From the NCBI RefSeq assembly GCF_900142935.1, contig NZ_FSRS01000001.1, positions 1,994,001 through 2,058,000 on the forward strand: a stretch of DNA of 64,000 nt, in the 5' to 3' direction. Below are positions 1-64,000 of the stretch, piece by piece. The position numbers were made by a program, and so were the translations under genes. The first letter of the stretch is position 1. Each line of letters opens with the position of its first letter. Below the pieces are notes generated by a model that did no database searches, had not been told where the DNA came from, and saw only the letters and a program-made list of their open reading frames with translations. Source of the stretch: Rhodovulum sp. ES.010. Lineage in GTDB: Bacteria; Pseudomonadota; Alphaproteobacteria; Rhodobacterales; Rhodobacteraceae.

Positions 1-439
1 GGAGGTAAAGGGCACGGTGGAACTCCAGGTTGGTGCGGATGAACCCGACCGCGTCGCCACGCGCCACCACCTCGCCGATCTCGCCGTTGATCTTCTGCAT
101 CCGCTCGATCAGCGCCATGTGCGCCCGCGGCAGCGCCCGGCTGGCCAGTTCGGGTTCCAGGAGCGCACGCAGCGCCGCCAGTTCCTCGATGCGCTCGTTC
201 GACAGCTCGGGCGTCGCCACCCGGCCCGAGGAAGACAGCGTCAGCGCCCCCTCGGCCACCAGCCGGCGCACCGCCTCGCGCGCAGGCGTCATCGACACGC
301 CGAACTTCCGGCCGATCCCGCGCAGCGTGAGCGCCGCGCCGGGGGTCAGTTCGCCATGCATGATCTGGGTTCGGAGGGCCCGGTACAGCCGGTCATGCGC
401 GGCCGTGCCCGCCTCCCCCGGGCGCGTCTGAATGAGCAT
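1..439 (-). CDS. GntR-family transcriptional regulator, FCD subfamily (C-terminus cut by window edge)
   Basis: The visible 146 residues begin with an ATG at 439 and run off the left edge. Residues about 15-80 form a GntR winged helix-turn-helix; the stretch RALRTQIMHGELTPG followed by MTPAREAVRRLVAEG is typical of the family. An FCD ligand-binding domain starts near residue 85 (ELAALRALLEPELA), and a likely metal-binding region, TNLEFHRALY, lies at the cut end. FCD regulators are usually cytosolic homodimers that repress nearby catabolic or transport genes and respond to small organic acids. The target is probably to the left of the window and cannot be seen. Family assignment is firm; the ligand is unknown. 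Confidence 0.9.
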   Translation of the reverse strand, partial: MLIQTRPGEAGTAAHDRLYRALRTQIMHGELTPGAALTLRGIGRKFGVSMTPAREAVRRLVAEGALTLSSSGRVATPELSNERIEELAALRALLEPELASRALPRAHMALIERMQKINGEIGEVVARGDAVGFIRTNLEFHRALYL

Positions 440-470
440 GGGCCGACTGTGATCACGAATTTTGCCAAGG

Positions 471-1163
471 TCAATCGCCGAAGCGCACGCGATGCAGCGC
501 CGTGCCGTTCGCCCGCAACCAGGCCCGCGGCGCCTCGTAGTCCGGCAGCAGGCCACGGACCACCGCCCAATAGGCGGCCGAGTGATTCATCTCGGCCAGA
601 TGCGCCACCTCGTGCGCGGCCACGTAGTCCAGAACCTCCGCAGGCGCCATGATCAGCCGCCAGGAGAACATCAGATCGCCGCGCCACGAGCACGATCCCC
701 ACCGCGAGCGGGTGTCCCTCAGCGTGATCCGACCGTAGGGCCGGCCAAGCGTGCTGGCATGCCGCTCGACGGCGGCAGAAAGGGCGTCGCGGGCCTGAGT
801 CTTCAGAAAGCCCTGCACCCGTGCGGCCACACGCTCGGGCGGGCCGGGCACCGCGAGCGCCCCGTCGACCAGGCACGGGGCGCGGCCGCGGCCGGGGACC
901 AGCGGCAGAGGGCGCCCGCGAAACGGGACGCTGCCTCCCAGCTCGACCGTCTGCCCGTCGGGCCGGGCGTCGAGATGGCCCCGTATCCAGCCTTCCTTCT
1001 CACGCAGAAAGGCAAGCCCTTCGGCCAGCGGCGCGCGGTGCGGCAAGGTCAGGGTCACGCGCCCGTCGAGTTGCGAGATGCGCAGCGAGTAACGCCGCGC
1101 CCGCGCCGACCGGCGCAGGGTGACGTCGAGCGGGGGGTCGCCTGGAAGCCGCGTGATGCCCAT
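471..1163 (-). CDS. YgjP/DUF45-family (M48-like) zinc metallopeptidase domain protein
   Basis: This encodes a 230-residue soluble protein. HEVAH at residues 184-188 with a third histidine at 194 is a zinc-binding HExxH...H arrangement, and RSRWGSCS (residues 152-159) is the conserved motif of the SprT-like/DUF45 group. E. coli YgjP belongs to this family. I chose the ATG at 1163 (MGITRLPG) because an upstream in-frame ATG at 1277 would run through the divergent promoter region of the next gene. It is divergent from the FYDLN-acid gene with 112 bp between starts. The family is clear; the substrate is not known from sequence. Confidence 0.88.
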   Translation of the reverse strand: MGITRLPGDPPLDVTLRRSARARRYSLRISQLDGRVTLTLPHRAPLAEGLAFLREKEGWIRGHLDARPDGQTVELGGSVPFRGRPLPLVPGRGRAPCLVDGALAVPGPPERVAARVQGFLKTQARDALSAAVERHASTLGRPYGRITLRDTRSRWGSCSWRGDLMFSWRLIMAPAEVLDYVAAHEVAHLAEMNHSAAYWAVVRGLLPDYEAPRAWLRANGTALHRVRFGD

Positions 1164-1275
1164 GTCTGCCTCTTGTTTCGCCCGGAGAATAGCAATCCAA
1201 AAGGGCTTTGACACGTTGGGGGACTTGTGGCAGGTGGCTGCAACCGCAAGAGACGTGACTCCTGAGAGGAACTCC

Positions 1276-1611
1276 ATGCCGAAGGAAGAATGGGGCGTAA
1301 AGCGCGTTTGTCCGAATTGCTCGACGCGCTTCTATGACCTGCAGCGTGATCCGATGACCTGCCCCTCCTGCGGGCACAGCTTCTCTCTGGAGAGCCTGAC
1401 CGCGGGCAAGGGGCGCACCATGCTGACCGAAAAGGCCAGGCCGGCCAAGTCGGCGCCCCAGCGCGATCTCGGCACGAACGAAGAGGTGATCGAGGACGAC
1501 GATTCCTCCGATGTCAATCTGGACGACGACGTGCTCGACGATGACGACGACGACAACGTCTCGCTCGACGACATCGCCGACGTCTCCTCGGACGACAACG
1601 ATGAAAACTGA
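1276..1611 (+). CDS. TIGR02300 (FYDLN acid) family zinc-ribbon protein
   Basis: This is a 111-residue protein with a zinc ribbon from Cys12, Cys15, Cys29 and Cys32 (CPNC and CPSC). The diagnostic FYDL motif is at residues 19-22 and the C-terminal half is extremely rich in Asp, Glu and Ser. This architecture defines the TIGR02300 family of alphaproteobacteria, whose function is unsettled. The start at 1276 follows an AGAGGAA ribosome-binding site. A TTGACA hexamer at 1208-1213 could be a -35 element, but no good -10 follows it. The acidic tail might bind cations, basic proteins or nucleic-acid-binding partners; this is inference only. Confidence 0.9.
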   Translation: MPKEEWGVKRVCPNCSTRFYDLQRDPMTCPSCGHSFSLESLTAGKGRTMLTEKARPAKSAPQRDLGTNEEVIEDDDSSDVNLDDDVLDDDDDDNVSLDDIADVSSDDNDEN

Positions 1612-1634
1612 CGGGCGCGGGGCGTTTTTTTCGC

Positions 1635-1661
1635 TTGATCTCGCCCCGCCGCTTCCATAAG
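1635..1661 (+). promoter_or_regulatory. possible promoter of tRNA-Ala
   Basis: TTGATC at 1635-1640 and CATAAG at 1656-1661 resemble -35 and -10 elements, with a short 15-nt spacer, about 36 nt before the tRNA. A GC-rich dyad (GCGGCCCC paired with GGGGCCGC, 1670-1687) sits in the would-be leader. Weak call. Confidence 0.25.
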
Positions 1662-1696
1662 ACACGCGGGCGGCCCCGAGGGGCCGCTCCCGTATC

Positions 1697-1772
<76 letters not shown>

Positions 1773-2176
1773 ATCCTCCACATCGATACGCACTGATTTT
1801 CGCAAGAAAATCTGAAGGCAATCTCCGCGCCGCCGGTCGCGGGTAGTATGTCGAGACCAGGCCCGGCCATACCCGCAGCGCCGGCTGCTACCGCTCTCCG
1901 CACCCAGCTTGTTTTACCCGCGGCGTCACGGCGCTCGCGATGTCGGCGGCCCGACGGCCTGCGCACCCCACGCCCGTTCGCGCCGCGGCCCGCACACCCG
2001 CCAAGGCAAGAGACTGCCGCCGCAAAGCGTGCCGCAGCTTCGGCAAGATCCTTCCTTTGGAATCTCTCAATCTTTTGGAAAGGCGGCGTTGGTATCGCAT
2101 GAAAGCCCGCGAGCGGCGTGGGCGCACCCGGAAGTCCCGCAGCCGTGGCACGGCACCATACAGTTTTGGAGGTCAA
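1773..2176. other. 404-bp intergenic region between tRNA-Ala and the PAS-domain gene
   Basis: No convincing gene is present. The only structure seen is a hairpin at 1795-1812 (GATTTTC, GCAA loop, GAAAATC), 22 nt after the tRNA; it lacks a long T tract but may mark the tRNA transcript end. The rest holds the leader of the PAS gene, ending in a GGAGG site at 2168-2172. Short open frames here lack ribosome-binding sites and family resemblance. Confidence 0.6.
1795..1812 (+). terminator. hairpin downstream of tRNA-Ala
   Basis: A perfect 7-bp stem (GATTTTC/GAAAATC) is closed by a GCAA tetraloop, 22 nt beyond the CCA end. No T run of four or more follows, so it is an RNA-end-stabilising hairpin or weak terminator at best. 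Confidence 0.35.
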
Positions 2177-3421
2177 ATGGGTCAGCCCGAAATCCAGCCC
2201 GGGAGCGCCTGGGCTGCGCAACGGCAAGACGAAGAGGTTCACTTCGCTCCAGAAGAGATCTTCTATTCCAGAACGGACCGTCGCGGCCTCCTGCGGATGG
2301 GAAACTCGGTCTTCCGGCGCGTCGCGGGCTATTCGTGGGACGAACTCGTCGGCGCGCCCCACAAGATCGTGCGTCACCCGGACATGCCCAAAGCCGCCTT
2401 CCGGATCTTCTGGAAGCGGCTTCTCGATGGCTATGCCGCCGGCGCATACGTCAAGAACCGGTCCAAGGACGGCGGGTACTACTGGGTCTTCGCCGTGGCC
2501 CAACCGATCGACGGCGGGTTCCTGTCGGTGCGGATCAAGCCGACAAGCCCGCTCTTCGAGACGGTCAAGACGATCTACGCCGCCGTCCGGGCGGAAGAAA
2601 CGGAACGGCGCCTCGACCCGGACCAGAGTGCCGGCATGCTGATCCAACATCTGCAGAAGGCGGGTTTTACCGGCTATCTCGACTTCATGTCGCAGGCGCT
2701 CTGCCAGGAACTCGCCGCGCGCGATCTCGCGAAGACTGGCCACCGGGCCGCGCGCCTCGATGAACTCCTGGGCGTCGGCCAAAGCCTGAAGGCCGCCGCG
2801 CACGAGCAAGAGCACCTCCTGGCGACGTTGAACGCGCTTCAGCTTCTGCCGAACAATATCCGCATCGTGGCGGCGCAAATGGAGAAATCCGGCGGCCCGA
2901 TCACCGCGATCTCGGAAAACTACCGGGCCGCCTCGAAGGAAATCCTGGCCCGGCTCGATGCCTTCGCCGGCTCCAGGGGCAACCTCTGCACGCAAATGTC
3001 CCGCGCGGTCGCGGAGGGCGCCTTTCTGATGGGATGCGCCGAGGTGCAGACTGAACTGGCCCGCCAGTTCGGGACGGAAACGGCAAGCGACTGCCCCGAG
3101 AACGCGGACGAAGAAATGGCCCTTCTCGAAAAGCTCGAAGGCGAAAGCACCGCGCGTGCGCACGGCCACATGGAAGAAGCGGTGCAGGTCGCGGATCGCC
3201 TCGCCGCAACCGGCCGTGAGTTGCGCCGCGTGGTGCTCGGGCTCGATACGATCAAGGTCATGGGACGTGTGGAATGCGCCCGCTACGGCACAAGCGGCGC
3301 CCGGCTGGCGGCCACGATCGAGGATCTCGACCGCTACCATGTCGACATTCGCTCCCGCCTTGAAACCCTGATCGCACTTTCCGAGAAGATCTGCGACACC
3401 GCGCAGGCGTTCACGGCCTGA
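2177..3421 (+). CDS. PAS-domain sensor protein (Aer-like PAS, no recognisable output domain)
   Basis: This encodes 414 residues. The start ATG at 2177 follows TTTTGGAGGTC, a good ribosome-binding site; longer in-frame starts have none. Residues about 25-120 form a PAS fold of the aerotaxis (Aer) type: NSVFRRVAGYSWDELVGAPH, then VRHPDMPKAAF and NRSKDGGYYWVFAVAQP. In Aer this domain binds FAD. The remaining 290 residues are predicted helical, yet I see no chemoreceptor signalling hairpin, histidine kinase, GGDEF or HAMP domain and no membrane segment. It may be a soluble redox or energy sensor with a diverged receptor-like helical region. No operon partner: it is flanked by about 300 bp on the right. 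Confidence 0.8.
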   Translation: MGQPEIQPGSAWAAQRQDEEVHFAPEEIFYSRTDRRGLLRMGNSVFRRVAGYSWDELVGAPHKIVRHPDMPKAAFRIFWKRLLDGYAAGAYVKNRSKDGGYYWVFAVAQPIDGGFLSVRIKPTSPLFETVKTIYAAVRAEETERRLDPDQSAGMLIQHLQKAGFTGYLDFMSQALCQELAARDLAKTGHRAARLDELLGVGQSLKAAAHEQEHLLATLNALQLLPNNIRIVAAQMEKSGGPITAISENYRAASKEILARLDAFAGSRGNLCTQMSRAVAEGAFLMGCAEVQTELARQFGTETASDCPENADEEMALLEKLEGESTARAHGHMEEAVQVADRLAATGRELRRVVLGLDTIKVMGRVECARYGTSGARLAATIEDLDRYHVDIRSRLETLIALSEKICDTAQAFTA

Positions 3422-3720
3422 TACCCGCGTCGGTCGATCGGCGTCACGCGGTCCAGCCGCGAAACTTCCGCATCGATGAGGATGGCGAGGGAGACGGGGC
3501 TCTGGAACGGGCACAGGGCTGTTCGATCGGCGGTTTCCCGGCGTCTTGCGGCGAACGCGCCCTTTGCCCAATGGGGGCCGACCCTTGCCTTTCGACCCGT
3601 TGGCGTTCTATCGCGTCCCGAGGCTCGCGGCTCCGTGACAAGGCGAGAAGATGACTTGAAGGTGATCGACCTATATCATTTGGGGTCGCCGCACCGCGCG
3701 GCGCCGTGGACCGGACCGCC

Positions 3721-4869
3721 ATGCTTCGGCAATTGATTCTTTCTACGCTGCTGATCGCGGGCACGCTCGCGCTCTGGATCGCTTACGTGCCCTCGGCGAT
3801 TCCGGTGCTCGACCGGGTCGGGTTGCTTGACCTTCTGGGACTCGAACGGACAGCAGAGTCGCAGACACAGGGCAGCCGGTTCCGCCGGGGCGGCGCCATG
3901 GCGGTGGTCGTGGAAAAGGTCGCCGAAGGCAAGATCAGCGACCGGGTTGCCGCGATCGGCGATGGCAGGGCGCTGCGCACGGTCAACCTGCGTACGAAGG
4001 CGACGGGACAGGTGATCGAACTCGGCGTCGACGATGGAGGCTATGTCGAGACGGGCGCGCTTGTCGTCCGGCTCGAGGACGAGGCCGAGCGCATTGCGCT
4101 GGAACGCGCGCGCCTGATGCTGGAGGACGCCCGCGACGAGGCCGACCGCCTGGCACGTCTGGAGACGACCGGCGCGGTGACCGAGGTCAGCCGGCGCGAG
4201 GCCGATCTGGCGCTGAGCACCGCCGAGCTTGCCGTCCGCGACGCCGAATTCGAACTCGCGCAGCGCAGGGTGCATGCGCCCATTTCGGGCTGGGCCGGAA
4301 TCCTCGATCTGTCGGTCGGCGACAGCGTCTCGGCGCAGGAGACGCTTCTGACGCTCACCGACCGGTCGCAAATCCTGATCGATTTTCGGGTCCCCGAACG
4401 GGTGGTCGCGCAGATCGCGCGCGGCATGCCGCTCGAGGCCCGACCGCTGGCGATGCCCGGCACGGCGCTGAGGGGCAAGGTGGACGCCCTCGACAACGTG
4501 GTCGACCGGGCCAGCCGCACCCTGCGCGTGCAGGGGCGGCTGGACAACGCCGAGGACCTCTTGCGCGATGGCATGGCCTTCGAGGTGGTGCTGCGCTTCC
4601 CCGGCGAGACGCTGCCCGCGGTGGACCCGCTCGCGGTTCAGTGGTCGTCCGACGGGGCCTTCGTCTGGACCGTGCGCGACGAAACGGCGACGCGCGTGCC
4701 CATCGCCATCCGCCAGCGCAACGCCGACAGCGTGCTCGTCGAGGCCGAACTTACCCCCGGGGAGCCGGTCGTTACCGAGGGCGTGCAATCGCTGCGCTCC
4801 GGCGCCGCCGTGCGCATCGTCGAACCGCAGGCCGCCGCCCCGCAGGGCGCTGCGGCCCGGCCGCTCTGA
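3721..4869 (+). CDS. RND efflux system periplasmic adaptor (membrane fusion protein)
   Basis: This protein of about 382 residues is the HlyD/AcrA-type adaptor of the RND pump encoded just downstream. An N-terminal hydrophobic anchor (LILSTLLIAGTLALWIAYV) precedes the lipoyl-like half-motif TGQVIELGVDDGGYVETG, a helical hairpin (ARDEADRLARLETTGAVTE) and the second lipoyl half (RRVHAPISGWAGILDLSVGD), then beta-barrel and membrane-proximal domains. The ATG at 3721 is preferred; an in-frame GTG at 3706 is also possible. The gap to the permease gene is 12 bp, so the two are co-transcribed. No outer-membrane factor or regulator gene is adjacent. Substrate unknown. Confidence 0.9.
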   Translation: MLRQLILSTLLIAGTLALWIAYVPSAIPVLDRVGLLDLLGLERTAESQTQGSRFRRGGAMAVVVEKVAEGKISDRVAAIGDGRALRTVNLRTKATGQVIELGVDDGGYVETGALVVRLEDEAERIALERARLMLEDARDEADRLARLETTGAVTEVSRREADLALSTAELAVRDAEFELAQRRVHAPISGWAGILDLSVGDSVSAQETLLTLTDRSQILIDFRVPERVVAQIARGMPLEARPLAMPGTALRGKVDALDNVVDRASRTLRVQGRLDNAEDLLRDGMAFEVVLRFPGETLPAVDPLAVQWSSDGAFVWTVRDETATRVPIAIRQRNADSVLVEAELTPGEPVVTEGVQSLRSGAAVRIVEPQAAAPQGAAARPL

Positions 4870-4881
4870 GGCCGGCCCGCG

Positions 4882-7800
4882 ATGCTGGAGGAAGCGACAC
4901 GCGCGGCACAGCAGGGCGGCCCCGCCATGTTCGTGCGCCGCCCGATCCTGGCGCTCGTGGTCAGCACGTTGATCGTGCTGGCGGGCTTCGCCGCGCTCTT
5001 CGGCGTGGAAATCCGCGAATTGCCGAACGTGGACCGGCCGGTGGTGACCGTGACGACCGAGTTTCCCGGCGCCTCGCCCGAAACCATCGACCAGGAGATA
5101 ACCGGCCGGATCGAGGGCGCGGTGGGCCGCGTTGCGGGCGTGCGCCAGATCTCGTCCAACTCGCGCTTCGGGCGCAGCCGGGTGACGCTGGAATTCGCAG
5201 AAAGCGTGGATATCGACGTGGCCGCCACCGATACCCGTGATGCCGTGGCACGGATCGAGGGGCAATTACCAGAAGGCGCCGAAGACCCCGAGATCGTCAA
5301 GGCCGACGCCGATGCCCAGCCGGTGCTGCGCGTCGCCGTCACCTCGCCCCGGCGGACCGCCCAGGACCTCACGCAGATCGTGCAGGACAGGGTCGAGGAC
5401 CGCCTGATCTCGATCGAGGGCGTGGCGGACCTGCGCATCTATGGCGACCGCGAGCCGATCTTCCGCGTGGATATCGACCAGGCCCGGCTGGCCAGCCGCG
5501 GGCTGACGCTCGCCGATATCCGGGCGGCGCTGGGCGATGCGGGGTTCAATGCCGCGGCTGGCGACCTGGAGGGGACGCGCCAGTCTATCAACGTGCGCAC
5601 CACCGCCATGCTTGAGACGCCCGAGGCGTTCGAGGATCTTCAGATCGCACCGCACGTCGACCTGCGCGATGTCGCGACGGTCACGCTCGGGCCCGCGCCG
5701 AACGAGACGCTCCTGCGCGCCAACGACCAGACCGGGATCGGGCTCGGCGTGATCCGCCAGGCGGGAAGCAACACGCTGGACATCTCGCGCGACGTCCGCG
5801 CGACGGTGGCCGAATTGGACCGGACACTGCCCGACGACATCAGCATCTTCGTCACCTCCGACGACGCGGTGTTCGTCAATGGCGCCATCGTCGAGGTGCT
5901 CAAGACCCTGGGGCTGGCCATCGGGATCGTGGTGCTGGTGATCTTCCTGTTCCTGCGCGACCTGCGCGCCACGCTGATCCCGGGCCTGACCATGCCGGTG
6001 GCGCTGATCGGCACGCTGGCGGCGATCTACATCGTGGGCTTCTCGGTCAATATCCTGACGCTTCTGGCGCTGGTTCTGGCCACCGGCCTGGTGGTCGACG
6101 ACGCCATCGTGGTGCTGGAAAACATCGTGCGCCGCCGCGCCGAGGGCATGGGGCCGCGCGCGGCGGCTGTCCTGGGCACCAAGCAGGTCTTCTTCGCCGT
6201 GGTCACGACAACCGCGACGCTCGCAGCGGTGTTCATTCCCCTGTCGTTCCTGCCCGGCCAGGCCGGGGGGCTGTTCCGAGAGTTCGGCTTCACCCTGGCC
6301 ATGGCGGTGGCGATCTCCTCGGTCGTGGCGTTGACGCTCTGCCCGGTGCTGGCCAGCCGGCTTCTCTCGGACCGAACCGGGGACCAAGCGCCGGGTCCGA
6401 TCGCGCGGGTCGGCAACGGGCTCGCGGCGGTCTATGCGCGCACGTTGCATGGGGCGCTGGCGATGCCTTTGGTCGTCGTCCTGGCTGCCGGGCTCTTTGC
6501 CGTGACGGCGGTGCTGGTCGCCGGCGAGATCCGGCAGGAGCTGACCCCGCGTGAGGACCGCGCCGTGGCGCTCTTGCGGGTCACTGCGCCGCAGGGCGTC
6601 TCTCTCGACTACACGCAATCCAAGATGCGCCAGATCGAGGCGGCGGTGGCCCCCTTGCGCGAGACCGGCGAAATCACCAGCGTCTTCGCCATCTCGGGCT
6701 TTGGCGCCGACAATCGCGGCTTCATGGTGTTCCGGCTGGCCGACTGGGACGACCGCGCGCGCAGCCAGGACGAGATCGTGGGAGAGATCAACGGCAAGCT
6801 GAGGGAAATCGTCGGGGTGCGCGCCTTCGCGATCCAGCCCAATTCTCTGGGCATCCGCGGCGCGGGGCGCGGCCTGAGCTTCGCGATCACCGGTGAAAGC
6901 TACGACCGGCTGGCGGAACTGTCCGAAGCGCTGGTGGCCCGAATGGAGGAGGACACCCGCTTCGGCGATGTCGAACTGGAATACGAGACGACCCAGCCGC
7001 AGCTTTTCGTCGAGATCGACCGCACCCGCGCCTCGGACCTGGGCATCGACATCTCCGGGCTGGGCGAGGCGCTCCGGGCAATGCTGAACGGCCGGACCGT
7101 GGGCTCGGTCTTCATCGGCGACCAGAGCTTCGACATCCAGATGCTGTCGACCTCCGACCCGGTGAACGACCCCGGCGACCTGCAGAACATCTTCGTGAAG
7201 GCGGGCGACGGCCAGATGGTGCCGATGTCGACCTTCGTGCGGCTGGAGGAACGCGCCGTCGCGCCGGAACTCGACCGCGAGGACCAGAGCCGCTCGGTCG
7301 AGATATCGGCGAGCCTGACACCTGCGTTCGCCCTCGGCGATGCGCTGACGGAAGTCGAGGAGCTGGCGGGCGATATCCTTGGGGAACAGAACCGGATCGT
7401 GCCGCTGGGCGAGGCCGCGACGCTTGACCAGACCAATTCCGGCCTCGCGATCATCTTCGGCTTCGCAATCGCGGTGGTATTCCTGGTGCTGGCGGCGCAG
7501 TTCGAGAGTTTCATCTCGGCCATTGTCGTGATGGCCACCGTTCCGCTGGGGCTGGCCTGCGCGGTTTTCGCGCTTATGTTCACGGGGCTCAGCTTGAACG
7601 TCTATTCCCAGATCGGGCTGGTGATGCTGATCGGGATCATGGCCAAGAACGGCATCCTGATCGTGGAATTCGCGAACCAGTTGCGCGACGGCGGAGTCGA
7701 GCTGCGCCGCGCCATCGAGGACGCGGCCACCATCCGCCTCCGGCCAGTGATGATGACCATGACCTCGACCGTTCTGGGCGGGGTGCCCCTGATCCTGTCC

Positions 7801-7986
7801 TCGGGCGCGGGGGCCGAGGCGCGCGAGGCGCTGGGATGGGTCATCGTCGGCGGGCTGGGGCTTGCCACGCTCTCGACGCTCTACCTGACGCCGGTCGCCT
7901 ACCTGCTGCTCGCGCGCTTCTCCAAGCCGCGAGCCGAAGAGACAACGCGCCTCGCCCGCGAGCTGGAGGAGGCGCTGGCCGGCTGA
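4882..7986 (+). CDS. RND family efflux permease
   Basis: This is a 1034-residue inner-membrane proton antiporter of the AcrB/HAE family, the usual length for the family. It has TM1 (FVRRPILALVVSTLIVLAGF), a large periplasmic porter domain, a TM2-6 block beginning about residue 335 with TGLVVDDAIVVLENI (the TM4 proton-relay Asp pair) and a second half with the matching GIMAKNGILIVEFANQLRDG. It forms a pump with the adaptor ending at 4869. An internal ATG at 4927 (MFVRRP) is the start most homologues would predict; the reported start adds 15 residues. Substrate specificity cannot be read from sequence. Confidence 0.93.
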   Translation: MLEEATRAAQQGGPAMFVRRPILALVVSTLIVLAGFAALFGVEIRELPNVDRPVVTVTTEFPGASPETIDQEITGRIEGAVGRVAGVRQISSNSRFGRSRVTLEFAESVDIDVAATDTRDAVARIEGQLPEGAEDPEIVKADADAQPVLRVAVTSPRRTAQDLTQIVQDRVEDRLISIEGVADLRIYGDREPIFRVDIDQARLASRGLTLADIRAALGDAGFNAAAGDLEGTRQSINVRTTAMLETPEAFEDLQIAPHVDLRDVATVTLGPAPNETLLRANDQTGIGLGVIRQAGSNTLDISRDVRATVAELDRTLPDDISIFVTSDDAVFVNGAIVEVLKTLGLAIGIVVLVIFLFLRDLRATLIPGLTMPVALIGTLAAIYIVGFSVNILTLLALVLATGLVVDDAIVVLENIVRRRAEGMGPRAAAVLGTKQVFFAVVTTTATLAAVFIPLSFLPGQAGGLFREFGFTLAMAVAISSVVALTLCPVLASRLLSDRTGDQAPGPIARVGNGLAAVYARTLHGALAMPLVVVLAAGLFAVTAVLVAGEIRQELTPREDRAVALLRVTAPQGVSLDYTQSKMRQIEAAVAPLRETGEITSVFAISGFGADNRGFMVFRLADWDDRARSQDEIVGEINGKLREIVGVRAFAIQPNSLGIRGAGRGLSFAITGESYDRLAELSEALVARMEEDTRFGDVELEYETTQPQLFVEIDRTRASDLGIDISGLGEALRAMLNGRTVGSVFIGDQSFDIQMLSTSDPVNDPGDLQNIFVKAGDGQMVPMSTFVRLEERAVAPELDREDQSRSVEISASLTPAFALGDALTEVEELAGDILGEQNRIVPLGEAATLDQTNSGLAIIFGFAIAVVFLVLAAQFESFISAIVVMATVPLGLACAVFALMFTGLSLNVYSQIGLVMLIGIMAKNGILIVEFANQLRDGGVELRRAIEDAATIRLRPVMMTMTSTVLGGVPLILSSGAGAEAREALGWVIVGGLGLATLSTLYLTPVAYLLLARFSKPRAEETTRLARELEEALAG

Positions 7987-7999
7987 GGCGCGGTGCCGG

Positions 8000-8029
8000 T
8001 TGACAGCCGCGCGCCGCCGGCGGGATAGT
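8000..8029 (+). promoter_or_regulatory. candidate sigma70-type promoter for the MHYT-LytTR gene
   Basis: A perfect TTGACA at 8000-8005 is followed by GATAGT at 8024-8029 with an 18-nt spacer. The start codon at 8070 lies about 40 nt downstream, with an AGGGAGGAG ribosome-binding site at 8047-8055. Confidence 0.45.
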
Positions 8030-8069
8030 GGCGCAAGGGACCGCGAAGGGAGGAGCGGTTCGCGCATCC

Positions 8070-9173
8070 ATGCTGGTCTACGTCTACGATTACAGGCTGA
8101 TCGCGGCCTCGGTGGTCATCTCGATGATGGCGGCCTTCACGGGCCTCGCCCTCACGCGGGGGCTGTCCGCGGTCTCGGAAGGCGTGCGCCACCTGCGGAT
8201 CGCGATGGCCGCGATCGCGCTGGGCGGCGGCATCTGGACGATGCATTTCGTCGCCATGCTGGCGATGCGGTTCGAGGTCGCCGTCTATTACGAGGCGCTG
8301 CCCACCGTCGCCTCGGTACTGATCGCGATCCTGCTGGCGGGGCTTGCGCTGATCCTGATGCATTTCGGCCGACGCACCGGGCCCCGGATGGCGCTTTCCG
8401 GGGCGGTGCTCGGGCTCGGCATCGTGATCATGCACTATACCGGCCTTTCGGCCATCGAGGGCTGTCGGCCGGTCTACGGGCTGGCGGGCGTCGCCGTCGC
8501 GGGCGGGCTGGCCGTGCTGTTGGGCGGGCTCGCGATCCGCGTGGCCTATGGCCGGCGCACGTCTGCGAACATCCTCGCGGCAACGGCGATCTTCGGGCTC
8601 TCGGTCGCCATCGTCCATTTCACCGCGATGTACTGGACGGGGTTCGCGCGCACCGCCGGCGACGTGCTGGCCGGACCGGCCATCGACAACGCGCATCTGG
8701 CGCTGCTGGTGCTTGTGACCGCCTTCGTGATCTCGGGCGCCTTCCTGATGTCCGGGGCGTCCTTCCTCTCGGCAAGCCCGTTCCCCGCCGAAGCGCCGGC
8801 AGAACCGCCGCCCGCGCCCCCGAACGAGCCGGCCACAGCCGGCCCCCGCCTGCCCTACGAACGCGAAGGGGTCACCTACTTTTTGCCCCCGGGCGCGGTC
8901 TCGGCGATCCGGGCCGAGGGGCATTACACCATCGCCTATACCGACGAGGGTCGCGTCTTCTGCCCCTGGTCGATCAGCGAGGCGGAGCGGCGGCTCTGCG
9001 CCTCGGGCTTCTTCCGCGTCCACCGCAGCTACCTGGTGAATACCGGGCGCGTGGCGGCCTTCGAACGGCGCAAGGACAGCGGTCTGTGCCGCTTCGAGGG
9101 GCTCGCCGATCTCGACCGCGTGCCGGTCAGTCGCGCGCGCGTGCCCGCGCTCAGGGAGCGGCTCGGCCTCTGA
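8070..9173 (+). CDS. coxC: MHYT-LytTR membrane regulator, CoxC-like
   Basis: This 367-residue protein has about seven N-terminal transmembrane helices carrying the three MHYT signatures: TMHF (57-60), MHYT (121-124) and VHFT (182-185). These are proposed to ligate copper and sense diatomic gas or redox state at the outer membrane face. A Pro/Ala-rich linker (235-260) leads to a C-terminal LytTR DNA-binding domain (about 262-360; AEGHYTIAYTDEGRVFCPW, then FFRVHRSYLVN). CoxC and CoxH of Oligotropha carboxidovorans have the same architecture, and CoxC likewise precedes coxM. By analogy it would control the CO dehydrogenase genes from the membrane. The 12-bp direct repeat just after its stop codon is a candidate binding site. 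The symbol rests on architecture and position. Confidence 0.85.
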   Translation: MLVYVYDYRLIAASVVISMMAAFTGLALTRGLSAVSEGVRHLRIAMAAIALGGGIWTMHFVAMLAMRFEVAVYYEALPTVASVLIAILLAGLALILMHFGRRTGPRMALSGAVLGLGIVIMHYTGLSAIEGCRPVYGLAGVAVAGGLAVLLGGLAIRVAYGRRTSANILAATAIFGLSVAIVHFTAMYWTGFARTAGDVLAGPAIDNAHLALLVLVTAFVISGAFLMSGASFLSASPFPAEAPAEPPPAPPNEPATAGPRLPYEREGVTYFLPPGAVSAIRAEGHYTIAYTDEGRVFCPWSISEAERRLCASGFFRVHRSYLVNTGRVAAFERRKDSGLCRFEGLADLDRVPVSRARVPALRERLGL

Positions 9174-9175
9174 GG

Positions 9176-9207
9176 CGCAACTCGTGAAGCCATTTCGCAA
9201 CTCGTGA
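9176..9207 (+). promoter_or_regulatory. 12-bp direct repeat upstream of coxM, candidate LytTR operator
   Basis: CGCAACTCGTGA occurs at 9176-9187 and again, identical, at 9196-9207, a period of 20 bp or about two helical turns. It starts two bases after the stop of the LytTR-domain gene and lies 121-152 bp before the coxM start. LytTR regulators bind paired direct repeats about two turns apart, often with a GTT core; the complement here contains GAGTTGCG. Confidence 0.5.
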
Positions 9208-9327
9208 GAAGGATCGGGCCGGCGGTGCAGCACCCTGTCGCAGCCAACGCGGCGATCCCTACCCTTTGGCGGCGTGACTACCCGCCGATGTACGAGCGGG
9301 GGCGCGCCAGACAAGGGAGGAGCGCGG

Positions 9328-10179
9328 ATGATCCCAGCGCAGTTCGAATATCACCGGCCGGACTCCGTCGCCGCGGCCGTCGACCTGATGCGAGAGCATG
9401 GCGACGAGGGCCGGGTCGTGGCGGGCGGCCACAGCCTGATCCCGATGATGAAGCTTCGGATGGCCGCGCCGGAACACCTGATCGACCTGCAGGGCATCGC
9501 GGACCTGAAGGGCATCGAGGTCGGAGAAACCATCCGCATCGGCGCGATGACGACGCAATCCGAAATGCTGATCCACACTGGCCTGGCCGACGCCGCGCCG
9601 ATCCTCCTGGAGGCCGCGCGCCAGATCGCCGACCCGCAGGTGCGCAACCTGGGCACCGTGGGCGGCAACGTCGCCAATGGCGACCCGGGCAACGACCTGC
9701 CCGCGCTGATGATGTGCCTTGATGCGCGCTTCACGCTCGTCGGCCCCGACGGCACGCGCGAGGTGGCGGCGCGCGACTTCTACGAGGCGCCCTATGTCAC
9801 CGCGCGCGAGGAGGAGGAGCTGCTGACCGCGGTCAGCTTTGCCGCCCCGCCCAGGGGGCACGCCTACGAAAAGCAGAAGCGCAAGATCGGCGATTACGCG
9901 ACCGCCGCCGCGGCCGTGCTGATCGGCGCAGAGGATGGGCGGGTCGTGTCGGCCTCGGTCGCGATGACCAATGTGGCCGACGTGCCCGTTCACAGCACCG
10001 CGGCGGGCGAGGCCCTGATCGGGACCGCCTGCGGGGAGGACGCGGTGCAGGCCGCGGTTGCCGCCATGCAGGGCGACATCGACCCGGTGGAGGACAACCG
10101 CGGCCCCGTCGAGTTCAAGCGCCACGTCGCCGGCGTGATCCTGGCCCGCGCCATCGCGCGCGCCTGGGACCGGGCCTGA
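9328..10179 (+). CDS. coxM: aerobic CO dehydrogenase, FAD-binding medium subunit
   Basis: This 283-residue flavoprotein subunit of CO dehydrogenase passes electrons from the iron-sulfur subunit to the quinone pool via FAD. The two FAD motifs of the xanthine-oxidase-family medium subunit are present: AGGHSLIP (32-39) and [14 protein letters not shown] (110-123). A strong AGGGAGGAG lies before the ATG at 9328. It opens the operon coxM-coxS-coxL-RidA-coxD-coxE-coxF; medium-small-large order is characteristic of form I CO dehydrogenases, whereas form II enzymes have S-L-M. Length matches the family. Confidence 0.96.
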
Positions 10180-10190
10180 GGGAGGAAAGA

Positions 10191-10678
10191 ATGTCCAGGA
10201 TGCACCTGACGCTGACGGTGAACGGCGAGGCGGTGGAAACGCTGGCCGAACCGCGCGAGCTGCTGATCCACGTGCTGCGCGAGCGGCTGGGGATCACCGG
10301 CCCGCATATCGGCTGCGAGACCAGCCATTGCGGGGCCTGCACGGTCGACATGGACGGCCGCTCGGTCAAGGCCTGCACGGTTCTGGCCGCCCAGGCGCAG
10401 GGGGCCCAGATCACCACGATCGAGGGGATCGGCACGCCTGACGGGCTGCACGCGCTGCAGGAGATGTTCCGCGAGCATCACGGGCTGCAATGCGGCTTCT
10501 GCACGCCGGGGATGATCACGCGGGCCTGGCGGCTCTTGCAGGAAAACCCCTCCCCCACCGAGGAGGAGGTGCGCTTCGGCATGGCCGGGAACCTCTGCCG
10601 CTGCACCGGCTATCAGAACATCGTCAAGGCGGTGCTGGCCGCCGCGCACGAAATGAACACCGTCAAGGAGGCCGCGGA

Positions 10679-10682
<4 letters not shown>
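10191..10682 (+). CDS. coxS: aerobic CO dehydrogenase, [2Fe-2S] small subunit
   Basis: This 163-residue protein binds two [2Fe-2S] clusters that carry electrons from the Mo-Cu site to FAD. The plant-type cluster ligands are Cys42, Cys47, Cys50 and Cys62 ([13 protein letters not shown]). The second cluster is held by Cys101, Cys104, Cys136 and Cys138 (CGFCTPGM and LCRCTGY). It starts 12 nt after coxM behind GAGGGAGGAAAG, and its TGA overlaps the coxL start (ATGA), so the subunits are translationally coupled. Confidence 0.97.
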
Positions 10683-13096
<2,414 letters not shown>

Positions 13097-13148
13097 CCTC
13101 CGGCGCCTGCCGCGTCCCTTCGCGGCAGGCGCCAGTCGGGAGGAGGAG

Positions 13149-13622
13149 ATGGGACGCATCGCCAACCGCATCGAGGCGCTCGGGCTGGTGCTGCCGGCCG
13201 AGGTGCCGGTCTCGCAGCCCTTCCCCTGGGTGAATCTCCGCGGCACGCGGGTTCTGGTCTCGGGCCATGGCCCGCAAGAGCCGGACGGGTCGCTGGCCGG
13301 ACCCTTCGGACGGGTCGGCGCAGACCTGACCGCGGACCAGGGCAAGGCGCTGGCGCGCAAGGCGGCGCTGTCGATGCTGGCCAGCCTGACCCGCGCACTG
13401 GGCGATCTGGACCGGATCACCGCGTGGCACCGCGTGTTCGGCATGGTCAACACGGGCCCGGGCTTCGAACACAGCCCGCATGTCATCAACGGCTTTTCCG
13501 AACTCGTCCTCGAGCTGTTCGGCGACGAGGTCGGGCGCCATGCGCGCTCCGCCGTCGGGATGGCGGCCCTGCCCTTCAACTTCGCCGTCGAGATCGAAGC
13601 CGAACTGGAGATCGCGGCATGA
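13149..13622 (+). CDS. RidA family (YjgF-type) protein inside the cox operon
   Basis: This 157-residue protein belongs to the longer RidA/YjgF subfamily: IEALGLVLPAEVP at the N-terminus, VLVSGHGP, then VNTGPGFEHSPHVINGFSEL and VGMAALPFNFAVEIEAELEI at the C-terminus. The best start is the ATG at 13149 behind GGGAGGAGG; an earlier in-frame ATG at 13089 overlaps coxL. RidA proteins deaminate reactive enamine/imine intermediates, though this subfamily is poorly characterised. It sits between coxL and coxD with a four-base ATGA overlap into coxD, so it belongs to the operon. A role in CO dehydrogenase maturation or protection is inference. It is not one of the classical coxBCMSLDEFGHIK genes. Confidence 0.88.
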   Translation: MGRIANRIEALGLVLPAEVPVSQPFPWVNLRGTRVLVSGHGPQEPDGSLAGPFGRVGADLTADQGKALARKAALSMLASLTRALGDLDRITAWHRVFGMVNTGPGFEHSPHVINGFSELVLELFGDEVGRHARSAVGMAALPFNFAVEIEAELEIAA

Positions 13623-14494
13623 CATGGACCGAGTTGCAACGCGATCTCTCCGATCACGGCTATGTCGCCGGCGACGACCTCTCGATGGCGCTCTACCTCG
13701 CCCTGAAGCTGGAACGGCCGCTGCTGCTGGAGGGCGCGGCGGGCGTGGGCAAGACCGAGATTGCCAAGGTGCTGGCGGCGCTGAAGGACGCGCGGCTGAT
13801 CCGCCTGCAATGCTACGAGGGTCTGGATGCCAGCCACGCGATCTACGAATGGAACTACCAGCGGCAACTGCTTGCGATCCGCGCCGCCGGCGAGAGCGGC
13901 GAGGCCGGATCGGGGCTGGAGGCGCGCATCTTCTCCGAGGAGTACCTTCTGGACCGCCCCCTTTTGCAGGCGATCCGCCAACCCACGCCCCCCGTCCTGC
14001 TGATCGACGAGATCGACCGGGCCGATGAGGAATTCGAGGCCTACCTGCTGGAAATCCTCTCCGACTTCACGATCTCGATCCCCGAGCTTGGCACCATCCA
14101 AGCCACCGCCCGGCCGCACGTGATCCTGACCTCCAACGGCACGCGCGATCTGTCGGATGCGCTGAGGCGGCGCTGCATCTATACCCATGTCGACTACCCC
14201 GAACGGGCAACCGAACTCGCGATCCTCGACAAACGCCATCCGGGGCTGGAGCCGCGCCTGGCCGGCCAGATCGTGGGCTTCGTGCAGGCGCTCAGGCGGG
14301 AAGAGCTGGACAAGACCCCGGGCGTGGCCGAGACGCTCGACTTCGCCGCGGCCGTCGCGGGGCTGGGCGTGGCCGACCTGACCGACGACCCCGCCGCGTT
14401 GCAGGCCGCGCTCGTCACGCTGCTCAAGACGCGGGGGGACCGCGCCCGGGTGCCGACCGAGGTGGCCCAGCGGCTGGCCGGGAAGGCGGCATGA
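13619..14494 (+). CDS. coxD: CoxD AAA+ ATPase (MoxR-type), CO dehydrogenase maturation
   Basis: This 291-residue AAA+ chaperone has Walker A GAAGVGKTE (39-47), Walker B LLIDEIDR (about 127-134), sensor 1 ILTSNGTRDLS and an arginine pair in ALRRRC. In O. carboxidovorans CoxD is needed to build the [CuSMoO2] centre of CoxL. The start overlaps the RidA stop by four bases and the stop overlaps the coxE start, so production is coupled to its VWA partner. It is a paralogue of the MoxR ATPase at 60236-61243, but shorter and clearly of the cox type by context. Confidence 0.95.
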   Translation: MTWTELQRDLSDHGYVAGDDLSMALYLALKLERPLLLEGAAGVGKTEIAKVLAALKDARLIRLQCYEGLDASHAIYEWNYQRQLLAIRAAGESGEAGSGLEARIFSEEYLLDRPLLQAIRQPTPPVLLIDEIDRADEEFEAYLLEILSDFTISIPELGTIQATARPHVILTSNGTRDLSDALRRRCIYTHVDYPERATELAILDKRHPGLEPRLAGQIVGFVQALRREELDKTPGVAETLDFAAAVAGLGVADLTDDPAALQAALVTLLKTRGDRARVPTEVAQRLAGKAA

Positions 14495-15675
14495 GCGGCG
14501 TCACGCGATTTCCCGCCCGCGCAGCCGGGCCAGCCGACCGGATGGCCGATTTCATGGCGCATCTGCGGGTGAACGGGTTGGCATTGGGGGTGAACGAGAC
14601 CGCAACCGTGCTGGCCGCGGCGGCGGCGGTGAACCCGACCGACCCCGGCGAGATGCGCCTGGCGCTCAAGGCGGTCTGCGCGGGCACGCGCGACGAAGCA
14701 CAACTCTTCGATGACCTCTTCGCCGCCTACTGGCTGAACCGCGGGCGGGAACGGCAGCGCGCGGCGCAGCCCAATGGGACGCCGGACCGCCCCGAGCGCC
14801 GCCATTCGCCCTTCGTGACCGAGGCGCTGTCGGCGATGGGACGGGGCCATGCCGACACCCCCGAGGGCGGCGACGGCGCGGCGGAGCAGTCCGGCGAAGG
14901 TCGGCTGGTGGGCAGCCGCATCGCCCGGCTCAAGCGCACCGACCTGCGCGAACTGGTCACCCCGCAGGACATCGCCGCCGCCGAGGGCACCGCCCGACGC
15001 ATCGCGACAGCCATCCGCGACCGCCGTTCACGGCGACTGAAAGCAGACCGGCGGGGCGAACGGCTGGACCTGCGCCGCATCGCGCGCGACTCCGTCGCCA
15101 CCGGGGGCGAGCCCCTGCGCCTTTACCGCCGACTCCGGCCGCACCGCCCCGCCAATATCGTGGCGCTGTGCGACGTGTCGGGCTCGATGACGGTCTATGC
15201 CCGGGTGTTCCTGTCCTTCCTCAAGGGGCTGATCGGCGCGGACCTGCGCGCCGACGCCTACCTGTTCCACACGCGCCTCGTGCGGATCACCGACGCGCTG
15301 CGCGATCCCGACCCGATTCGCGCCGTCAACCGCCTGGGCCTGATGGCCCAGGGCTTCGGCGGCGGCACGAAGATCGGCGGCGCGCTCGCCAGCTTCAACC
15401 GCGGCTATGCCAAAAGCCGCGTCAACGGGCGCTCGGTGGTCCTGCTCCTGTCGGACGGCTACGACACCGACCCGCCCGAGCTGATCGGCCGGGAACTCGC
15501 CCAGCTCAGGAAACGCAGCTGCCGCATCGTCTGGCTGAACCCGCTGAAGGGCTGGCGCGATTACGAGCCCGTCGCGCGCGGAATGGCCGGCGCCCTGCCC
15601 CATCTCGACCATTTCGCGGCGGCGAACACGCTGGATGCGCTCGCCGCCCTGGAACCGGAGCTGTCACGCCTATGA
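14491..15675 (+). CDS. coxE: CoxE von Willebrand factor A domain protein
   Basis: This 394-residue protein has a charged helical N-terminal half and a C-terminal CoxE-like VWA domain with the metal-ion-dependent adhesion site DVSGS at 228-232. The second MIDAS threonine/aspartate region lies in FGGGTKIGGAL and LLLSDGYDTDPPE. CoxE works with the AAA+ ATPase CoxD in post-translational copper/sulfur insertion into CO dehydrogenase. Start and stop both overlap neighbours by four bases (ATGA). The length matches CoxE proteins. Confidence 0.95.
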   Translation: MSGVTRFPARAAGPADRMADFMAHLRVNGLALGVNETATVLAAAAAVNPTDPGEMRLALKAVCAGTRDEAQLFDDLFAAYWLNRGRERQRAAQPNGTPDRPERRHSPFVTEALSAMGRGHADTPEGGDGAAEQSGEGRLVGSRIARLKRTDLRELVTPQDIAAAEGTARRIATAIRDRRSRRLKADRRGERLDLRRIARDSVATGGEPLRLYRRLRPHRPANIVALCDVSGSMTVYARVFLSFLKGLIGADLRADAYLFHTRLVRITDALRDPDPIRAVNRLGLMAQGFGGGTKIGGALASFNRGYAKSRVNGRSVVLLLSDGYDTDPPELIGRELAQLRKRSCRIVWLNPLKGWRDYEPVARGMAGALPHLDHFAAANTLDALAALEPELSRL

Positions 15676-16514
15676 ACGCCATGAGACGGGACGACATCCT
15701 CGACGACATCGCCGCCCTGAAACGCGCGGGCCGCCCCTTCGCCGTCGCGACCGTGGTGCGCACCGTGCGGGCGACCGCGGCAAAGGCCGGGGCCAGGGCG
15801 GTGATCCTGCCCGACGGCACCGTCCGGGCCGGCTGGATCGGCGGCGGCTGTGCGCGCGGCGCGGTGCTGAAGGCCGCCCGCGAAACGCTGCAAGACGGCG
15901 CGCCGCGGCTGATCTCGGTCCAGCCCGAAGAGGCGCTGGCGACGGGCGGGCTGGCCCCCGGCGACACAAGGGACGGCATCCGCTTCGCCCGCAACATGTG
16001 CCCCAGCCAGGGCACGATGGACATCTTCATCGAGGCCGTCCTGCCCGCGCCCGACTGCGTGATCTGCGGCACCTCGCCGGTGGCGCTGGCGCTGGCCGAG
16101 CTTGCCCCGCGGCTCGGCTTCTCGGTCACCGCCTGCGCGCCGGCGGATGAACAGGCCGCCTTTGCCGCACCCGACCGGCGGATCGAGGGCTATGCGCTGG
16201 ACGTGGAGCCCGCCGGCCAGCGCTTCGTCGTGGTCGCGACCCAGGGCAAGGGCGACGAGGCGGCGCTCCGGGCCGCGCTTGCGGTCCCGTCGGCCTATGT
16301 CGCCTTCGTCGGCAGCCGCGCCAAGACCGCCGCGCTGCGCGAAAAGCTGTCGGCGACCCTGCCCGCCGAGGCCTTCGCGCGCCTGCACGCGCCCGCGGGC
16401 CTCGACCTCGGGGCGATCACGCCCGAGGAAATCGCCCTGTCGATCCTGGCCGAGATGGTCGCCCGCCGCCGCGCAGGCCAGCGTGATGACCCGGCCCCCT
16501 CCGCAAGCGGCTGA
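15672..16514 (+). CDS. coxF: CoxF, XdhC/CoxF-family maturation protein
   Basis: This 280-residue protein is XdhC-like: an N-terminal XdhC/CoxI part (FAVATVVRTVRATAAKAGAR and GWIGGGCARGAVLKAARE) and a C-terminal Rossmann part (VICGTSPVALALAELAPRLG, VAFVGSRAKTAAL). Members bind the molybdenum cofactor and help insert or sulfurate it in xanthine-oxidase-family enzymes. It ends the cox operon. Its stop lies only 3 nt from the stop of the convergent ureG, so no conventional terminator fits between them. Confidence 0.93.
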   Translation: MNAMRRDDILDDIAALKRAGRPFAVATVVRTVRATAAKAGARAVILPDGTVRAGWIGGGCARGAVLKAARETLQDGAPRLISVQPEEALATGGLAPGDTRDGIRFARNMCPSQGTMDIFIEAVLPAPDCVICGTSPVALALAELAPRLGFSVTACAPADEQAAFAAPDRRIEGYALDVEPAGQRFVVVATQGKGDEAALRAALAVPSAYVAFVGSRAKTAALREKLSATLPAEAFARLHAPAGLDLGAITPEEIALSILAEMVARRRAGQRDDPAPSASG

Positions 16515-16517
16515 GCC

Positions 16518-17141
16518 TCAGGCCGTCTCGGTCAGCCCGCCCAGCAGGCACAGCGTCTCGGCGATCTCGTCAACGCCTTGCCCGTGGCGCAGCGCGGCAA
16601 AGATAGTCTCGCCCGCGCCGCGCATCCGCTTCGCGTCGCGCTCCATCACCGACAGGTCGGCGCCGACATGGGGGGCGAGGTCGGTCTTGTTTATGATCAA
16701 AAGGTCCGATTTCGTGATTGCGGGGCCGCCCTTGCGGGGAATTTCCTCGCCCGCCGCCACGTCGATCACGTACAGCGTGATGTCGGCCAGTTCCGGGCTG
16801 AACGTGGCCGAGAGGTTGTCGCCGCCCGACTCGATCAGCACGAGGTCGAGATCGGGGAAACGCTCGGTCAGGTCCGCGACGGCGGCGAGGTTGATCGAGG
16901 CATCCTCGCGGATCGCGGTATGCGGGCAGCCGCCGGTTTCCACGCCCTTGATGCGCTCGGCGGGCAGCACCTGCATCCGCATCAACGCCTCGGCGTCTTC
17001 CTGTGTGTAGATGTCGTTGGTGACGACCGCGAGCGAGAAGCGCGGGCCGAGCGTGCGGGCCAGCGCGGCGGTGAGCGTGGTCTTGCCCGCGCCCACCGGG
17101 CCGCCGATGCCGACGCGAAGGGGGCCGTTCGGGGAACTCAT
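16518..17141 (-). CDS. ureG: urease accessory GTPase
   Basis: This 207-residue SIMIBI-class GTPase drives nickel delivery to urease in the UreDFG complex. P-loop GPVGAGKT (14-21), the metal-binding CPH motif in [28 protein letters not shown] and the [10 protein letters not shown] guanine-specificity motif are all present. The ATG at 17141 is four bases inside the end of ureF (ATGA overlap). It is the last gene of the urease operon and converges with coxF. Confidence 0.97.
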
Positions 17142-17785
17142 GTGCGGAACAACCTCGTGTCCTGGGTTTCGTGTTTCATCGACGTGATATCGGCAAGGAA
17201 GGCCGTGCTGGCAAGATCGTCGAGCGTTTCGGTCGTCGCCCGCTGCGCCACGTCCTCGCAAACGGGCGTCAGCGCGGTCAGCACAAGCTGCCCGTCGGTC
17301 TGGCCAACGGGGATGAGACGGATGCCGGCCGAGACGAGGTTCGAGACGAAGGCGTGCAGATACATTCGCGCGGTCAGCAGGAGCGGCAAGTCGTGGAGCC
17401 GGGCCGCGCGGCCCAGCGCCACCGGATATGTCAGCACAGGCAGATCGTCCGCCCAGACATCACCCGTCACCTTAGCGAAGGCCGCGCCCTGGGCGGTGCT
17501 CTCCAGGAGCCGCTCGGCCGAGGGCTGGAAGGCGCGGGCAAACGCGTCGATCTCCGCCAGGGCCGCGGCGTCCGGCGCGCCGTGGGCGGCGGCAAGGAAG
17601 ATCGCGTCCGAATGCCCCGCGCCGTTGCGGAGGATGTTCTCCAGCCAGGCCTGCAGCGTCGCGGCATCCGCCACGTGGCCAGCCGCCACCGCGGCCTCCA
17701 GCCCGTGGCTGTAGGCGAAGGCCCCCACCGGATAGGCCGGCGACAGCCACTGGGCCAGCTTCAGGATCTGCCCGTCAGTGACCAT
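17138..17785 (-). CDS. ureF: urease accessory protein UreF
   Basis: This 215-residue all-helical protein acts in the UreDFG nickel-insertion complex as regulator of the UreG GTPase. The signature [18 protein letters not shown] lies at the N-terminus. I chose the ATG at 17785 (MVTDGQ), which aligns with the family and overlaps the ureE end by 11 nt. Starts at 17803 and 17821 would add 6 or 12 Met/Thr-rich residues encoded within the His-repeat of ureE. It is coupled to ureG by an ATGA overlap. Confidence 0.94.
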
Positions 17786-18281
17786 GATCGTGGTGGTGGT
17801 CATGCGCGTGGCCATCACCATGCGCGTGATCGTGGCCGTGGGAATGCGAATGCGTCCGCCCGTGCCCGTAGGCTCCGCCCTCGGGGGTGAAGGGCTCCTC
17901 CACCTCCGTCACGGTCGCGCCGATCTTCTCCAGCATGTCGCGGATCACGTGGTCGCGCTGGATCAACAGGCGCCCGGGCTCGATCTGGCAGGGCGTGTGG
18001 CGGTTGCCGATATGCCAGGCGATCCGCGGAAGGTGATCGCCGGTTACACACAACAACGGCTCGGCCGCCGCGCGCACGGCGATGGCGCGGCCATCCTCCA
18101 GGCAGATCAGGTCGCCCGCGTTCAGCGAGGTGGTCTTGGGCAGGTCGAGCACGAATGCGAGCCCGCCGTCGGTGACAAGCCGCTTTCGGCGCAGGAAACG
18201 CGCATCGTAGCCCAGCGTCACGGTGTCCACCGCACCGCTTCCGCCGGCAAGAAGGCTGCGCGCGACGGGCAGGGTGCTCAT
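17775..18281 (-). CDS. ureE: urease accessory nickel chaperone UreE
   Basis: This 168-residue nickel metallochaperone has an N-terminal peptide-binding domain and a metal-binding domain (RIAWHIGNRHTPCQIE), then VIRDMLEKIGATVTEVEEPF. The last 30 residues contain 14 histidines, beginning GHGRTHSHSHGHDHAHGDGH, typical of nickel-storing UreE tails. It is separated from ureC by about 400 bp holding a DUF1127 gene, so it may have a separate transcript with ureF and ureG. Confidence 0.96.
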   Translation of the reverse strand: MSTLPVARSLLAGGSGAVDTVTLGYDARFLRRKRLVTDGGLAFVLDLPKTTSLNAGDLICLEDGRAIAVRAAAEPLLCVTGDHLPRIAWHIGNRHTPCQIEPGRLLIQRDHVIRDMLEKIGATVTEVEEPFTPEGGAYGHGRTHSHSHGHDHAHGDGHAHDHHHDHGH

Positions 18282-18306
18282 GTCCGCCCTCTTTTCGGGG
18301 CCGCGC

Positions 18307-18531
18307 TCACGCGAAGAGGTCGCGGAAAACGTAGCCCGGAATGTCGTCGCGCGTAAGCCCCATCCGGGCGAGTTGCGCGTCGGAGCAGGCGTTCAGGGTC
18401 TGGATCTCGCGCATCCGGGACCGCCGCAGGGAATAGGCGTTGAACCCCATCCCGAGCCCCGCGAAGAACAGGTCCAGCCGCTCGCCCATGCCGCCGGGCA
18501 CGGTCTTGACCGTCATGTATGGCGTTCCCAT
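18307..18531 (-). CDS. DUF1127 domain small protein
   Basis: This 74-residue protein has a C-terminal DUF1127 (YjiS-like) domain: RSRMREIQTLNACSDAQLARMGLTRDDIPGYVF. It follows GAGGAGG 6 nt before the ATG at 18531. In alphaproteobacteria, short Arg-rich DUF1127 proteins have been linked to RNA turnover and to phosphate and carbon metabolism. It lies 25 nt upstream of ureE on the same strand, inside the urease cluster, and may be co-transcribed with ureEFG. A urease role is not implied. Confidence 0.85.
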   Translation of the reverse strand: MGTPYMTVKTVPGGMGERLDLFFAGLGMGFNAYSLRRSRMREIQTLNACSDAQLARMGLTRDDIPGYVFRDLFA

Positions 18532-18613
18532 CGGAAACCTCCTCGTGGTTCACAAGAAGTTTCCTCCCTTGCCTCTTAAGATAGAGCTTATGCCCCCCGC
18601 GGCCCAACGGCGG

Positions 18614-18636
18614 ATCGGCCTGGAGGGCCGATTTTT
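18614..18636 (+). terminator. plus-strand intrinsic terminator between ureC and the DUF1127 gene
   Basis: ATCGGCC (18614-18620) and GGCCGAT (18626-18632) form a perfect 7-bp stem with a 5-nt loop, followed by TTTTT. It points along the plus strand, opposite to the surrounding genes. It overlaps by one base a perfect 15-bp palindrome TGCTGCA-A-TGCAGCA at 18636-18650, which could act on minus-strand transcripts leaving ureC. Confidence 0.5.
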
Positions 18637-18677
18637 GCTGCAATGCAGCAGATTTGTGCAACTGTCCCATTCGTCCC

Positions 18678-20387
18678 TCAGAACATGAAGTAGCGCTGCG
18701 CCATCGGCAGCACTTCGGCCGGCTCGCAGGTCAAGAGTTCGCCATCGGCGCGTACCTCGTAGGTCTCGGGGTGCACCTCGATCTCGGGCGTGGCGTCGTT
18801 CAGGACAAGGTCCTTCTTGCCGATGCCGCGGGTATTGCTGACCGCGAGCGTCCGCTTGGCGAGGCCGAGCGTGTCGCGGATGCCGGCCGATTGCGCCGCC
18901 TCAGAGACGAAGATCACCGCCGAGTTTTCGACCGACCGACCGAAGCCCCCCCACATCGGCCGGGTATACACCGGCTGCGGCGTCGGGATCGAGGCGTTGG
19001 GGTCGCCCATCTGCGCGCAGACGATAGTGCCTCCGATCAGCACCATGTTCGGCTTCACGCCGAAGAAGGCGGGGTCCCACAGCACAAGATCGGCGCGCTT
19101 GCCTTCCTCGATCGACCCGATCTCGCGCGCGATCCCATGGGCGACGGCCGGGTTGATCGTGTATTTCGCGACGTAGCGGCGGACGCGATAGTTGTCGTTC
19201 TCCCCCGTCTCTTCGGCCAACCGGCCCCGCTGCTTCTTCATCTTGTCGGCGGTCTGCCAGGTGCGGATGATGACCTCGCCCACCCGGCCCATCGCTTGGC
19301 TGTCCGACGCGATGATCGAAAAGGCGCCCATGTCGTGCAGGATGTCCTCGGCCGCGATGGTCTCGCGCCGGATACGGCTTTCGGCGAAGGCCACGTCCTC
19401 GGGGATCGACTTGTCGAGGTGGTGGCAGACCATCAGCATGTCGAGATGCTCTTCCAGCGTGTTGACCGTGAAAGGCCGCGTCGGGTTGGTCGAGGACGGC
19501 AGCACGTACTCCTCGCCGCAGACCTTGATGATGTCGGGGGCGTGCCCGCCACCCGCCCCCTCGGTGTGGAAGGCATGGATCGTGCGGCCCTTCATCGCCG
19601 CGATGGTCTGTTCGACGAACCCGCTTTCGTTCAGCGTGTCGGTATGGATCATTACCTGCACGTCCATGTCGTTTGCGACCGACAGGCAGCAATCGATGGC
19701 GGCGGGCGTCGTGCCCCAATCCTCATGCAGCTTCAGCGCGCAGGCCCCGCCTTTCACCTGTTCCACCAGCGCCTCGGGCAGCGACGCGTTACCCTTGCCG
19801 GCAAAGGCGAGGTTCATCGCGAAGGCGTCGGCGGCCTGCAGCATTCGGCCTATGTGCCAAGGGCCGGGCGTGCAGGTGGTCGCCATCGTGCCCGTTGCGG
19901 GGCCGGTCCCGCCGCCCAGCATCGTCGTCAGGCCCGAATGCAGTGCATCCTCGATCTGCTGCGGACAGATGAAGTGGATATGGCTGTCGAACCCGCCGGC
20001 GGTCAGGATCTTGCCCTCGCCCGCGATGGCCTCGGTCCCGGGGCCGACGATGATATCCACGCCCGGCTGCGTGTCTGGGTTCCCGGCCTTGCCGATCTTC
20101 GCGATACGGCCGTCCTTGAGACCTACGTCGGCCTTGTAGATACCGGTGTGGTCCACGATCAGCGCGTTGGTGATGACGGTATCCACCGCGCCACCAGCCC
20201 GCGTGACCTGGCTCTGGCCCATCCCGTCGCGGATCACCTTGCCGCCACCGAACTTGACCTCCTCGCCATAGGTGGTGAGGTCGCGTTCCACCTCGACGAT
20301 CAGGTCGGTATCGGCCAGCCGCAGCCGGTCGCCAGCGGTCGGGCCGAACATCGCGGCATAGTCGGAGCGGGATATCGTGGCGGGCAT
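18678..20387 (-). CDS. ureC: urease alpha (catalytic) subunit
   Basis: This 569-residue subunit hydrolyses urea to ammonia and carbamate at a dinickel centre. Nickel ligands are His136 and His138 (DSHIHF), carbamylated Lys219 ([16 protein letters not shown]), His248 (VMIHTD) and His274 (HAFHTEG). The flap with [21 protein letters not shown] carries the catalytic histidine at about 322. The start at 20387 follows AAGGAGACGCCAT. All active-site residues are intact and length matches the family. It is preceded on the minus strand by the Ala/Lys/Pro-rich unknown gene. Confidence 0.98.
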
Positions 20388-20573
20388 ATGGCGTCTCCTT
20401 CGGGACATGTCCGGCGCGCAAGCGCGCCTAGGCGAGGGGACCTGGCACGCACGCGGCGGCATGGCGGTTCGAACCCATGCCGGGCAATCCGATGCAGGGC
20501 AGTGCATTGAGGCGCGCGACGGGCTTCGGGCCGACACTGGCGACCCAAAGCCGCGGTATGCAACGCACAACGC

Positions 20574-21212
20574 TCATGCGTCGGGTCCGCCCTTGTCCTC
20601 GGGCATGATCGGCGGCGAGGCGGGTTGGCGCCGGGCACGCCTCTTGGAGGTCTTGGCACCCTCCGTCTCACGCGGCGCCGCGGGAGCGGCGGATGTCCCG
20701 GCGGCTGGCGATTTCGATGTGGCGGCTGGCCCGGCGCTCGGCTTGGCGGCCCGCGGTTTCGGCGCGGCCGTCTTGGCGCGGCCCGTCGCGGTGCTGCGCT
20801 TTGCGGTGGCGCCCTTGGCCCCGGACGACGCATTGCGGCGGGTGGCGGTCTTCGGCCTGGAGGCAGGTTCCGCCTTGGCCGCGGGCGCGGGCTTCGCTGC
20901 GGGCGCGGCAACGTGGCCATCGTCTTGCTTGGGCACGGCACGGGCGACGACGGGGGCGGGTTTCGCCGGCGTCGTTTTCGCCGCGGTCACGCCCCCCTCG
21001 AGGTTGATGTCGTCCGGCGCGTCGCCTGCGCCCAGGGCGGCATCCGCCGTCAGCGGGTCGACGCTGCCGGTGCGGATCATCACCACCCAGGGATTGGCGC
21101 GCATCATCGTCTCGAAGCAAAGCTGCGCCATCCGCATCTGCTGTTCCATCATGTAGGACACCATCCAGAAAGGCGAGGCGGGGGAATAGAGCGGCGGCGG
21201 GGTGGAAGTCAT
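20574..21212 (-). CDS. unknown protein with conserved-looking N-terminus and Ala/Lys/Pro-rich H1-like tail, between ureB and ureC
   Basis: This 212-residue protein is not one I recognise. The N-terminal 50 residues look folded and amphipathic (SPFWMVSYMMEQQMRMAQLC, then FETMMRANPWVVMIRTGS). From about residue 75 it becomes a low-complexity tail rich in Ala, Lys, Pro, Arg and Ser with repeats such as AAPAAKPAPAAKAE and RAKTAAPKPRAAKP, resembling H1-like or phasin-associated basic tails. No signal peptide or membrane helix is seen. It lies in the urease operon, 28 nt after ureB and 186 nt before ureC. The basic tail could bind nucleic acid or an acidic surface; this is inference. Confidence 0.75.
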   Translation of the reverse strand: MTSTPPPLYSPASPFWMVSYMMEQQMRMAQLCFETMMRANPWVVMIRTGSVDPLTADAALGAGDAPDDINLEGGVTAAKTTPAKPAPVVARAVPKQDDGHVAAPAAKPAPAAKAEPASRPKTATRRNASSGAKGATAKRSTATGRAKTAAPKPRAAKPSAGPAATSKSPAAGTSAAPAAPRETEGAKTSKRRARRQPASPPIMPEDKGGPDA

Positions 21213-21240
21213 CGCGTGGTCTCCTCTCGGCGCGGACGCA

Positions 21241-21546
21241 TCAGAGATCGCCCATCACCTGTTGGTTGAAGCCGAAGACGCGGCGGGCCCCCGCCATGGG
21301 GATCAGTCGCACCTCGCGGCGTTGACCGGGCTCGAAACGGACCGCGGTGCCCGCAGCGATGTCGAGACGTCGCCCACGGGCCTCGGCGCGGTCGAACTCG
21401 AGCGCCGGGTTCGTTTCGGCGAAATGATAGTGGCTGCCGACCTGCACCGGCCGGTCGCCGGTATTCGCCACCATCAAGGTGATCGCCTCGCGCCCCTCGT
21501 TCAAGGTCAACGCGCCGGCGGCGGGGAAAAGCTCTCCGGGGATCAT
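21241..21546 (-). CDS. ureB: urease beta subunit
   Basis: This 101-residue structural subunit begins [20 protein letters not shown] and has the family core [22 protein letters not shown] and [12 protein letters not shown]. It packs with UreA and UreC in the trimeric urease holoenzyme. It is a separate gene, not fused to UreA as in Helicobacter. It lies 9 nt after the HupE/UreJ gene. Confidence 0.97.
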
Positions 21547-21555
21547 CGCGCGCCC

Positions 21556-22131
21556 TCACCCGGCCAGCAGCAGGGCCGAACCGGCGGCGGCGACCACGCC
21601 GCCCGCGGCACGCCCGGTCGCGGCACCGCCGAAGCGGGCCAGGGCCCAGCCGGCCAGGACGCCGGCCCCATGCAACAGCGCGGTCGCCAGCACGAAGCCG
21701 CCAAGATAGGCCATCGCCGACGCCCCGCCCATTTCGGCCGCGTGCGCGTGGCCATGGAACAATGCGAGCATCCCGACGACGGCCGCGCCCATGCCGACGG
21801 GCAGACAGACGGCAAGGGCGACCAGCACGCCCAGCACGAGGACAGAGGCCACGATCATCGGTTCGACCGCAGGCAGCGGCAGCCCGACCAGAGCGAGGGC
21901 GAAACCGGCCGCCATCGCGCCGACGAAGGCCGCCGGCAACGCCCAGAGGGCACGCCCGCCAAGTGTCACGGCCCAGAGCCCCACGGCCAACATGGCCAGC
22001 ACGTGATCCGCCCCGAAGACCGGGTGACTGAAACCCGCGGCGAACGACCCGTGCGCAACGGGATCGAGATGGGCGAATGCCGGGCCGGCGGCCGTGAGAG
22101 ATGCCGGAAGCACGAAGGCAAGACGTTTCAT
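21556..22131 (-). CDS. HupE/UreJ family membrane protein, probable nickel permease
   Basis: This 191-residue protein has a signal-like N-terminus (KRLAFVLPASLTAAGPAFA), then HLDP and HPVFGADHVLAMLAVGLWAV, the HPxxGxDH motif of the HupE/UreJ nickel/cobalt transporter family, followed by about six membrane helices and a second motif region ALFHGHAHAAEM. It should import nickel for UreDEFG to load into urease. It sits between the small membrane gene and ureB. The start at 22131 follows a GGAG-like site (AAAAGGAGTTTCCACG). Confidence 0.93.
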   Translation of the reverse strand: MKRLAFVLPASLTAAGPAFAHLDPVAHGSFAAGFSHPVFGADHVLAMLAVGLWAVTLGGRALWALPAAFVGAMAAGFALALVGLPLPAVEPMIVASVLVLGVLVALAVCLPVGMGAAVVGMLALFHGHAHAAEMGGASAMAYLGGFVLATALLHGAGVLAGWALARFGGAATGRAAGGVVAAAGSALLLAG

Positions 22132-22180
22132 CGTGGAAACTCCTTTTTGAATCGAGACACTGGCCGACTGTGGCCGGCCA

Positions 22181-22468
22181 TCACCGCTGCTCCTTTTCGA
22201 GTTGCCGCCGGGCCTGGAGGGCCGATGCGGGCGCCACGAGCAGCATGATCTTCCAGGCGTTGAACCCGCGCGAGAAGGCCGAGTCCGCCGCTTCGACCCC
22301 CAGGCCATCGAACACCTGGGCCCCGACCCAGACCGCCCCTGCCCCGAGAAGAAGCGCCACCAGTGACGCGACCAAGACCGCGACGCGTCCCGGCAGGCGC
22401 GGCACCAGCACCTGCGGCACGACCCAGCCGATGAGAATTGACAGTAAGATGAAGACGACGAGGACCAT
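22181..22468 (-). CDS. small two-helix membrane protein in the urease operon
   Basis: This 95-residue protein has two predicted membrane helices (VLVVFILLSILIGWVV and VAVLVASLVALLLGAGAVWV) and a basic C-terminal tail (ALQARRQLEKEQR). I do not recognise the family. The ATG at 22468 is 4 nt past the ureA stop; an in-frame start at 22501 would overlap ureA. Position between ureA and the HupE/UreJ gene suggests co-expression with urease, but no function can be assigned. Confidence 0.7.
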   Translation of the reverse strand: MVLVVFILLSILIGWVVPQVLVPRLPGRVAVLVASLVALLLGAGAVWVGAQVFDGLGVEAADSAFSRGFNAWKIMLLVAPASALQARRQLEKEQR

Positions 22469-22472
22469 GCGC

Positions 22473-22775
<303 letters not shown>

Positions 22776-22776
22776 C

Positions 22777-23592
22777 CTATGTCATCCATGATCTGGGAAG
22801 GGCAGCCTCGGTAAGGCGGTGCAGCGCCGGGACCAGAACCCGGCGGAGGGCAAAGCTGTCGGCGGCGAGCACGCGCAGCACCAGAACATCTTCGCGTACG
22901 AGACTCGCGCCGCCCGTGGGCGGCATAAGCGCCCGCAGCGCAGCAAGATGCGATTCCGCCTCCGGCGCGACGAACACGAGGCTTGCCATCGCGCCCGCTG
23001 CGCCGGCCACCGCGGGCCGGGCGAGATGGGCAACCGCATCGCCCTCCAGCCGCATCGCGTCCAGATAGAGCGGCACACCGTCGCGGCGGATCTCGATCCG
23101 GTCGCGGAAGACGACATCGCGCAGCGCCTCGCCCATCGCCGCCCGCCCGAAGACCAGCGGTTCGACCAGGAGCAGCCGACCGCCAGGGGCAAGATCGGCC
23201 GCAAGGACACGGTCGAAGTCGGACCGCTCGTACAGGATCGTCTCCTGCGGCAGCCAGTCGATCCGCGCGTCGGGTGCCACACGCAGCACGGTGCGCATGC
23301 GGCCCCGCTCGCCCGGCTGCGCACGGTAGGCCCGTTCCGCCGCCTGGGTGGTGACGCGCAGATGCGCCCCCGTCCCGGCGTCGATCTCGACAGAGAACCG
23401 GTCGCCCCCGGTTATGCCCCCCGCGGTGTTGACCAGCACCGCGTCGAGCGCGCCGCCTCGGACCCGCGGGAACAGCGCCTTGAACGCCCCGCTCTGGCGC
23501 AGCCGAGCCAGCCCGGTGACCGGCCCGGCGCGCTTGACGGCCACTGCCACATGCCCCACCGCCCGCGGCTGGACCGCCGGTGTCAGCGCCAT
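22777..23592 (-). CDS. ureD: urease accessory protein UreD
   Basis: This 271-residue beta-helical scaffold of the UreDFG nickel-insertion complex has the family segments [30 protein letters not shown] and [15 protein letters not shown]. The ATG at 23592 (MALTPAVQ) gives family length; frames extending further upstream lack homology. It is the first gene of the minus-strand urease operon. About 186 bp without a gene separate it from the nitrilase-family gene, so the operon promoter should lie there, though I saw no clear consensus. Confidence 0.95.
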
Positions 23593-23778
23593 GCCATGTC
23601 TCGCCTCGCAAGTGATCGCCAGCCCCCCGGCCTCGTGTCGGTCGCATTCTTCTCCCGCAGCGGCGCCCCGCCTGCACAGGATTCGAGCGCTGCGAAAACG
23701 CAGGGCAGGCCGCGACGCCCGCTTTCCGGGCATCCAGGAGGCTGATTGATGAAGACTCATGCAAGTCATGCAGCGGCC

Positions 23779-24654
23779 TCACGGATCCTCGCGCACCACG
23801 TCAGGTACCCCCAGCCGGTCGATCAGCCGGTTCGTCTCGCGCTGCACCAGCGCGAGGTTGCTGTCGCGCACCGTGGGCAGCATCGCCCGCGCCCGGCGGC
23901 TGTCGCCATAGTCGAGCCGGGCGGTCACGATCTCTTCGTCGCCGCCGGCCTGGGCCAGCACCTGGCCGCGCGCGTCGAGGATGCGCGAGCCGCCCCAGAA
24001 ATTTAGGTCGCCCTCACGCCCGACCCGGTTCACCATGATCACCGGCGCCCCGTACATCATCGCGTAGAACTGGATCGTGGTCGCCCAGGACAGCGGGTTG
24101 TCGAATCCGTCCCCCACCGCCTCGCGCCCCGAGGAGATCGGCGCGCAGAGGAAGGTCGCCCCATGCAGGAAGGACAGATGCGCAAGTGCGGGATTGTAGA
24201 GATCGGCGCAGATCAATAGCCCCATCACCCAGTCGTCGTCCAGGCGGTGCGTGTCGACGAACCGGCCATGGGCATAGTATTTCGTCTCGATCAGCCGGCC
24301 GTAGGAGGGCAGGTTGATCTTGCGATGCAGGTAGCGCAGCCGCCCTGCCTTCAGCACCGCCGCGGTATTGTAGAACTGCGCTCCCGGTCCCTCCTCGACG
24401 AAGCCCACCACGATCTCCATCTTGCCGGCCTCGCGGCTGAGCGCGCGCAGCCGCGCGTCGTCACGGCGCATCACCACGTCGAGCAGGTCCTCCGCACCGT
24501 AATGACCGACCAGAGAGAGCTCGGGAAAGACCAGCACATCGACGCCGCGGCCTCGGGCCTCGGCGATCGCTGCGCGGTGGCGATCGAGATTGGCGGCAAT
24601 GTCGCCCGTCGCCGAGGCGAACTGGGCCGCGCCAAGGGTCAGGAAGCGGGCCAT
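23779..24654 (-). CDS. carbon-nitrogen hydrolase (nitrilase superfamily) amidase
   Basis: This 291-residue hydrolase has the catalytic triad of the nitrilase superfamily: Glu45 (VFPELSLVG), Lys112 (HRKINLPSYG) and Cys149 (LLICADLYNP). Members hydrolyse amides, nitriles or carbamoyl groups; many release ammonia or carbamate. The C-terminus ends with a conserved-looking RETNRLIDRLGVPDVV. It is the same strand as the urease operon and 186 bp upstream of ureD. A link to nitrogen scavenging is plausible but its substrate is not visible. Confidence 0.88.
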   Translation of the reverse strand: MARFLTLGAAQFASATGDIAANLDRHRAAIAEARGRGVDVLVFPELSLVGHYGAEDLLDVVMRRDDARLRALSREAGKMEIVVGFVEEGPGAQFYNTAAVLKAGRLRYLHRKINLPSYGRLIETKYYAHGRFVDTHRLDDDWVMGLLICADLYNPALAHLSFLHGATFLCAPISSGREAVGDGFDNPLSWATTIQFYAMMYGAPVIMVNRVGREGDLNFWGGSRILDARGQVLAQAGGDEEIVTARLDYGDSRRARAMLPTVRDSNLALVQRETNRLIDRLGVPDVVREDP

Positions 24655-25151
24655 CAATCTCGTCCGTCGAAAAGCGCCGGGCCGTTGGATGTGCGGCCGC
24701 GGGTCAAGCGTGGCGGTTCGGCGACGACAGACATGATATCCAAGCGCTTCACGAGGGCCGACTCCGGTCGAGCGGAGCTTTGAACAGACCTTGCCCGCGC
24801 GAGCGCACCCCGTCAAAGCCGTTCTCCGGATCGTTGCCGGCCGAACTTCCGTCAATCGCCCGATGATCGAGTTCCAGGGGGGATCCGCCACCCGCGGCCG
24901 CACGGCATCTGGCAGCGAACGCGGCTCCTTGGCAGGCCGCGCGCGCGGATCACCGGCCGCCCCGCGCCCCCCGGATTGAGGCGAAGCGCCATTCTTCGCC
25001 GCCCCTTCCTGCCTCTTTCGCGACGCATTCTCCCGGCACGGCAGATCGAGACGCCCGGCCCAATGACGCCGCGTTTTCGGAATTATGCCCTTCTTCTTGG
25101 CTCCAAATACTCCCGGGGGGGGCGGCTTGGCATCAGCCAAGCCGAAACCGA
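24655..25151. other. 497-bp intergenic region with repeat and hairpin, no gene
   Basis: Nothing here resembles a gene. Next to the RND permease stop is a perfect hairpin (25123-25144). Beside it, 25089-25120 reads, on the minus strand, as a C-tract followed by GGGAGTATTTGGAGCCAAG and AAGAAGG, a repeat related to that upstream of the P1 peptidase gene at 46754-46790. The left part (24655-24850) should carry the promoter of the amidase gene. Confidence 0.6.
25123..25144 (-). terminator. hairpin after the second RND operon
   Basis: CGGCTTGGC (25123-25131) and GCCAAGCCG (25136-25144) form a perfect 9-bp stem with a 4-nt loop, 7 nt after the RND permease stop on the minus strand. It is followed by a C-tract instead of T residues, so it may need Rho or act as a 3-prime end stabiliser. 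Confidence 0.5.
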
Positions 25152-28100
25152 TCAGGTCCTGAGGATGCGGTAGATCGCCGGGATCACCAACACCGTCAGC
25201 GCGGTCGACGACGCGAGACCGAACAACAGGGAGATCGCCAGCCCCTGGAAGATCGGGTCCGCCAGGATCACCGCGGCCCCGATCATCGCGGCCAGCGCGG
25301 TAAGCAGGATCGGCTTGAACCGCGTGGCGCCGGCCTCGACCAGCGTCTCCACCGTCACCTGCCCGCCCGGATCGGCATGGCGTATGAAGTCGACCAAGAG
25401 GATCGAGTTGCGCACGATGATGCCGGCCAGCGCGATGAAACCGATCATCGAGGTCGCGGTGAAGGGCGCATCGAACAGCCAGTGGCCCAGCATGATGCCG
25501 AGGAAGGTCAGGGGCACCGGCGTCAACACCACGAGCGGCAGCTTGAACGAGCCGAACTGCGCCACCACGAGGATATAGATTCCCACCAGCGCCACGCCGA
25601 AGGCCGCGCCCATGTCACGGAAGGTCACGTAGGTCACCTCCCACTCGCCATCCCACAACAGCACGGGATCCGCCTCGGACAGCGGCTGGCCGTGCAGCTT
25701 GATCTCGGGCTTGGGCAACTCGCCCCAGTCCATCGCGTCGATGCGCTCCTGCACGGCCAGCATGCCGTAGAGCGGCGCCTCGAATTCGCCCGCCAGTTCG
25801 GCGGTCACCATCTCGGCATAGCGACCGTTGTGCCGGAAGATCGGGTAGGACGCCCGCTCCTCGGCCAACTCCACCACGTCGCCAAGCTCCACCACGCCGC
25901 GCCCGCCGGGCAGGGCGTTGGCGGGGACCGGGGTCGAGAGCACGCGCTCGTCCATTACCCGGTCGGACTTGTCGCGCCCGACCACGATCGGGATCGGCCT
26001 GCGCCCCTCGCCACGATGCGAATAGCCGACCGTCGTGGTGCCGTTGAGCAGCCGCAGAGTCTCCAGCGCGTCTGCCTCCTGCACGTCGAAGTAGGCAAGG
26101 TCCGCGGGGTCGAGGACAGCGCGGATGCGGCGCGGCTGGGTGCCGAAGCTGTCATCAACGTCGACGATGAACCCCGTCTCCTCGAAGGCCTGCCGCACCT
26201 TCCGCGCCACAGCCCGGCGCGTCTCGCCGTCGGGGCCATAGACTTCGGCGAGCAGCGTCGCGATCACCGGCGGGCCAGGCGGAGGTTCGACCACCTTCAG
26301 CACCGTGCCTTCGGGCAGGTCGAGGGCGTGCAACCGCTCGCGCAGGTCCAGCGCGATCGCATGGCTGGTGCGGTTCCGGTGATCCTTGCCGGTCAGGTTC
26401 AGCTGCACGTCGCCCAGATGCGGGCTTTCCCGCAGGAAGTAGTGCCGCACCAGCCCGTTGAAGTTGAACGGTTGCGCCGTGCCGGCATAGGTCTGGACCG
26501 AAACCGTCTCGGGCATGTCCAGCGCCATGCGGGCCACCTGCTGCGCCACCGCGTCGGTGGCCTCGACCGACGCGCCCTCGGGCAGGTCGATCACCACCGA
26601 AAGCTCGGGCTTGTTGTCGAAGGGCAAGAGCTTGACGGTGACGTGTTTGGTGTAGAAGGCCCCCATCGAGCCGAAGGACACCACGGCCACCGCCAGGAGA
26701 AAGGCGAGGCTGGTCCATTTGCGCGACAGGATGGGCCGCACCACGGCGGCGTAGATCCGGCCGAGTCGGCCGCCCGGATGGCCGTGGCCGCCCTCGCCGT
26801 GCAGCGGCGCGCGCCCGGCGACCTTCAGCATCAGCCAGGGCGTGATCATCACCGCCACGAAGAAGGAAAAGATCATCGCCGCCGACGCGTTCGCCGGGAT
26901 CGGGCTCATGTAGGGGCCCATCAGGCCGCTCACGAACAGCATCGGCAAGAGCGCCACGACGACGGTGAGGGTGGCGACGATGGTGGGGTTGCCGACCTCG
27001 GCCACCGCCTCGATCGCGGCCTCGCGGCGGCTTTGCCCCGGTTTCATCATGCCCCAGTGCCGCGCGATGTTCTCGATCACCACGATGGCATCGTCGACGA
27101 GAATCCCGATGGAGAAGATCAACGCGAACAGCGAAACCCGGTTCAGCGTGTAGCCCATGAAATAAGCGGCGAAGAGCGTCAGAAGGATCGTGACAGGGAT
27201 CACGATGGCCACCACCATCGCCTCGCGCCAGCCGATCGCGACGAGTACCAGAGCGACGATGGACACGGTGGCGAGCCCAAGATGGAACAGCAGTTCGTTT
27301 GCCTTCTCGGAGGCGCTCTCGCCATAGTCGCGCGTGATCTCGACCTCGACGGAGTCGGGGATCAAGCCCCCCTCCATCCCGTGCAGACGGTGCAGCACTT
27401 CCTCGGCCACCACCACAGCGTTCGCGCCGGCCCGCTTGGCCAGCGCCAGCGTGACCGCGGGTCGGCGCGTGATCTCGCCATCGGCGGCCATGCGCACCGT
27501 CGCGACGTGATGCTCGTCGAGATCCGTCACGACGCCGATCTCCGCCACGTCGCGGACATAGACGGTGCGCCCGTCGCGCGCGGTCAGTTCCAGGTTGCCG
27601 ATCTCGGCGGGCGTGGACAGCGTTTTGCCGAGCACCAGCCCCACCTGCTGGCCGTCGTCGCGCACCAGGCCCGCCGGCGCCGCGGAATTGGCGCTCTGCA
27701 CCTTGCCGGCCAGTTGCTGCAGCGTGATTCCGTATAGGGCCAGCTTCTCGGGGTCGGGGGCGACGCGCAGCGCCTCCTCGGTCGCGCCGACGAGGTAGGT
27801 CAGCCCGACATCCTCGATCTTGACCAGTTCGGTTTCCACCTCGCGGGCGATACGGGTCAGATCGGCGGCTGTGACCGTGTCCTGCCGAGGCACCGGCGCG
27901 AAGGTCAGCGAGACGATGGCGACGTCGTTGATGCCACGCCCCACCACCAGCGGCTCGGGGATGCCCACGGGGATGCGGTCCAGGTTGGCGAGGATCTTGT
28001 CACGCACGCGCAGGATGGCCGTGTCCTGGGACAGGCCCACCTCGAAGCGCGCGGTCACCATCGCCTGGTCGTCGCGCGTTTCCGAGTAGACGTGTTCGAC

Positions 28101-28376
28101 CTCGTCGATGCCCTTGACGATGGTCTCGAGCGGCTCGGTCACCAGCTTGACCGCATCGACCGCCCGGAGCCCATCGGCACGGACGTGAATGTCGACCAGC
28201 GGGACCGAGATCTGCGGCTCTTCCTCGCGCGGCAGGCTCATCAGTGCGATGAGCCCCACTGCAAGCGCCGCCAGCAGCAAAAGCGGCGTGAGCGGTGACG
28301 CGATGAAGGCGTGCGTCAGGTGGCCCGCAAGGCCGAGCCGCGTCTTGCGGGGGGGATCGGCGGGGTCATTCATCAC
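25152..28376 (-). CDS. RND family efflux permease (second system)
   Basis: This 1074-residue RND permease has TM1 after a basic leader (ASPLTPLLLLAALAVGLIAL), then LPREEEPQISVP, the opening of the metal/hydrophobe-type clade. The TM4 relay GILVDDAIVVIENIARH and the C-terminal half motif GIIVRNSILLVDFIRHA are present, with two large periplasmic domains. Its ATG at 28376 overlaps the adaptor gene end by 11 nt. It is clearly different from the 4882-7986 permease in the N-terminal motif and loop sequence. Probable role is export of toxic compounds; substrate unknown. Confidence 0.92.
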   Translation of the reverse strand: MMNDPADPPRKTRLGLAGHLTHAFIASPLTPLLLLAALAVGLIALMSLPREEEPQISVPLVDIHVRADGLRAVDAVKLVTEPLETIVKGIDEVEHVYSETRDDQAMVTARFEVGLSQDTAILRVRDKILANLDRIPVGIPEPLVVGRGINDVAIVSLTFAPVPRQDTVTAADLTRIAREVETELVKIEDVGLTYLVGATEEALRVAPDPEKLALYGITLQQLAGKVQSANSAAPAGLVRDDGQQVGLVLGKTLSTPAEIGNLELTARDGRTVYVRDVAEIGVVTDLDEHHVATVRMAADGEITRRPAVTLALAKRAGANAVVVAEEVLHRLHGMEGGLIPDSVEVEITRDYGESASEKANELLFHLGLATVSIVALVLVAIGWREAMVVAIVIPVTILLTLFAAYFMGYTLNRVSLFALIFSIGILVDDAIVVIENIARHWGMMKPGQSRREAAIEAVAEVGNPTIVATLTVVVALLPMLFVSGLMGPYMSPIPANASAAMIFSFFVAVMITPWLMLKVAGRAPLHGEGGHGHPGGRLGRIYAAVVRPILSRKWTSLAFLLAVAVVSFGSMGAFYTKHVTVKLLPFDNKPELSVVIDLPEGASVEATDAVAQQVARMALDMPETVSVQTYAGTAQPFNFNGLVRHYFLRESPHLGDVQLNLTGKDHRNRTSHAIALDLRERLHALDLPEGTVLKVVEPPPGPPVIATLLAEVYGPDGETRRAVARKVRQAFEETGFIVDVDDSFGTQPRRIRAVLDPADLAYFDVQEADALETLRLLNGTTTVGYSHRGEGRRPIPIVVGRDKSDRVMDERVLSTPVPANALPGGRGVVELGDVVELAEERASYPIFRHNGRYAEMVTAELAGEFEAPLYGMLAVQERIDAMDWGELPKPEIKLHGQPLSEADPVLLWDGEWEVTYVTFRDMGAAFGVALVGIYILVVAQFGSFKLPLVVLTPVPLTFLGIMLGHWLFDAPFTATSMIGFIALAGIIVRNSILLVDFIRHADPGGQVTVETLVEAGATRFKPILLTALAAMIGAAVILADPIFQGLAISLLFGLASSTALTVLVIPAIYRILRT

Positions 28377-29343
28377 CGGTCACCACGGTGTCACCGGCGG
28401 ACAGGCCCGAAAGGATCTCGCGCCACTCCGCACCGTCATGGCGCACGATGCCACCCGGCACGACGGCACGACGCACCGCACCGCCCTCCCCCGCGACCGC
28501 GACGAAGTCGAGTCCCCCTGCGCGCAGAACAGCGTCCGGCGGCACCAGGAGCGCCGCGCGCGTGCCCACGGGCAGCCGCACCGGCACGCGGCGGCCGACG
28601 AACCGGCCGTCCAGGCCGTCGACCTCGACATCGGCGACGACGCGCCCGCCCTCGATCTGGGGATAGACCTTGGCAAGCCGCCCGGTCTGGCCGTCCATGC
28701 CCGATCCCGCGCCAAGGGTGATCTCGTCGCCCTCGGTCAGCGTCGTGGCGTGGCGTTCCGGGATCGCGAGCCGCAGGAACACGCCGCCGCCGCCGATCTC
28801 GGCCACCGTTTCGCCCGGCGTGATGACCGAGCCGAGCGAAATCGGCACCGACAGCACCACGCCCGTATCCGGCGACAACACCGCACCTTCCGCCACCTGC
28901 TGCTCGACCACCCGCCGTTCGGCGCGCGTCGACTCGATCTGGCCCTCCAACTCGGCGACGCGAGTGCGAAGCTGGTCCAGGCGTTGCTGGGTGATCACGC
29001 CGCGCTCGCGCAGGGCCGCGCCGCGGTCGAGATCCGTTGTCGCGGTCTCCAGCTGGGTGTCCAGCGCCCTGAGTTGCGCATCGATGGCGCGCAGCCGGAA
29101 GCTGAGCTTGTCATCCTCGACCAGGGCGATTTCCTGCCCCGCCTCGACGCGGTCGCCCTCGGTGACCCTCAACTCCACCAGCGTGCCCCCGATCCGGGCG
29201 CGGGCTGGCACGCGGTCGCGGGTCTCTACCTGACCGTAGACCGCCTTCCACTCGGTGATCTCGACGCGTGACAGCGTGAGTTGCCCGGCCGCAACGGGCA
29301 ACGCGGCGAGCAGGGCCAGAACGGCAAGCAGACTCCTCGGCAT
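28366..29343 (-). CDS. RND efflux periplasmic adaptor (second system)
   Basis: This 325-residue membrane-fusion protein has a cleavable signal peptide (PRSLLAVLALLAALPVAAG), lipoyl half VPARARIGGTLVELRVTEGD, a coiled-coil hairpin (residues about 75-130, with QLRALDTQLETATTDLDRGA) and a second lipoyl half (GAVLSPDTGVVLSVPISLGS), then barrel domains. It is co-transcribed with, and overlaps, the RND permease. A 22-bp dyad about 50 bp upstream may bind a regulator. Confidence 0.92.
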   Translation of the reverse strand: MPRSLLAVLALLAALPVAAGQLTLSRVEITEWKAVYGQVETRDRVPARARIGGTLVELRVTEGDRVEAGQEIALVEDDKLSFRLRAIDAQLRALDTQLETATTDLDRGAALRERGVITQQRLDQLRTRVAELEGQIESTRAERRVVEQQVAEGAVLSPDTGVVLSVPISLGSVITPGETVAEIGGGGVFLRLAIPERHATTLTEGDEITLGAGSGMDGQTGRLAKVYPQIEGGRVVADVEVDGLDGRFVGRRVPVRLPVGTRAALLVPPDAVLRAGGLDFVAVAGEGGAVRRAVVPGGIVRHDGAEWREILSGLSAGDTVVTGDE

Positions 29344-29393
29344 CCTATCCGACCTCCGGGACGGCGGGTCCGGCAGCGACACCGGACACCATA

Positions 29394-29415
29394 CATGCAA
29401 TCTTTTGAATGCATG
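29394..29415. promoter_or_regulatory. inverted repeat upstream of the second RND operon
   Basis: CATGCA (29394-29399) and TGCATG (29410-29415) form a dyad with a 10-nt centre in the 266-bp divergent region between the RND adaptor gene and the gene at 29610. Its size and place suit a TetR- or MarR-type operator, but no regulator gene is adjacent. Confidence 0.3.
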
Positions 29416-29609
29416 AAGCATCTGGGCAGCCATTGCAAGACACAGCACGGCCGACGCTTAAAGGTTGCCGGAATGGCTTGTCCGCGCGTGCACCGCTCCC
29501 TATTGTCGAGAGACGCCCGCGTGCCGACTCCCGCGATGAGGCAGGCCACGGGTATTTGACGAGTTTTTCTGCCGAAACCCGTTTTCCGACAGGAGAGTAA
29601 TTCGGTTTG

Positions 29610-29993
29610 ATGGTTACGCCCGTGTCAGTTGCCTCCGAGAGCGAATCCAGCAGCGGTGCCGAAGAGACGCCGGACAGCCTGACCGAATTCGCCCTCGAAA
29701 CGCTCCTGTCGACGCAGGACGGCTGGCGCGGGTTCGCGCGCAAGGCGGTCGCGCGCTGGCCCGAGGAACCGCCGCTTGCCCTCGTTTTCGCGCTCGTGAA
29801 CGCCTCGGCCCAGATCGAGGCGATCTTCGCCGAGGGCAGCCCGGCGCGCGTCGCCGCCGAGCACGGGTTTCGCGTGGCGGGCCTGCTGGCCGCGGACCTC
29901 TACGCGATGCAGACGCTGGGCCTGCCGAACGTCCGGGCGGCAGACCTTATCGCCTATTGGCGGCGGCACGACGATTATTTCCTGAGGCTCTGA
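29610..29993 (+). CDS. conserved-looking hypothetical protein
   Basis: This 127-residue protein is predicted soluble and mostly helical (EFALETLLSTQDGWRGFARK, PLALVFALVNASAQIEAIFA, DLIAYWRRHDDYFLRL). I do not recognise it. AGGAG lies about 15 nt before the ATG. It is divergent from the RND adaptor gene and precedes deoC on the same strand, with either about 40 or 80 bp between them depending on the deoC start. Codon use is like its neighbours. No function assigned. Confidence 0.7.
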   Translation: MVTPVSVASESESSSGAEETPDSLTEFALETLLSTQDGWRGFARKAVARWPEEPPLALVFALVNASAQIEAIFAEGSPARVAAEHGFRVAGLLAADLYAMQTLGLPNVRAADLIAYWRRHDDYFLRL

Positions 29994-30074
29994 TCGGCAG
30001 CGCGCATTCTTGCCAAGCGCCCGCGCGGCATGCGACCAAGGATCGATCGCCACCCCCAAAGGTGCCCTGCCCCC

Positions 30075-31076
30075 GTGCCCCGGACCGAGACCCGAAGCCC
30101 CGCACCGCCCGCCGCGGCCCTGCCGCAGGTAAGCCACCCCCGCAATCCGGGCGTGCCGCTGGACCTGGGCTGGATCGGGCAGGCGCGCGTCAACCGGCCC
30201 GCGGTGGAGCGGCGCTGCCTGGGCCTGCCGGGGCGCCGCTCGGTCAAGGGCGCGCACCAGGCGGCCTGGCTGCTGCGGGCCGTGCGCCTGATCGACCTCA
30301 CGACGCTGTCAGGCGACGACACGCGCGGCCGTGTCGCGCGGCTCTGCGCCAAGGCGCGCCAGCCGGTGCGCGCCGATTTGCTGGACGCGTTGGGGGTCGA
30401 GCGGCTGACCACCGGGGCCGTCTGCGTCTATCACGAGATGATCGCGCCTGCCGTCGCGGCGCTTGAGGGCTCGGGAGTGCCGGTGGCCGCGGTCTCGACC
30501 GGGTTCCCGGCGGGCCTCTCGCCCTTCGCCACGCGGCTGGCCGAGATCGAGGCCAGCGTCGCCGCGGGGGCGTCCGAGATCGACATCGTGATCTCCCGCC
30601 GACACGTTCTGACCGGCGATTGGCAGGCGCTTTACGACGAGGTGGCCGCATTCCGCGCGGCTTGCGGCGCGGCGCATCTGAAGGCGATCCTCGCCACCGG
30701 CGAGCTTGGCACGCTCACCAATGTCGCGCGGGCCAGCCTCGTCGCGATGATGGCGGGCGCGGATTTCATCAAGACCTCGACTGGCAAGGAACCGGTGAAC
30801 GCGACCCTTCCGGTCGGCCTGACCATGGTCCGCGCGATCCGCGCCTATCACGCAGCCACCGGCCACCGCGTCGGGTTCAAGCCCGCGGGCGGAATATCCA
30901 AGGCCAAGGACGCGCTGACATGGCTCGCGCTGATCAAGGACGAACTCGGCGACCGCTGGCTGAGGCCCGACCTCTTCCGCTTCGGCGCCTCCTCGCTTCT
31001 GGGCGATATCGAGCGCCAGATCGAGCATCACGTCACCGGCGCCTATTCCGCCGCCTGGCGGCATCCGATGGGGTAA
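30075..31076 (+). CDS. deoC: deoxyribose-phosphate aldolase
   Basis: This class I aldolase of about 333 residues cleaves 2-deoxyribose 5-phosphate to glyceraldehyde 3-phosphate and acetaldehyde. The catalytic pair is present: Schiff-base lysine in GADFIKTSTGK and proton-relay lysine in VGFKPAGGI, with DIVISRRHVLTGDW and LKAILATGEL. It has an N-terminal extension over the E. coli enzyme, as in eukaryotic-like DeoC. I took the GTG at 30075; an ATG at 30030 adds 15 residues. The neighbouring aldehyde dehydrogenase gene starts 5 nt downstream and could oxidise the acetaldehyde released. Confidence 0.93.
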   Translation: MPRTETRSPAPPAAALPQVSHPRNPGVPLDLGWIGQARVNRPAVERRCLGLPGRRSVKGAHQAAWLLRAVRLIDLTTLSGDDTRGRVARLCAKARQPVRADLLDALGVERLTTGAVCVYHEMIAPAVAALEGSGVPVAAVSTGFPAGLSPFATRLAEIEASVAAGASEIDIVISRRHVLTGDWQALYDEVAAFRAACGAAHLKAILATGELGTLTNVARASLVAMMAGADFIKTSTGKEPVNATLPVGLTMVRAIRAYHAATGHRVGFKPAGGISKAKDALTWLALIKDELGDRWLRPDLFRFGASSLLGDIERQIEHHVTGAYSAAWRHPMG

Positions 31077-31081
31077 CGCGC

Positions 31082-33445
31082 ATGACCGTTTCCGAGCTTA
31101 TGGACAGCATGGAATACGGCCCGGCCACGGAAAGCCCGGCCGAGGCGCTGGCCTGGCTGGTCGACCGGGGCGACCGGTTCGGGCAGTTCATAGGCGGCGC
31201 CTTTACCGAACCGGGAGAGACTTTCGAGAGCCGGAACCCGGCGACCGGCGAGGTGCTGGCGCTGGTCAGCCAGGCCACGCAAGCGGACGTGGACGCCGCC
31301 GTCGCCGCGGCGCGCAAGGCGCAGCCGAAATGGGCAAGGCTCACGGGCCACGCGCGAGCGCGTCACCTTTATGCGCTGGCCCGCCTGATCCAGAAACACG
31401 CGCGCCTGATCGCGGTGCTGGAAACCCTCGACAACGGCAAGCCGATCCGCGAAAGCCGGGACATCGACGTGCCCCTGGCCGCGCGGCATTTCTATTACCA
31501 TGCGGGGCTCGCCCAGCTTCTGGAGAAGGAAGTTCCCGGGCAGGTGCCGCACGGGGTCTGCGGCCAGATCATCCCCTGGAACTTCCCGTTCCTGATGCTC
31601 GCCTGGAAGATCGCCCCGGCCCTCGCCGCCGGCAACACGGTTGTCCTGAAACCGGCGGAATGGACCTCCCTGACCGCTCTGCTCTTTGCCGATCTCTGCC
31701 GCGAGGCCGGGCTGTCCAAGGGGGTGGTGAACATCGTCACCGGCGACGGGGCGGTGGGCGAGATGATCGTGGCGCATGAGAACGTCGACAAGATCGCCTT
31801 CACCGGCTCGACCGAGGTTGGGCGCAAGATCCGCGTGGCGACAGCCGGCAGCGGCAAGGCGCTGACGCTGGAGCTGGGGGGCAAGTCGCCTTACATCGTC
31901 TTCGACGATGCCGATCTCGACTCGGCGGTCGAGGGGCTGGTGGACGCGATCTGGTTCAACCAGGGCCAGGTGTGCTGCGCGGGCTCGCGGCTGGTCGTGC
32001 AGGAAGGCATCGCGGACGAGTTCCACGCCCGGCTGAAGGCGCGGATGGCGGGCCTGCGGATTGGCGATCCGCTCGACAAGTGCATCGATATCGGCGCGAT
32101 CATCGACCCGGCGCAGCAGAGGCGCATCGAGGAGATGGTCGCCGTCGGCGCCGGCGAGGGCGAGATTTTCCAGCCCGACGGGCCGCTGCCCGAAACCGGC
32201 TGCTACTACCAGCCGACGCTGATCACGGGGCTGTCGCCCGCCTCGCGCCTGATGCAGGAGGAGATCTTCGGCCCGGTCCTGGTCTCGACCACCTTCCGCA
32301 CGCCCGCCGAGGCCGTGCAACTGGCGAACGACACGCGCTATGGCCTCGCCGCCAGCGTCTGGTCCGAAAACATCAACACCGCGCTGGACGTGGCGCCGAA
32401 GCTCGCGGCGGGGGTGATCTGGGTGAACGGGTCCAACATGTTCGACGCGGCGGCGGGCTTCGGCGGCCTGCGCGAAAGCGGCTTCGGGCGCGAGGGCGGC
32501 TGGGAAGGGCTGCTGGAGTATCTGTGCCCGGAGGGCAAGCCGAAGCCGCTGAAACCGCTCGCCCCTGTCGAAAAGGCGGAAGACCCTGAACCGGCCGATC
32601 CGCTCGACCGCACCGCAAAGCTCTATATCGGAGGAAAGCAGACCCGACCGGACGGCGGCTATGCGCGCCCCGTGCACGGCCCCGGCGGACACCTGCTGGG
32701 CCATGTCGGCCTCGCTAACCGCAAGGACATTCGCAACGCCGTGGAGGCCGCGCGCAAGGCGCAGCCCGGCTGGGCGGCGGCGAGCGCGCATAACCGCGCG
32801 CAGATCCTCTTCTACATCGCCGAGAACCTGTCGGCGCGGGCCGCGGAGTTCGTGGATCGCCTGCACGCCATGACCGGCGGGCAGAAGGCGACTGCCAGAG
32901 CGGAGGTGGAGCACAGCCTCGACCGGCTCTTCACCTACGCCGCCTGGGCCGACAAGTATGCGGGCGACATCAAAGACGTGCCGATACGCGGCGCGGCATT
33001 GGCCTTCAACAGGCCGGTCGGCGTGATCGGGGCGCTCTGCCCCGACGAGGCGCCGCTGCTGGGCCTCATCTCGGTGATGGCCCCGGCCGTCGCGATGGGC
33101 AATTCGGTCGTGCTGGCACCCTCGGCCCCTTTCCCGCTGGCGGCTACCGACGTCTACCAGGTGCTCGATACCTCGGACCTGCCGGGCGGGGTGGTGAACA
33201 TCGTCACCGGCGCCCATGCGGACCTTGCCGAACCGCTGGCCGCGCATGGCGACGTGGACGCGGTCTGGTCGTTCTCGTCCGCGGCGATCTCTGCCCCAGT
33301 CGAACGCGCGGCGGCCGGTAACCTGAAACGGACCTGGGTCAACCATGCCCGCGCCCGTAACTGGGCGGGCGACGAAGGCGAAGGCCGCGCCTTTCTGCGC
33401 GCGGCCACCGAGGTCAGGACGGTCTGGGTGCCCTGGGGCGCCTGA
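31082..33445 (+). CDS. ALDH16-type aldehyde dehydrogenase with two tandem ALDH domains
   Basis: This 787-residue protein has two aldehyde-dehydrogenase-like domains. The first (about 30-490) is complete: IIPWNFPF (163-170), Lys190, Glu264 in ELGGK, and the nucleophile Cys298 in NQGQVCCAG. The second (about 510-787) keeps the fold pattern (LYIGGKQTRPDGGYARPVHG, FNRPVGVIGALCPDEAPLLG) but lacks a catalytic Cys-Glu pair and is shortened. This is the ALDH16 architecture, known in animals and in bacteria such as Loktanella. It starts 5 nt after deoC, which suggests acetaldehyde from deoxyribose phosphate as a substrate. Its stop is 1 nt from the convergent DUF1523 gene stop. Confidence 0.93.
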   Translation: MTVSELMDSMEYGPATESPAEALAWLVDRGDRFGQFIGGAFTEPGETFESRNPATGEVLALVSQATQADVDAAVAAARKAQPKWARLTGHARARHLYALARLIQKHARLIAVLETLDNGKPIRESRDIDVPLAARHFYYHAGLAQLLEKEVPGQVPHGVCGQIIPWNFPFLMLAWKIAPALAAGNTVVLKPAEWTSLTALLFADLCREAGLSKGVVNIVTGDGAVGEMIVAHENVDKIAFTGSTEVGRKIRVATAGSGKALTLELGGKSPYIVFDDADLDSAVEGLVDAIWFNQGQVCCAGSRLVVQEGIADEFHARLKARMAGLRIGDPLDKCIDIGAIIDPAQQRRIEEMVAVGAGEGEIFQPDGPLPETGCYYQPTLITGLSPASRLMQEEIFGPVLVSTTFRTPAEAVQLANDTRYGLAASVWSENINTALDVAPKLAAGVIWVNGSNMFDAAAGFGGLRESGFGREGGWEGLLEYLCPEGKPKPLKPLAPVEKAEDPEPADPLDRTAKLYIGGKQTRPDGGYARPVHGPGGHLLGHVGLANRKDIRNAVEAARKAQPGWAAASAHNRAQILFYIAENLSARAAEFVDRLHAMTGGQKATARAEVEHSLDRLFTYAAWADKYAGDIKDVPIRGAALAFNRPVGVIGALCPDEAPLLGLISVMAPAVAMGNSVVLAPSAPFPLAATDVYQVLDTSDLPGGVVNIVTGAHADLAEPLAAHGDVDAVWSFSSAAISAPVERAAAGNLKRTWVNHARARNWAGDEGEGRAFLRAATEVRTVWVPWGA

Positions 33446-33446
33446 G

Positions 33447-34079
33447 CTACTTGTTGCCGCGGCCGAACAGCCGGCGCCAGAACCCTTCGGCGCGGTCGTC
33501 GACATTCTCGATGAAATTGCCGGCGTCGTCGATCAAGGGCTCGATCCGCTTCTCCTTGAAGCGCAGAACGACCTTGGCGACCCAGAGTCCGATCAACGCC
33601 ACGACACTCAGCACGACGATGTTGAACCACGGGATCAGGGTCTGATCGGGACCTTCCGCGGGGCGCACCGAAACCGCGTTGGGATAGATCGAGAGATACT
33701 CGTTGCGCCAGCCGTAATGGGTCACGATCACCCATTGCGGGTCGTCCTTGGTCGAGACGACGTCGCGCGCCTCGGCCTGCAGGTTCGCGGTATCGACCTT
33801 GAAATAGGGCGGCCAGCCCCAGCCGGTATCCTCGTTGCGGTAAACGATCGGCTTGCCGTTCGGCCGGAACGCCTCGATGAAATGCACGTCGCGGTTCGAC
33901 ACCCCCTCCTGCGTGCCGGGCGCCGGGTCGGCCCAGAAGATCGAGTTGTCGCCGAAATCGATCCGGCGCACCTCTGTATTGGTGATCCGCACGATGTCGC
34001 GCTGGGGCAGCGTGTAGTGGAAGAAGGAAAAGACCAGGGCGGCAATGACCGCGAGAAAGGTCCATTTGACGTAAAACAT
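33447..34079 (-). CDS. DUF1523 family membrane protein
   Basis: This 210-residue protein has an N-terminal helix (VKWTFLAVIAALVFSFF) directly followed by HYTLPQRDIVRITNTEVRR, the family signature, and the segments GWPPYFKVDTANLQAEA and VIVTHYGWRNEYLSIYPNA. A second helix (PWFNIVVLSVVALIGLWVAK) near the C-terminus leaves a basic cytoplasmic tail. The bulk should be periplasmic. DUF1523 has no known function. It follows the small membrane gene at 34087 by 7 nt and is co-transcribed with it. Confidence 0.88.
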   Translation of the reverse strand: MFYVKWTFLAVIAALVFSFFHYTLPQRDIVRITNTEVRRIDFGDNSIFWADPAPGTQEGVSNRDVHFIEAFRPNGKPIVYRNEDTGWGWPPYFKVDTANLQAEARDVVSTKDDPQWVIVTHYGWRNEYLSIYPNAVSVRPAEGPDQTLIPWFNIVVLSVVALIGLWVAKVVLRFKEKRIEPLIDDAGNFIENVDDRAEGFWRRLFGRGNK

Positions 34080-34086
34080 CCAAGCC

Positions 34087-34353
34087 TCACGTGTAATTGA
34101 CGATGTAGATGATCGTGCCGATCACGATGGCCGGCACGATATAGACCCCGAGGATCAGCTTGCGCCGAAGCGACTGGTCGTACTCCTTCAACCCGTCGCG
34201 GACAAAGGCCTCGCGGTCGCCCTCGCGAATCTCCCCGTCCCATTCGCGTTCCAGCTTATCCCGACGTACGGCACGGGAATAGAGCGAGACACTGACATAG
34301 ACGATCGTCAGGACCACGGTCGCGAAAATGACGAAACGAAGCAGCGCGATCAT
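34087..34353 (-). CDS. small membrane protein, partner of the DUF1523 gene
   Basis: This 88-residue protein has two membrane helices (LLRFVIFATVVLTIVYVSVS and LILGVYIVPAIVIGTIIYIV) around a charged middle (KLEREWDGEIREGDREAFV). It is unnamed as far as I can tell. It lies 7 nt upstream of the DUF1523 gene in a two-gene operon and is divergent from the M20 peptidase gene. Confidence 0.75.
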   Translation of the reverse strand: MIALLRFVIFATVVLTIVYVSVSLYSRAVRRDKLEREWDGEIREGDREAFVRDGLKEYDQSLRRKLILGVYIVPAIVIGTIIYIVNYT

Positions 34354-34508
34354 CTGGCCACCTTCCGGCCTTGGAAACGGGCGTGCGGGTCAGGGCGTCC
34401 CGGCTCAGCCGCTCGCAGATCCATATAGGCGCGGGCGGGCCGGTTTGCACCCTGACCGGACGCCGCAACGCGATTGCCGCAGCGTTGGCGGCGCGCTAGT
34501 GTCTGTCG

Positions 34509-35801
34509 ATGGACGACGCGGCGCGGGAAAGGCTGGGAGCGGCGGTGGAGGCGCGACGCGACGAGTTGGTCGCGCTGACGCAGGATCTCGTACGCATCCC
34601 GACGCTGAACCCGCCGGGCCGCAACTACCGGGAAATCTGCGACTATCTCGCCGCTCGGCTCGCAGCGTGCGGCTTTGGCGTGGAACTCGTTCGGGCGACC
34701 GGCACGCCAGCCGACAGCGATGCGACCCCGCGCTGGAACCTGGTCGCGCGGCACGAAGGCGCCGCCCCGGGCGACTGCGTCCATTTCAACGGCCATCACG
34801 ACGTGGTCGAGGTCGGCCACGGCTGGACCGTGGACCCATTCGGAGGCGAGGTGAAGCACGGCCGCGTCTACGGCCGCGGGGCCTGCGACATGAAAGGCGG
34901 GCTCGCGGCGGCCATCATCGCCGCCGAAACCTTCATCGAGACCTGCCCCGACTATCGCGGCGCGGTGGAAATCAGCGCCACCGCCGACGAAGAGTCGGGC
35001 GGCTACGGCGGCGTAGCCTACCTGGCCGAGCAGGGATGGTTCGACCCGTGCCGCGTACAGCACGTCATCATCCCCGAACCGCTCAACAAGGATCGCATCT
35101 GCCTGGGCCATCGCGGCGTCTGGTGGGCCGAGATCGAAACCCACGGGCGCATCGCGCATGGCTCGATGCCGTTCCTGGGTGACTGCGCCGTGCGGCACAT
35201 GGGCGCAGTCCTGGCCGAGATGGAGGAGACGCTGTTCCCGCTGCTCGCCGGCAGGCGGACCGAGATGCCGGTGGTGCCAGAGGGCGCCCGGCAGTCCACG
35301 CTCAACATCAACGCGATCCATGGCGGCGAGCCCGAGCAGACGGCGGACTACAACGGCCTGCCCGCGCCCTGCGTGCCCGACCGGTGCCGCATCACCCTCG
35401 ACCGGCGCTTTCTCATCGAAGAGGACATCGCCGAGGTGAAGCGGGAGGTGACCGAGTTGATGGAGCGCGTGAAGGCCCGCCGCCCTGGCTTTGCCTACGA
35501 AATCCGCGAGCTGTTCGAGGTGCCGCCCACGATGACGGACGCGAACGCGCCGGTGGTGACCACCGTCGCCGAGGCCATTTTGCGGGTGCTTGGGCGCCAA
35601 CCCGAATACGTCGTCTCGCCGGGAACCTACGACCAGAAGCACATCGACCGGATCGGTCGGCTGAAGAACTGCATCGCCTACGGACCCGGCATCCTCGAAC
35701 TCGCCCACAAGCCCGACGAATGGGTAGGCATCGACGACATGGTTGATTCGGCGCGGGTCATGGCCTTGACGCTCAGGGAATTGCTGCTGAAGAGCAGCTA
35801 A
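34509..35801 (+). CDS. M20 family metallohydrolase (ArgE/DapE-like)
   Basis: This 430-residue dizinc deacylase has the M20 metal ligands: His97-Asp98 region in NGHHDVVE, Asp127 in RGACDMKGG, Glu161/162 in TADEESGG (catalytic plus ligand), Glu190 in IIPEP and a late His in ELAHKPDEW. The dimerisation domain lies at about residues 205-320. Relatives include acetylornithine deacetylase and succinyl-diaminopimelate desuccinylase, but many remove acyl groups from other amino acids. It has its own short upstream region, is divergent from the DUF1523 pair and convergent with panC, so context does not settle the substrate. Confidence 0.88.
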   Translation: MDDAARERLGAAVEARRDELVALTQDLVRIPTLNPPGRNYREICDYLAARLAACGFGVELVRATGTPADSDATPRWNLVARHEGAAPGDCVHFNGHHDVVEVGHGWTVDPFGGEVKHGRVYGRGACDMKGGLAAAIIAAETFIETCPDYRGAVEISATADEESGGYGGVAYLAEQGWFDPCRVQHVIIPEPLNKDRICLGHRGVWWAEIETHGRIAHGSMPFLGDCAVRHMGAVLAEMEETLFPLLAGRRTEMPVVPEGARQSTLNINAIHGGEPEQTADYNGLPAPCVPDRCRITLDRRFLIEEDIAEVKREVTELMERVKARRPGFAYEIRELFEVPPTMTDANAPVVTTVAEAILRVLGRQPEYVVSPGTYDQKHIDRIGRLKNCIAYGPGILELAHKPDEWVGIDDMVDSARVMALTLRELLLKSS

Positions 35802-35812
35802 TCCCGAAAACG

Positions 35813-36688
35813 TCACGACGGCGCAAAGGCTGCGGCGCGTTGCGGTACCGCCGGCACGTTGTCGATCAGCCGAACCCCGTCAAGATGCGCCGCCACCAGG
35901 AGGCGCGCGGGCTCGGACAGCGCCTGCAGCGGCGCCAGAGTCGCCGCCGACCGGAACTCCAGGTACTCGACGTCCGAATAACCGCCCGCCAGCACTGCCG
36001 CCCGCGCCTCGCCCAGGGCCTGTCCCACCGGGGCACCTTCGGACATCTCCTTCACCGCCCGCGTCAGTGCCGCAAAGAGCGCCGGGGCCTTGGCCCGCGC
36101 CGTGTGCCCCAGCCGCACGTTGCGAGAGGACAGGGCCAGACCATCGGGCTCTCGCACCGTGGGGCATCCGACGATCTCCACGGGAATGCCCAGGTCCCGC
36201 ACCAGCCGCCGGACCACCATCAGCTGCTGGAAATCCTTCTCGCCGAAATAGGCCCGGTCGGCCTGGGTTTGCAGCAACAGCTTGGTCACGACGGTCGCCA
36301 CGCCGTCGAAATGGCCCGGCCGGTGCGCGCCGCACAACCCTTCGCTGACGCCGGAGACCGAGACTGTGGTGGCGAATCCCTCGGGATATACCTGGTCGGG
36401 CGCGGGCACATAGATCGCATCGACCGCGAAGGGCGCGAGTTTTGCGGCATCGCTCCCCTCGGTTCGGGGATAGTTCGCCAGATCGTCGGGATTGTTGAAC
36501 TGCCTGGGGTTGACGAAGATCGTGACGATCACCCGGTCGGCGCCGGCCTTGGCGGCCTCGACAAGGCTGAGGTGCCCCGCGTGCAGCGCGCCCATCGTGG
36601 GCACCACGCCGATGCGCGCGCCCTCGGCACGCCAACGCGCGGTCAGGGCGCGCAGTTCCGCCAGCCGTCGCACGATGGGCGCGGTCAC
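35813..36688 (-). CDS. panC: pantothenate synthetase
   Basis: This 291-residue enzyme joins pantoate and beta-alanine with ATP. It has the HIGH-like [21 protein letters not shown], the FGEKDFQQL loop and LSSRNVRL (KMSKS-like region). The start is a GTG at 36688 that overlaps the panB stop in a GTGA, so the two are coupled. Length is normal. Confidence 0.96.
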
Positions 36689-37503
36689 TGGCTGTCTCCG
36701 AACACGTGCTCGGGCGCGGGGAAACGGCGGGCGCGGACCTCTTCGGCATAGGCGGCAATGGCGGCGCGCGCGTCCCGCCCCAATTCGGCGTACCGTTTGG
36801 CGAATTTCGGTTTGAACTCGGCAAACAGGCCCAGCATGTCGTCGACCACCAGAACCTGCCCGTCGCAGCCCGCCGACGCGCCGATCCCGATGGTGGGAAT
36901 CGGCACCTCCGCCGTGATCCGGTCGGCCAGCGCCGCAGGCACCTTCTCCAGCACGACGGAAAACGCCCCGGCCTCGGCCACCGCGCGGGCGTCGGCCGTG
37001 ACCCGCGCCGCATCCGCGCCGCGCCCCTGCACCTTGTAGCCGCCCAGCGCGTTGATCGCCTGCGGCGTCAGCCCGACATGGGCCATCACGGGGATCGAGC
37101 GGGCGGTCAGGAACCGGATTGTATCGGCCATCGCGACGCCGCCCTCCAGCTTGACGGCCCCTGCCCCGGTCTCGGCCATCAACCGCGCGGCGTTGCGGAA
37201 CGCCTGTTCGGGGCTTTCCTCGTAGCTGCCAAAGGGCATGTCGACGACCATCAGGGCGCGCTCCAGCCCGCGCGCCACCGCCTGTCCGTGCAGGATCATC
37301 ATCTCCATCGTCACGCCGAGCGTGGAGGGCAGCCCGTGCAAGACCATGCCCACGCTGTCGCCCACCAGCACGAGGTCGCATTCCGGATCGACCAGGCGTG
37401 CGACCGGCGTGGTATAGGCGGTCAGGCAGACCAGCGGCGTCTCGCCTTTCCGCGACCTGAAGGCAGTGGGCGTGATCCGGCGGGCCTGTCCGGTTGCGCT
37501 CAT
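36685..37503 (-). CDS. panB: 3-methyl-2-oxobutanoate hydroxymethyltransferase
   Basis: This 272-residue enzyme makes ketopantoate from alpha-ketoisovalerate using methylene-THF, the first step of pantothenate synthesis. Motifs: [25 protein letters not shown], metal- and substrate-binding [14 protein letters not shown] and VKLEGG, and HVGLTPQ. The ATG at 37503 follows GAGGGAGGAGAG. A TATAAC on the minus strand (37537-37542) may be its -10. It forms the panB-panC operon. Confidence 0.96.
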
Positions 37504-37655
37504 TCTCTCCTCCCTCGACTGTTCCCGGGCTGCGCGGTTATACAATGCTGCGACGCAGAATCCACCCGCTGCGGCTCCGTAGCCACGCCGCGGCCCTTGC
37601 CTTTGGCCGCCCGGGGCCGTGAGATGGGGGCATGAGTTGCAAGGGAGACCGCAGA

Positions 37656-39125
37656 ATGCGCCTCGTTCCGACCGCCGCCCTCTGCCTCGCGCTCGGCGCC
37701 GGCCAGGCTCTCGCCGCAGAGGACACGATCACCATCGGCATGGTGCTGGAGCCGCCGAACCTCGACCCCACCGGAGGCGCCGCGGCCGCCATCGACGAGG
37801 TGGTCTATGCCAACATCTTCGAGGGGCTAACCCGCTTCGCCCCAGACGGCTCCATCGTGCCGGGGCTGGCGAAAAGCTGGGAGGCGAACGAGAACGCCAC
37901 CGTCTACACGTTCCGCCTGCACGACGGCGTGACCTTTCACGACGGCAGCGCGATGGATGCCGAGGACGTCAAGTTCACCCTCGACCGTGCGCGGGCCGCA
38001 GAGTCGACCAATGCGCAGAAGGCGCTGTTCGCCGGGATCGAAAACGTCGAGGTGGTGGACCCGCTGACCGTGCGGGTCACGCTGTCGGCGCCTGACGGCA
38101 ATTTCCCCTTCAACATGGCCTGGGGCGACGCTGTAATCGTCGCGCCCGAAACGGTCGACAGTCTCGCGACCGCACCCGTTGGCACCGGCCCGTTCAGGTT
38201 CGACCGCTGGGCGCAGGGCGACCGGATCGAAATCGTGCGCAACTCCGACTACTGGGGCGCGACGCCGGCGCTGGCGTCGGCGACGTTCAAGTTCATCTCG
38301 GACCCCAACGCGGCTTTCGCCGCGATGATGGCCGGCGACGTGGACGCCTTTCCCAACTTCCCCGCGCCCGAGACGCTCTCGCAATTCGAGGCCGACCCGC
38401 GGTTCGAGGTGATCGTGGGCTCGACCGAAGGTGAGACGATACTGGCGATGAACAATGCGCAGGCCCCGCTTGACGACGTGCGGGTGCGCGAAGCCATCGC
38501 GCACGCGATCAGCCGCCAGGATATCATCGACGGCGCGATGTTCGGCTACGGCACGCCCATCGGTACGCACTTCCCACCGCACCACCCCGACTACGTCGAT
38601 CTCACCGAGCTTTCGGCGCATGACCCGGCGCGGGCGAAGACGCTGCTGGAAGAGGCGGGTCAGACCGATCTGACGCTGCGCCTGGCACTCCCGCCGCCCT
38701 CCTATGCCCGGCGCGGCGGCGAGATCGTCGCCGCACAGCTTCGCGCCGTCGGCATCGAGACCGAGATCACCAACCTGGAATGGGCACAGTGGCTGGAACA
38801 GGTGTTCACGGGCCGCGATTTCGACCTGACCATCGTCAGCCATACCGAGCCCATGGACATCAACATCTATGCCCGGCCCGACTACTACTTCCAGTATGGC
38901 GGTCCCGACTTCGCAGCGTCGATGGAGAACTTGACAAGCACGACCGACGCCGCCGCGCGATCGGATATCCTGAAGGACGCGCAGCGCATGATCGCCGAGG
39001 ACTACGTCAACGGCTTCCTGTTCCAGCTTGCCAAGACCGGCGTCGCCAACGCCGGGATCGAGGGATTGTGGGAGAACGCGCCGACCCAGGCCAACGACCT
39101 GACCGGCGTTTACTGGACCGAGTGA
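37656..39125 (+). CDS. ABC transporter substrate-binding protein, oligopeptide/nickel family (SBP_bac_5)
   Basis: This 489-residue periplasmic binding protein has a signal peptide ([19 protein letters not shown], cleaved before AEDT). It has the cluster C solute-binding fold: [56 protein letters not shown] and the late [20 protein letters not shown]. Such proteins bind peptides, opines, nickel-chelates or other amides. The matching permease and ATPase genes lie 2 kb downstream (41189-44519), separated by two opposite-strand genes. The ligand is unknown; creatine-like compounds are a contextual guess. Its 3-prime end overlaps the convergent HD-domain gene by 16 bp. Confidence 0.92.
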
Positions 39126-39664
39126 TCCGCCTCCACCGCGATCCGTGCCCGCGCGGCGCGGATCACGCCGTCGAAATGCGCCCTCGCCGCCGGATGATGC
39201 GGCGGCAGCACCGTCACCACCTCGACCGACCAGTCGAGATAGGCAAGGCGGCGTGCCACGCTCCAGGTCACCGGCGGGGTCTCAGCCACGGCCCGGCAGT
39301 TGCTGATCTTGTCGCAAATTTTCACCAGCGCCGCGCCGGAGCTTTTGCTTGGCGCGTTCACCACCTGCATTCGCTTGCGCTCGGCCTTGGGCAGAGACTT
39401 GTCGTCGGTCAACGCCCCCACGATGGCCGCCACCTCGGCACCGAACGCCGCGGCAAGCTCGTCGTGGCTCGTCGGCGGGCAATCCTCCACCGTGTCGTGC
39501 AGCCAGGCGGCGGCAATCTCGACCACCCCGCCACCGAAACCCTCTGTCAAGGCGGCGACCTCGGCGACGTGGGTGACATAGGGGCTGGCCCCGGCATCCT
39601 TGCGGCGCTGATCGCGGTGGCGATCCTCCGCAAATGCGCGGGCCGCCCCGACCAGATCGGTCAT
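39110..39664 (-). CDS. HD-domain phosphohydrolase, SpoT/MESH1-like
   Basis: This 184-residue protein has the HD metal-binding set: His32 (PYVTHVAEVA), His56-Asp57 (AAWLHDTVED) and Glu60/Asp61, in the pattern of the RelA/SpoT (p)ppGpp hydrolase domain without any synthetase or TGS domain. Small stand-alone members are Mn-dependent hydrolases of (p)ppGpp or NADPH. Its end overlaps the end of the SBP gene by 16 bp. Nothing else in the operon direction explains its role. Confidence 0.85.
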   Translation of the reverse strand: MTDLVGAARAFAEDRHRDQRRKDAGASPYVTHVAEVAALTEGFGGGVVEIAAAWLHDTVEDCPPTSHDELAAAFGAEVAAIVGALTDDKSLPKAERKRMQVVNAPSKSSGAALVKICDKISNCRAVAETPPVTWSVARRLAYLDWSVEVVTVLPPHHPAARAHFDGVIRAARARIAVEADHSVQ

Positions 39665-39772
39665 GGCGTCTCTCCTTCGGGTTTTCGGGGATGCACGGCA
39701 CTAAGCAGGGCCAGCACATTGAAAGAGTAGCCCGGGCTGCCCCGAAACGCAACGCCGCGGCCGCGCCCCCGC

Positions 39773-40978
39773 TCAGCCGACGACGTTGAACCCCGGACCG
39801 TAGGGATAATCGGTAATGTTCTCCGCACCCTCCGCGGTTACGATCAGGATATCGTGCTCACGGTAGCCGCCCGCGCCGGGCTGGCCCTCGGGAATCGTCA
39901 GCATCGGCTCCATCGAGATCACCATGCCGGGTTCCAGCACCGTGTCGACATCCTCGCGCAGTTCCAGCCCCGCCTCGCGGCCGTAGTAGTGCGACAGCAC
40001 ACCGAAGCTGTGGCCATAGCCGAAGCTGCGGTATTGCAGCAGGCCGCGCTCGGCGAGGAAAGCGTTGATGGCGTGGGTCACCTCGGCGCAGGTGACGCCC
40101 GGCTTGAGCAGCGACATGCCGTATTCATGGGCGGCAACGTTCGCCTCCCAGAATTCCAGGCTGGCCGCGTCCACCTCGGCCACGAACATCGTGCGTTCCA
40201 GCGCGGTGTAATAGCCCGAGATCATCGGGAAGGTGTTGAGCGACAGGATGTCGCCGCGCTGCAACGCCCGCGCGGTCACCGGGTTGTGCGCGCCATCGGT
40301 GTTCAGCCCCGACTGGAACCAGACCCATGTGTCGCGGTATTCGGCATCGGGAAAGCGGCGCGCGATCTCCAGGTCCATCGCGTCGCGCCCGGCCATCGCC
40401 ACGTCGATCTCGCGCGTGCCCTCGCGCACCGCCTCGCGGATCGCGTAGCCGCCCACATCCGCCACCTGCGCGCCCGCCAGGATCAGTTCCAACTCGGCCG
40501 GACTCTTGCGCATCCGCTGCTGCATCGTGGCGGGGGCAATGTCCACGGTCTCGCGCGGCGCCAGAAAGGCGTCGAGCTTCGCCTTCTGCGCCAGCGTCAG
40601 GTGGTCGCTCTCGTAGCCGACGGCGCGTCCCTGCCCGGCCACATGGGCCACCGCACGCCAGTAATTGTCGCGCGCCCAGTCGGTATAAGTGATGTTGTCG
40701 GTCGCGCATCGCCGCCAGGGCTGGCCCGCGTCGATTCCCGCGCTGATCGTCACGGCCTCGGAGGCCGTGACCACCAGCCCATAGGGCCGGCCGAAACTGC
40801 AATAGAGAAAGCCCGAGTAATAGGCGACGGTCTGCATCGAGGTCAGCACCGCCACCTCTGCGCCCACGGCATCCATCGCGGAGCGCAGGCCCATCAGGCG
40901 GGTGTCGTATTCCTCAGCCGCGAAGGGCAGCGTGGCCTTGTCTCCGTTGTGAAAGCGGAAAAAGTCGGGTCGGGTCAT
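39773..40978 (-). CDS. creatinase (creatine amidinohydrolase), M24 fold
   Basis: This 401-residue protein matches the pita-bread creatinase of Pseudomonas very closely by recall: NGDKATLPFAAEEYDTRL, YYSGFLYCSFGRPYGLVVT, GQPWRR, WVWFQSGLNTDGAHNPVT, LSLNTFPMISGYYTALERT, FGYGHSFGVLSHYYGREAGL and GMVISMEPM. The catalytic His232 equivalent is His231, with Glu261 matching Glu262; the dimetal ligands of M24 peptidases are absent as in creatinase. It hydrolyses creatine to sarcosine and urea. It is divergent from the ABC permease genes across 210 bp. Urease genes in this window could use the urea. A close M24 relative cannot be excluded without an assay. Confidence 0.88.
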   Translation of the reverse strand: MTRPDFFRFHNGDKATLPFAAEEYDTRLMGLRSAMDAVGAEVAVLTSMQTVAYYSGFLYCSFGRPYGLVVTASEAVTISAGIDAGQPWRRCATDNITYTDWARDNYWRAVAHVAGQGRAVGYESDHLTLAQKAKLDAFLAPRETVDIAPATMQQRMRKSPAELELILAGAQVADVGGYAIREAVREGTREIDVAMAGRDAMDLEIARRFPDAEYRDTWVWFQSGLNTDGAHNPVTARALQRGDILSLNTFPMISGYYTALERTMFVAEVDAASLEFWEANVAAHEYGMSLLKPGVTCAEVTHAINAFLAERGLLQYRSFGYGHSFGVLSHYYGREAGLELREDVDTVLEPGMVISMEPMLTIPEGQPGAGGYREHDILIVTAEGAENITDYPYGPGFNVVG

Positions 40979-41188
40979 CGAAACCTCCGAGCGGTCGGCC
41001 CGGGGCGGCCGAGCCAAGTGGGGTCCCGGCGTTCAGGAGACAGGGCGGGGTGCCCGGGCCATGGGGGCGCTTACCCCCGCGGCGACGCCATCGCCACGCG
41101 GCCCGCGCGGGATATTACGCCAAACGCGCGGCCCGGCAAGCGGGCAAATCCTCTGGCGCGAGGCGGGGCGCTTGCCTAGGCTCGCCCC

Positions 41189-42133
41189 ATGCTGCGTTAC
41201 GCTTTCAGGCGCCTTCTGTCGCTCGGACTCAGCCTGCTCGCCGCGAGCGTCGTGATCTTCACCGTGATCGAGGTGATCCCGGGCGATCCGGCGTCCTACA
41301 TGCTGGGGCTGAACGCCGACCCGTCCGCCGTCGCGGCGCTCAGGGACGATCTGGGCCTGACCGGCTCGCCGCTGACCCGGTATCTCGACTGGGTGGGCGG
41401 CATGCTGACCGGCGATTTCGGCCAGTCCTACACCTACCGCGTGCCGGTGGCGGACCTCGTGGCGCAGCGGCTATGGGTGTCGTTGCCCCTGGCGGCTTAC
41501 GCGCTGACGCTGTCCACGCTGATCGCCCTGCCCGTAGGGCTCTGGGCCGCGGCGCGGCGGGGCGGGCCAGTGGATTTCGGCGTGATGGGGGCGACGCAGC
41601 TGGGCATCGCGGTGCCGAATTTCTGGTTCGCGATGCTGCTGGTGCTGGTTTTCGCGGTGAATCTCAACTGGTTCTCCGCAGGTGGCTTCCCCGGCTGGGA
41701 GGCGGGCCTCTTGCCCGGCCTCAAGGCGCTGACCCTGCCGGCGGTGGCGCTGGCCCTGCCGCAGGCCGCAATCCTCGCACGCGTTATGCGCTCGGCGCTG
41801 ATCGAGACGCTGGGCCAGGACTATATCCGCAGCGCGCGGGCCAAGGGTCTGAGCCGCGGCCAAGCGATCCGACGTCATGCGTTCCGCAACGCGCTGATCC
41901 CAGTGCTGACCATCCTCGGGCTGCAATTCTCGTTCCTGATCGCGGGCGCCATCATCATCGAGAACGTGTTCTTCCTGCCGGGCCTCGGGCGGCTGATCTT
42001 CCAGGCGATCACCCAGCGCGACCTGATCGTGGTGGAAAGCGTAGTCATGCTGCTGGTCTTCGCAGTGATTCTGGTAACCTTCCTCGTGGACCTCGCCTAT
42101 GCCGCGGTCGACCCGCGCCTGAGGCGGCGATGA
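41189..42133 (+). CDS. ABC transporter permease, DppB/OppB type
   Basis: This 314-residue inner-membrane permease has TM1 (FRRLLSLGLSLLAASVVIFT) followed by EVIPGDPASYMLG, typical of DppB-like proteins, and the EAA-like loop IETLGQDYIRSARAKGLSRG that docks the ATPase. It ends in [15 protein letters not shown]. The start of the next permease overlaps its stop (ATGA). It is the first gene of a run reaching to about 46.7 kb: permeases, ATPase, aldehyde dehydrogenase, SDR. Confidence 0.95.
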   Translation: MLRYAFRRLLSLGLSLLAASVVIFTVIEVIPGDPASYMLGLNADPSAVAALRDDLGLTGSPLTRYLDWVGGMLTGDFGQSYTYRVPVADLVAQRLWVSLPLAAYALTLSTLIALPVGLWAAARRGGPVDFGVMGATQLGIAVPNFWFAMLLVLVFAVNLNWFSAGGFPGWEAGLLPGLKALTLPAVALALPQAAILARVMRSALIETLGQDYIRSARAKGLSRGQAIRRHAFRNALIPVLTILGLQFSFLIAGAIIIENVFFLPGLGRLIFQAITQRDLIVVESVVMLLVFAVILVTFLVDLAYAAVDPRLRRR

Positions 42134-42951
42134 GCGGGCGGGCGCGGCTGATCGCGGGGGGCGCGCTGTCGGCGGTGTTCCTGCTGGCCGCGGCTGTGTC
42201 GCTGGTCTGGGTGCCCCATGACGTGGCCGTGCTGAACATCGCCGACCGGCTAAGCCCCCCGGGCGGCCCCTACGCCCTGGGCACCGATCAGTTCGGGCGC
42301 GACCTGTTGTCGATGCTGATGGTGGGCGCGCGGTCCTCGATCGCCGTGGCGCTGGTGGCGGTGGGCATCGGGATGGGCGCGGGCGTGCCACTGGGGCTAT
42401 TGGCGGCGGCCAACCGGGGCGGCGTGCTGGACGAGCTGGTGATGCGGATGAACGACCTGATCTTCGCCTTTCCGGCGCTGGTCATCGCGATCCTGATCAC
42501 GGCCGTTCTCGGCCCCTCGGCGGTGAACGCGATCATCGCCATCGGCATCTTCAACATCCCCGTCTTCGCCCGCGTCACCCGCGGCGCGGCGCTCAGCCTG
42601 TGGAGCTTGGATTACATCCTCGCGGCCCGCGTGGCAGGCAAGGGCGGGGCGCGGATCAGCGTGGAGCACATCCTGCCCAACATCGCGAACCTCTTGATCG
42701 TGCAGGGCTCGATCCAGTTCTCGCTGGGCATCCTGGCCGAGGCGGGGCTCTCCTATGTGGGCCTCGGCGCGCAGCCTCCGGGCACGAGCTGGGGCCGGAT
42801 GCTGGCCGAGGCGCAGACCATGATCTACACCGCGCCCGCCCTCGCCATCCTGCCGGGGCTGTGCATCGTGCTGATGGTGCTGGGTCTGAACCTGATGGGC
42901 GACGGCTTGCGCGACGCGCTGGACCCGCGGCTTCGGAGGGCGGCACGGTGA
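42130..42951 (+). CDS. ABC transporter permease, DppC/OppC type
   Basis: This 273-residue permease has the DppC opening (signal-anchor helix [20 protein letters not shown], then [20 protein letters not shown]) and the EAA loop [20 protein letters not shown]. Five C-terminal helices follow. It pairs with the DppB-type permease upstream; its stop overlaps the GTG of the ATPase gene. Confidence 0.95.
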
Positions 42952-44519
42952 TCGCGCTGGACGATCTCTCGGTGACGATCCACGGCGCGCCGATCCTGCA
43001 GGGCGTCTCGCTCGGAATCGCGCGCGGGCAGATCGTCGGGCTGGTGGGCGAGAGCGGGTCGGGCAAGTCGATGACGGCGCTGGCGCTGATGGGGCTCTTG
43101 CCGCAAGGGGCGGGGGCGACGGGCCGGGTGCGGCTCGACGGGACCGACCTGCTGATGCTCCCCGAGGCAGAGATGTGCGACATCCGTGGCCGGCAGCTCG
43201 GCATGATCTTCCAGGAGCCGATGACCGCGCTGAACCCGGTGCAGACCATCGGCGACCAGGTGGCGGAAACGCTGGTGATCCACGGCGCGGCCTCGCGCGG
43301 CGAGGCCCTGCGCGCGGCGCGCACGCGGCTCGACCGCGTGGGCCTGCCCGCCGCCCGCTTTGCGCTGCGCCGCTACCCGCATGAACTCTCGGGCGGCCAG
43401 CGCCAGCGCGTCTGCATCGCCATGGCCATCGCGCTGCGCCCGCAACTGCTGATCGCGGACGAGCCCACCACCGCACTCGACGTCACCACGCAGGCGCAGA
43501 TTCTCGACTTGCTGAAGGGACTGGTCGCCGAAGAGGGCATGGGACTGATGCTGATCACCCATGATCTAGCCGTGGTTTCGGGGATGGCCGACCATCTGGC
43601 GGTGATGCGCGACGGTGAAATCGTCGAACAGGGGCCGACCGCCGAGCTGCTCCGCGACCGCCGCCACCCCTATACGCGCGCGCTATTCGAGGCCTCGTCG
43701 CACCACCCCGAGGCGCGGTCCGCGCCGACGGACGGCGCGCTCTTGCAGGTTCGCGCCGCAATCCGCGACTATCCCTTGCCGCGCAGCGGGTTGTTCCAGC
43801 GTCCGCCGCCCTTCCGCGCAGTCAATGGCGTCAGCTTCGACATCGCGCGGGGCGAAAGCGTCGGGCTGGTGGGGGAATCGGGCTGCGGCAAGTCCACGCT
43901 GACCCGCGCGATCCTGGGGCTCGACCCGCTTCAGGGGGGTGAAATCCGGCTGGACGGGCACGCGGTCAAGGCCGGCGAACATACGCCCGCAACCCTGCGC
44001 CGCAAGATGAACGTCGTGTTCCAGGACCCTTACGGCAGCTTCAATCCCCGCCACCGGGTCGGCCGCCTGATCGCCGAACCTTTCCACCTGACCGGGCGCC
44101 CGGCCGATGCCGACGCCCGTATCGCCGAGGCGCTCAACTCGGTCGGCCTGTCCCCTGACGACCGGCACAAGTTCATCCACGAGTTCTCTGGCGGCCAGCG
44201 CCAGCGCATCGCCATCGCGCGCGCCCTGATCACCCGGCCCGAGCTGATCGTGCTGGACGAGGCGGTGTCGGCGCTGGATGTCCGCGTTCGCGCGCAGATC
44301 CTCGATCTGCTGGCCGACCTGCGCGCGCGCTTCGCCCTCTCCTACCTGTTCATCAGCCACGATCTGCACGTGGTGCGCGCGATCACCGACCGGGTGCTGG
44401 TGATGCGCGCTGGGCGGATCGTCGAGGAAGGCCCGACCGAAAAGGTGCTGTGCGCGCCCGACCATCCCTATACCAAGGAATTGATGGCCGCAGCGCCCGA
44501 ACTGGAGGTGCCCGCATGA
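42948..44519 (+). CDS. ABC transporter ATPase, fused DppD-DppF type
   Basis: This 523-residue protein carries two complete nucleotide-binding domains. Domain one: Walker A GESGSGKS (34-41), signature LSGGQRQRV, Walker [14 protein letters not shown]. Domain two: [32 protein letters not shown]. Each is followed by the oligopeptide-type C-terminal extension ending in HPYT ([19 protein letters not shown]). It starts with GTG inside the stop of the permease gene. The fusion supplies both ATPase subunits of the transporter. Confidence 0.95.
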
Positions 44520-45979
44520 CCGCCGAGTTGATCCGCGACCTGTGGTTTCCCACCGACCGCTGTTTCATCGCCGGGCACTGGACCCCGCCCGTGGGCGACG
44601 AGAGCCTGCCCGTCGAGAACCCCTCGACCGGCGCGGAAATCGGCCGGATCGCCAAGGGCCGGGCCGCCGATATCGACGCCGCCGTCGCAGCCGCCGAAAA
44701 CGCCCGCCGTGGCGCCTGGGGCCGGGCGACGGCGGCCGAGCGGGGCCGGGTGCTGGCCCGAATCGGGCAGTTCGTGCGCGGCCGGGCCGATGAGCTGGCG
44801 GGACTCGAGGCCACCGACGTGGGCAAGCCGCGGACCCAGGCGCGGGCCGATGCGATGGCGCTGGCCCGTTACATGGAATTCTACGGCGGCGCCGCCGACA
44901 AGGTGATGGGCGAGACCATCCCCTATCTCGAAGGCTACACCGTCTATACCTTGCGCGAACCCCATGGCGTGACCGGCCACATCATACCGTGGAACTACCC
45001 GATGCAAATCATCGGCCGGTCGGTCGGGGCGGCGCTGGCCATGGGAAATGCCTGCGTGCTGAAACCCGCCGAAGAGGCCTGCCTTACAGCACTCGCCTTT
45101 GCCAAGCTGGCCGAAGAGGCGGGGCTGCCGCCCGGCGCGCTGAACGTGGTGCCGGGCCTCGGCGAAGAGGCGGGGGCGGCGCTGACCGCCCATCCGGGCG
45201 TCAACCATATCAGCTTTACCGGTTCGCTGGAGGTCGGCCGGCTGGTGCAGGCGGCGGCCGCGCAGAACGTGGTGCCGGTCACGCTGGAACTCGGCGGGAA
45301 ATCCCCGCAGGTGGTGTTTGCCGATGCCGACCTCGACGCCGCCCTGCCTTTCCTTGTCAACGCGGGCATCCAGAACGCGGGCCAGACCTGCTCGGCCTCG
45401 TCGCGCATCCTGGTGGAGCGGCCCGTCTACAACGCGGTGCTGGCCCGCATGGCCGAGCGTTATCGCGCGCTGAAGGTCGGCCAGGCGCTCGACGATCTAG
45501 ATGTCGGCCCGCTGATCTCGGCCCGCCAGAAGGAGGTCGTCGAGGGATTTCTGGCCAAGGGTGCCGACCTGGAGACGGCGGCCGAGGGCACCGTCCTCGG
45601 CGACGTGCCCGCCGGCGGGCACTACGTGGCACCGCGGCTGATGGCGCAGGTGCCGCCGGACCACGGGCTCGCGCAGGACGAGATCTTCGGCCCGGTGCAG
45701 GTGGTGATCCCCTTCGCGGACGAAGACGAGGCCGTCGAGATCGCCAACGGCACCGGCTACGGCCTCGTCGCCTCGGTCTGGTCGCGGGATGGCGGGCGGC
45801 AGATGCGGCTGGCGCGCGCCCTGCGGGCCGGGCAGGTGTTCATCAATAATTACGGCGCGGGGGGCGGGGTGGAACTGCCCTTCGGCGGCACCGGGCTGTC
45901 CGGGCATGGCCGCGAGAAGGGCTTCGAGGCGCTTTACGGGTTCTCGACGGTCAAGACGGTGGCCGCGCGGCATGGCTGA
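44516..45979 (+). CDS. NAD(P)-dependent aldehyde dehydrogenase, betaine-aldehyde/gamma-aminobutyraldehyde-like
   Basis: This 487-residue enzyme has all catalytic residues: Asn160 (IIPWNYPMQ), Lys183, Glu258 (LELGGKSP) and nucleophile Cys292 (NAGQTCSAS). N-terminal ENPSTGAEIGRIAKG and C-terminal INNYGAGGGVELPFGGTGLSG are typical of ALDHs acting on amino- or betaine-aldehydes. The start overlaps the ABC ATPase stop by four bases, so the enzyme probably acts on a breakdown product of the imported compound. Followed by an SDR gene 13 nt on. Confidence 0.93.
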   Translation: MTAELIRDLWFPTDRCFIAGHWTPPVGDESLPVENPSTGAEIGRIAKGRAADIDAAVAAAENARRGAWGRATAAERGRVLARIGQFVRGRADELAGLEATDVGKPRTQARADAMALARYMEFYGGAADKVMGETIPYLEGYTVYTLREPHGVTGHIIPWNYPMQIIGRSVGAALAMGNACVLKPAEEACLTALAFAKLAEEAGLPPGALNVVPGLGEEAGAALTAHPGVNHISFTGSLEVGRLVQAAAAQNVVPVTLELGGKSPQVVFADADLDAALPFLVNAGIQNAGQTCSASSRILVERPVYNAVLARMAERYRALKVGQALDDLDVGPLISARQKEVVEGFLAKGADLETAAEGTVLGDVPAGGHYVAPRLMAQVPPDHGLAQDEIFGPVQVVIPFADEDEAVEIANGTGYGLVASVWSRDGGRQMRLARALRAGQVFINNYGAGGGVELPFGGTGLSGHGREKGFEALYGFSTVKTVAARHG

Positions 45980-45992
45980 GGGAGGAAAAACG

Positions 45993-46733
45993 ATGCGACT
46001 TGAGGGCAAGACGGCGATCGTGACGGGCGGCGGCTCGGGCTTCGGCGCGGGGATCGCGCGGAAATTCGCGGCCGAAGGCGCGCGGGTGATGGTGGCCGAT
46101 ATCGACGCGGATGCCGCGGCTGCCGTCGCGGACGAGGTCAGCGGGATAGCCCGGGCGGTGGATGTGGCCGATGACGCATCGGTGGGCGGCATGGCGCGCG
46201 CGGCGCTGGCAGAGTTCAGTCGGCTCGACATCCTGGTCAATAATGCCGGGATCACCCACTTGCCCAAGCCGATGGAGGAGGTTCCCGAGGCGGAGTTCGA
46301 CCGGGTGCTGGCGGTCAACGCCAAGTCGGTCTTCCTGACCGCGCGCCACCTTGTGCCGCACATGAAGGCGACCGGCGCGGGGGCGATCCTGAACGTGGCC
46401 TCGACGGCCGGCCTGTCGCCGCGGCCCCGGCTGAACTGGTACAATGCCTCCAAGGGCTGGATGATCACTGCGACCAAGACGATGGCGGTGGAGTTGGCGC
46501 CTTCGGGGGTACGGGTCAACGCCCTGTGTCCCGTGGCGGGCGAGACGCCACTGCTGAAGAGCTTTCTCGGCGAGGACACGCCCGAGATGCGGACGAAATT
46601 TCTGGCGACGATCCCGCTGGGCCGGCTCTCGACGCCCGAGGACCTGGGCAATGCGGCCTGTTTCCTGTGTTCGGACGACGCGGCGATGATCACCGGGGTG
46701 GCGATGGAAGTCGATGGCGGGCGCTGCATCTGA
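45993..46733 (+). CDS. short-chain dehydrogenase/reductase
   Basis: This 246-residue classical SDR has the cofactor motif TGGGSGFGAGIA (11-22), NNAG, catalytic Ser in LNVASTAG and the YxxxK motif in NWYNASKGW. Asp at position 36 (VADIDAD) after beta-2 favours NAD over NADP. Strong GGAGGAAAA precedes the ATG at 45993. Last gene of the run starting at 41189; likely oxidises an alcohol or reduces a ketone in the same pathway. Substrate unknown. Confidence 0.93.
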   Translation: MRLEGKTAIVTGGGSGFGAGIARKFAAEGARVMVADIDADAAAAVADEVSGIARAVDVADDASVGGMARAALAEFSRLDILVNNAGITHLPKPMEEVPEAEFDRVLAVNAKSVFLTARHLVPHMKATGAGAILNVASTAGLSPRPRLNWYNASKGWMITATKTMAVELAPSGVRVNALCPVAGETPLLKSFLGEDTPEMRTKFLATIPLGRLSTPEDLGNAACFLCSDDAAMITGVAMEVDGGRCI

Positions 46734-46741
46734 GGGCCGGA

Positions 46742-46790
46742 CCGGGGGCGCTGCCCCCGGACCCCCCGGATATTTCGGCCAGAAGAAGGA
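46742..46790 (+). repeat. GC-rich hairpin plus CCGGATATTT...AAGAAGG repeat
   Basis: CCGGGGGC (46742-46749) pairs with GCCCCCGG (46753-46760) across a 3-nt loop, followed by ACCCCCCGGATATTTCGGCC and AGAAGAAGG. A related unit lies on the opposite strand at 25089-25120. The same pattern recurs between genes in Rhodobacterales by recall. It lies between the SDR and P1 peptidase genes and its last part serves as the ribosome-binding site (AGAAGGA). Confidence 0.55.
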
Positions 46791-46795
46791 AAAGC

Positions 46796-47785
46796 ATGCG
46801 ACCGGGAGCGAGGAACCTGATCACCGATGTCGCGGGATTGAGGGTCGGGCAGGCCCGTGACACGCGGGCGAAAACCGGCGTGAGCGTGCTGGTGGGCGAG
46901 GCGCCCTTCGTGGCGGGTGTGCATGTGATGGGCGGCGCGCCGGGCACGCGCGAAACGGAGCTGTTGGCACCAGACCGGCTGGTGCAGGAGGTGGACGCGC
47001 TGGTGCTTTCGGGGGGCTCGGCCTTCGGGTTGGATGCGGCCTCGGGCGTGGCGGACGGGCTGCGCGCGATGGGCCGGGGCTTTGAGGTAGGGAGCTTACG
47101 GGTGCCCATCGTGCCGGGGGCGATTCTGTTCGATCTGTTGAACGGGGGCGACAAGGATTGGGACGACAACCCCTATAAAAGGCTGGGAAATTCCGCGCTC
47201 ATTGCGGCTGCGGAGGCGTTCGACCTGGGCAGCGCGGGGGCGGGGTTCGGGGCGACGACGGCGGACCTGAAGGGGGGGCTCGGCTCGGCCTCGGTAGTGC
47301 TGGAGAGCGCGATCACGGTCGGCGCGCTGGTGGCGGTGAACGCGGTGGGCTCGGCGGTGATGGGGGGCGGCCCGGAGTTCTGGGCGGCGCCCTTCGAAAT
47401 CTACAACGAATTCGGGGGCTTGGGCGGCGGCCAGCAGGAGCCGGCGGCGGTTCCGCGGACCAAGCTGACGGGGCAGGCCACGACCATCGCGATCGTGGCG
47501 ACCGATGCCGCCCTGACCCAGGCGCAGGCGACGCGACTGGCTGTCGCCGCGCATGACGGGATCGCGCGGGCGCTGGTGCCGAGCCACACGCCGTTCGACG
47601 GCGACCTTGTCTTTGCCGCGGCGACCGGGGCGCGCGCCCTGGGCGATGCGGAGCTGGACCCGCTGCTGCTGGGGCATGCCGCAAGCTGTTGTTTGGCAAG
47701 GGCGATTGCACGGGGAGTATATCACGCAACCGCCGCCGACAACGACCCCCTACCGTCTTGGCAGGCGCGGTTTGGCGGCGTGTGA
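46796..47785 (+). CDS. P1 family peptidase (DmpA/NylC type)
   Basis: This 329-residue N-terminal-nucleophile hydrolase has the P1 family opening NLITDVAGLRVGQARD, the SGGSAFGLDAASGV block, GSVVL-like NAVGSAVMGG and the self-cleavage region GQATTIAIVATDAAL. Auto-processing would expose Thr229 or Thr230 as the nucleophile. Family members are DmpA (L-aminopeptidase D-amidase/esterase) and NylC (nylon oligomer hydrolase), so the substrate is an amide. It follows the SDR gene by 62 bp and could process the transported compound. Confidence 0.9.
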   Translation: MRPGARNLITDVAGLRVGQARDTRAKTGVSVLVGEAPFVAGVHVMGGAPGTRETELLAPDRLVQEVDALVLSGGSAFGLDAASGVADGLRAMGRGFEVGSLRVPIVPGAILFDLLNGGDKDWDDNPYKRLGNSALIAAAEAFDLGSAGAGFGATTADLKGGLGSASVVLESAITVGALVAVNAVGSAVMGGGPEFWAAPFEIYNEFGGLGGGQQEPAAVPRTKLTGQATTIAIVATDAALTQAQATRLAVAAHDGIARALVPSHTPFDGDLVFAAATGARALGDAELDPLLLGHAASCCLARAIARGVYHATAADNDPLPSWQARFGGV

Positions 47786-47839
47786 GAGGCACGGACCGCG
47801 GTGCTAGGCTGGCCGCAACCGCTCCGAGGAGGACGCCCA

Positions 47840-48007
47840 ATGAAACGCCTGCGCCTTGCCGCCCTGATCGCCCTGACCGCGCCCGCGGCGTTGGCCGACG
47901 ATGTCACCGAAACGCTGCAAAGCGCCATCGAGGCCTATGAAACGGGCGATGTGAAACACGCGCTGGAAGCGATCGACTATAATGGGCTGTCGGGCATCGG
48001 CCGGTAG
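47840..48007 (+). pseudogene. N-terminal remnant of a small secreted alphaproteobacterial protein
   Basis: This 55-residue frame has a good signal peptide (KRLRLAALIALTAPAALA) and the start DDVTETLQSAIEAYETGDVK that I recall from longer, roughly 200-residue secreted proteins of Roseobacter-type genomes. It breaks off after DYNGLSGIGR. GAGGAGG precedes the ATG. The missing C-terminal part is not found in the following 68 bp before the convergent gene. It is therefore probably a deletion remnant; a genuine short peptide is the alternative. Confidence 0.5.
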
Positions 48008-48019
48008 GGCCGGAGTCCC

Positions 48020-48050
48020 GCATATGACTCGCATATGACTCTTATATGAG
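48020..48050. repeat. tandem 11-bp repeat GCATATGACTC
   Basis: GCATATGACTC occurs at 48020-48030 and 48031-48041, followed by the degenerate TTATATGAG. It is an unusually AT-rich 31-bp patch between the truncated gene and the convergent hydrolase gene. Confidence 0.5.
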
Positions 48051-48075
48051 CTTTTCCGGCCGGCGGCGAGCGGGG

Positions 48076-48897
48076 TCAGCCCTCCGCGCCCGGGCCGAGG
48101 ACCGCAGCGGTCAGAAGGCTGTCGGGCCGGGTCAGGCCCTCGATCACGTCGAAATGGTGCCGGCCCTCGTGGATGTGCAACGCGGCGCCGGGCCAGGCCT
48201 CGGCCAGCCAGCGCGCCTGGTCGAGAAAGACCGGGCGTTCCTCTGCGCCGACCCAGACGGTGACCGGGACGCTGGCGCGCGGCGCATGGGCGACCGGGCT
48301 TTCGGCCCGCGCCCCGGCCCCATCCAGGCGGAAGCTGTCGTTCATCTGCGTGCGGATGAGCGGGCGCAGGTCGGCGACCGGCGAGATCGGCACGACACGG
48401 GCGAGGCGCGCGGCGACGGCGTCGGGCAGGCCGGCATCGGCGCAGAGCATCCGCGCCACCAGGTGCCCGCCCGCCGAGTGCCCGGCCAGCGCGATGGGCC
48501 CCGGAACCAGCCGCGCCATCACCGGCAGCGCCGCGGCGATGTCGGCGGTGATCTCGGCGATCCGCACCTCGGGCGCCAGCCGGTAGGAGGGCAGCGCCAC
48601 GGCCCAGCCGCGCGCCAAGGGCCCCGCGGCGAGATGCGACCAGAAAGACTTGTCGAAGCGCAGCCAGTAGCCGCCATGGACGAAGACCGCGAGGCCGCGC
48701 GGGCGGCCGTCGGGCAGGAACAGGTCAAAGCGCTGGCGCGGGTGGTCGCCATAGGGCAGGTCGGTCTCGCCGCAGGCGGTGGCGCGGAACGCGGCCGCCG
48801 CCGCGGCCCAGCGCGGCGGGTAGTCGGCGGCGCCCGGGATATGCGCCGCGTTGGCATAGGCGTTGTCCGGATCGGCCAAGTTGTCGTGACTGGACAT
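48076..48897 (-). CDS. alpha/beta hydrolase, kynurenine formamidase-like
   Basis: This 273-residue hydrolase has the oxyanion-hole motif HGGYW (74-78) and nucleophile Ser141 in AGHSAGG, with an Asp/His pair near the C-terminus (GAEERPVFLDQA and GRHHFDVI). The HGGYW form is typical of arylformamidase-like enzymes that hydrolyse N-formylkynurenine. It is divergent from gabD with only 52 bp between the starts. Other amide or ester substrates are possible. Confidence 0.85.
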   Translation of the reverse strand: MSSHDNLADPDNAYANAAHIPGAADYPPRWAAAAAAFRATACGETDLPYGDHPRQRFDLFLPDGRPRGLAVFVHGGYWLRFDKSFWSHLAAGPLARGWAVALPSYRLAPEVRIAEITADIAAALPVMARLVPGPIALAGHSAGGHLVARMLCADAGLPDAVAARLARVVPISPVADLRPLIRTQMNDSFRLDGAGARAESPVAHAPRASVPVTVWVGAEERPVFLDQARWLAEAWPGAALHIHEGRHHFDVIEGLTRPDSLLTAAVLGPGAEG

Positions 48898-48949
48898 CCA
48901 CCCCGCCCCCTGCTTTCCATGGGCCGAAACCCAGAAGGGAGGATGACCG

Positions 48950-50422
48950 ATGCCTGTGACCGACCTCAAGAGCCTTCTCCGCGATCCCGGCCTGCTGGAG
49001 ACCCGCGCCTTCGTCGGCGGCGACTGGGTCGCGGCCGATGACGGGGCCACGTTCGAGGTCACCAACCCCGCCGATGGCAGCGCGATCTGCACGGTTCCCG
49101 ACCTCACCCGCGCCGAGACCGCCCGCGCCATCGCGGCGGCGGCCGAGGCGCAGACGGGCTGGGCGGCGAAGACCGCCAAGGAACGCGCCAACATCCTGCG
49201 CAAGTGGTTCGACCTGATGATGGCCGCGCAGGAAGACCTCGCGGTGATCCTGACCGCCGAGATGGGCAAGCCGCTGTCGGAATCCCGCGGCGAGATCGCC
49301 TATGGCGCCTCGTTCATCGAGTGGTTCGCGGAAGAGGCCAAGCGCGTCTACGGCGACACGATCCCGGGCCACCAGGCGGACAAGCGGCTGACGGTGATCC
49401 GCCAGCCGGTGGGCGTGGCCGCCGCGATCACGCCCTGGAACTTTCCCAACGCGATGATCGCCCGCAAGGTCGGCCCGGCGCTGGCGGCGGGCTGTTCGAT
49501 GGTGATCAAGCCCGCGGGCGAGACGCCGCTTTCCGCGCTGGCGATGGCGGTGCTGGCCGAGCGCGCGGGCGTGCCCAAGGGCGTGCTGTCGGTGGTGACC
49601 TCCAGCAAGTCGTCGGATATCGGCAAGGAATTCTGCGAGAACCCGGCGGTGCGCAAGCTGACCTTCACCGGCTCGACCGAGGTGGGGCGGATCCTGCTGG
49701 AACAGGCCGCGGGGCAGGTGATGAAATGCTCGATGGAACTCGGCGGCAACGCGCCCTTCATCGTGTTCGACGATGCCGACCTCGAGGCGGCGGTAGAGGG
49801 CGCGATCGCGTGCAAGTTCCGCAACAACGGCCAGACCTGCGTCTGCGCCAACCGGATCTACGTGCAGGACGGCATCTACGACGCCTTCGCCGGAAAGCTG
49901 GCCGAGTCGGTGGCCAAGCTGCGGGTGGGCGACGGGCTGGACGACAGCACCGACCTGGGGCCGCTCATTTCCGACGATGCGCTGGCCAAGGTCGAAGAGC
50001 ACCTGTCCGACGCCACGGCCAAGGGCGCGCGGATCGTCAGCGGTGGTGAACGCCACGCCCGCGGCGGCACGTTCTTTCAGCCGACAGTGGTGGCCGGCGC
50101 CACGCAAGAGATGCAGTTCGCCTGCGAGGAGACCTTCGGCCCGGTCGCGCCGCTGTTCCGGTTCGAGACCGAGGACGACGTGATCGCGATGGCCAATGAC
50201 ACGATCTTCGGCCTCGCCTCCTATTTCTACGCGCGCGACCTTTCCCGCGTCTACAAGGTGGCCGAGGCGCTGGAATACGGGATCGTTGGGGTCAACACCG
50301 GCATCATCTCGACCGAGGTCGCGCCCTTCGGCGGCGTCAAGCAGTCCGGTCTCGGCCGCGAGGGCAGCCGCCACGGGATCGAGGACTTCCTCGAAATGAA
50401 ATATATCTGCATGTCGGTCTGA
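48950..50422 (+). CDS. gabD: NAD(P)-dependent succinate-semialdehyde dehydrogenase
   Basis: This 490-residue class of ALDH has TPWNFPNAM (161-169), Lys187, Glu263 ([10 protein letters not shown]) and Cys297 in [10 protein letters not shown]; Cys299 two residues on is the redox partner seen in succinate-semialdehyde dehydrogenases. N- and C-terminal GabD features are present ([31 protein letters not shown] and [14 protein letters not shown]). GGGAGGATG precedes the start. It would feed succinate semialdehyde from GABA or related amines to the TCA cycle. Confidence 0.94.
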
Positions 50423-50436
50423 GGGCGGCGCGTGGT

Positions 50437-50847
50437 CTAGGCCGCCGCCTCGTCCAGCCGCATCAGCGTGACAAGTTCGGCGAACGCCTCCCCCCAGGCC
50501 GCGCGCAGTTCGGGGGTGTAATCCGTTCCGAAAAAATCCTGCAATGCCAGGTCGAACGCCTGTTGGCCGATGTCCAGATGCGCCGCCGTCACCTGGCGCT
50601 GCGCGTGGACACGGCCCAGGTCCGCGGCGGTTTTCGCCAGTCGCTCACGGTCGCCGAGCACGCCCACGACCATCGCGAGGGCGGCCATCAGCATCCGCTT
50701 CTGGTGGGTCATGTCGACCCGGAACAGGGCGCGCACCTCTGGGGCAAGGTCGAACAACCGGTCATAGAACGCTTCGGCAAAGCGCCCCTTGGCCGAAAAC
50801 AGCGCGCCGGAGCTTGCTAGGACGAGCTTGCGGTTGTGGGTGTCCAT
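50437..50847 (-). CDS. single-domain bacterial globin
   Basis: This 136-residue globin is of the Vitreoscilla haemoglobin/flavohaemoglobin class without a reductase domain. Haem features: B10 Tyr28 (EAFYDRLF), CD1 Phe42 (LFRVDM), distal Gln49 and proximal His81 (LGRVHAQRQV). Such proteins bind oxygen and detoxify NO. A perfect dyad CTTAATC-CGC-GATTAAG lies 42-58 bp upstream. Convergent with gabD; no reductase partner is nearby. Confidence 0.88.
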   Translation of the reverse strand: MDTHNRKLVLASSGALFSAKGRFAEAFYDRLFDLAPEVRALFRVDMTHQKRMLMAALAMVVGVLGDRERLAKTAADLGRVHAQRQVTAAHLDIGQQAFDLALQDFFGTDYTPELRAAWGEAFAELVTLMRLDEAAA

Positions 50848-50888
50848 CGATGATCCCTCGTCGTGCGGGCGGACCGTAGCGCCCCGAC

Positions 50889-50905
50889 CTTAATCCGCGA
50901 TTAAG
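50889..50905. promoter_or_regulatory. perfect inverted repeat upstream of the globin gene
   Basis: CTTAATC (50889-50895) and GATTAAG (50899-50905) form a 7-bp perfect dyad with a 3-nt centre. It lies 42 bp before the globin start and 218 bp before the EF-G-like gene. It is AT-rich within GC-rich DNA and suits a dimeric transcription factor. It does not match the classical FNR TTGAT-N4-ATCAA site. Confidence 0.4.
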
Positions 50906-51122
50906 CCGGGTGCGTCCCGATGCCGCCAGATTTGCCTTGACCGCAGCCGAGGTGTGCGGGGAACATCGCCCCAAGGCGGGACGGCGGCCCGGCGCCTTCG
51001 GCGGCCGCACCCGGCGCCCGGGACCGGCCGACACCCACGGTCCCGGAGCGGGGCGCAGCAATCCGACCGGCGCGGGCCGTTAAGAGGCCCGTTGGAAGCG
51101 ACCGATCGGAGGATGTCATCCC

Positions 51123-53057
51123 ATGCGCTGTTTCACGATCCTAGGGCCCTCGCAATCGGGCAAGTCCACGCTGCTGAAGGCCCTGTCCGAGCTGGAGGGC
51201 CGCCCGGTCACGGCCGCTTTCTCCGACGTTCTGACGGTGAGCCAGTTCAGCTACCTGGACGAGCCCTGGGCGGGCTTCGACATCGCCGGCGGGCCCGATT
51301 ACCTCGGCCATGCGGGCGAGGCGCTGGCGGCCTCGGATGCCGCGATCCTGTGTGTCGCGCCGGAACCGGACGCCGCGGTGCTGGCCGCCCCTTACCTGCG
51401 GCTGATCGAGGCGTCGGACGTCCCCTGCTTCATCTTCATCAACAAGATGGACCAGGACGAGGCGCGCATACGTGACATAGTCGGCGCGCTGCAGGCCTAC
51501 GCGACCCATCACATCGTGCTGCGCCAGGCCCCGATCCGCGACGGCGATGGGCATGTCGTGGGCTCGGTCGACCTGATCTCGGAGCGCGCGTTCCAGTACC
51601 AGGAAGGCAAGCCGTCCAGCCTAATCGAGATCCCAGACGATCTGCATGACCGCGAACAGGAGGCGCGCGCGGAACTGCTGGAGCATCTGGCCGATTTCGA
51701 TGACCATCTAATGGAGCAGCTGATCGACGATCGCGAGCCACCGACCGAGGATGTCTACAAGATCCTCGCCGAGGCGCATCGCGACAACGCGGTGATGGCA
51801 GCTTACCTGGGCGCGGCGGGCCATGGCAACGGGCTGACCCGGCTTATGAAGGCGCTGCGCCACGAGGCACCGGGGATGGAGGCGATCGGGCTCAGGCTCG
51901 GCGTGGAGGTGCCGCTGGCCATCGGTCTGGCTTCGGACACCAAGAAACACGTGGGCAAGTCCACGCTGATCCGGGTACTGGGCAGCCCCGTGCAGCATGG
52001 CAGCCCGCTGGCCGGCGACACCATCGGCAACCTGGCCGGAATCGACGGCAAGCCGGTCCCCGAACCGCTGGAGCGCGGCACGCTGGCCGTCGCGGTGAAG
52101 TCCGACCATCTCGATCCAGGCTATGCCTATACCGCCACCGCCGCCGATGAGTTGCCCGGCTGGACACGCGGTCGCCCGCCCTCCTACCCGCGCCTCTTGG
52201 CCCCGGTGAACGAGCGCGAAGACGCGCGCCTTTCGGCCGCACTGGCCCGGATCGCGGCAAGCGACCCTGGCATGGAGCTTGCCCAGGATGCCGAGACCGG
52301 GCATCTGGTGGTGCATCTTCAGGGGCCGATCCACCTGCGCCGGGTGCTGGCCAAGCTGACCGAGGATTTCGGTATTGAAGCCACCGAACACCCGGTCTCC
52401 GGCATCTACCGCGAGACCATCACCAAGACCGTCGACACTCATCACCGCCACCGCAAGCAGACCGGCGGCGCGGGCCAGTTCGCGGACGTGCAACTGACCG
52501 TGCGGCCCCAGGGGCGCGGCGCGGGATTTGCCTTCGGCGACACGGTCAAGGGCGGCGCGGTGCCGAAGAACTACATCCCAGCGGTCAAGGCCGGCGCGCG
52601 CGAGGCGATGGAACAGGGGCCACTCGGATTCCCGGTGGTCGATGTCGCGGTCACCCTGACCGATGGCAAGCATCACGCGGTGGACAGCTCCGACCATGCC
52701 TTCCGCACGGCAGCCAAAAACGGCGTGCGCGAGGCGCTGGCGCAGGCCGGCCCGGTCGTGCTTCAGCCGATCGAGCGGGTGGTGATCCACGTGCCGTCGG
52801 TGAACTCCGGCTCGCTGGTGGCGCTGGCCGGCAGCCTCAAGGGCCAGGTGCTGGGCTTCGAGGCGCACATGTCGGCGCGCGGCTGGGACATCTTCCAGGC
52901 GCTGATCCCCGCGGGCGCCAAGGAGGAGCTGTTCCAGGCGCTCGGCGGGCTGACCCACGGCACCGCCTGGTTCGAGTCGCATTTCGACCATTACGAGGAG
53001 CTGCACGGCAAGGATGCCGAACGCATCCGCGAGGCCCGCGCCGCCGAACTGGCCTGA
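51123..53057 (+). CDS. elongation factor G-like protein with degenerate GTPase domain
   Basis: This 644-residue protein has EF-G domains II-V at the C-terminus (KTVDTHHRHRKQTGGAGQFA, FPVVDVAVTLTDGKHHAVDS, SLKGQVLGFEAH) and an N-terminal G domain with P-loop GPSQSGKST (8-16) and NKMD (107-110). The G3 motif, normally DTPGH, reads DIAGGPDYLG and the switch I region is missing, so the domain is about 60 residues shorter than EF-G. Such EF-G-like/EF-G2-type proteins are not main translocases. It is monocistronic. Ribosome- or stress-related roles are inference. Confidence 0.88.
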   Translation: MRCFTILGPSQSGKSTLLKALSELEGRPVTAAFSDVLTVSQFSYLDEPWAGFDIAGGPDYLGHAGEALAASDAAILCVAPEPDAAVLAAPYLRLIEASDVPCFIFINKMDQDEARIRDIVGALQAYATHHIVLRQAPIRDGDGHVVGSVDLISERAFQYQEGKPSSLIEIPDDLHDREQEARAELLEHLADFDDHLMEQLIDDREPPTEDVYKILAEAHRDNAVMAAYLGAAGHGNGLTRLMKALRHEAPGMEAIGLRLGVEVPLAIGLASDTKKHVGKSTLIRVLGSPVQHGSPLAGDTIGNLAGIDGKPVPEPLERGTLAVAVKSDHLDPGYAYTATAADELPGWTRGRPPSYPRLLAPVNEREDARLSAALARIAASDPGMELAQDAETGHLVVHLQGPIHLRRVLAKLTEDFGIEATEHPVSGIYRETITKTVDTHHRHRKQTGGAGQFADVQLTVRPQGRGAGFAFGDTVKGGAVPKNYIPAVKAGAREAMEQGPLGFPVVDVAVTLTDGKHHAVDSSDHAFRTAAKNGVREALAQAGPVVLQPIERVVIHVPSVNSGSLVALAGSLKGQVLGFEAHMSARGWDIFQALIPAGAKEELFQALGGLTHGTAWFESHFDHYEELHGKDAERIREARAAELA

Positions 53058-53132
53058 GCCCGCCCGGGCCGTCACGCGATCGGGCGGATACCGTGGGGTG
53101 TGCCCTCGGTCCCCAATGTCCGCCGGGCCGCC

Positions 53133-53789
53133 TCACGCCGCGCCGGCCGCGCTCTCGACAAGCAGCCTGCGCACATGGTCGACATCCTCCACCTGCTCGA
53201 ACAGGACGGGGATCACGCCGAGTGTTCGCAAGGGGCCCCAACCGGGATGGACCAGACCGTAGCCCAGCGGTTGGACCACGCCCTCCGACAGGAGATGGCC
53301 GACGGTCAGCGACGGGTAGGGACGATCCTCTACGACCGGGCAGGAGAACTCGGGCGACAGCGGGCTTGAGACGAGGAATGCGCGTCTGGCAAGGAAGTGG
53401 TTCCGGCCCTCGCGGCGGACAAGCGCGCGCCGGTCCGTCACCGCGTAGTGAAGGGTGCCGAGCACGTAGGCGCGCGTGACCACGATGTATGCCGAAACCA
53501 GACCGAACAAGAGGGTCACCGCACCGTAGACCCAGAGCGCATCGGTCGCGGTGACCCCCGCGTCGTCTCCGATCATCGGCCATGTGAGCCACATCGCGAC
53601 CGCCCCGGCCAGAAGGCCGATATGCCAGGTCTTCTCGGCACCGACGACGTCGCGGATCCGGCGCCCGTATTGCGGCCGTCCGGTCCACAGAAGGGTTTCT
53701 GTCGGGGAGAGGTAGCCGTCCCATCCGGCCTCCGAATCCCCCGGACCGAGAGAAGAAATCGTTACGCGCAACACGAGGACCTTCGCCAC
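53133..53789 (-). CDS. PH-like (bPH2-type) membrane protein
   Basis: This protein of about 218 residues has two central membrane helices (HIGLLAGAVAMWLTWPMI and ALWVYGAVTLLFGLVSAYIV) flanked by ETLLWTGRPQYGRRIRD and, after the helices, HYAVTDRRALVRREGRNHF, the beta-strand signature of bacterial PH domains. The GTG at 53789 is the chosen start; further upstream in-frame ATGs lack homology. It is divergent from the lipoprotein gene. Function unknown. Confidence 0.75.
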   Translation of the reverse strand: MAKVLVLRVTISSLGPGDSEAGWDGYLSPTETLLWTGRPQYGRRIRDVVGAEKTWHIGLLAGAVAMWLTWPMIGDDAGVTATDALWVYGAVTLLFGLVSAYIVVTRAYVLGTLHYAVTDRRALVRREGRNHFLARRAFLVSSPLSPEFSCPVVEDRPYPSLTVGHLLSEGVVQPLGYGLVHPGWGPLRTLGVIPVLFEQVEDVDHVRRLLVESAAGAA

Positions 53790-53971
53790 GACATTCCGCG
53801 ACGGAGGCTGACATGTTTCCGGGCGGGTTGAAAGCTCGGGGCGCGGGCGCCCTCCCCCGTTCACGCCGCCGCGACCGGGTACGAGGCGACTGGACAAGCG
53901 CGCGGCCTGCGGGCTAGCCATATCGGCGTCGGGAACGGGCGGCGGAGAGGCATTTGAAACATCCGGGGTGC

Positions 53972-54550
53972 ATGGCGCGCGTGGCGGCGCTGTTGTCGCT
54001 TCTGGTCCTGGCTGCCTGCGGCGCGCCGCGCCCGGTTCCACCGCCCCCCGCGTCGCCCGAGGAGGTGGCGCAGCTGGCCCGGGCGATCGGGAACCTCGAC
54101 CCCTCGGTGGCCGAGGACGAGGCCGAACGCGCGGCCCGCACCGCGCTCGACGAGGCGCACCAGCTTGCGCAGGAGTACGGCGTCACCGACGGGCCGCTGA
54201 TCCACAACATGAAGGTCAATTCCGGCCTGCGCCCGCGGGGGCTCTGCTATCACTGGGCCGACGACATCGAGGCGCGGCTGCGCCGGGAAGGCTTCGAGAC
54301 GCTGGAATTGCACCGCGCCATCGCCAATGCCGACAACCCGTTCCGGATCGAGCATTCCACCGTAATCGTCAGCGCCCGCGGCCAATCGATGGAAGACGGG
54401 ATCGTGCTGGACGGCTGGCGCGACGGCGGAGACCTGTTCTGGGCGCAAACACGGGCAGATGCGGATTACGACTGGGTCCCGCGACAGGAGGTGTTCGCGA
54501 TGAAACTCGCCCGCGATCCCGGCATCGCGGTCGTGTCGACCGCGGAATGA
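53972..54550 (+). CDS. lipoprotein
   Basis: This 192-residue protein has a lipoprotein signal peptide with lipobox LLVLAACGAP; the acylated cysteine is about residue 16. A Pro-rich linker (APRPVPPPPASPEEV) is followed by a globular part (HNMKVNSGLRPRGLCYHWAD and IVLDGWRDGGDLFW). I do not recognise a named family. The start at 53972 is preferred over a TTG at 53954. Its TGA directly abuts the TCA (stop) of the convergent gene, making TGATCA. Confidence 0.8.
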   Translation: MARVAALLSLLVLAACGAPRPVPPPPASPEEVAQLARAIGNLDPSVAEDEAERAARTALDEAHQLAQEYGVTDGPLIHNMKVNSGLRPRGLCYHWADDIEARLRREGFETLELHRAIANADNPFRIEHSTVIVSARGQSMEDGIVLDGWRDGGDLFWAQTRADADYDWVPRQEVFAMKLARDPGIAVVSTAE

Positions 54551-56602
54551 TCAGCGCCGCCCCTCGCGCAGCCAAGCGCCGATGCTCAGCCCCGCCGCGA
54601 GCAACAGGAACGCCCAGGCGGGCGCAAGCGGCGTGATGGTGACGTCAGCGGTGAGGTAGGCCTCGCGCGGCGTCATGCCGATCCAGCCGCGCCCCGCCGC
54701 CAGCCGCCCCTCGCGCACGGTGCGGATGTCGGGCGCGCCCTCGTTCAGCGCGAGAATGCCGCCCCGCGTGGCGTCCACCGCCTCTTGCAGCTTGGCCCCG
54801 CTTGCGATGGTCTCCTCGAACTCTCGCGGCGCCGACGGGCCCAGCGCGATGACGTTGTCCAGATCCTCATCGACCAGCCGGTAAAGCCCGATCTCAGGCC
54901 CCTCGTAGGTCGCCTGGAACCGCCCCGGGGAGGTCTCCTGCAACTCTACCGTCTCGGTCTCGCCATCGGGGCGGGTAATCTCGACGCTGCGCCCCTCTTC
55001 GGCCAGCGAGCGGCGGGTAATCGTCATGGTCTGGCCCTCGGCCTCGGCGGTCAGCGCCTCTTCCTCGAGCTCGGGTTCCTTCATCATCCAGTGGGCGAGC
55101 CGGCGCAGCAGTTCCAGCTGCGGCCCGCCACCCTCGAAGCCGCGATTCCACAGCCAGGCATGGTCCGAAGCCATCAGCGCCACGCGCCCCTCGCCCACCC
55201 GGTCGAGCACGAGCAGGGGGCGCTGGTCGCGCCCCTCCATCACCACCTGCCCGCCGGTCGCCTCCAAGTCGATCAGGCGGAACCAGCGGCCCCAGTCGCC
55301 ACCGTGTTCGGCCTTCAAGCCTTCGGTCACGGGGTGGCGCCGGCCCAGGTCGCTTACATTGGGCAGGAAGCCTTCCTCGATCACCCGCGCGGTGGGCTCG
55401 GCGGGCAGGATCTCGGACAGCGGCGACCGGTAGATCGAATCCGCGCTGGCGAAGTCAGGGCCAGCGGCGATGAGCACCGCGCCGCCTTCCTCGACATACT
55501 CGCGCACGTTGTCGAGATAGATCATCGGCAGGATGCCGCGCCGCTTGTATCGGTCGAAGATGATCAGGTCGAACTCATCCACCTTGTCGAGGAACAGCTC
55601 CCGCGTGGGGAAGGCAATCAGCGACAGTTCCGTGACCGGCACCCCGTCATGCTTGTCCGGCGGGCGCAGGATCGTGAAATGCACAAGGTCCACGGAGCTG
55701 TCCGATTTCAGGAGGTTGCGCCAGGTTCGCTCGCCCGGGTGCGGCTCGCCCGAGACCAGCAGCACCCGCAGCCGGTCGCGCACGCCGTTGATCTGCACCA
55801 CGGCGGCATTGTTGCGGTCGGTCAGTTCGCCCGCTTCCTCGGCCACCGAGAACTGAATCACGTTGCGGCCGGCGTGGTCGAGGATCACCGGCACCTCGAG
55901 ATCCTCGTTCAGCGGCACCCGGTAGCTTTGCGGCTCGCCGCCGTCGATGGCGACCGTGACCTGCGTCGTCGCGCCCATTTCGGCGGGCACGGCGCCCTGA
56001 TCCTCGACCCGCAGCGTCAGCGTCACCTCCTCGCCGAGGATCGCGAAGGCGGGCGCGTTCCGGATCAGCAGCCGCCGGTCCCAGTCGTCCTGCTGTCCCG
56101 TCAACAGCGCATGCAGCGGCGCCGGCAGCGCGGGGGCGCGCTCGATATCGTGCAACTGCCCGTCAGTCAGCAGGATCGCGCCCGCGAGCCGGGCCCGGGG
56201 CACCTCGGCCAGCGCCTCGGACAGCGCGGTCATCAGCAGCGTGCCCTCGTTGCTCTCGCCATCGCCGAGCCGCACGATCCTGAGCTCGGTGTTGTCGAGC
56301 GCGTCGATTTCGGCCTCGACCCGCGCGATGGCCTCCGCGATCTGGCCGGGCCGGTCCGACAGGCGCTGACTGGCGCTTTCGTCCACCACCAGCACCACGA
56401 TGTCCGACAACGGGTTGCGGTCCTCGGTCTGCAGCGACGGGTTGGCCAGCGCCGCGAGGATCGCCGCCGCCGCGAGGCCGCGAAGCCACCAACCCGACAG
56501 GCCGCGCCAGAGCGCGAAGCCGGTGAAGGCCAGGGCGGCCACGACCAGCGCCCAGACCAGCGGCCACGGCAGCAGCGGGTCGAAGATCACCGCGCCGTTC
56601 AT
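54551..56602 (-). CDS. membrane protein with VWA/glutamine-amidotransferase-like periplasmic region, MoxR-operon member
   Basis: This 683-residue protein has two N-terminal helices (PWPLVWALVVAALAFTGFAL, then LRGLAAAAILAAL) and a single C-terminal helix near residue 665. Residues about 65-170 resemble a degenerate VWA-like fold (DIVVLVVDESASQRLSDRPG). Residues 275-480 look like a class I glutamine-amidotransferase-like domain (LRVLLVSGEPHPGERTWRNL, EYVEEGGAVLIAAGP). It is the last gene of the MoxR-DUF58-BatA/DUF4159 operon, overlapping the previous gene by four bases. Likely part of a membrane complex assembled by the MoxR ATPase. Confidence 0.8.
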   Translation of the reverse strand: MNGAVIFDPLLPWPLVWALVVAALAFTGFALWRGLSGWWLRGLAAAAILAALANPSLQTEDRNPLSDIVVLVVDESASQRLSDRPGQIAEAIARVEAEIDALDNTELRIVRLGDGESNEGTLLMTALSEALAEVPRARLAGAILLTDGQLHDIERAPALPAPLHALLTGQQDDWDRRLLIRNAPAFAILGEEVTLTLRVEDQGAVPAEMGATTQVTVAIDGGEPQSYRVPLNEDLEVPVILDHAGRNVIQFSVAEEAGELTDRNNAAVVQINGVRDRLRVLLVSGEPHPGERTWRNLLKSDSSVDLVHFTILRPPDKHDGVPVTELSLIAFPTRELFLDKVDEFDLIIFDRYKRRGILPMIYLDNVREYVEEGGAVLIAAGPDFASADSIYRSPLSEILPAEPTARVIEEGFLPNVSDLGRRHPVTEGLKAEHGGDWGRWFRLIDLEATGGQVVMEGRDQRPLLVLDRVGEGRVALMASDHAWLWNRGFEGGGPQLELLRRLAHWMMKEPELEEEALTAEAEGQTMTITRRSLAEEGRSVEITRPDGETETVELQETSPGRFQATYEGPEIGLYRLVDEDLDNVIALGPSAPREFEETIASGAKLQEAVDATRGGILALNEGAPDIRTVREGRLAAGRGWIGMTPREAYLTADVTITPLAPAWAFLLLAAGLSIGAWLREGRR

Positions 56603-59364
56603 TGGCCCAGCCTGTCGAGCAGCGCGGGCACGTGGACCTGATCGGATTTGTAGTTGCCGGTCAGCACATGCATCATGAGGTTGATCCCGAAGCGGAAGGC
56701 GATTTCGCGCTGGCGCTCGCCGGCATAGCCTCGGCCGACCGGGAACATCGCCCCGCCCTGCCCGTCCACCGCCCAGGCCGCCGCCCAGTCGTTGCCGCCG
56801 ATCACCACCGGCGTGACACCGTCATTGAGGTCGCGGAACGGCATGCCCTCGGCCTGTTCGGCGTCCGCCGGCGCGGCTTCGACCCAGACATCGCGGCTGG
56901 CATGGCGGCCGGGGAAGTCCTGGAGCAGGTAAAAGGTCCGCGTGAGCACGTGGTCGGTGGGCACGGGTTCCAGCGGCGGCACGTCGAGCGGCTGGGCGAG
57001 TCGCTGCAAGCGCCGGCCCTCGGGCGAGCCGCCGCCGAACCGGGCGACGTCGGCGTCGCGCGTGTCGAACAGGATCATGCCGCCGGTACGCAGGTAGCGG
57101 TTGAGCTTGGCATAGGCCTCGGACGAGGGCTGCGGCTGGCCCGCGGTCACCGGCCAGTAGAGGAAGGGGAAGAGGGACAGCTCGTCGGTTTCGAGGTTCA
57201 CGGCGATGGGCTCGGCGGGCTCGATTGAGGTGCGCTGGGTCAGTTTTTCCGACAGCCCGCGCAGCCCCGCGCGTGCCACCTCGTCCACCCGGGCGTCGCC
57301 GGTCACCACATGGGCCAGCACCACCTCGGTCGTGGCCTTCAGCGCCAGCGCGTCGTCCGTGGCCTGTTGCGCGTCGGCCTCCATCGGCAGCATCAGCGCC
57401 AGCACCAGCGCTGCAACCGCGCCCGAGCGCTGGCCGCGGAGCCGCCCCGAGAGCCAGAGCGAGGCGAGGATATCGGCGGCGAAAAACGCGAGCGCCGCGG
57501 TCAGGACCCAGCCTTTCAAGAGCGTCTCGCGCGCCAGCGCGAGCCCCTCGACGGGGATGCGCGCGGGCCAGGCGATCGGCGCGATCTGGGTTTCGGGGCC
57601 GACGACGTTGAGCGCGAGGCGGCGGTCGTCGCCGGCATAGAGCCCCGGCGGAAGGTCGGGGCCGGGGCGCGCGTCGGCTAGTTTCTCGCCGGGGATGCCG
57701 GGCAGCGTGCCGGCCTCGCCCACGTCGCCGAAGGCGTCCAGAACCGTTTCGGCGACCCAGGTGGTGCCCTGCAGTTCCGCCGCCTCGGGGCGCGCAGGGC
57801 GCGTCGAGACGGCCAACCGTTCAAGCATCTGCACGAACAGGCCCGAGAGCGGCAGGGTCGACCATTCGACGTTGGCAGTAACGTGGAACAACACCACCTG
57901 CCCTTGGCCCAGCTTCTTGCGGGTAACCAGCGGCGTGCCGTCGGTCAGCGCCGCGATGGAGCGGTCGACAAGCTGCGGGTCGGGCTGGGCCATGACCTGC
58001 GCGTTCACCCGGACGTCTGGCGGCACCTCCAGCCCGACGAAGGGAGATGATTCCGCGAAAGGCCGCAACTGCTTGGGCTCGCCCCAGCTCATCGCGCCGC
58101 CGACGGTGCGCCCGCCCACGCGCAGGCGCACCGGCATCAGCGGGTCTTCGGCGTCGCGGCTGACATCCGAGGCGGCGAGGCGGGGGCCCGCGAACCGCAC
58201 CAGCAACCCGCCATCCTCGACCCAGCCCTGCAACGCCTCGGCCTCGGCGGCTGCGAGCGTCGCGATATCGGCCAATACGATCACGTCGGGGCTGGCAAGA
58301 ATGATGTCGGACAGGGTGCCGTCGACTAGGTCCGCGGTCGGCTCGAGCGCCTTGTTCAGGTAGAACAGCGGCGAGAGCAATTGCAGCCCCTCGCGGTTTT
58401 CGCGCCCTGCAAGAAGCGCGACTTCTCGGCGCTTGAGGCTGTCATCGGTCAGCGTGACCGCACCGGCAGAGCGCACCCCCTCGACCGCGAAGCGACTGAT
58501 GCGGTTGCGCAACTCGGGCGGCAGGACGAGCTCGGTCTCGACCGTGCCCGCGCCCGCCTCGAACGTGGCCTGCGTCCGGGCCAGAACCCGCTCCACCCCC
58601 GCCGGGTCCCGACCCGTCGCGCTGAACGTGACCTCGGAGGCATCGTCCGCCCGGGCGCGCAACGCGGTCAGCCGGATCGCCCCGTCCTCGAAGGCCGCAG
58701 GACGTAGCACAACAACCGGCCGGGGGCTTTCGAACACGCGGACGTCGCCCGCGGCGGTGAATGTGGTCAGCAGACCCTGCCGCCCCTCGTAATCCAACCC
58801 GCCGGACATCCAGAAGGTATCGAACCCGCCGTCCAGCCCGTCGGCCCATACGCCCAGCGCCTGCACGTCGGGCAGCCAGGGCGCGGGTTCCAGCCCGGCA
58901 AGCCGGCTGATCCAGGCCTCTGCCGCCTGGAAGGGCAGTCCCGCCTCGGGCAGGTCGGTCGCCTGCACCACGGCCACGGGCCGTCCGTCGCGCCCGGCCT
59001 CGTCCAGAATCGCCTCGACCCGGTCCATCCTACGCGGCCAGTCGCGCGCGTCCGCCCAGGTGCCGTCGATGAAGACGAGAAGCGGCCCCTCGCCCGGCTG
59101 CCGGTCCCGCGGGTTCAGGATCGGGCCGGCGAAGGCGACGATGAGCGCCGCGACCGCCAGCATGCGAAGCAGCAGCAGCCACCAGGGCGTCTTGTCTGTC
59201 TGGGTCTCGTCGTCGGTCAGCCCGAGGAGCAGCGCGACGCCCGGAAACCGCCGGCGGATCGGCGCCGGCGGCACGGCGCGCAACACAAGCCACAACGCCG
59301 GAAGCGCGACCAGCGCCCAAAGCAACGCCGGCGCGGCGAACCCGATGCCGCCGATCGTCCACAT
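56599..59364 (-). CDS. BatA-like membrane protein with DUF4159 domain
   Basis: This 921-residue protein starts with the aerotolerance-regulator BatA N-terminal domain (two helices; ALLWALVALPALWLVLRAVP, PIRRRFPGVALLLGLTDDET), has a long periplasmic middle and a further membrane region (about 640-690) before a C-terminal DUF4159 domain (FLYWPVTAGQ, GGMILFDTRDAD, GGNDWAAAWAVDGQGG). The chosen ATG at 59364 overlaps the DUF58 stop. DUF4159 proteins pair with MoxR ATPases across proteobacteria; function of the complex is undefined. Confidence 0.88.
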   Translation of the reverse strand: MWTIGGIGFAAPALLWALVALPALWLVLRAVPPAPIRRRFPGVALLLGLTDDETQTDKTPWWLLLLRMLAVAALIVAFAGPILNPRDRQPGEGPLLVFIDGTWADARDWPRRMDRVEAILDEAGRDGRPVAVVQATDLPEAGLPFQAAEAWISRLAGLEPAPWLPDVQALGVWADGLDGGFDTFWMSGGLDYEGRQGLLTTFTAAGDVRVFESPRPVVVLRPAAFEDGAIRLTALRARADDASEVTFSATGRDPAGVERVLARTQATFEAGAGTVETELVLPPELRNRISRFAVEGVRSAGAVTLTDDSLKRREVALLAGRENREGLQLLSPLFYLNKALEPTADLVDGTLSDIILASPDVIVLADIATLAAAEAEALQGWVEDGGLLVRFAGPRLAASDVSRDAEDPLMPVRLRVGGRTVGGAMSWGEPKQLRPFAESSPFVGLEVPPDVRVNAQVMAQPDPQLVDRSIAALTDGTPLVTRKKLGQGQVVLFHVTANVEWSTLPLSGLFVQMLERLAVSTRPARPEAAELQGTTWVAETVLDAFGDVGEAGTLPGIPGEKLADARPGPDLPPGLYAGDDRRLALNVVGPETQIAPIAWPARIPVEGLALARETLLKGWVLTAALAFFAADILASLWLSGRLRGQRSGAVAALVLALMLPMEADAQQATDDALALKATTEVVLAHVVTGDARVDEVARAGLRGLSEKLTQRTSIEPAEPIAVNLETDELSLFPFLYWPVTAGQPQPSSEAYAKLNRYLRTGGMILFDTRDADVARFGGGSPEGRRLQRLAQPLDVPPLEPVPTDHVLTRTFYLLQDFPGRHASRDVWVEAAPADAEQAEGMPFRDLNDGVTPVVIGGNDWAAAWAVDGQGGAMFPVGRGYAGERQREIAFRFGINLMMHVLTGNYKSDQVHVPALLDRLGQ

Positions 59365-60239
59365 CAGCGCACCCGTTCGAGGGCGCGGTACAACCACAGA
59401 AGCGCTCCTTGCGCCCCTTCGCCCGAGTGATGCGTGGAGTAATACCAGCCAGTGACGCGCGCAAGCTCGGCCAGCCGCGCCTTGCGTTCGGCCAGTCGTT
59501 CGAGGTACCGGACCTTCAATTCTCCCGCCTTCAGCGTCTCGTGGCGCAGGCTGCCGCCCATGCTCTCGAAGATGGTGCGCCCGTCATAGGGGAATGCTTC
59601 CTCCGCGGGGTCCAGGATCTGCAGCATTGCGCCGGTGACGCCCCGATCGGCGGCCTCGGTCAGCGTGCGCTCCACCGGCGCCAGGTCACCGAGGAAATCG
59701 GACAGGAAGACCGCGCGGGAGTGGGGTGCCATCCCGCGGGCCTCCGGCGCCCCGTAATCGGCCTCCCCCTGCGCGGCGCTCAGGATGTCGGCCATGCGCA
59801 GGAGTTGCAGCGCCCCCCGGCGCGGGGGCAATCCGGAGCCCAAGAGGCCCACGCGCTCTCCGCCGCGGTTCAGCAGGACGGCCACCGCCATCGCCAAGAC
59901 CCGGGCGCGTTCGGCCTTACTGGGGTGGGTCTTGTCGCCCGCAAAGCCCATGGAGGCGGAATCGTCGACCCAGATCAGCACGCTCTGCGCGGCCTGCCAT
60001 TCCTTTTCCCGCACGAAATGCGCGTCCGACCGGCCGGACCGGCGCCAGTCGATCATTCGCGCCTCGTCGCCAGCATGCGCCGGGCGGTATTGCCAGAACT
60101 CGTCGCCCATCCCCGCGCGCCGGCGCCCGTGCTCGCCCAGAAGCACCGCCTGCGCCAGATGCTCGGCATCGGCGAGCAGCGGCGGCAGCGCCTCGGCGAT
60201 GCCTTCGGCGCAGGCGCGGAGGGCGGCGGGGTCGCTCAC
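59364..60239 (-). CDS. DUF58 domain protein
   Basis: This 291-residue protein has the DUF58 signature: GDEFWQYRPAHAGDEARMID then WRRSGRSDAHFVREKEW, followed by a VWA-like fold with MIDAS-like DDSASM. DUF58 proteins are encoded beside MoxR ATPases and probably serve as adaptors. The start overlaps the MoxR stop by four bases and its stop overlaps the BatA/DUF4159 start. Confidence 0.92.
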   Translation of the reverse strand: MSDPAALRACAEGIAEALPPLLADAEHLAQAVLLGEHGRRRAGMGDEFWQYRPAHAGDEARMIDWRRSGRSDAHFVREKEWQAAQSVLIWVDDSASMGFAGDKTHPSKAERARVLAMAVAVLLNRGGERVGLLGSGLPPRRGALQLLRMADILSAAQGEADYGAPEARGMAPHSRAVFLSDFLGDLAPVERTLTEAADRGVTGAMLQILDPAEEAFPYDGRTIFESMGGSLRHETLKAGELKVRYLERLAERKARLAELARVTGWYYSTHHSGEGAQGALLWLYRALERVR

Positions 60240-61243
60240 GCGGCGGCCTCGACCCGCACGACCTCGCGCGCCACGCTCTCGATCACCTCCGCCAGGCTGT
60301 CGCCGCGGGCCCGCGCCGCGAAACTCAGCGCCATGCGGTGGGTCAGCACCGGCGCGGCCATCTTGAGCACGTCGTCGGCGGACGGCGCCAGCCGGCCCTC
60401 GAGCAGCGCCTGGGCGCGCACCGTCAGCATCAGGGCCTGGGCGGCGCGCGGCCCCGGCCCCCAGGCCACCGCCTCGCGTACGATCTCGGGCGCCTCGGGT
60501 TCCTGCGGGCGGCAGGCGCGGACGAGATCGAGGATCAACTCGACCACCGCCTCGCCCACCGGCATCCGGCGCACCGTCTTCTGCGCGGCGATCAGTTGCT
60601 CGGCGCTGAACACCCCATGCGCCTCCTCCTCTTCCAGCCCGGTCGTGGCGATCAGGATGTCATGCTCGGTCTTGCGGTCGGGATAGGGCACGTCGATCTG
60701 CACCAGAAACCGGTCGAGCTGCGCCTCGGGCAGCGGATAGGTCCCCTCCTGCTCGATCGGGTTTTGCGTCGCGAGCACGTGGAAGGGCGGGGTCAGCGGG
60801 TGCGCCTCGCCTGCAATCGTAACGGATTTTTCCTGCATGGCTTGCAACAGCGCCGACTGGGTCCGGGGAGAGGCGCGGTTGATCTCGTCGGCCATCAACA
60901 GCTGGCAGAAGATCGGCCCCTCGATGAAGCGGAAGGCGCGGGAGCCGTCCTCGCCGGTCTCCAACACCTCGGAGCCGAGGATGTCAGCCGGCATCAGGTC
61001 GGGAGTGAACTGGATGCGCGCCCCGTTCAGCCCCATAACCGTGGAGAGCGTGTCCACCAGCCGCGTCTTGCCCAGCCCCGGCAGACCAATCAGCAACCCG
61101 TGGCCGCCGCACAGAAGAGCCGAGAGGGTCAGGTCGACGACCCGCTCCTGGCCGATGAACCGCTTGGTAATGCTGTCCTTGGCCTCGGCCAGCCGGGTGC
61201 CCAGCGTCTCGATCTCGGCGACCAGCTCGGTCTCGTCGGACAT
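60236..61243 (-). CDS. MoxR family AAA+ ATPase
   Basis: This 335-residue AAA+ ATPase has Walker A GLPGLGKT, Walker B LLMADEINRASPRTQSALLQ and sensor 1 ATQNPIEQEGTYPLPEAQLDRF, the MoxR hallmark. It should remodel or load cofactors into the proteins encoded downstream (DUF58, BatA/DUF4159). The start chosen is MSDETELV at 61243. It is divergent from the DUF1285 gene across a 59-bp AT-rich region (CATATATG at 61262, TATTAT at 61273). Confidence 0.95.
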   Translation of the reverse strand: MSDETELVAEIETLGTRLAEAKDSITKRFIGQERVVDLTLSALLCGGHGLLIGLPGLGKTRLVDTLSTVMGLNGARIQFTPDLMPADILGSEVLETGEDGSRAFRFIEGPIFCQLLMADEINRASPRTQSALLQAMQEKSVTIAGEAHPLTPPFHVLATQNPIEQEGTYPLPEAQLDRFLVQIDVPYPDRKTEHDILIATTGLEEEEAHGVFSAEQLIAAQKTVRRMPVGEAVVELILDLVRACRPQEPEAPEIVREAVAWGPGPRAAQALMLTVRAQALLEGRLAPSADDVLKMAAPVLTHRMALSFAARARGDSLAEVIESVAREVVRVEAAA

Positions 61244-61302
61244 GACAACTCTCCCTTCGGTCATATATGGGCTATTATCGGCACATATGGCGTGCGTCAC
61301 AA

Positions 61303-61905
61303 ATGGCAAAAAACCAGTCAGCACAAATGATCGTGAGACCCGACGCCGAAAAACTCGCGAAATCCGCCCGCGCGGCGGCCGTGGAGGGCAAACTACCTCC
61401 GGTTGATTCGTGGGATCCGCCCTTCTGCGGCGATCTCGACATGCGGATCGCGCGCGACGGGACCTGGTTCTATCTCGGCACGCCGATCGGCCGGGCGCCG
61501 CTGGTGCGGCTGTTCTCGACCATCCTGAAGCGCGAGGGCGAGACGTATTTCCTGGTCACGCCGGTCGAGAAGGTGGGCATCACCGTCGAGGACGTGCCCT
61601 TCGTGGCGGTCGATTTCGAATGCAGCGGCGAGGGCGCGGCGCAGGTGCTGAGTTTCGTGACGAATGTCGGCGACCGGGTCGCCGCGGGGCCCGAGCACCC
61701 GATCCGGGTGGAGCGCGACCCCGAGACCGGCGAGCCTTCGCCTTACGTCCATGTCCGCGGCGGGCTGGAGGCGCGAATCGACCGCAAGAGTTTCTACCGG
61801 CTGGTCGAGATCGGCACGCGCGAACGTCACGCGGGCGAGGAGTGGTTCGGCCTCCGCTCGGGCGGCGTGTTCTTCCCGGTGATCCCGTCGGCCGAACTGC
61901 CCTGA
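61303..61905 (+). CDS. DUF1285 family protein
   Basis: This 200-residue protein has the DUF1285 core: PPFCGDLDMRIARDGTWFYL, GTPIGRAPLVRLFSTILKRE, VTPVEKVGITVEDVPFVAVD and SFYRLVEIGTRE. ATGs at 61303 and 61327 are both possible. It is divergent from the MoxR gene and lies 6 nt upstream of the hydroxypyruvate isomerase gene. Function unknown; a tandem beta-barrel nucleic-acid- or phospholipid-related role has been proposed for relatives but is not shown here. Confidence 0.88.
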   Translation: MAKNQSAQMIVRPDAEKLAKSARAAAVEGKLPPVDSWDPPFCGDLDMRIARDGTWFYLGTPIGRAPLVRLFSTILKREGETYFLVTPVEKVGITVEDVPFVAVDFECSGEGAAQVLSFVTNVGDRVAAGPEHPIRVERDPETGEPSPYVHVRGGLEARIDRKSFYRLVEIGTRERHAGEEWFGLRSGGVFFPVIPSAELP

Positions 61906-61911
61906 GCGCCC

Positions 61912-62670
61912 GTGCCCCGGTTCTGCGCGAATCTCGATTTTTTGTTCACCGAGCGGCCCTTCCTCGACCGTTTCGCCGCCGCGCGGGCGGCGGGGTTCGA
62001 GGCGGTGGAGGTCCTTTTTCCCTACGACCACGACCCCGGCGAGATCGCCGCGCGCCTCGCCGGCGAGGGGCTGGCGCTCGCGCTGATCAACACCCCCGCG
62101 GGCGACTGGGCCGCGGGCGAGCGGGGCTTCGCCGCGCGGCCGGACGATGTTGTGCGGTTTCGCGAGGGTTTCCTGCGCGGCGCGGAACTGGCCGCACGGC
62201 TCGGGGCCCGGCACCTGCACCTCCTGGCCGGCTGTGCCGCGGGGCCGGAGGCGCAGGAGACCTATCGCGACAACCTCGCCTGGGCCGCCGACACCGCGCC
62301 CGGCCAGAACCTGACCATCGAGCCGATCAACCCGGTCGACATCCCCGGCTATTTCCTGGCCCGCTTCGACGATGCGATCGCCCTGCTCGACACGCTGGAA
62401 CGCCCCAACCTGCATCTGCAATTCGACGCCTACCACGCAAGGCGCATCGCGGGCGACGTGCCGGGGCTCTGGTCGCGGGTGAAGGCGCGGGTTGCGCATG
62501 TGCAGGTGGCCTCGACGCCCGCTCGGGATGAACCCGTGGCCAGCGAGATCGACTATCTCGGATTCTTCGCGCGGCTCGATGCGGACGGCTACGACGGCTG
62601 GATAAGCGGGGAGTATCACCCTGCGGGCCGCACAGAGGACGGGCTTGGCTGGATGTCGATGGCCGGCTAG
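61912..62670 (+). CDS. hyi: hydroxypyruvate isomerase family TIM-barrel protein, 3-prime end at an IS junction
   Basis: This 252-residue xylose-isomerase-like TIM barrel starts at GTG 61912. Metal/substrate residues are visible in NLTIEPINPVDIPGYF, LHLQFDAYHARR and ISGEYHPAGRTEDGLGW. Enzymes of this family interconvert hydroxypyruvate and tartronate semialdehyde in glyoxylate or tetronate metabolism. The stop TAG is at the IS630 insertion point: TA is the target duplication and G is the first base of the element. The last three or four residues (MAG) may therefore not be original, but the length is near the family norm, so function is likely kept. Confidence 0.88.
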   Translation: MPRFCANLDFLFTERPFLDRFAAARAAGFEAVEVLFPYDHDPGEIAARLAGEGLALALINTPAGDWAAGERGFAARPDDVVRFREGFLRGAELAARLGARHLHLLAGCAAGPEAQETYRDNLAWAADTAPGQNLTIEPINPVDIPGYFLARFDDAIALLDTLERPNLHLQFDAYHARRIAGDVPGLWSRVKARVAHVQVASTPARDEPVASEIDYLGFFARLDADGYDGWISGEYHPAGRTEDGLGWMSMAG

Positions 62671-62682
62671 AGCGCGTCGCAT

Positions 62683-63291
62683 TTAATCGGCCTCATAGCC
62701 GGCCGCCTTGAAGTAGTTGTAGCATTCTTGGTCTGAGAAGAGGTCGCAGACATGGCCGACGGCCGCCCAAAGTTGATCGTAGGTTCGCGCGGCTGCCTTC
62801 CTTATGAGCGACTTCAGCTTTGAGAACGCCATTTCGATGGGGTTCAGGTCCGGGCTGTAAGGCGGCAAGAACAGGAACCAGGTGCCAATCGCACGCAGGG
62901 ACGCCGCTGCGGCCGGGGCCTTATGGCTCGACAGGTTGTCGAGAATGACAACGTCGCCTTTGCGCAGCGTCGGCCCCAGCTGGGTTTCGATGTAGAGGGC
63001 GAACATCTCGGCGTTCATCGCCCCGTCGATGATCCATGGTGCGTCGAGCCGGTCGTGGCGCAGGGCCGCGACGAAGGTCTGGGTGCGCCAATGTCCGAAC
63101 GGCGCGTGATCGACGAGGCGCTGCCCGAACGGGGCCCAGCCGGTCGTCTTGGCCATGTTGGTTTTGACCGAGGTCTCGTCCACAAAGGCCAGCCGGTCCA
63201 GATGGTTGGCCATGAAGGGCTGGCGTTTCGCGATCCAGATGCGCCGCAGATCGGCGACATCCTTGCGCTTCTGCTCAAGCGCCTGCAGGTC
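62683..63291 (-). CDS. IS630 transposase, C-terminal DDE part (second frame)
   Basis: The continuation of the transposase in the second frame is 202 residues from the slip site. It contains the DDE triad: AFVDETSV, VVILDNLSSHKAP and SPDLNPIEMAFSKLKSL. No start codon is needed if ribosomes shift at the A6 run; the first internal ATG is at 63213. The length and all catalytic residues are intact, so the element may be active. Confidence 0.88.
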   Translation of the reverse strand, partial: DLQALEQKRKDVADLRRIWIAKRQPFMANHLDRLAFVDETSVKTNMAKTTGWAPFGQRLVDHAPFGHWRTQTFVAALRHDRLDAPWIIDGAMNAEMFALYIETQLGPTLRKGDVVILDNLSSHKAPAAAASLRAIGTWFLFLPPYSPDLNPIEMAFSKLKSLIRKAAARTYDQLWAAVGHVCDLFSDQECYNYFKAAGYEAD

Positions 63292-63640
63292 TTTTTTCGT
63301 GCGTCAGACCAAGCCCGCGCAGCACCCGCCAGATCGTGCCGCGATGGACCTCGATGCCATGGGTTTCGGCCAGCTCAACGGCCAATTCATCGAGCGTGAT
63401 CTCGCCCTTGGCGGCGACGCGGGCTTCGATCCAGCCGGTCACGCCCGCAAGCTTGCCGTGCCCGCCGCCATTGCCTTGGGGCCGGGGCTTGAGTGATCCG
63501 GTCTCGCGACGCAGTTTGATCAGCTCGTTCACGAACTTCGGCGATACCCGGAAGTGCCGTGCCGCTTCGCGATGCCCATGACCTTCGTCCACGAACGCGA
63601 CGACACGCTCGCGTAGCTCTATCGGATGTGGTTTGCCCAT
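63275..63640 (-). CDS. IS630 transposase, N-terminal DNA-binding part (first frame)
   Basis: This 121-residue frame begins MGKPHPIELRERVVAFVDEG and holds the helix-turn-helix (HREAARHFRVSPKFVNELIK) and linker of IS630 transposases, ending GLGLTHEKRPAGA. At the A6 run (63292-63297; minus strand GAAAAAAG) the correct downstream sequence DLQALEQKRKDV lies in the +1 frame. Shift there would produce the full-length enzyme; without it the product is only the DNA-binding part, possibly an inhibitor. Confidence 0.88.
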   Translation of the reverse strand: MGKPHPIELRERVVAFVDEGHGHREAARHFRVSPKFVNELIKLRRETGSLKPRPQGNGGGHGKLAGVTGWIEARVAAKGEITLDELAVELAETHGIEVHRGTIWRVLRGLGLTHEKRPAGA

Positions 63641-63728
63641 CTATGACCCCCATATCTACCTCAAAGAGACGGAATCACATCACGGCCAATCTGGGAATCC
63701 TGAATCCGAAAGCCGGCGACACGCTCTA

Positions 63729-64000
63729 GCAGGCTGCTGAAAAACCTCGCTCTGGACGTCGGTTGAGGGACGTGATTCACCCCTTGGGCGGTTGCCGGAG
63801 GGGTTGGGATGCGGGGCGCGGACGAGACGAGCGGGTCGCTGTTCAGCTATGTTGACATCGAGGCGCGGATCCCGGCGCGGCATCCGTTGCGGCAGATCCG
63901 GCGGGTCGTGAACGAGGCTTTGGCCAGCCTCGATGCCGAGTTCGAGACGCTCTACGCCCCGGAGGGCCGGCCCTCGATCCCGCCGGAGCGGCTGATCCGG
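63729..64000 (+). mobile_element. left part of an IS5/IS1182-like insertion sequence (cut by window edge)
   Basis: The sequence GCAGGCTGCTGAAAAACC at 63729-63746 resembles the terminal repeat of IS5/IS1182-group elements. It is followed about 60 bp on by the start of a transposase gene that runs off the window. The IS630 copy lies directly against this end. The right end and target duplication are outside the window. Confidence 0.75.
63809..64000 (+). CDS. IS5/IS1182-like transposase, N-terminal 64 residues
   Basis: The open frame from the ATG at 63809 continues without a stop to the last base. Its product begins MRGADETSGSLFSYVDIEAR and continues IPARHPLRQIRRVVNEAL, with YAPEGRPSIPPERLIR at the edge, the N-terminal domain pattern of IS1182/IS5-type transposases. 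GGAG lies about 12 nt upstream. The catalytic domain is beyond the window. Confidence 0.85.
   Translation, partial: MRGADETSGSLFSYVDIEARIPARHPLRQIRRVVNEALASLDAEFETLYAPEGRPSIPPERLIR

Follow-up and report, generated by a model that had tools for sequence, protein, structure and literature searches.

The window analysed here, a stretch of 64,000 nucleotides from Rhodovulum sp. ES.010, carries a coxC-type regulator gene (8070-9173, + strand) followed on the same strand by coxM (9328-10179), the first presumed target gene, coxS (10191-10682) and coxL (10670-13096). The regulator is a 367 aa protein in which Pfam recognises an MHYT membrane sensor (3.4e-24) and a C-terminal LytTR DNA-binding domain (4.4e-16). 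The Pfam assignments of the three cox genes are FAD_binding_5 and CO_deh_flav_C for coxM, Fer2 and Fer2_2 for coxS, and MoCoBD_1 and MoCoBD_2 for coxL, which is of the form I type and shares 71-89% identity with the 45 other coxL matches that exceed 1000 bits in the family sample, a cut-off chosen by the analyst. The regulator was aligned with 11 CoxC-type proteins, including CoxC of A. carboxidovorans (33%); the three histidines of the MHYT motifs are kept in the window protein and are invariant in the 12 aligned sequences.

Between regulator and coxM, CGCAACTCGTGA occurs twice on the + strand, at 9176-9187 (copy I; 16.3 bits under a motif learned from other loci) and 20 bp further on at 9196-9207 (copy II; 14.8 bits), bearing out the perfect 12-bp repeat with a 20-bp period that was claimed in the preliminary description. 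Its reported position directly after the regulator stop codon is likewise correct, with the TGA at 9171-9173, two bases ahead of copy I; the location upstream of coxM also stands, but the distance of 121 bp does not, since 120 bp were counted from the end of copy II (9207) to the coxM ATG (9328). Both copies match CGCANYTCGTG in full, in the same direction, and together they are the top-scoring pair in the window (31.2 bits; next non-overlapping pair, 5.3). In the 3.83 Mb genome the exact pair is unique; allowing up to 3 mismatches adds two further 31-mers, each with 3 mismatches, compared with one for the reversed control. Perfect 12-bp direct repeats with a period of 13-40 number 2 in the window and 0 to 6 in 20 third-order Markov controls, so that the repeat by itself is within chance, and it is conservation across relatives that sets the array apart from chance. 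The highest-scoring individual box in the window is CGCATTTCGTGCG, far away on the - strand (60010-60022) and within a long ORF (59364-60239); it is probably a coding coincidence as it has no partner.

Conservation was assessed in a family sample of 198 genomes searched with the CoxC protein, 73 of which gave some match at E 1e-3. CoxC genomes numbered 41 including the window's own, i.e. 40 with strong matches, among them G186 and G076 whose matches each fall in two pieces, plus G017 (E 6e-36); weak MHYT or LytTR matches among the 73 were not counted. A clear CGCANYTCGTG pair with a period of 20 or 21 precedes coxM in 40/41 CoxC genomes, and coxM lay within the fetched stretch at all 40 strong-CoxC loci. 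The pairs at these 40 loci reach scores of 19-24 out of a possible 24, whereas 8000 letter shuffles of the same stretches have a mean of 13.9 and never exceed 19; one locus (L024) no more than equals the shuffle maximum. With 19-22 permitted, the period from copy I to copy II was 20 at 20 loci and 21 at the other 20, and box positions G2, T7 and G11 are invariant in both copies throughout. The AC carried by the window at box positions 5-6 was found again in relatives. In the 41st genome, G017, whose CoxC is 29-32% identical, the best pair of the locus is a weak one (9.9 bits, period 20) located 160 bp before coxM.

The exact pair pattern was found in 58 of 394 family genomes, at one site each, and the reversed control pattern 21 times. 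Thirty of the 58 matches were fetched as loci and 29 of these sit 121-165 bp before coxM; the 3 kb of the remaining locus, L056, contain no cox gene. Among the first 198 genomes the exact pattern is present in 26/41 with CoxC and 0/157 without. CoxL without CoxC was seen in 5/46 CoxL-positive genomes, of which G008, G102 and G110 run into contig ends and were set aside. G083, in which coxM is present, gave no CoxC match, no LytTR match and no array.

Relatives also point to a third copy. When loci were anchored on copies I and II, the mean box match between 34 and 49 bp from copy I peaked at 41, reaching 6.8 of 12 where copies I and II are 20 bp apart and 5.1 where they are 21 bp apart. At this position at least 5 of the 6 core letters were matched by 11/20 loci in each period group, versus 2/20 at 40 and 6/20 at 42, respectively, and a lesser peak at 45 comprised 8/20 loci in each group. 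A three-copy optimiser at times picked a spurious first copy, and the counts given here rest on pairs instead. Placed from its position in relatives, the possible copy III of the window is GGCCGGCGGTGCA (9217-9229, + strand), 41 bp past copy I, with 7/12 consensus matches and a score of -5.9 bits. The preliminary description had proposed a paired repeat; two strong copies are indeed present, but the operator most likely comprises three, the third being weak in the window.

Beyond the family, named CoxC loci were taken as the best 80 of 587 matches together with three plasmid loci, giving 80 with coxM downstream. The highest-scoring pair of the locus, sought on both strands with the period free from 15 to 30, fell within the coxC-coxM gap in 80/80, a figure that serves as a consistency check because the 144 copies used to train the motif came from 72 of the same 80 loci. 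L097, L126 and L143 are outside this count as they have no coxM downstream, L143 stopping at the locus edge. Periods were 20 in 40 loci, 21 in 37, 19 in 2 and 23 in 1, and the labels of these loci include Oricola, Zhengella, Bradyrhizobium, Rhizobium, Mesorhizobium, Afipia birgiae, Nisaea and Granulosicoccus. A class-wide sample was drawn separately, 30 loci being fetched from its best matches, and provides a cleaner check, although the window's own genome and G055, already used in the analyses above, are among them. All 13 of its loci with coxM (13/13) have their best pair 127-350 bp before that gene on the same strand (13.3-43.9 bits), with a period of 20 in 8 and 21 in 5, and in the 17 loci without coxM, most of which encode other MHYT proteins, the best pair scores between -1.7 and 11.7 bits. 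Alignment of coxC-coxM gaps in relatives had been proposed as a check on the preliminary description, and at all three levels the repeat is kept; its absence from relatives with the same gene order, named there as the outcome that would count against the proposal, was not observed, the boxes being present throughout, in G017 as a weak pair only.

The array stays before coxM in all three genomes in which coxC and coxM are separated. In G007 the two genes are 3.7 kb apart and the array starts 127 bp before coxM, while in Roseovarius mucosus and Candidatus Rhodobacter lobularis, where no coxM is found within 4 kb of coxC, the sole pattern match of each genome lies 126-132 bp before coxM. The genes intervening in G007 include, by eye, a manganese-type regulator and a transporter. 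The tie to coxM has exceptions, as two plasmids carry a post-coxC array with no coxM annotated. On S. meliloti AK83 plasmid pSINME01 (L085, 6204-6500) an array of two or three boxes follows coxC, and on a Roseivivax sp. THAF197b plasmid (L243, 3303-10519) a Tn3 transposon lies between the array and coxS. The S. meliloti coxC is without cox genes, the next annotated gene encoding a short EAL-domain protein.

A 2024 study of Afipia carboxidovorans OM5 described CoxC together with one operator for it (Nucleic Acids Res., PMC11347149). That CoxC is membrane-bound, binds direct repeats via its LytTR domain and responds to CO (PMC11347149), and it represses PcoxB, with CO in the presence of copper relieving repression (PMC11347149). 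A held-out test was made by excluding Afipia and Bradyrhizobium loci from training and scanning both strands of the 133,057 bp pHCG3. The three top pairs were at 25687 (24.9 bits), before coxB in the published CoxC operator region, at 28727 (24.1 bits), in the coxC-coxM gap, and at 37939 (22.7 bits), in the coxH-coxI gap; the next pairs, at 16.0 and 15.5 bits, are both within other genes. The coxH-coxI site (L197, 37925-38349) is a third CoxC-type array with copies at 37939 and 37959 and, by eye, another at about 37981. No operator before coxM and no coxH-coxI site was found reported in the searchable literature, which leaves out most subscription papers, older work on cox transcription among them, and the CoxC tests described there concern a single promoter in a single bacterium.

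The PcoxB operator had been sought via RcoM-like repeats and three direct repeats were proposed (PMC11347149). These map to 25704, 25733 and 25759, i.e. 29 and 26 bp apart, whereas the present register gives 25687, 25708 and 25728, with a weak third copy (-3.2 bits). The first published mutation hits G2 of copy II and the second hits T6, T7 and G11 of copy III, while the third published repeat is out of the present register. The reported loss of binding is compatible with both registers because the mutations also alter copies II and III. The published forward primer carries part of an EcoRI site in place of bases 1 and 2 of the best copy. The window array resembles the PcoxB operator in serving, on the present reading, an MHYT-LytTR regulator of cox genes and in the number of repeats proposed, but the PcoxB site stands at the start of the cluster, upstream of coxB, whereas the window site lies between coxC and coxM, and the published steps of 29 and 26 bp differ from the 20/21-bp steps of the window array family. 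The window copies, reading CTCGTGAA and CTCGTGAG, do not literally fit the published TTNNNGCN, which is why the window site was not filed as a copy of the PcoxB site; the consensus of its relatives, TTCGTGCA, does fit.

Other LytTR systems provide a further comparison. Canonical LytTR sites (AgrA, ComE and others) consist of boxes of about 9 bp that are repeated in the same direction and separated by 10-13 bp (PMC11347149). The window array shares with these a pair of same-direction repeats about two helical turns apart, but canonical sites are usually pairs, whereas here the box is longer, the copies are probably three and the regulator would be membrane-bound. RcoM, a soluble heme protein and an activator (PMC11347149), has an operator in Paraburkholderia xenovorans in which TTCNNGCA is directly repeated three times at a spacing of 12-13 bp, giving a period of 20-21 (PMC11347149). 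The period is the same and the TTCGTGCA inside the consensus box fits TTCNNGCA, although the window regulator has MHYT in place of the PAS domain of the soluble PAS-heme LytTR protein RcoM. Candidate sites picked by eye in two Burkholderiales carry other letters. In Paraburkholderia aromaticivorans, CGACATTCGCGCA and TGGAATTGATGCA, 21 bp apart, lie ahead of the ompW gene that precedes coxM and adjoin a LytTR protein without MHYT (Pfam finds LytTR only), a putative RcoM. In the unannotated Caballeronia sp. SBC2, CGAAATTCGCGCA and AGCCGTTCACGCA are likewise 21 bp apart. The CoxC motif scores the two places at 7.5 and 10.5 bits, respectively, another place ranking higher in both loci, and it looks as if CoxC and the Burkholderiales candidates share geometry and differ in letters. 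A phylum-wide search for three TTCNTGC copies hit 17/398 genomes and was set aside as uninformative, most of the matches, judged by eye, being tandem repeats or a single recurring stretch that looks like coding sequence.

The repeat, its conservation and its tie to both coxM and CoxC are directly supported. The interpretation of the array as an operator through which CoxC controls coxMSL draws on the published A. carboxidovorans CoxC and on the MHYT histidines kept in the window CoxC. On this footing CGCAACTCGTGA is very probably a CoxC landing site before the CO dehydrogenase genes, and it is held with high confidence that the array serves as the operator of the CoxC encoded upstream, controlling coxMSL, with CO altering the grip of the protein. 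Each 13-bp box (consensus CGCATTTCGTGCA; CGCAACTCGTGA in the window) would be read by one LytTR domain, so that window CoxC would bind the array with one such domain per copy, at two strong copies and then a weaker third. The 20/21-bp steps place the boxes on one helix face and in the same direction. The MHYT domain would anchor CoxC in the membrane while the protein grips the array ahead of coxMSL, and CO, with copper, acting on the MHYT domain would change this grip so that coxMSL is transcribed. If the array is the operator, the sign is probably repression relieved by CO. The preliminary description had already put forward a LytTR-type operator through which the neighbouring MHYT-LytTR protein controls coxMSL, which the conservation supports, and a membrane-tethered LytTR regulator, a type now in print for A. 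carboxidovorans CoxC (PMC11347149).

An alternative reading of the sign is that the same regulator at the same operator activates coxMSL and that CO strengthens the effect. Like most LytTR regulators, RcoM1 is an activator that binds upstream of -35 (PMC11347149); no promoter overlapping the array was found, and among the named loci the array starts 95-198 bp ahead of the ATG. The published PcoxB operator overlaps the -35 box, but no sigma-70 match was obtained in 9100-9400 of the window, and when the sequences behind the arrays were searched for a common promoter motif, those scoring above shuffles were scattered, with no positioned element. The coxM promoter was thus not located, position gives no verdict and activation stands as a rival; against it, A. 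carboxidovorans CoxC represses PcoxB (PMC11347149), and activation is regarded as rather unlikely.

The array could instead be read by another regulator, such as a second LytTR protein, its proximity to coxC being incidental; the genome of the window does encode a second LytTR protein, and G109 (L065) has a fair pair (18.4 bits) 122 bp before coxM together with another LytTR protein (C115) and no CoxC match. The restriction of the exact pattern to CoxC genomes, and the fact that a motif learned elsewhere ranks the tested CoxC operator region first in 133 kb, make this improbable. More improbable still is an RNA element in the coxM leader, such as a structure or attenuator, rather than a DNA site for a protein. 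The intergenic gap is possibly transcribed, but this candidate was dropped after Rfam and folding searches both came back empty (in 8900-9600 Rfam matched nothing up to E 1, the folding z-score was -0.28 versus shuffles and there was no terminator-like site), and same-direction copies at fixed helical steps also argue against it. The perfect repeats in the Markov controls are all that speaks for a chance repeat, which is refuted by conservation at 40/41, 80/80 and 13/13 loci and has a negligible probability.

Aerobic bacteria take up about 250 teragrams of atmospheric CO a year (PMC6794299). Beyond the published CoxC and its one operator, the analysis adds the site before coxM and a 13-bp box with a register of its own. 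A defined box would allow CoxC targets to be read from sequence, as the single exact pair in each of those 58 genomes illustrates. A broader proposal, tentative and held at somewhat less than even confidence, is that the coxM array is the ancestral and general CoxC operator, with a 20/21-bp register of 13-bp boxes that the 29/26 assignment of the prototype missed, that A. carboxidovorans has three such operators (coxB, coxM and coxI), and that copper-MHYT and heme-PAS sensors share one operator grammar. If true, the sensing half of a CO regulator, membrane copper-MHYT or cytosolic heme-PAS, may change while the DNA half stays. For A. carboxidovorans the box predicts two further operators and another register at PcoxB.

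A motif scan found no array before coxC in the window, so coxC is probably outside the control of the array; in this organism the regulator gene would lie outside its own target, suggesting that the sensor is present before CO arrives. Directly upstream of coxC and on the same strand, Pfam identifies an HlyD-type adaptor and an AcrB-type pump (3706-7986). At the other end of the cox genes, a 177-aa ORF (13089-13622) between coxL and a MoxR-type gene is RidA/YjgF-like by eye and is absent from the cox genes listed for A. carboxidovorans.
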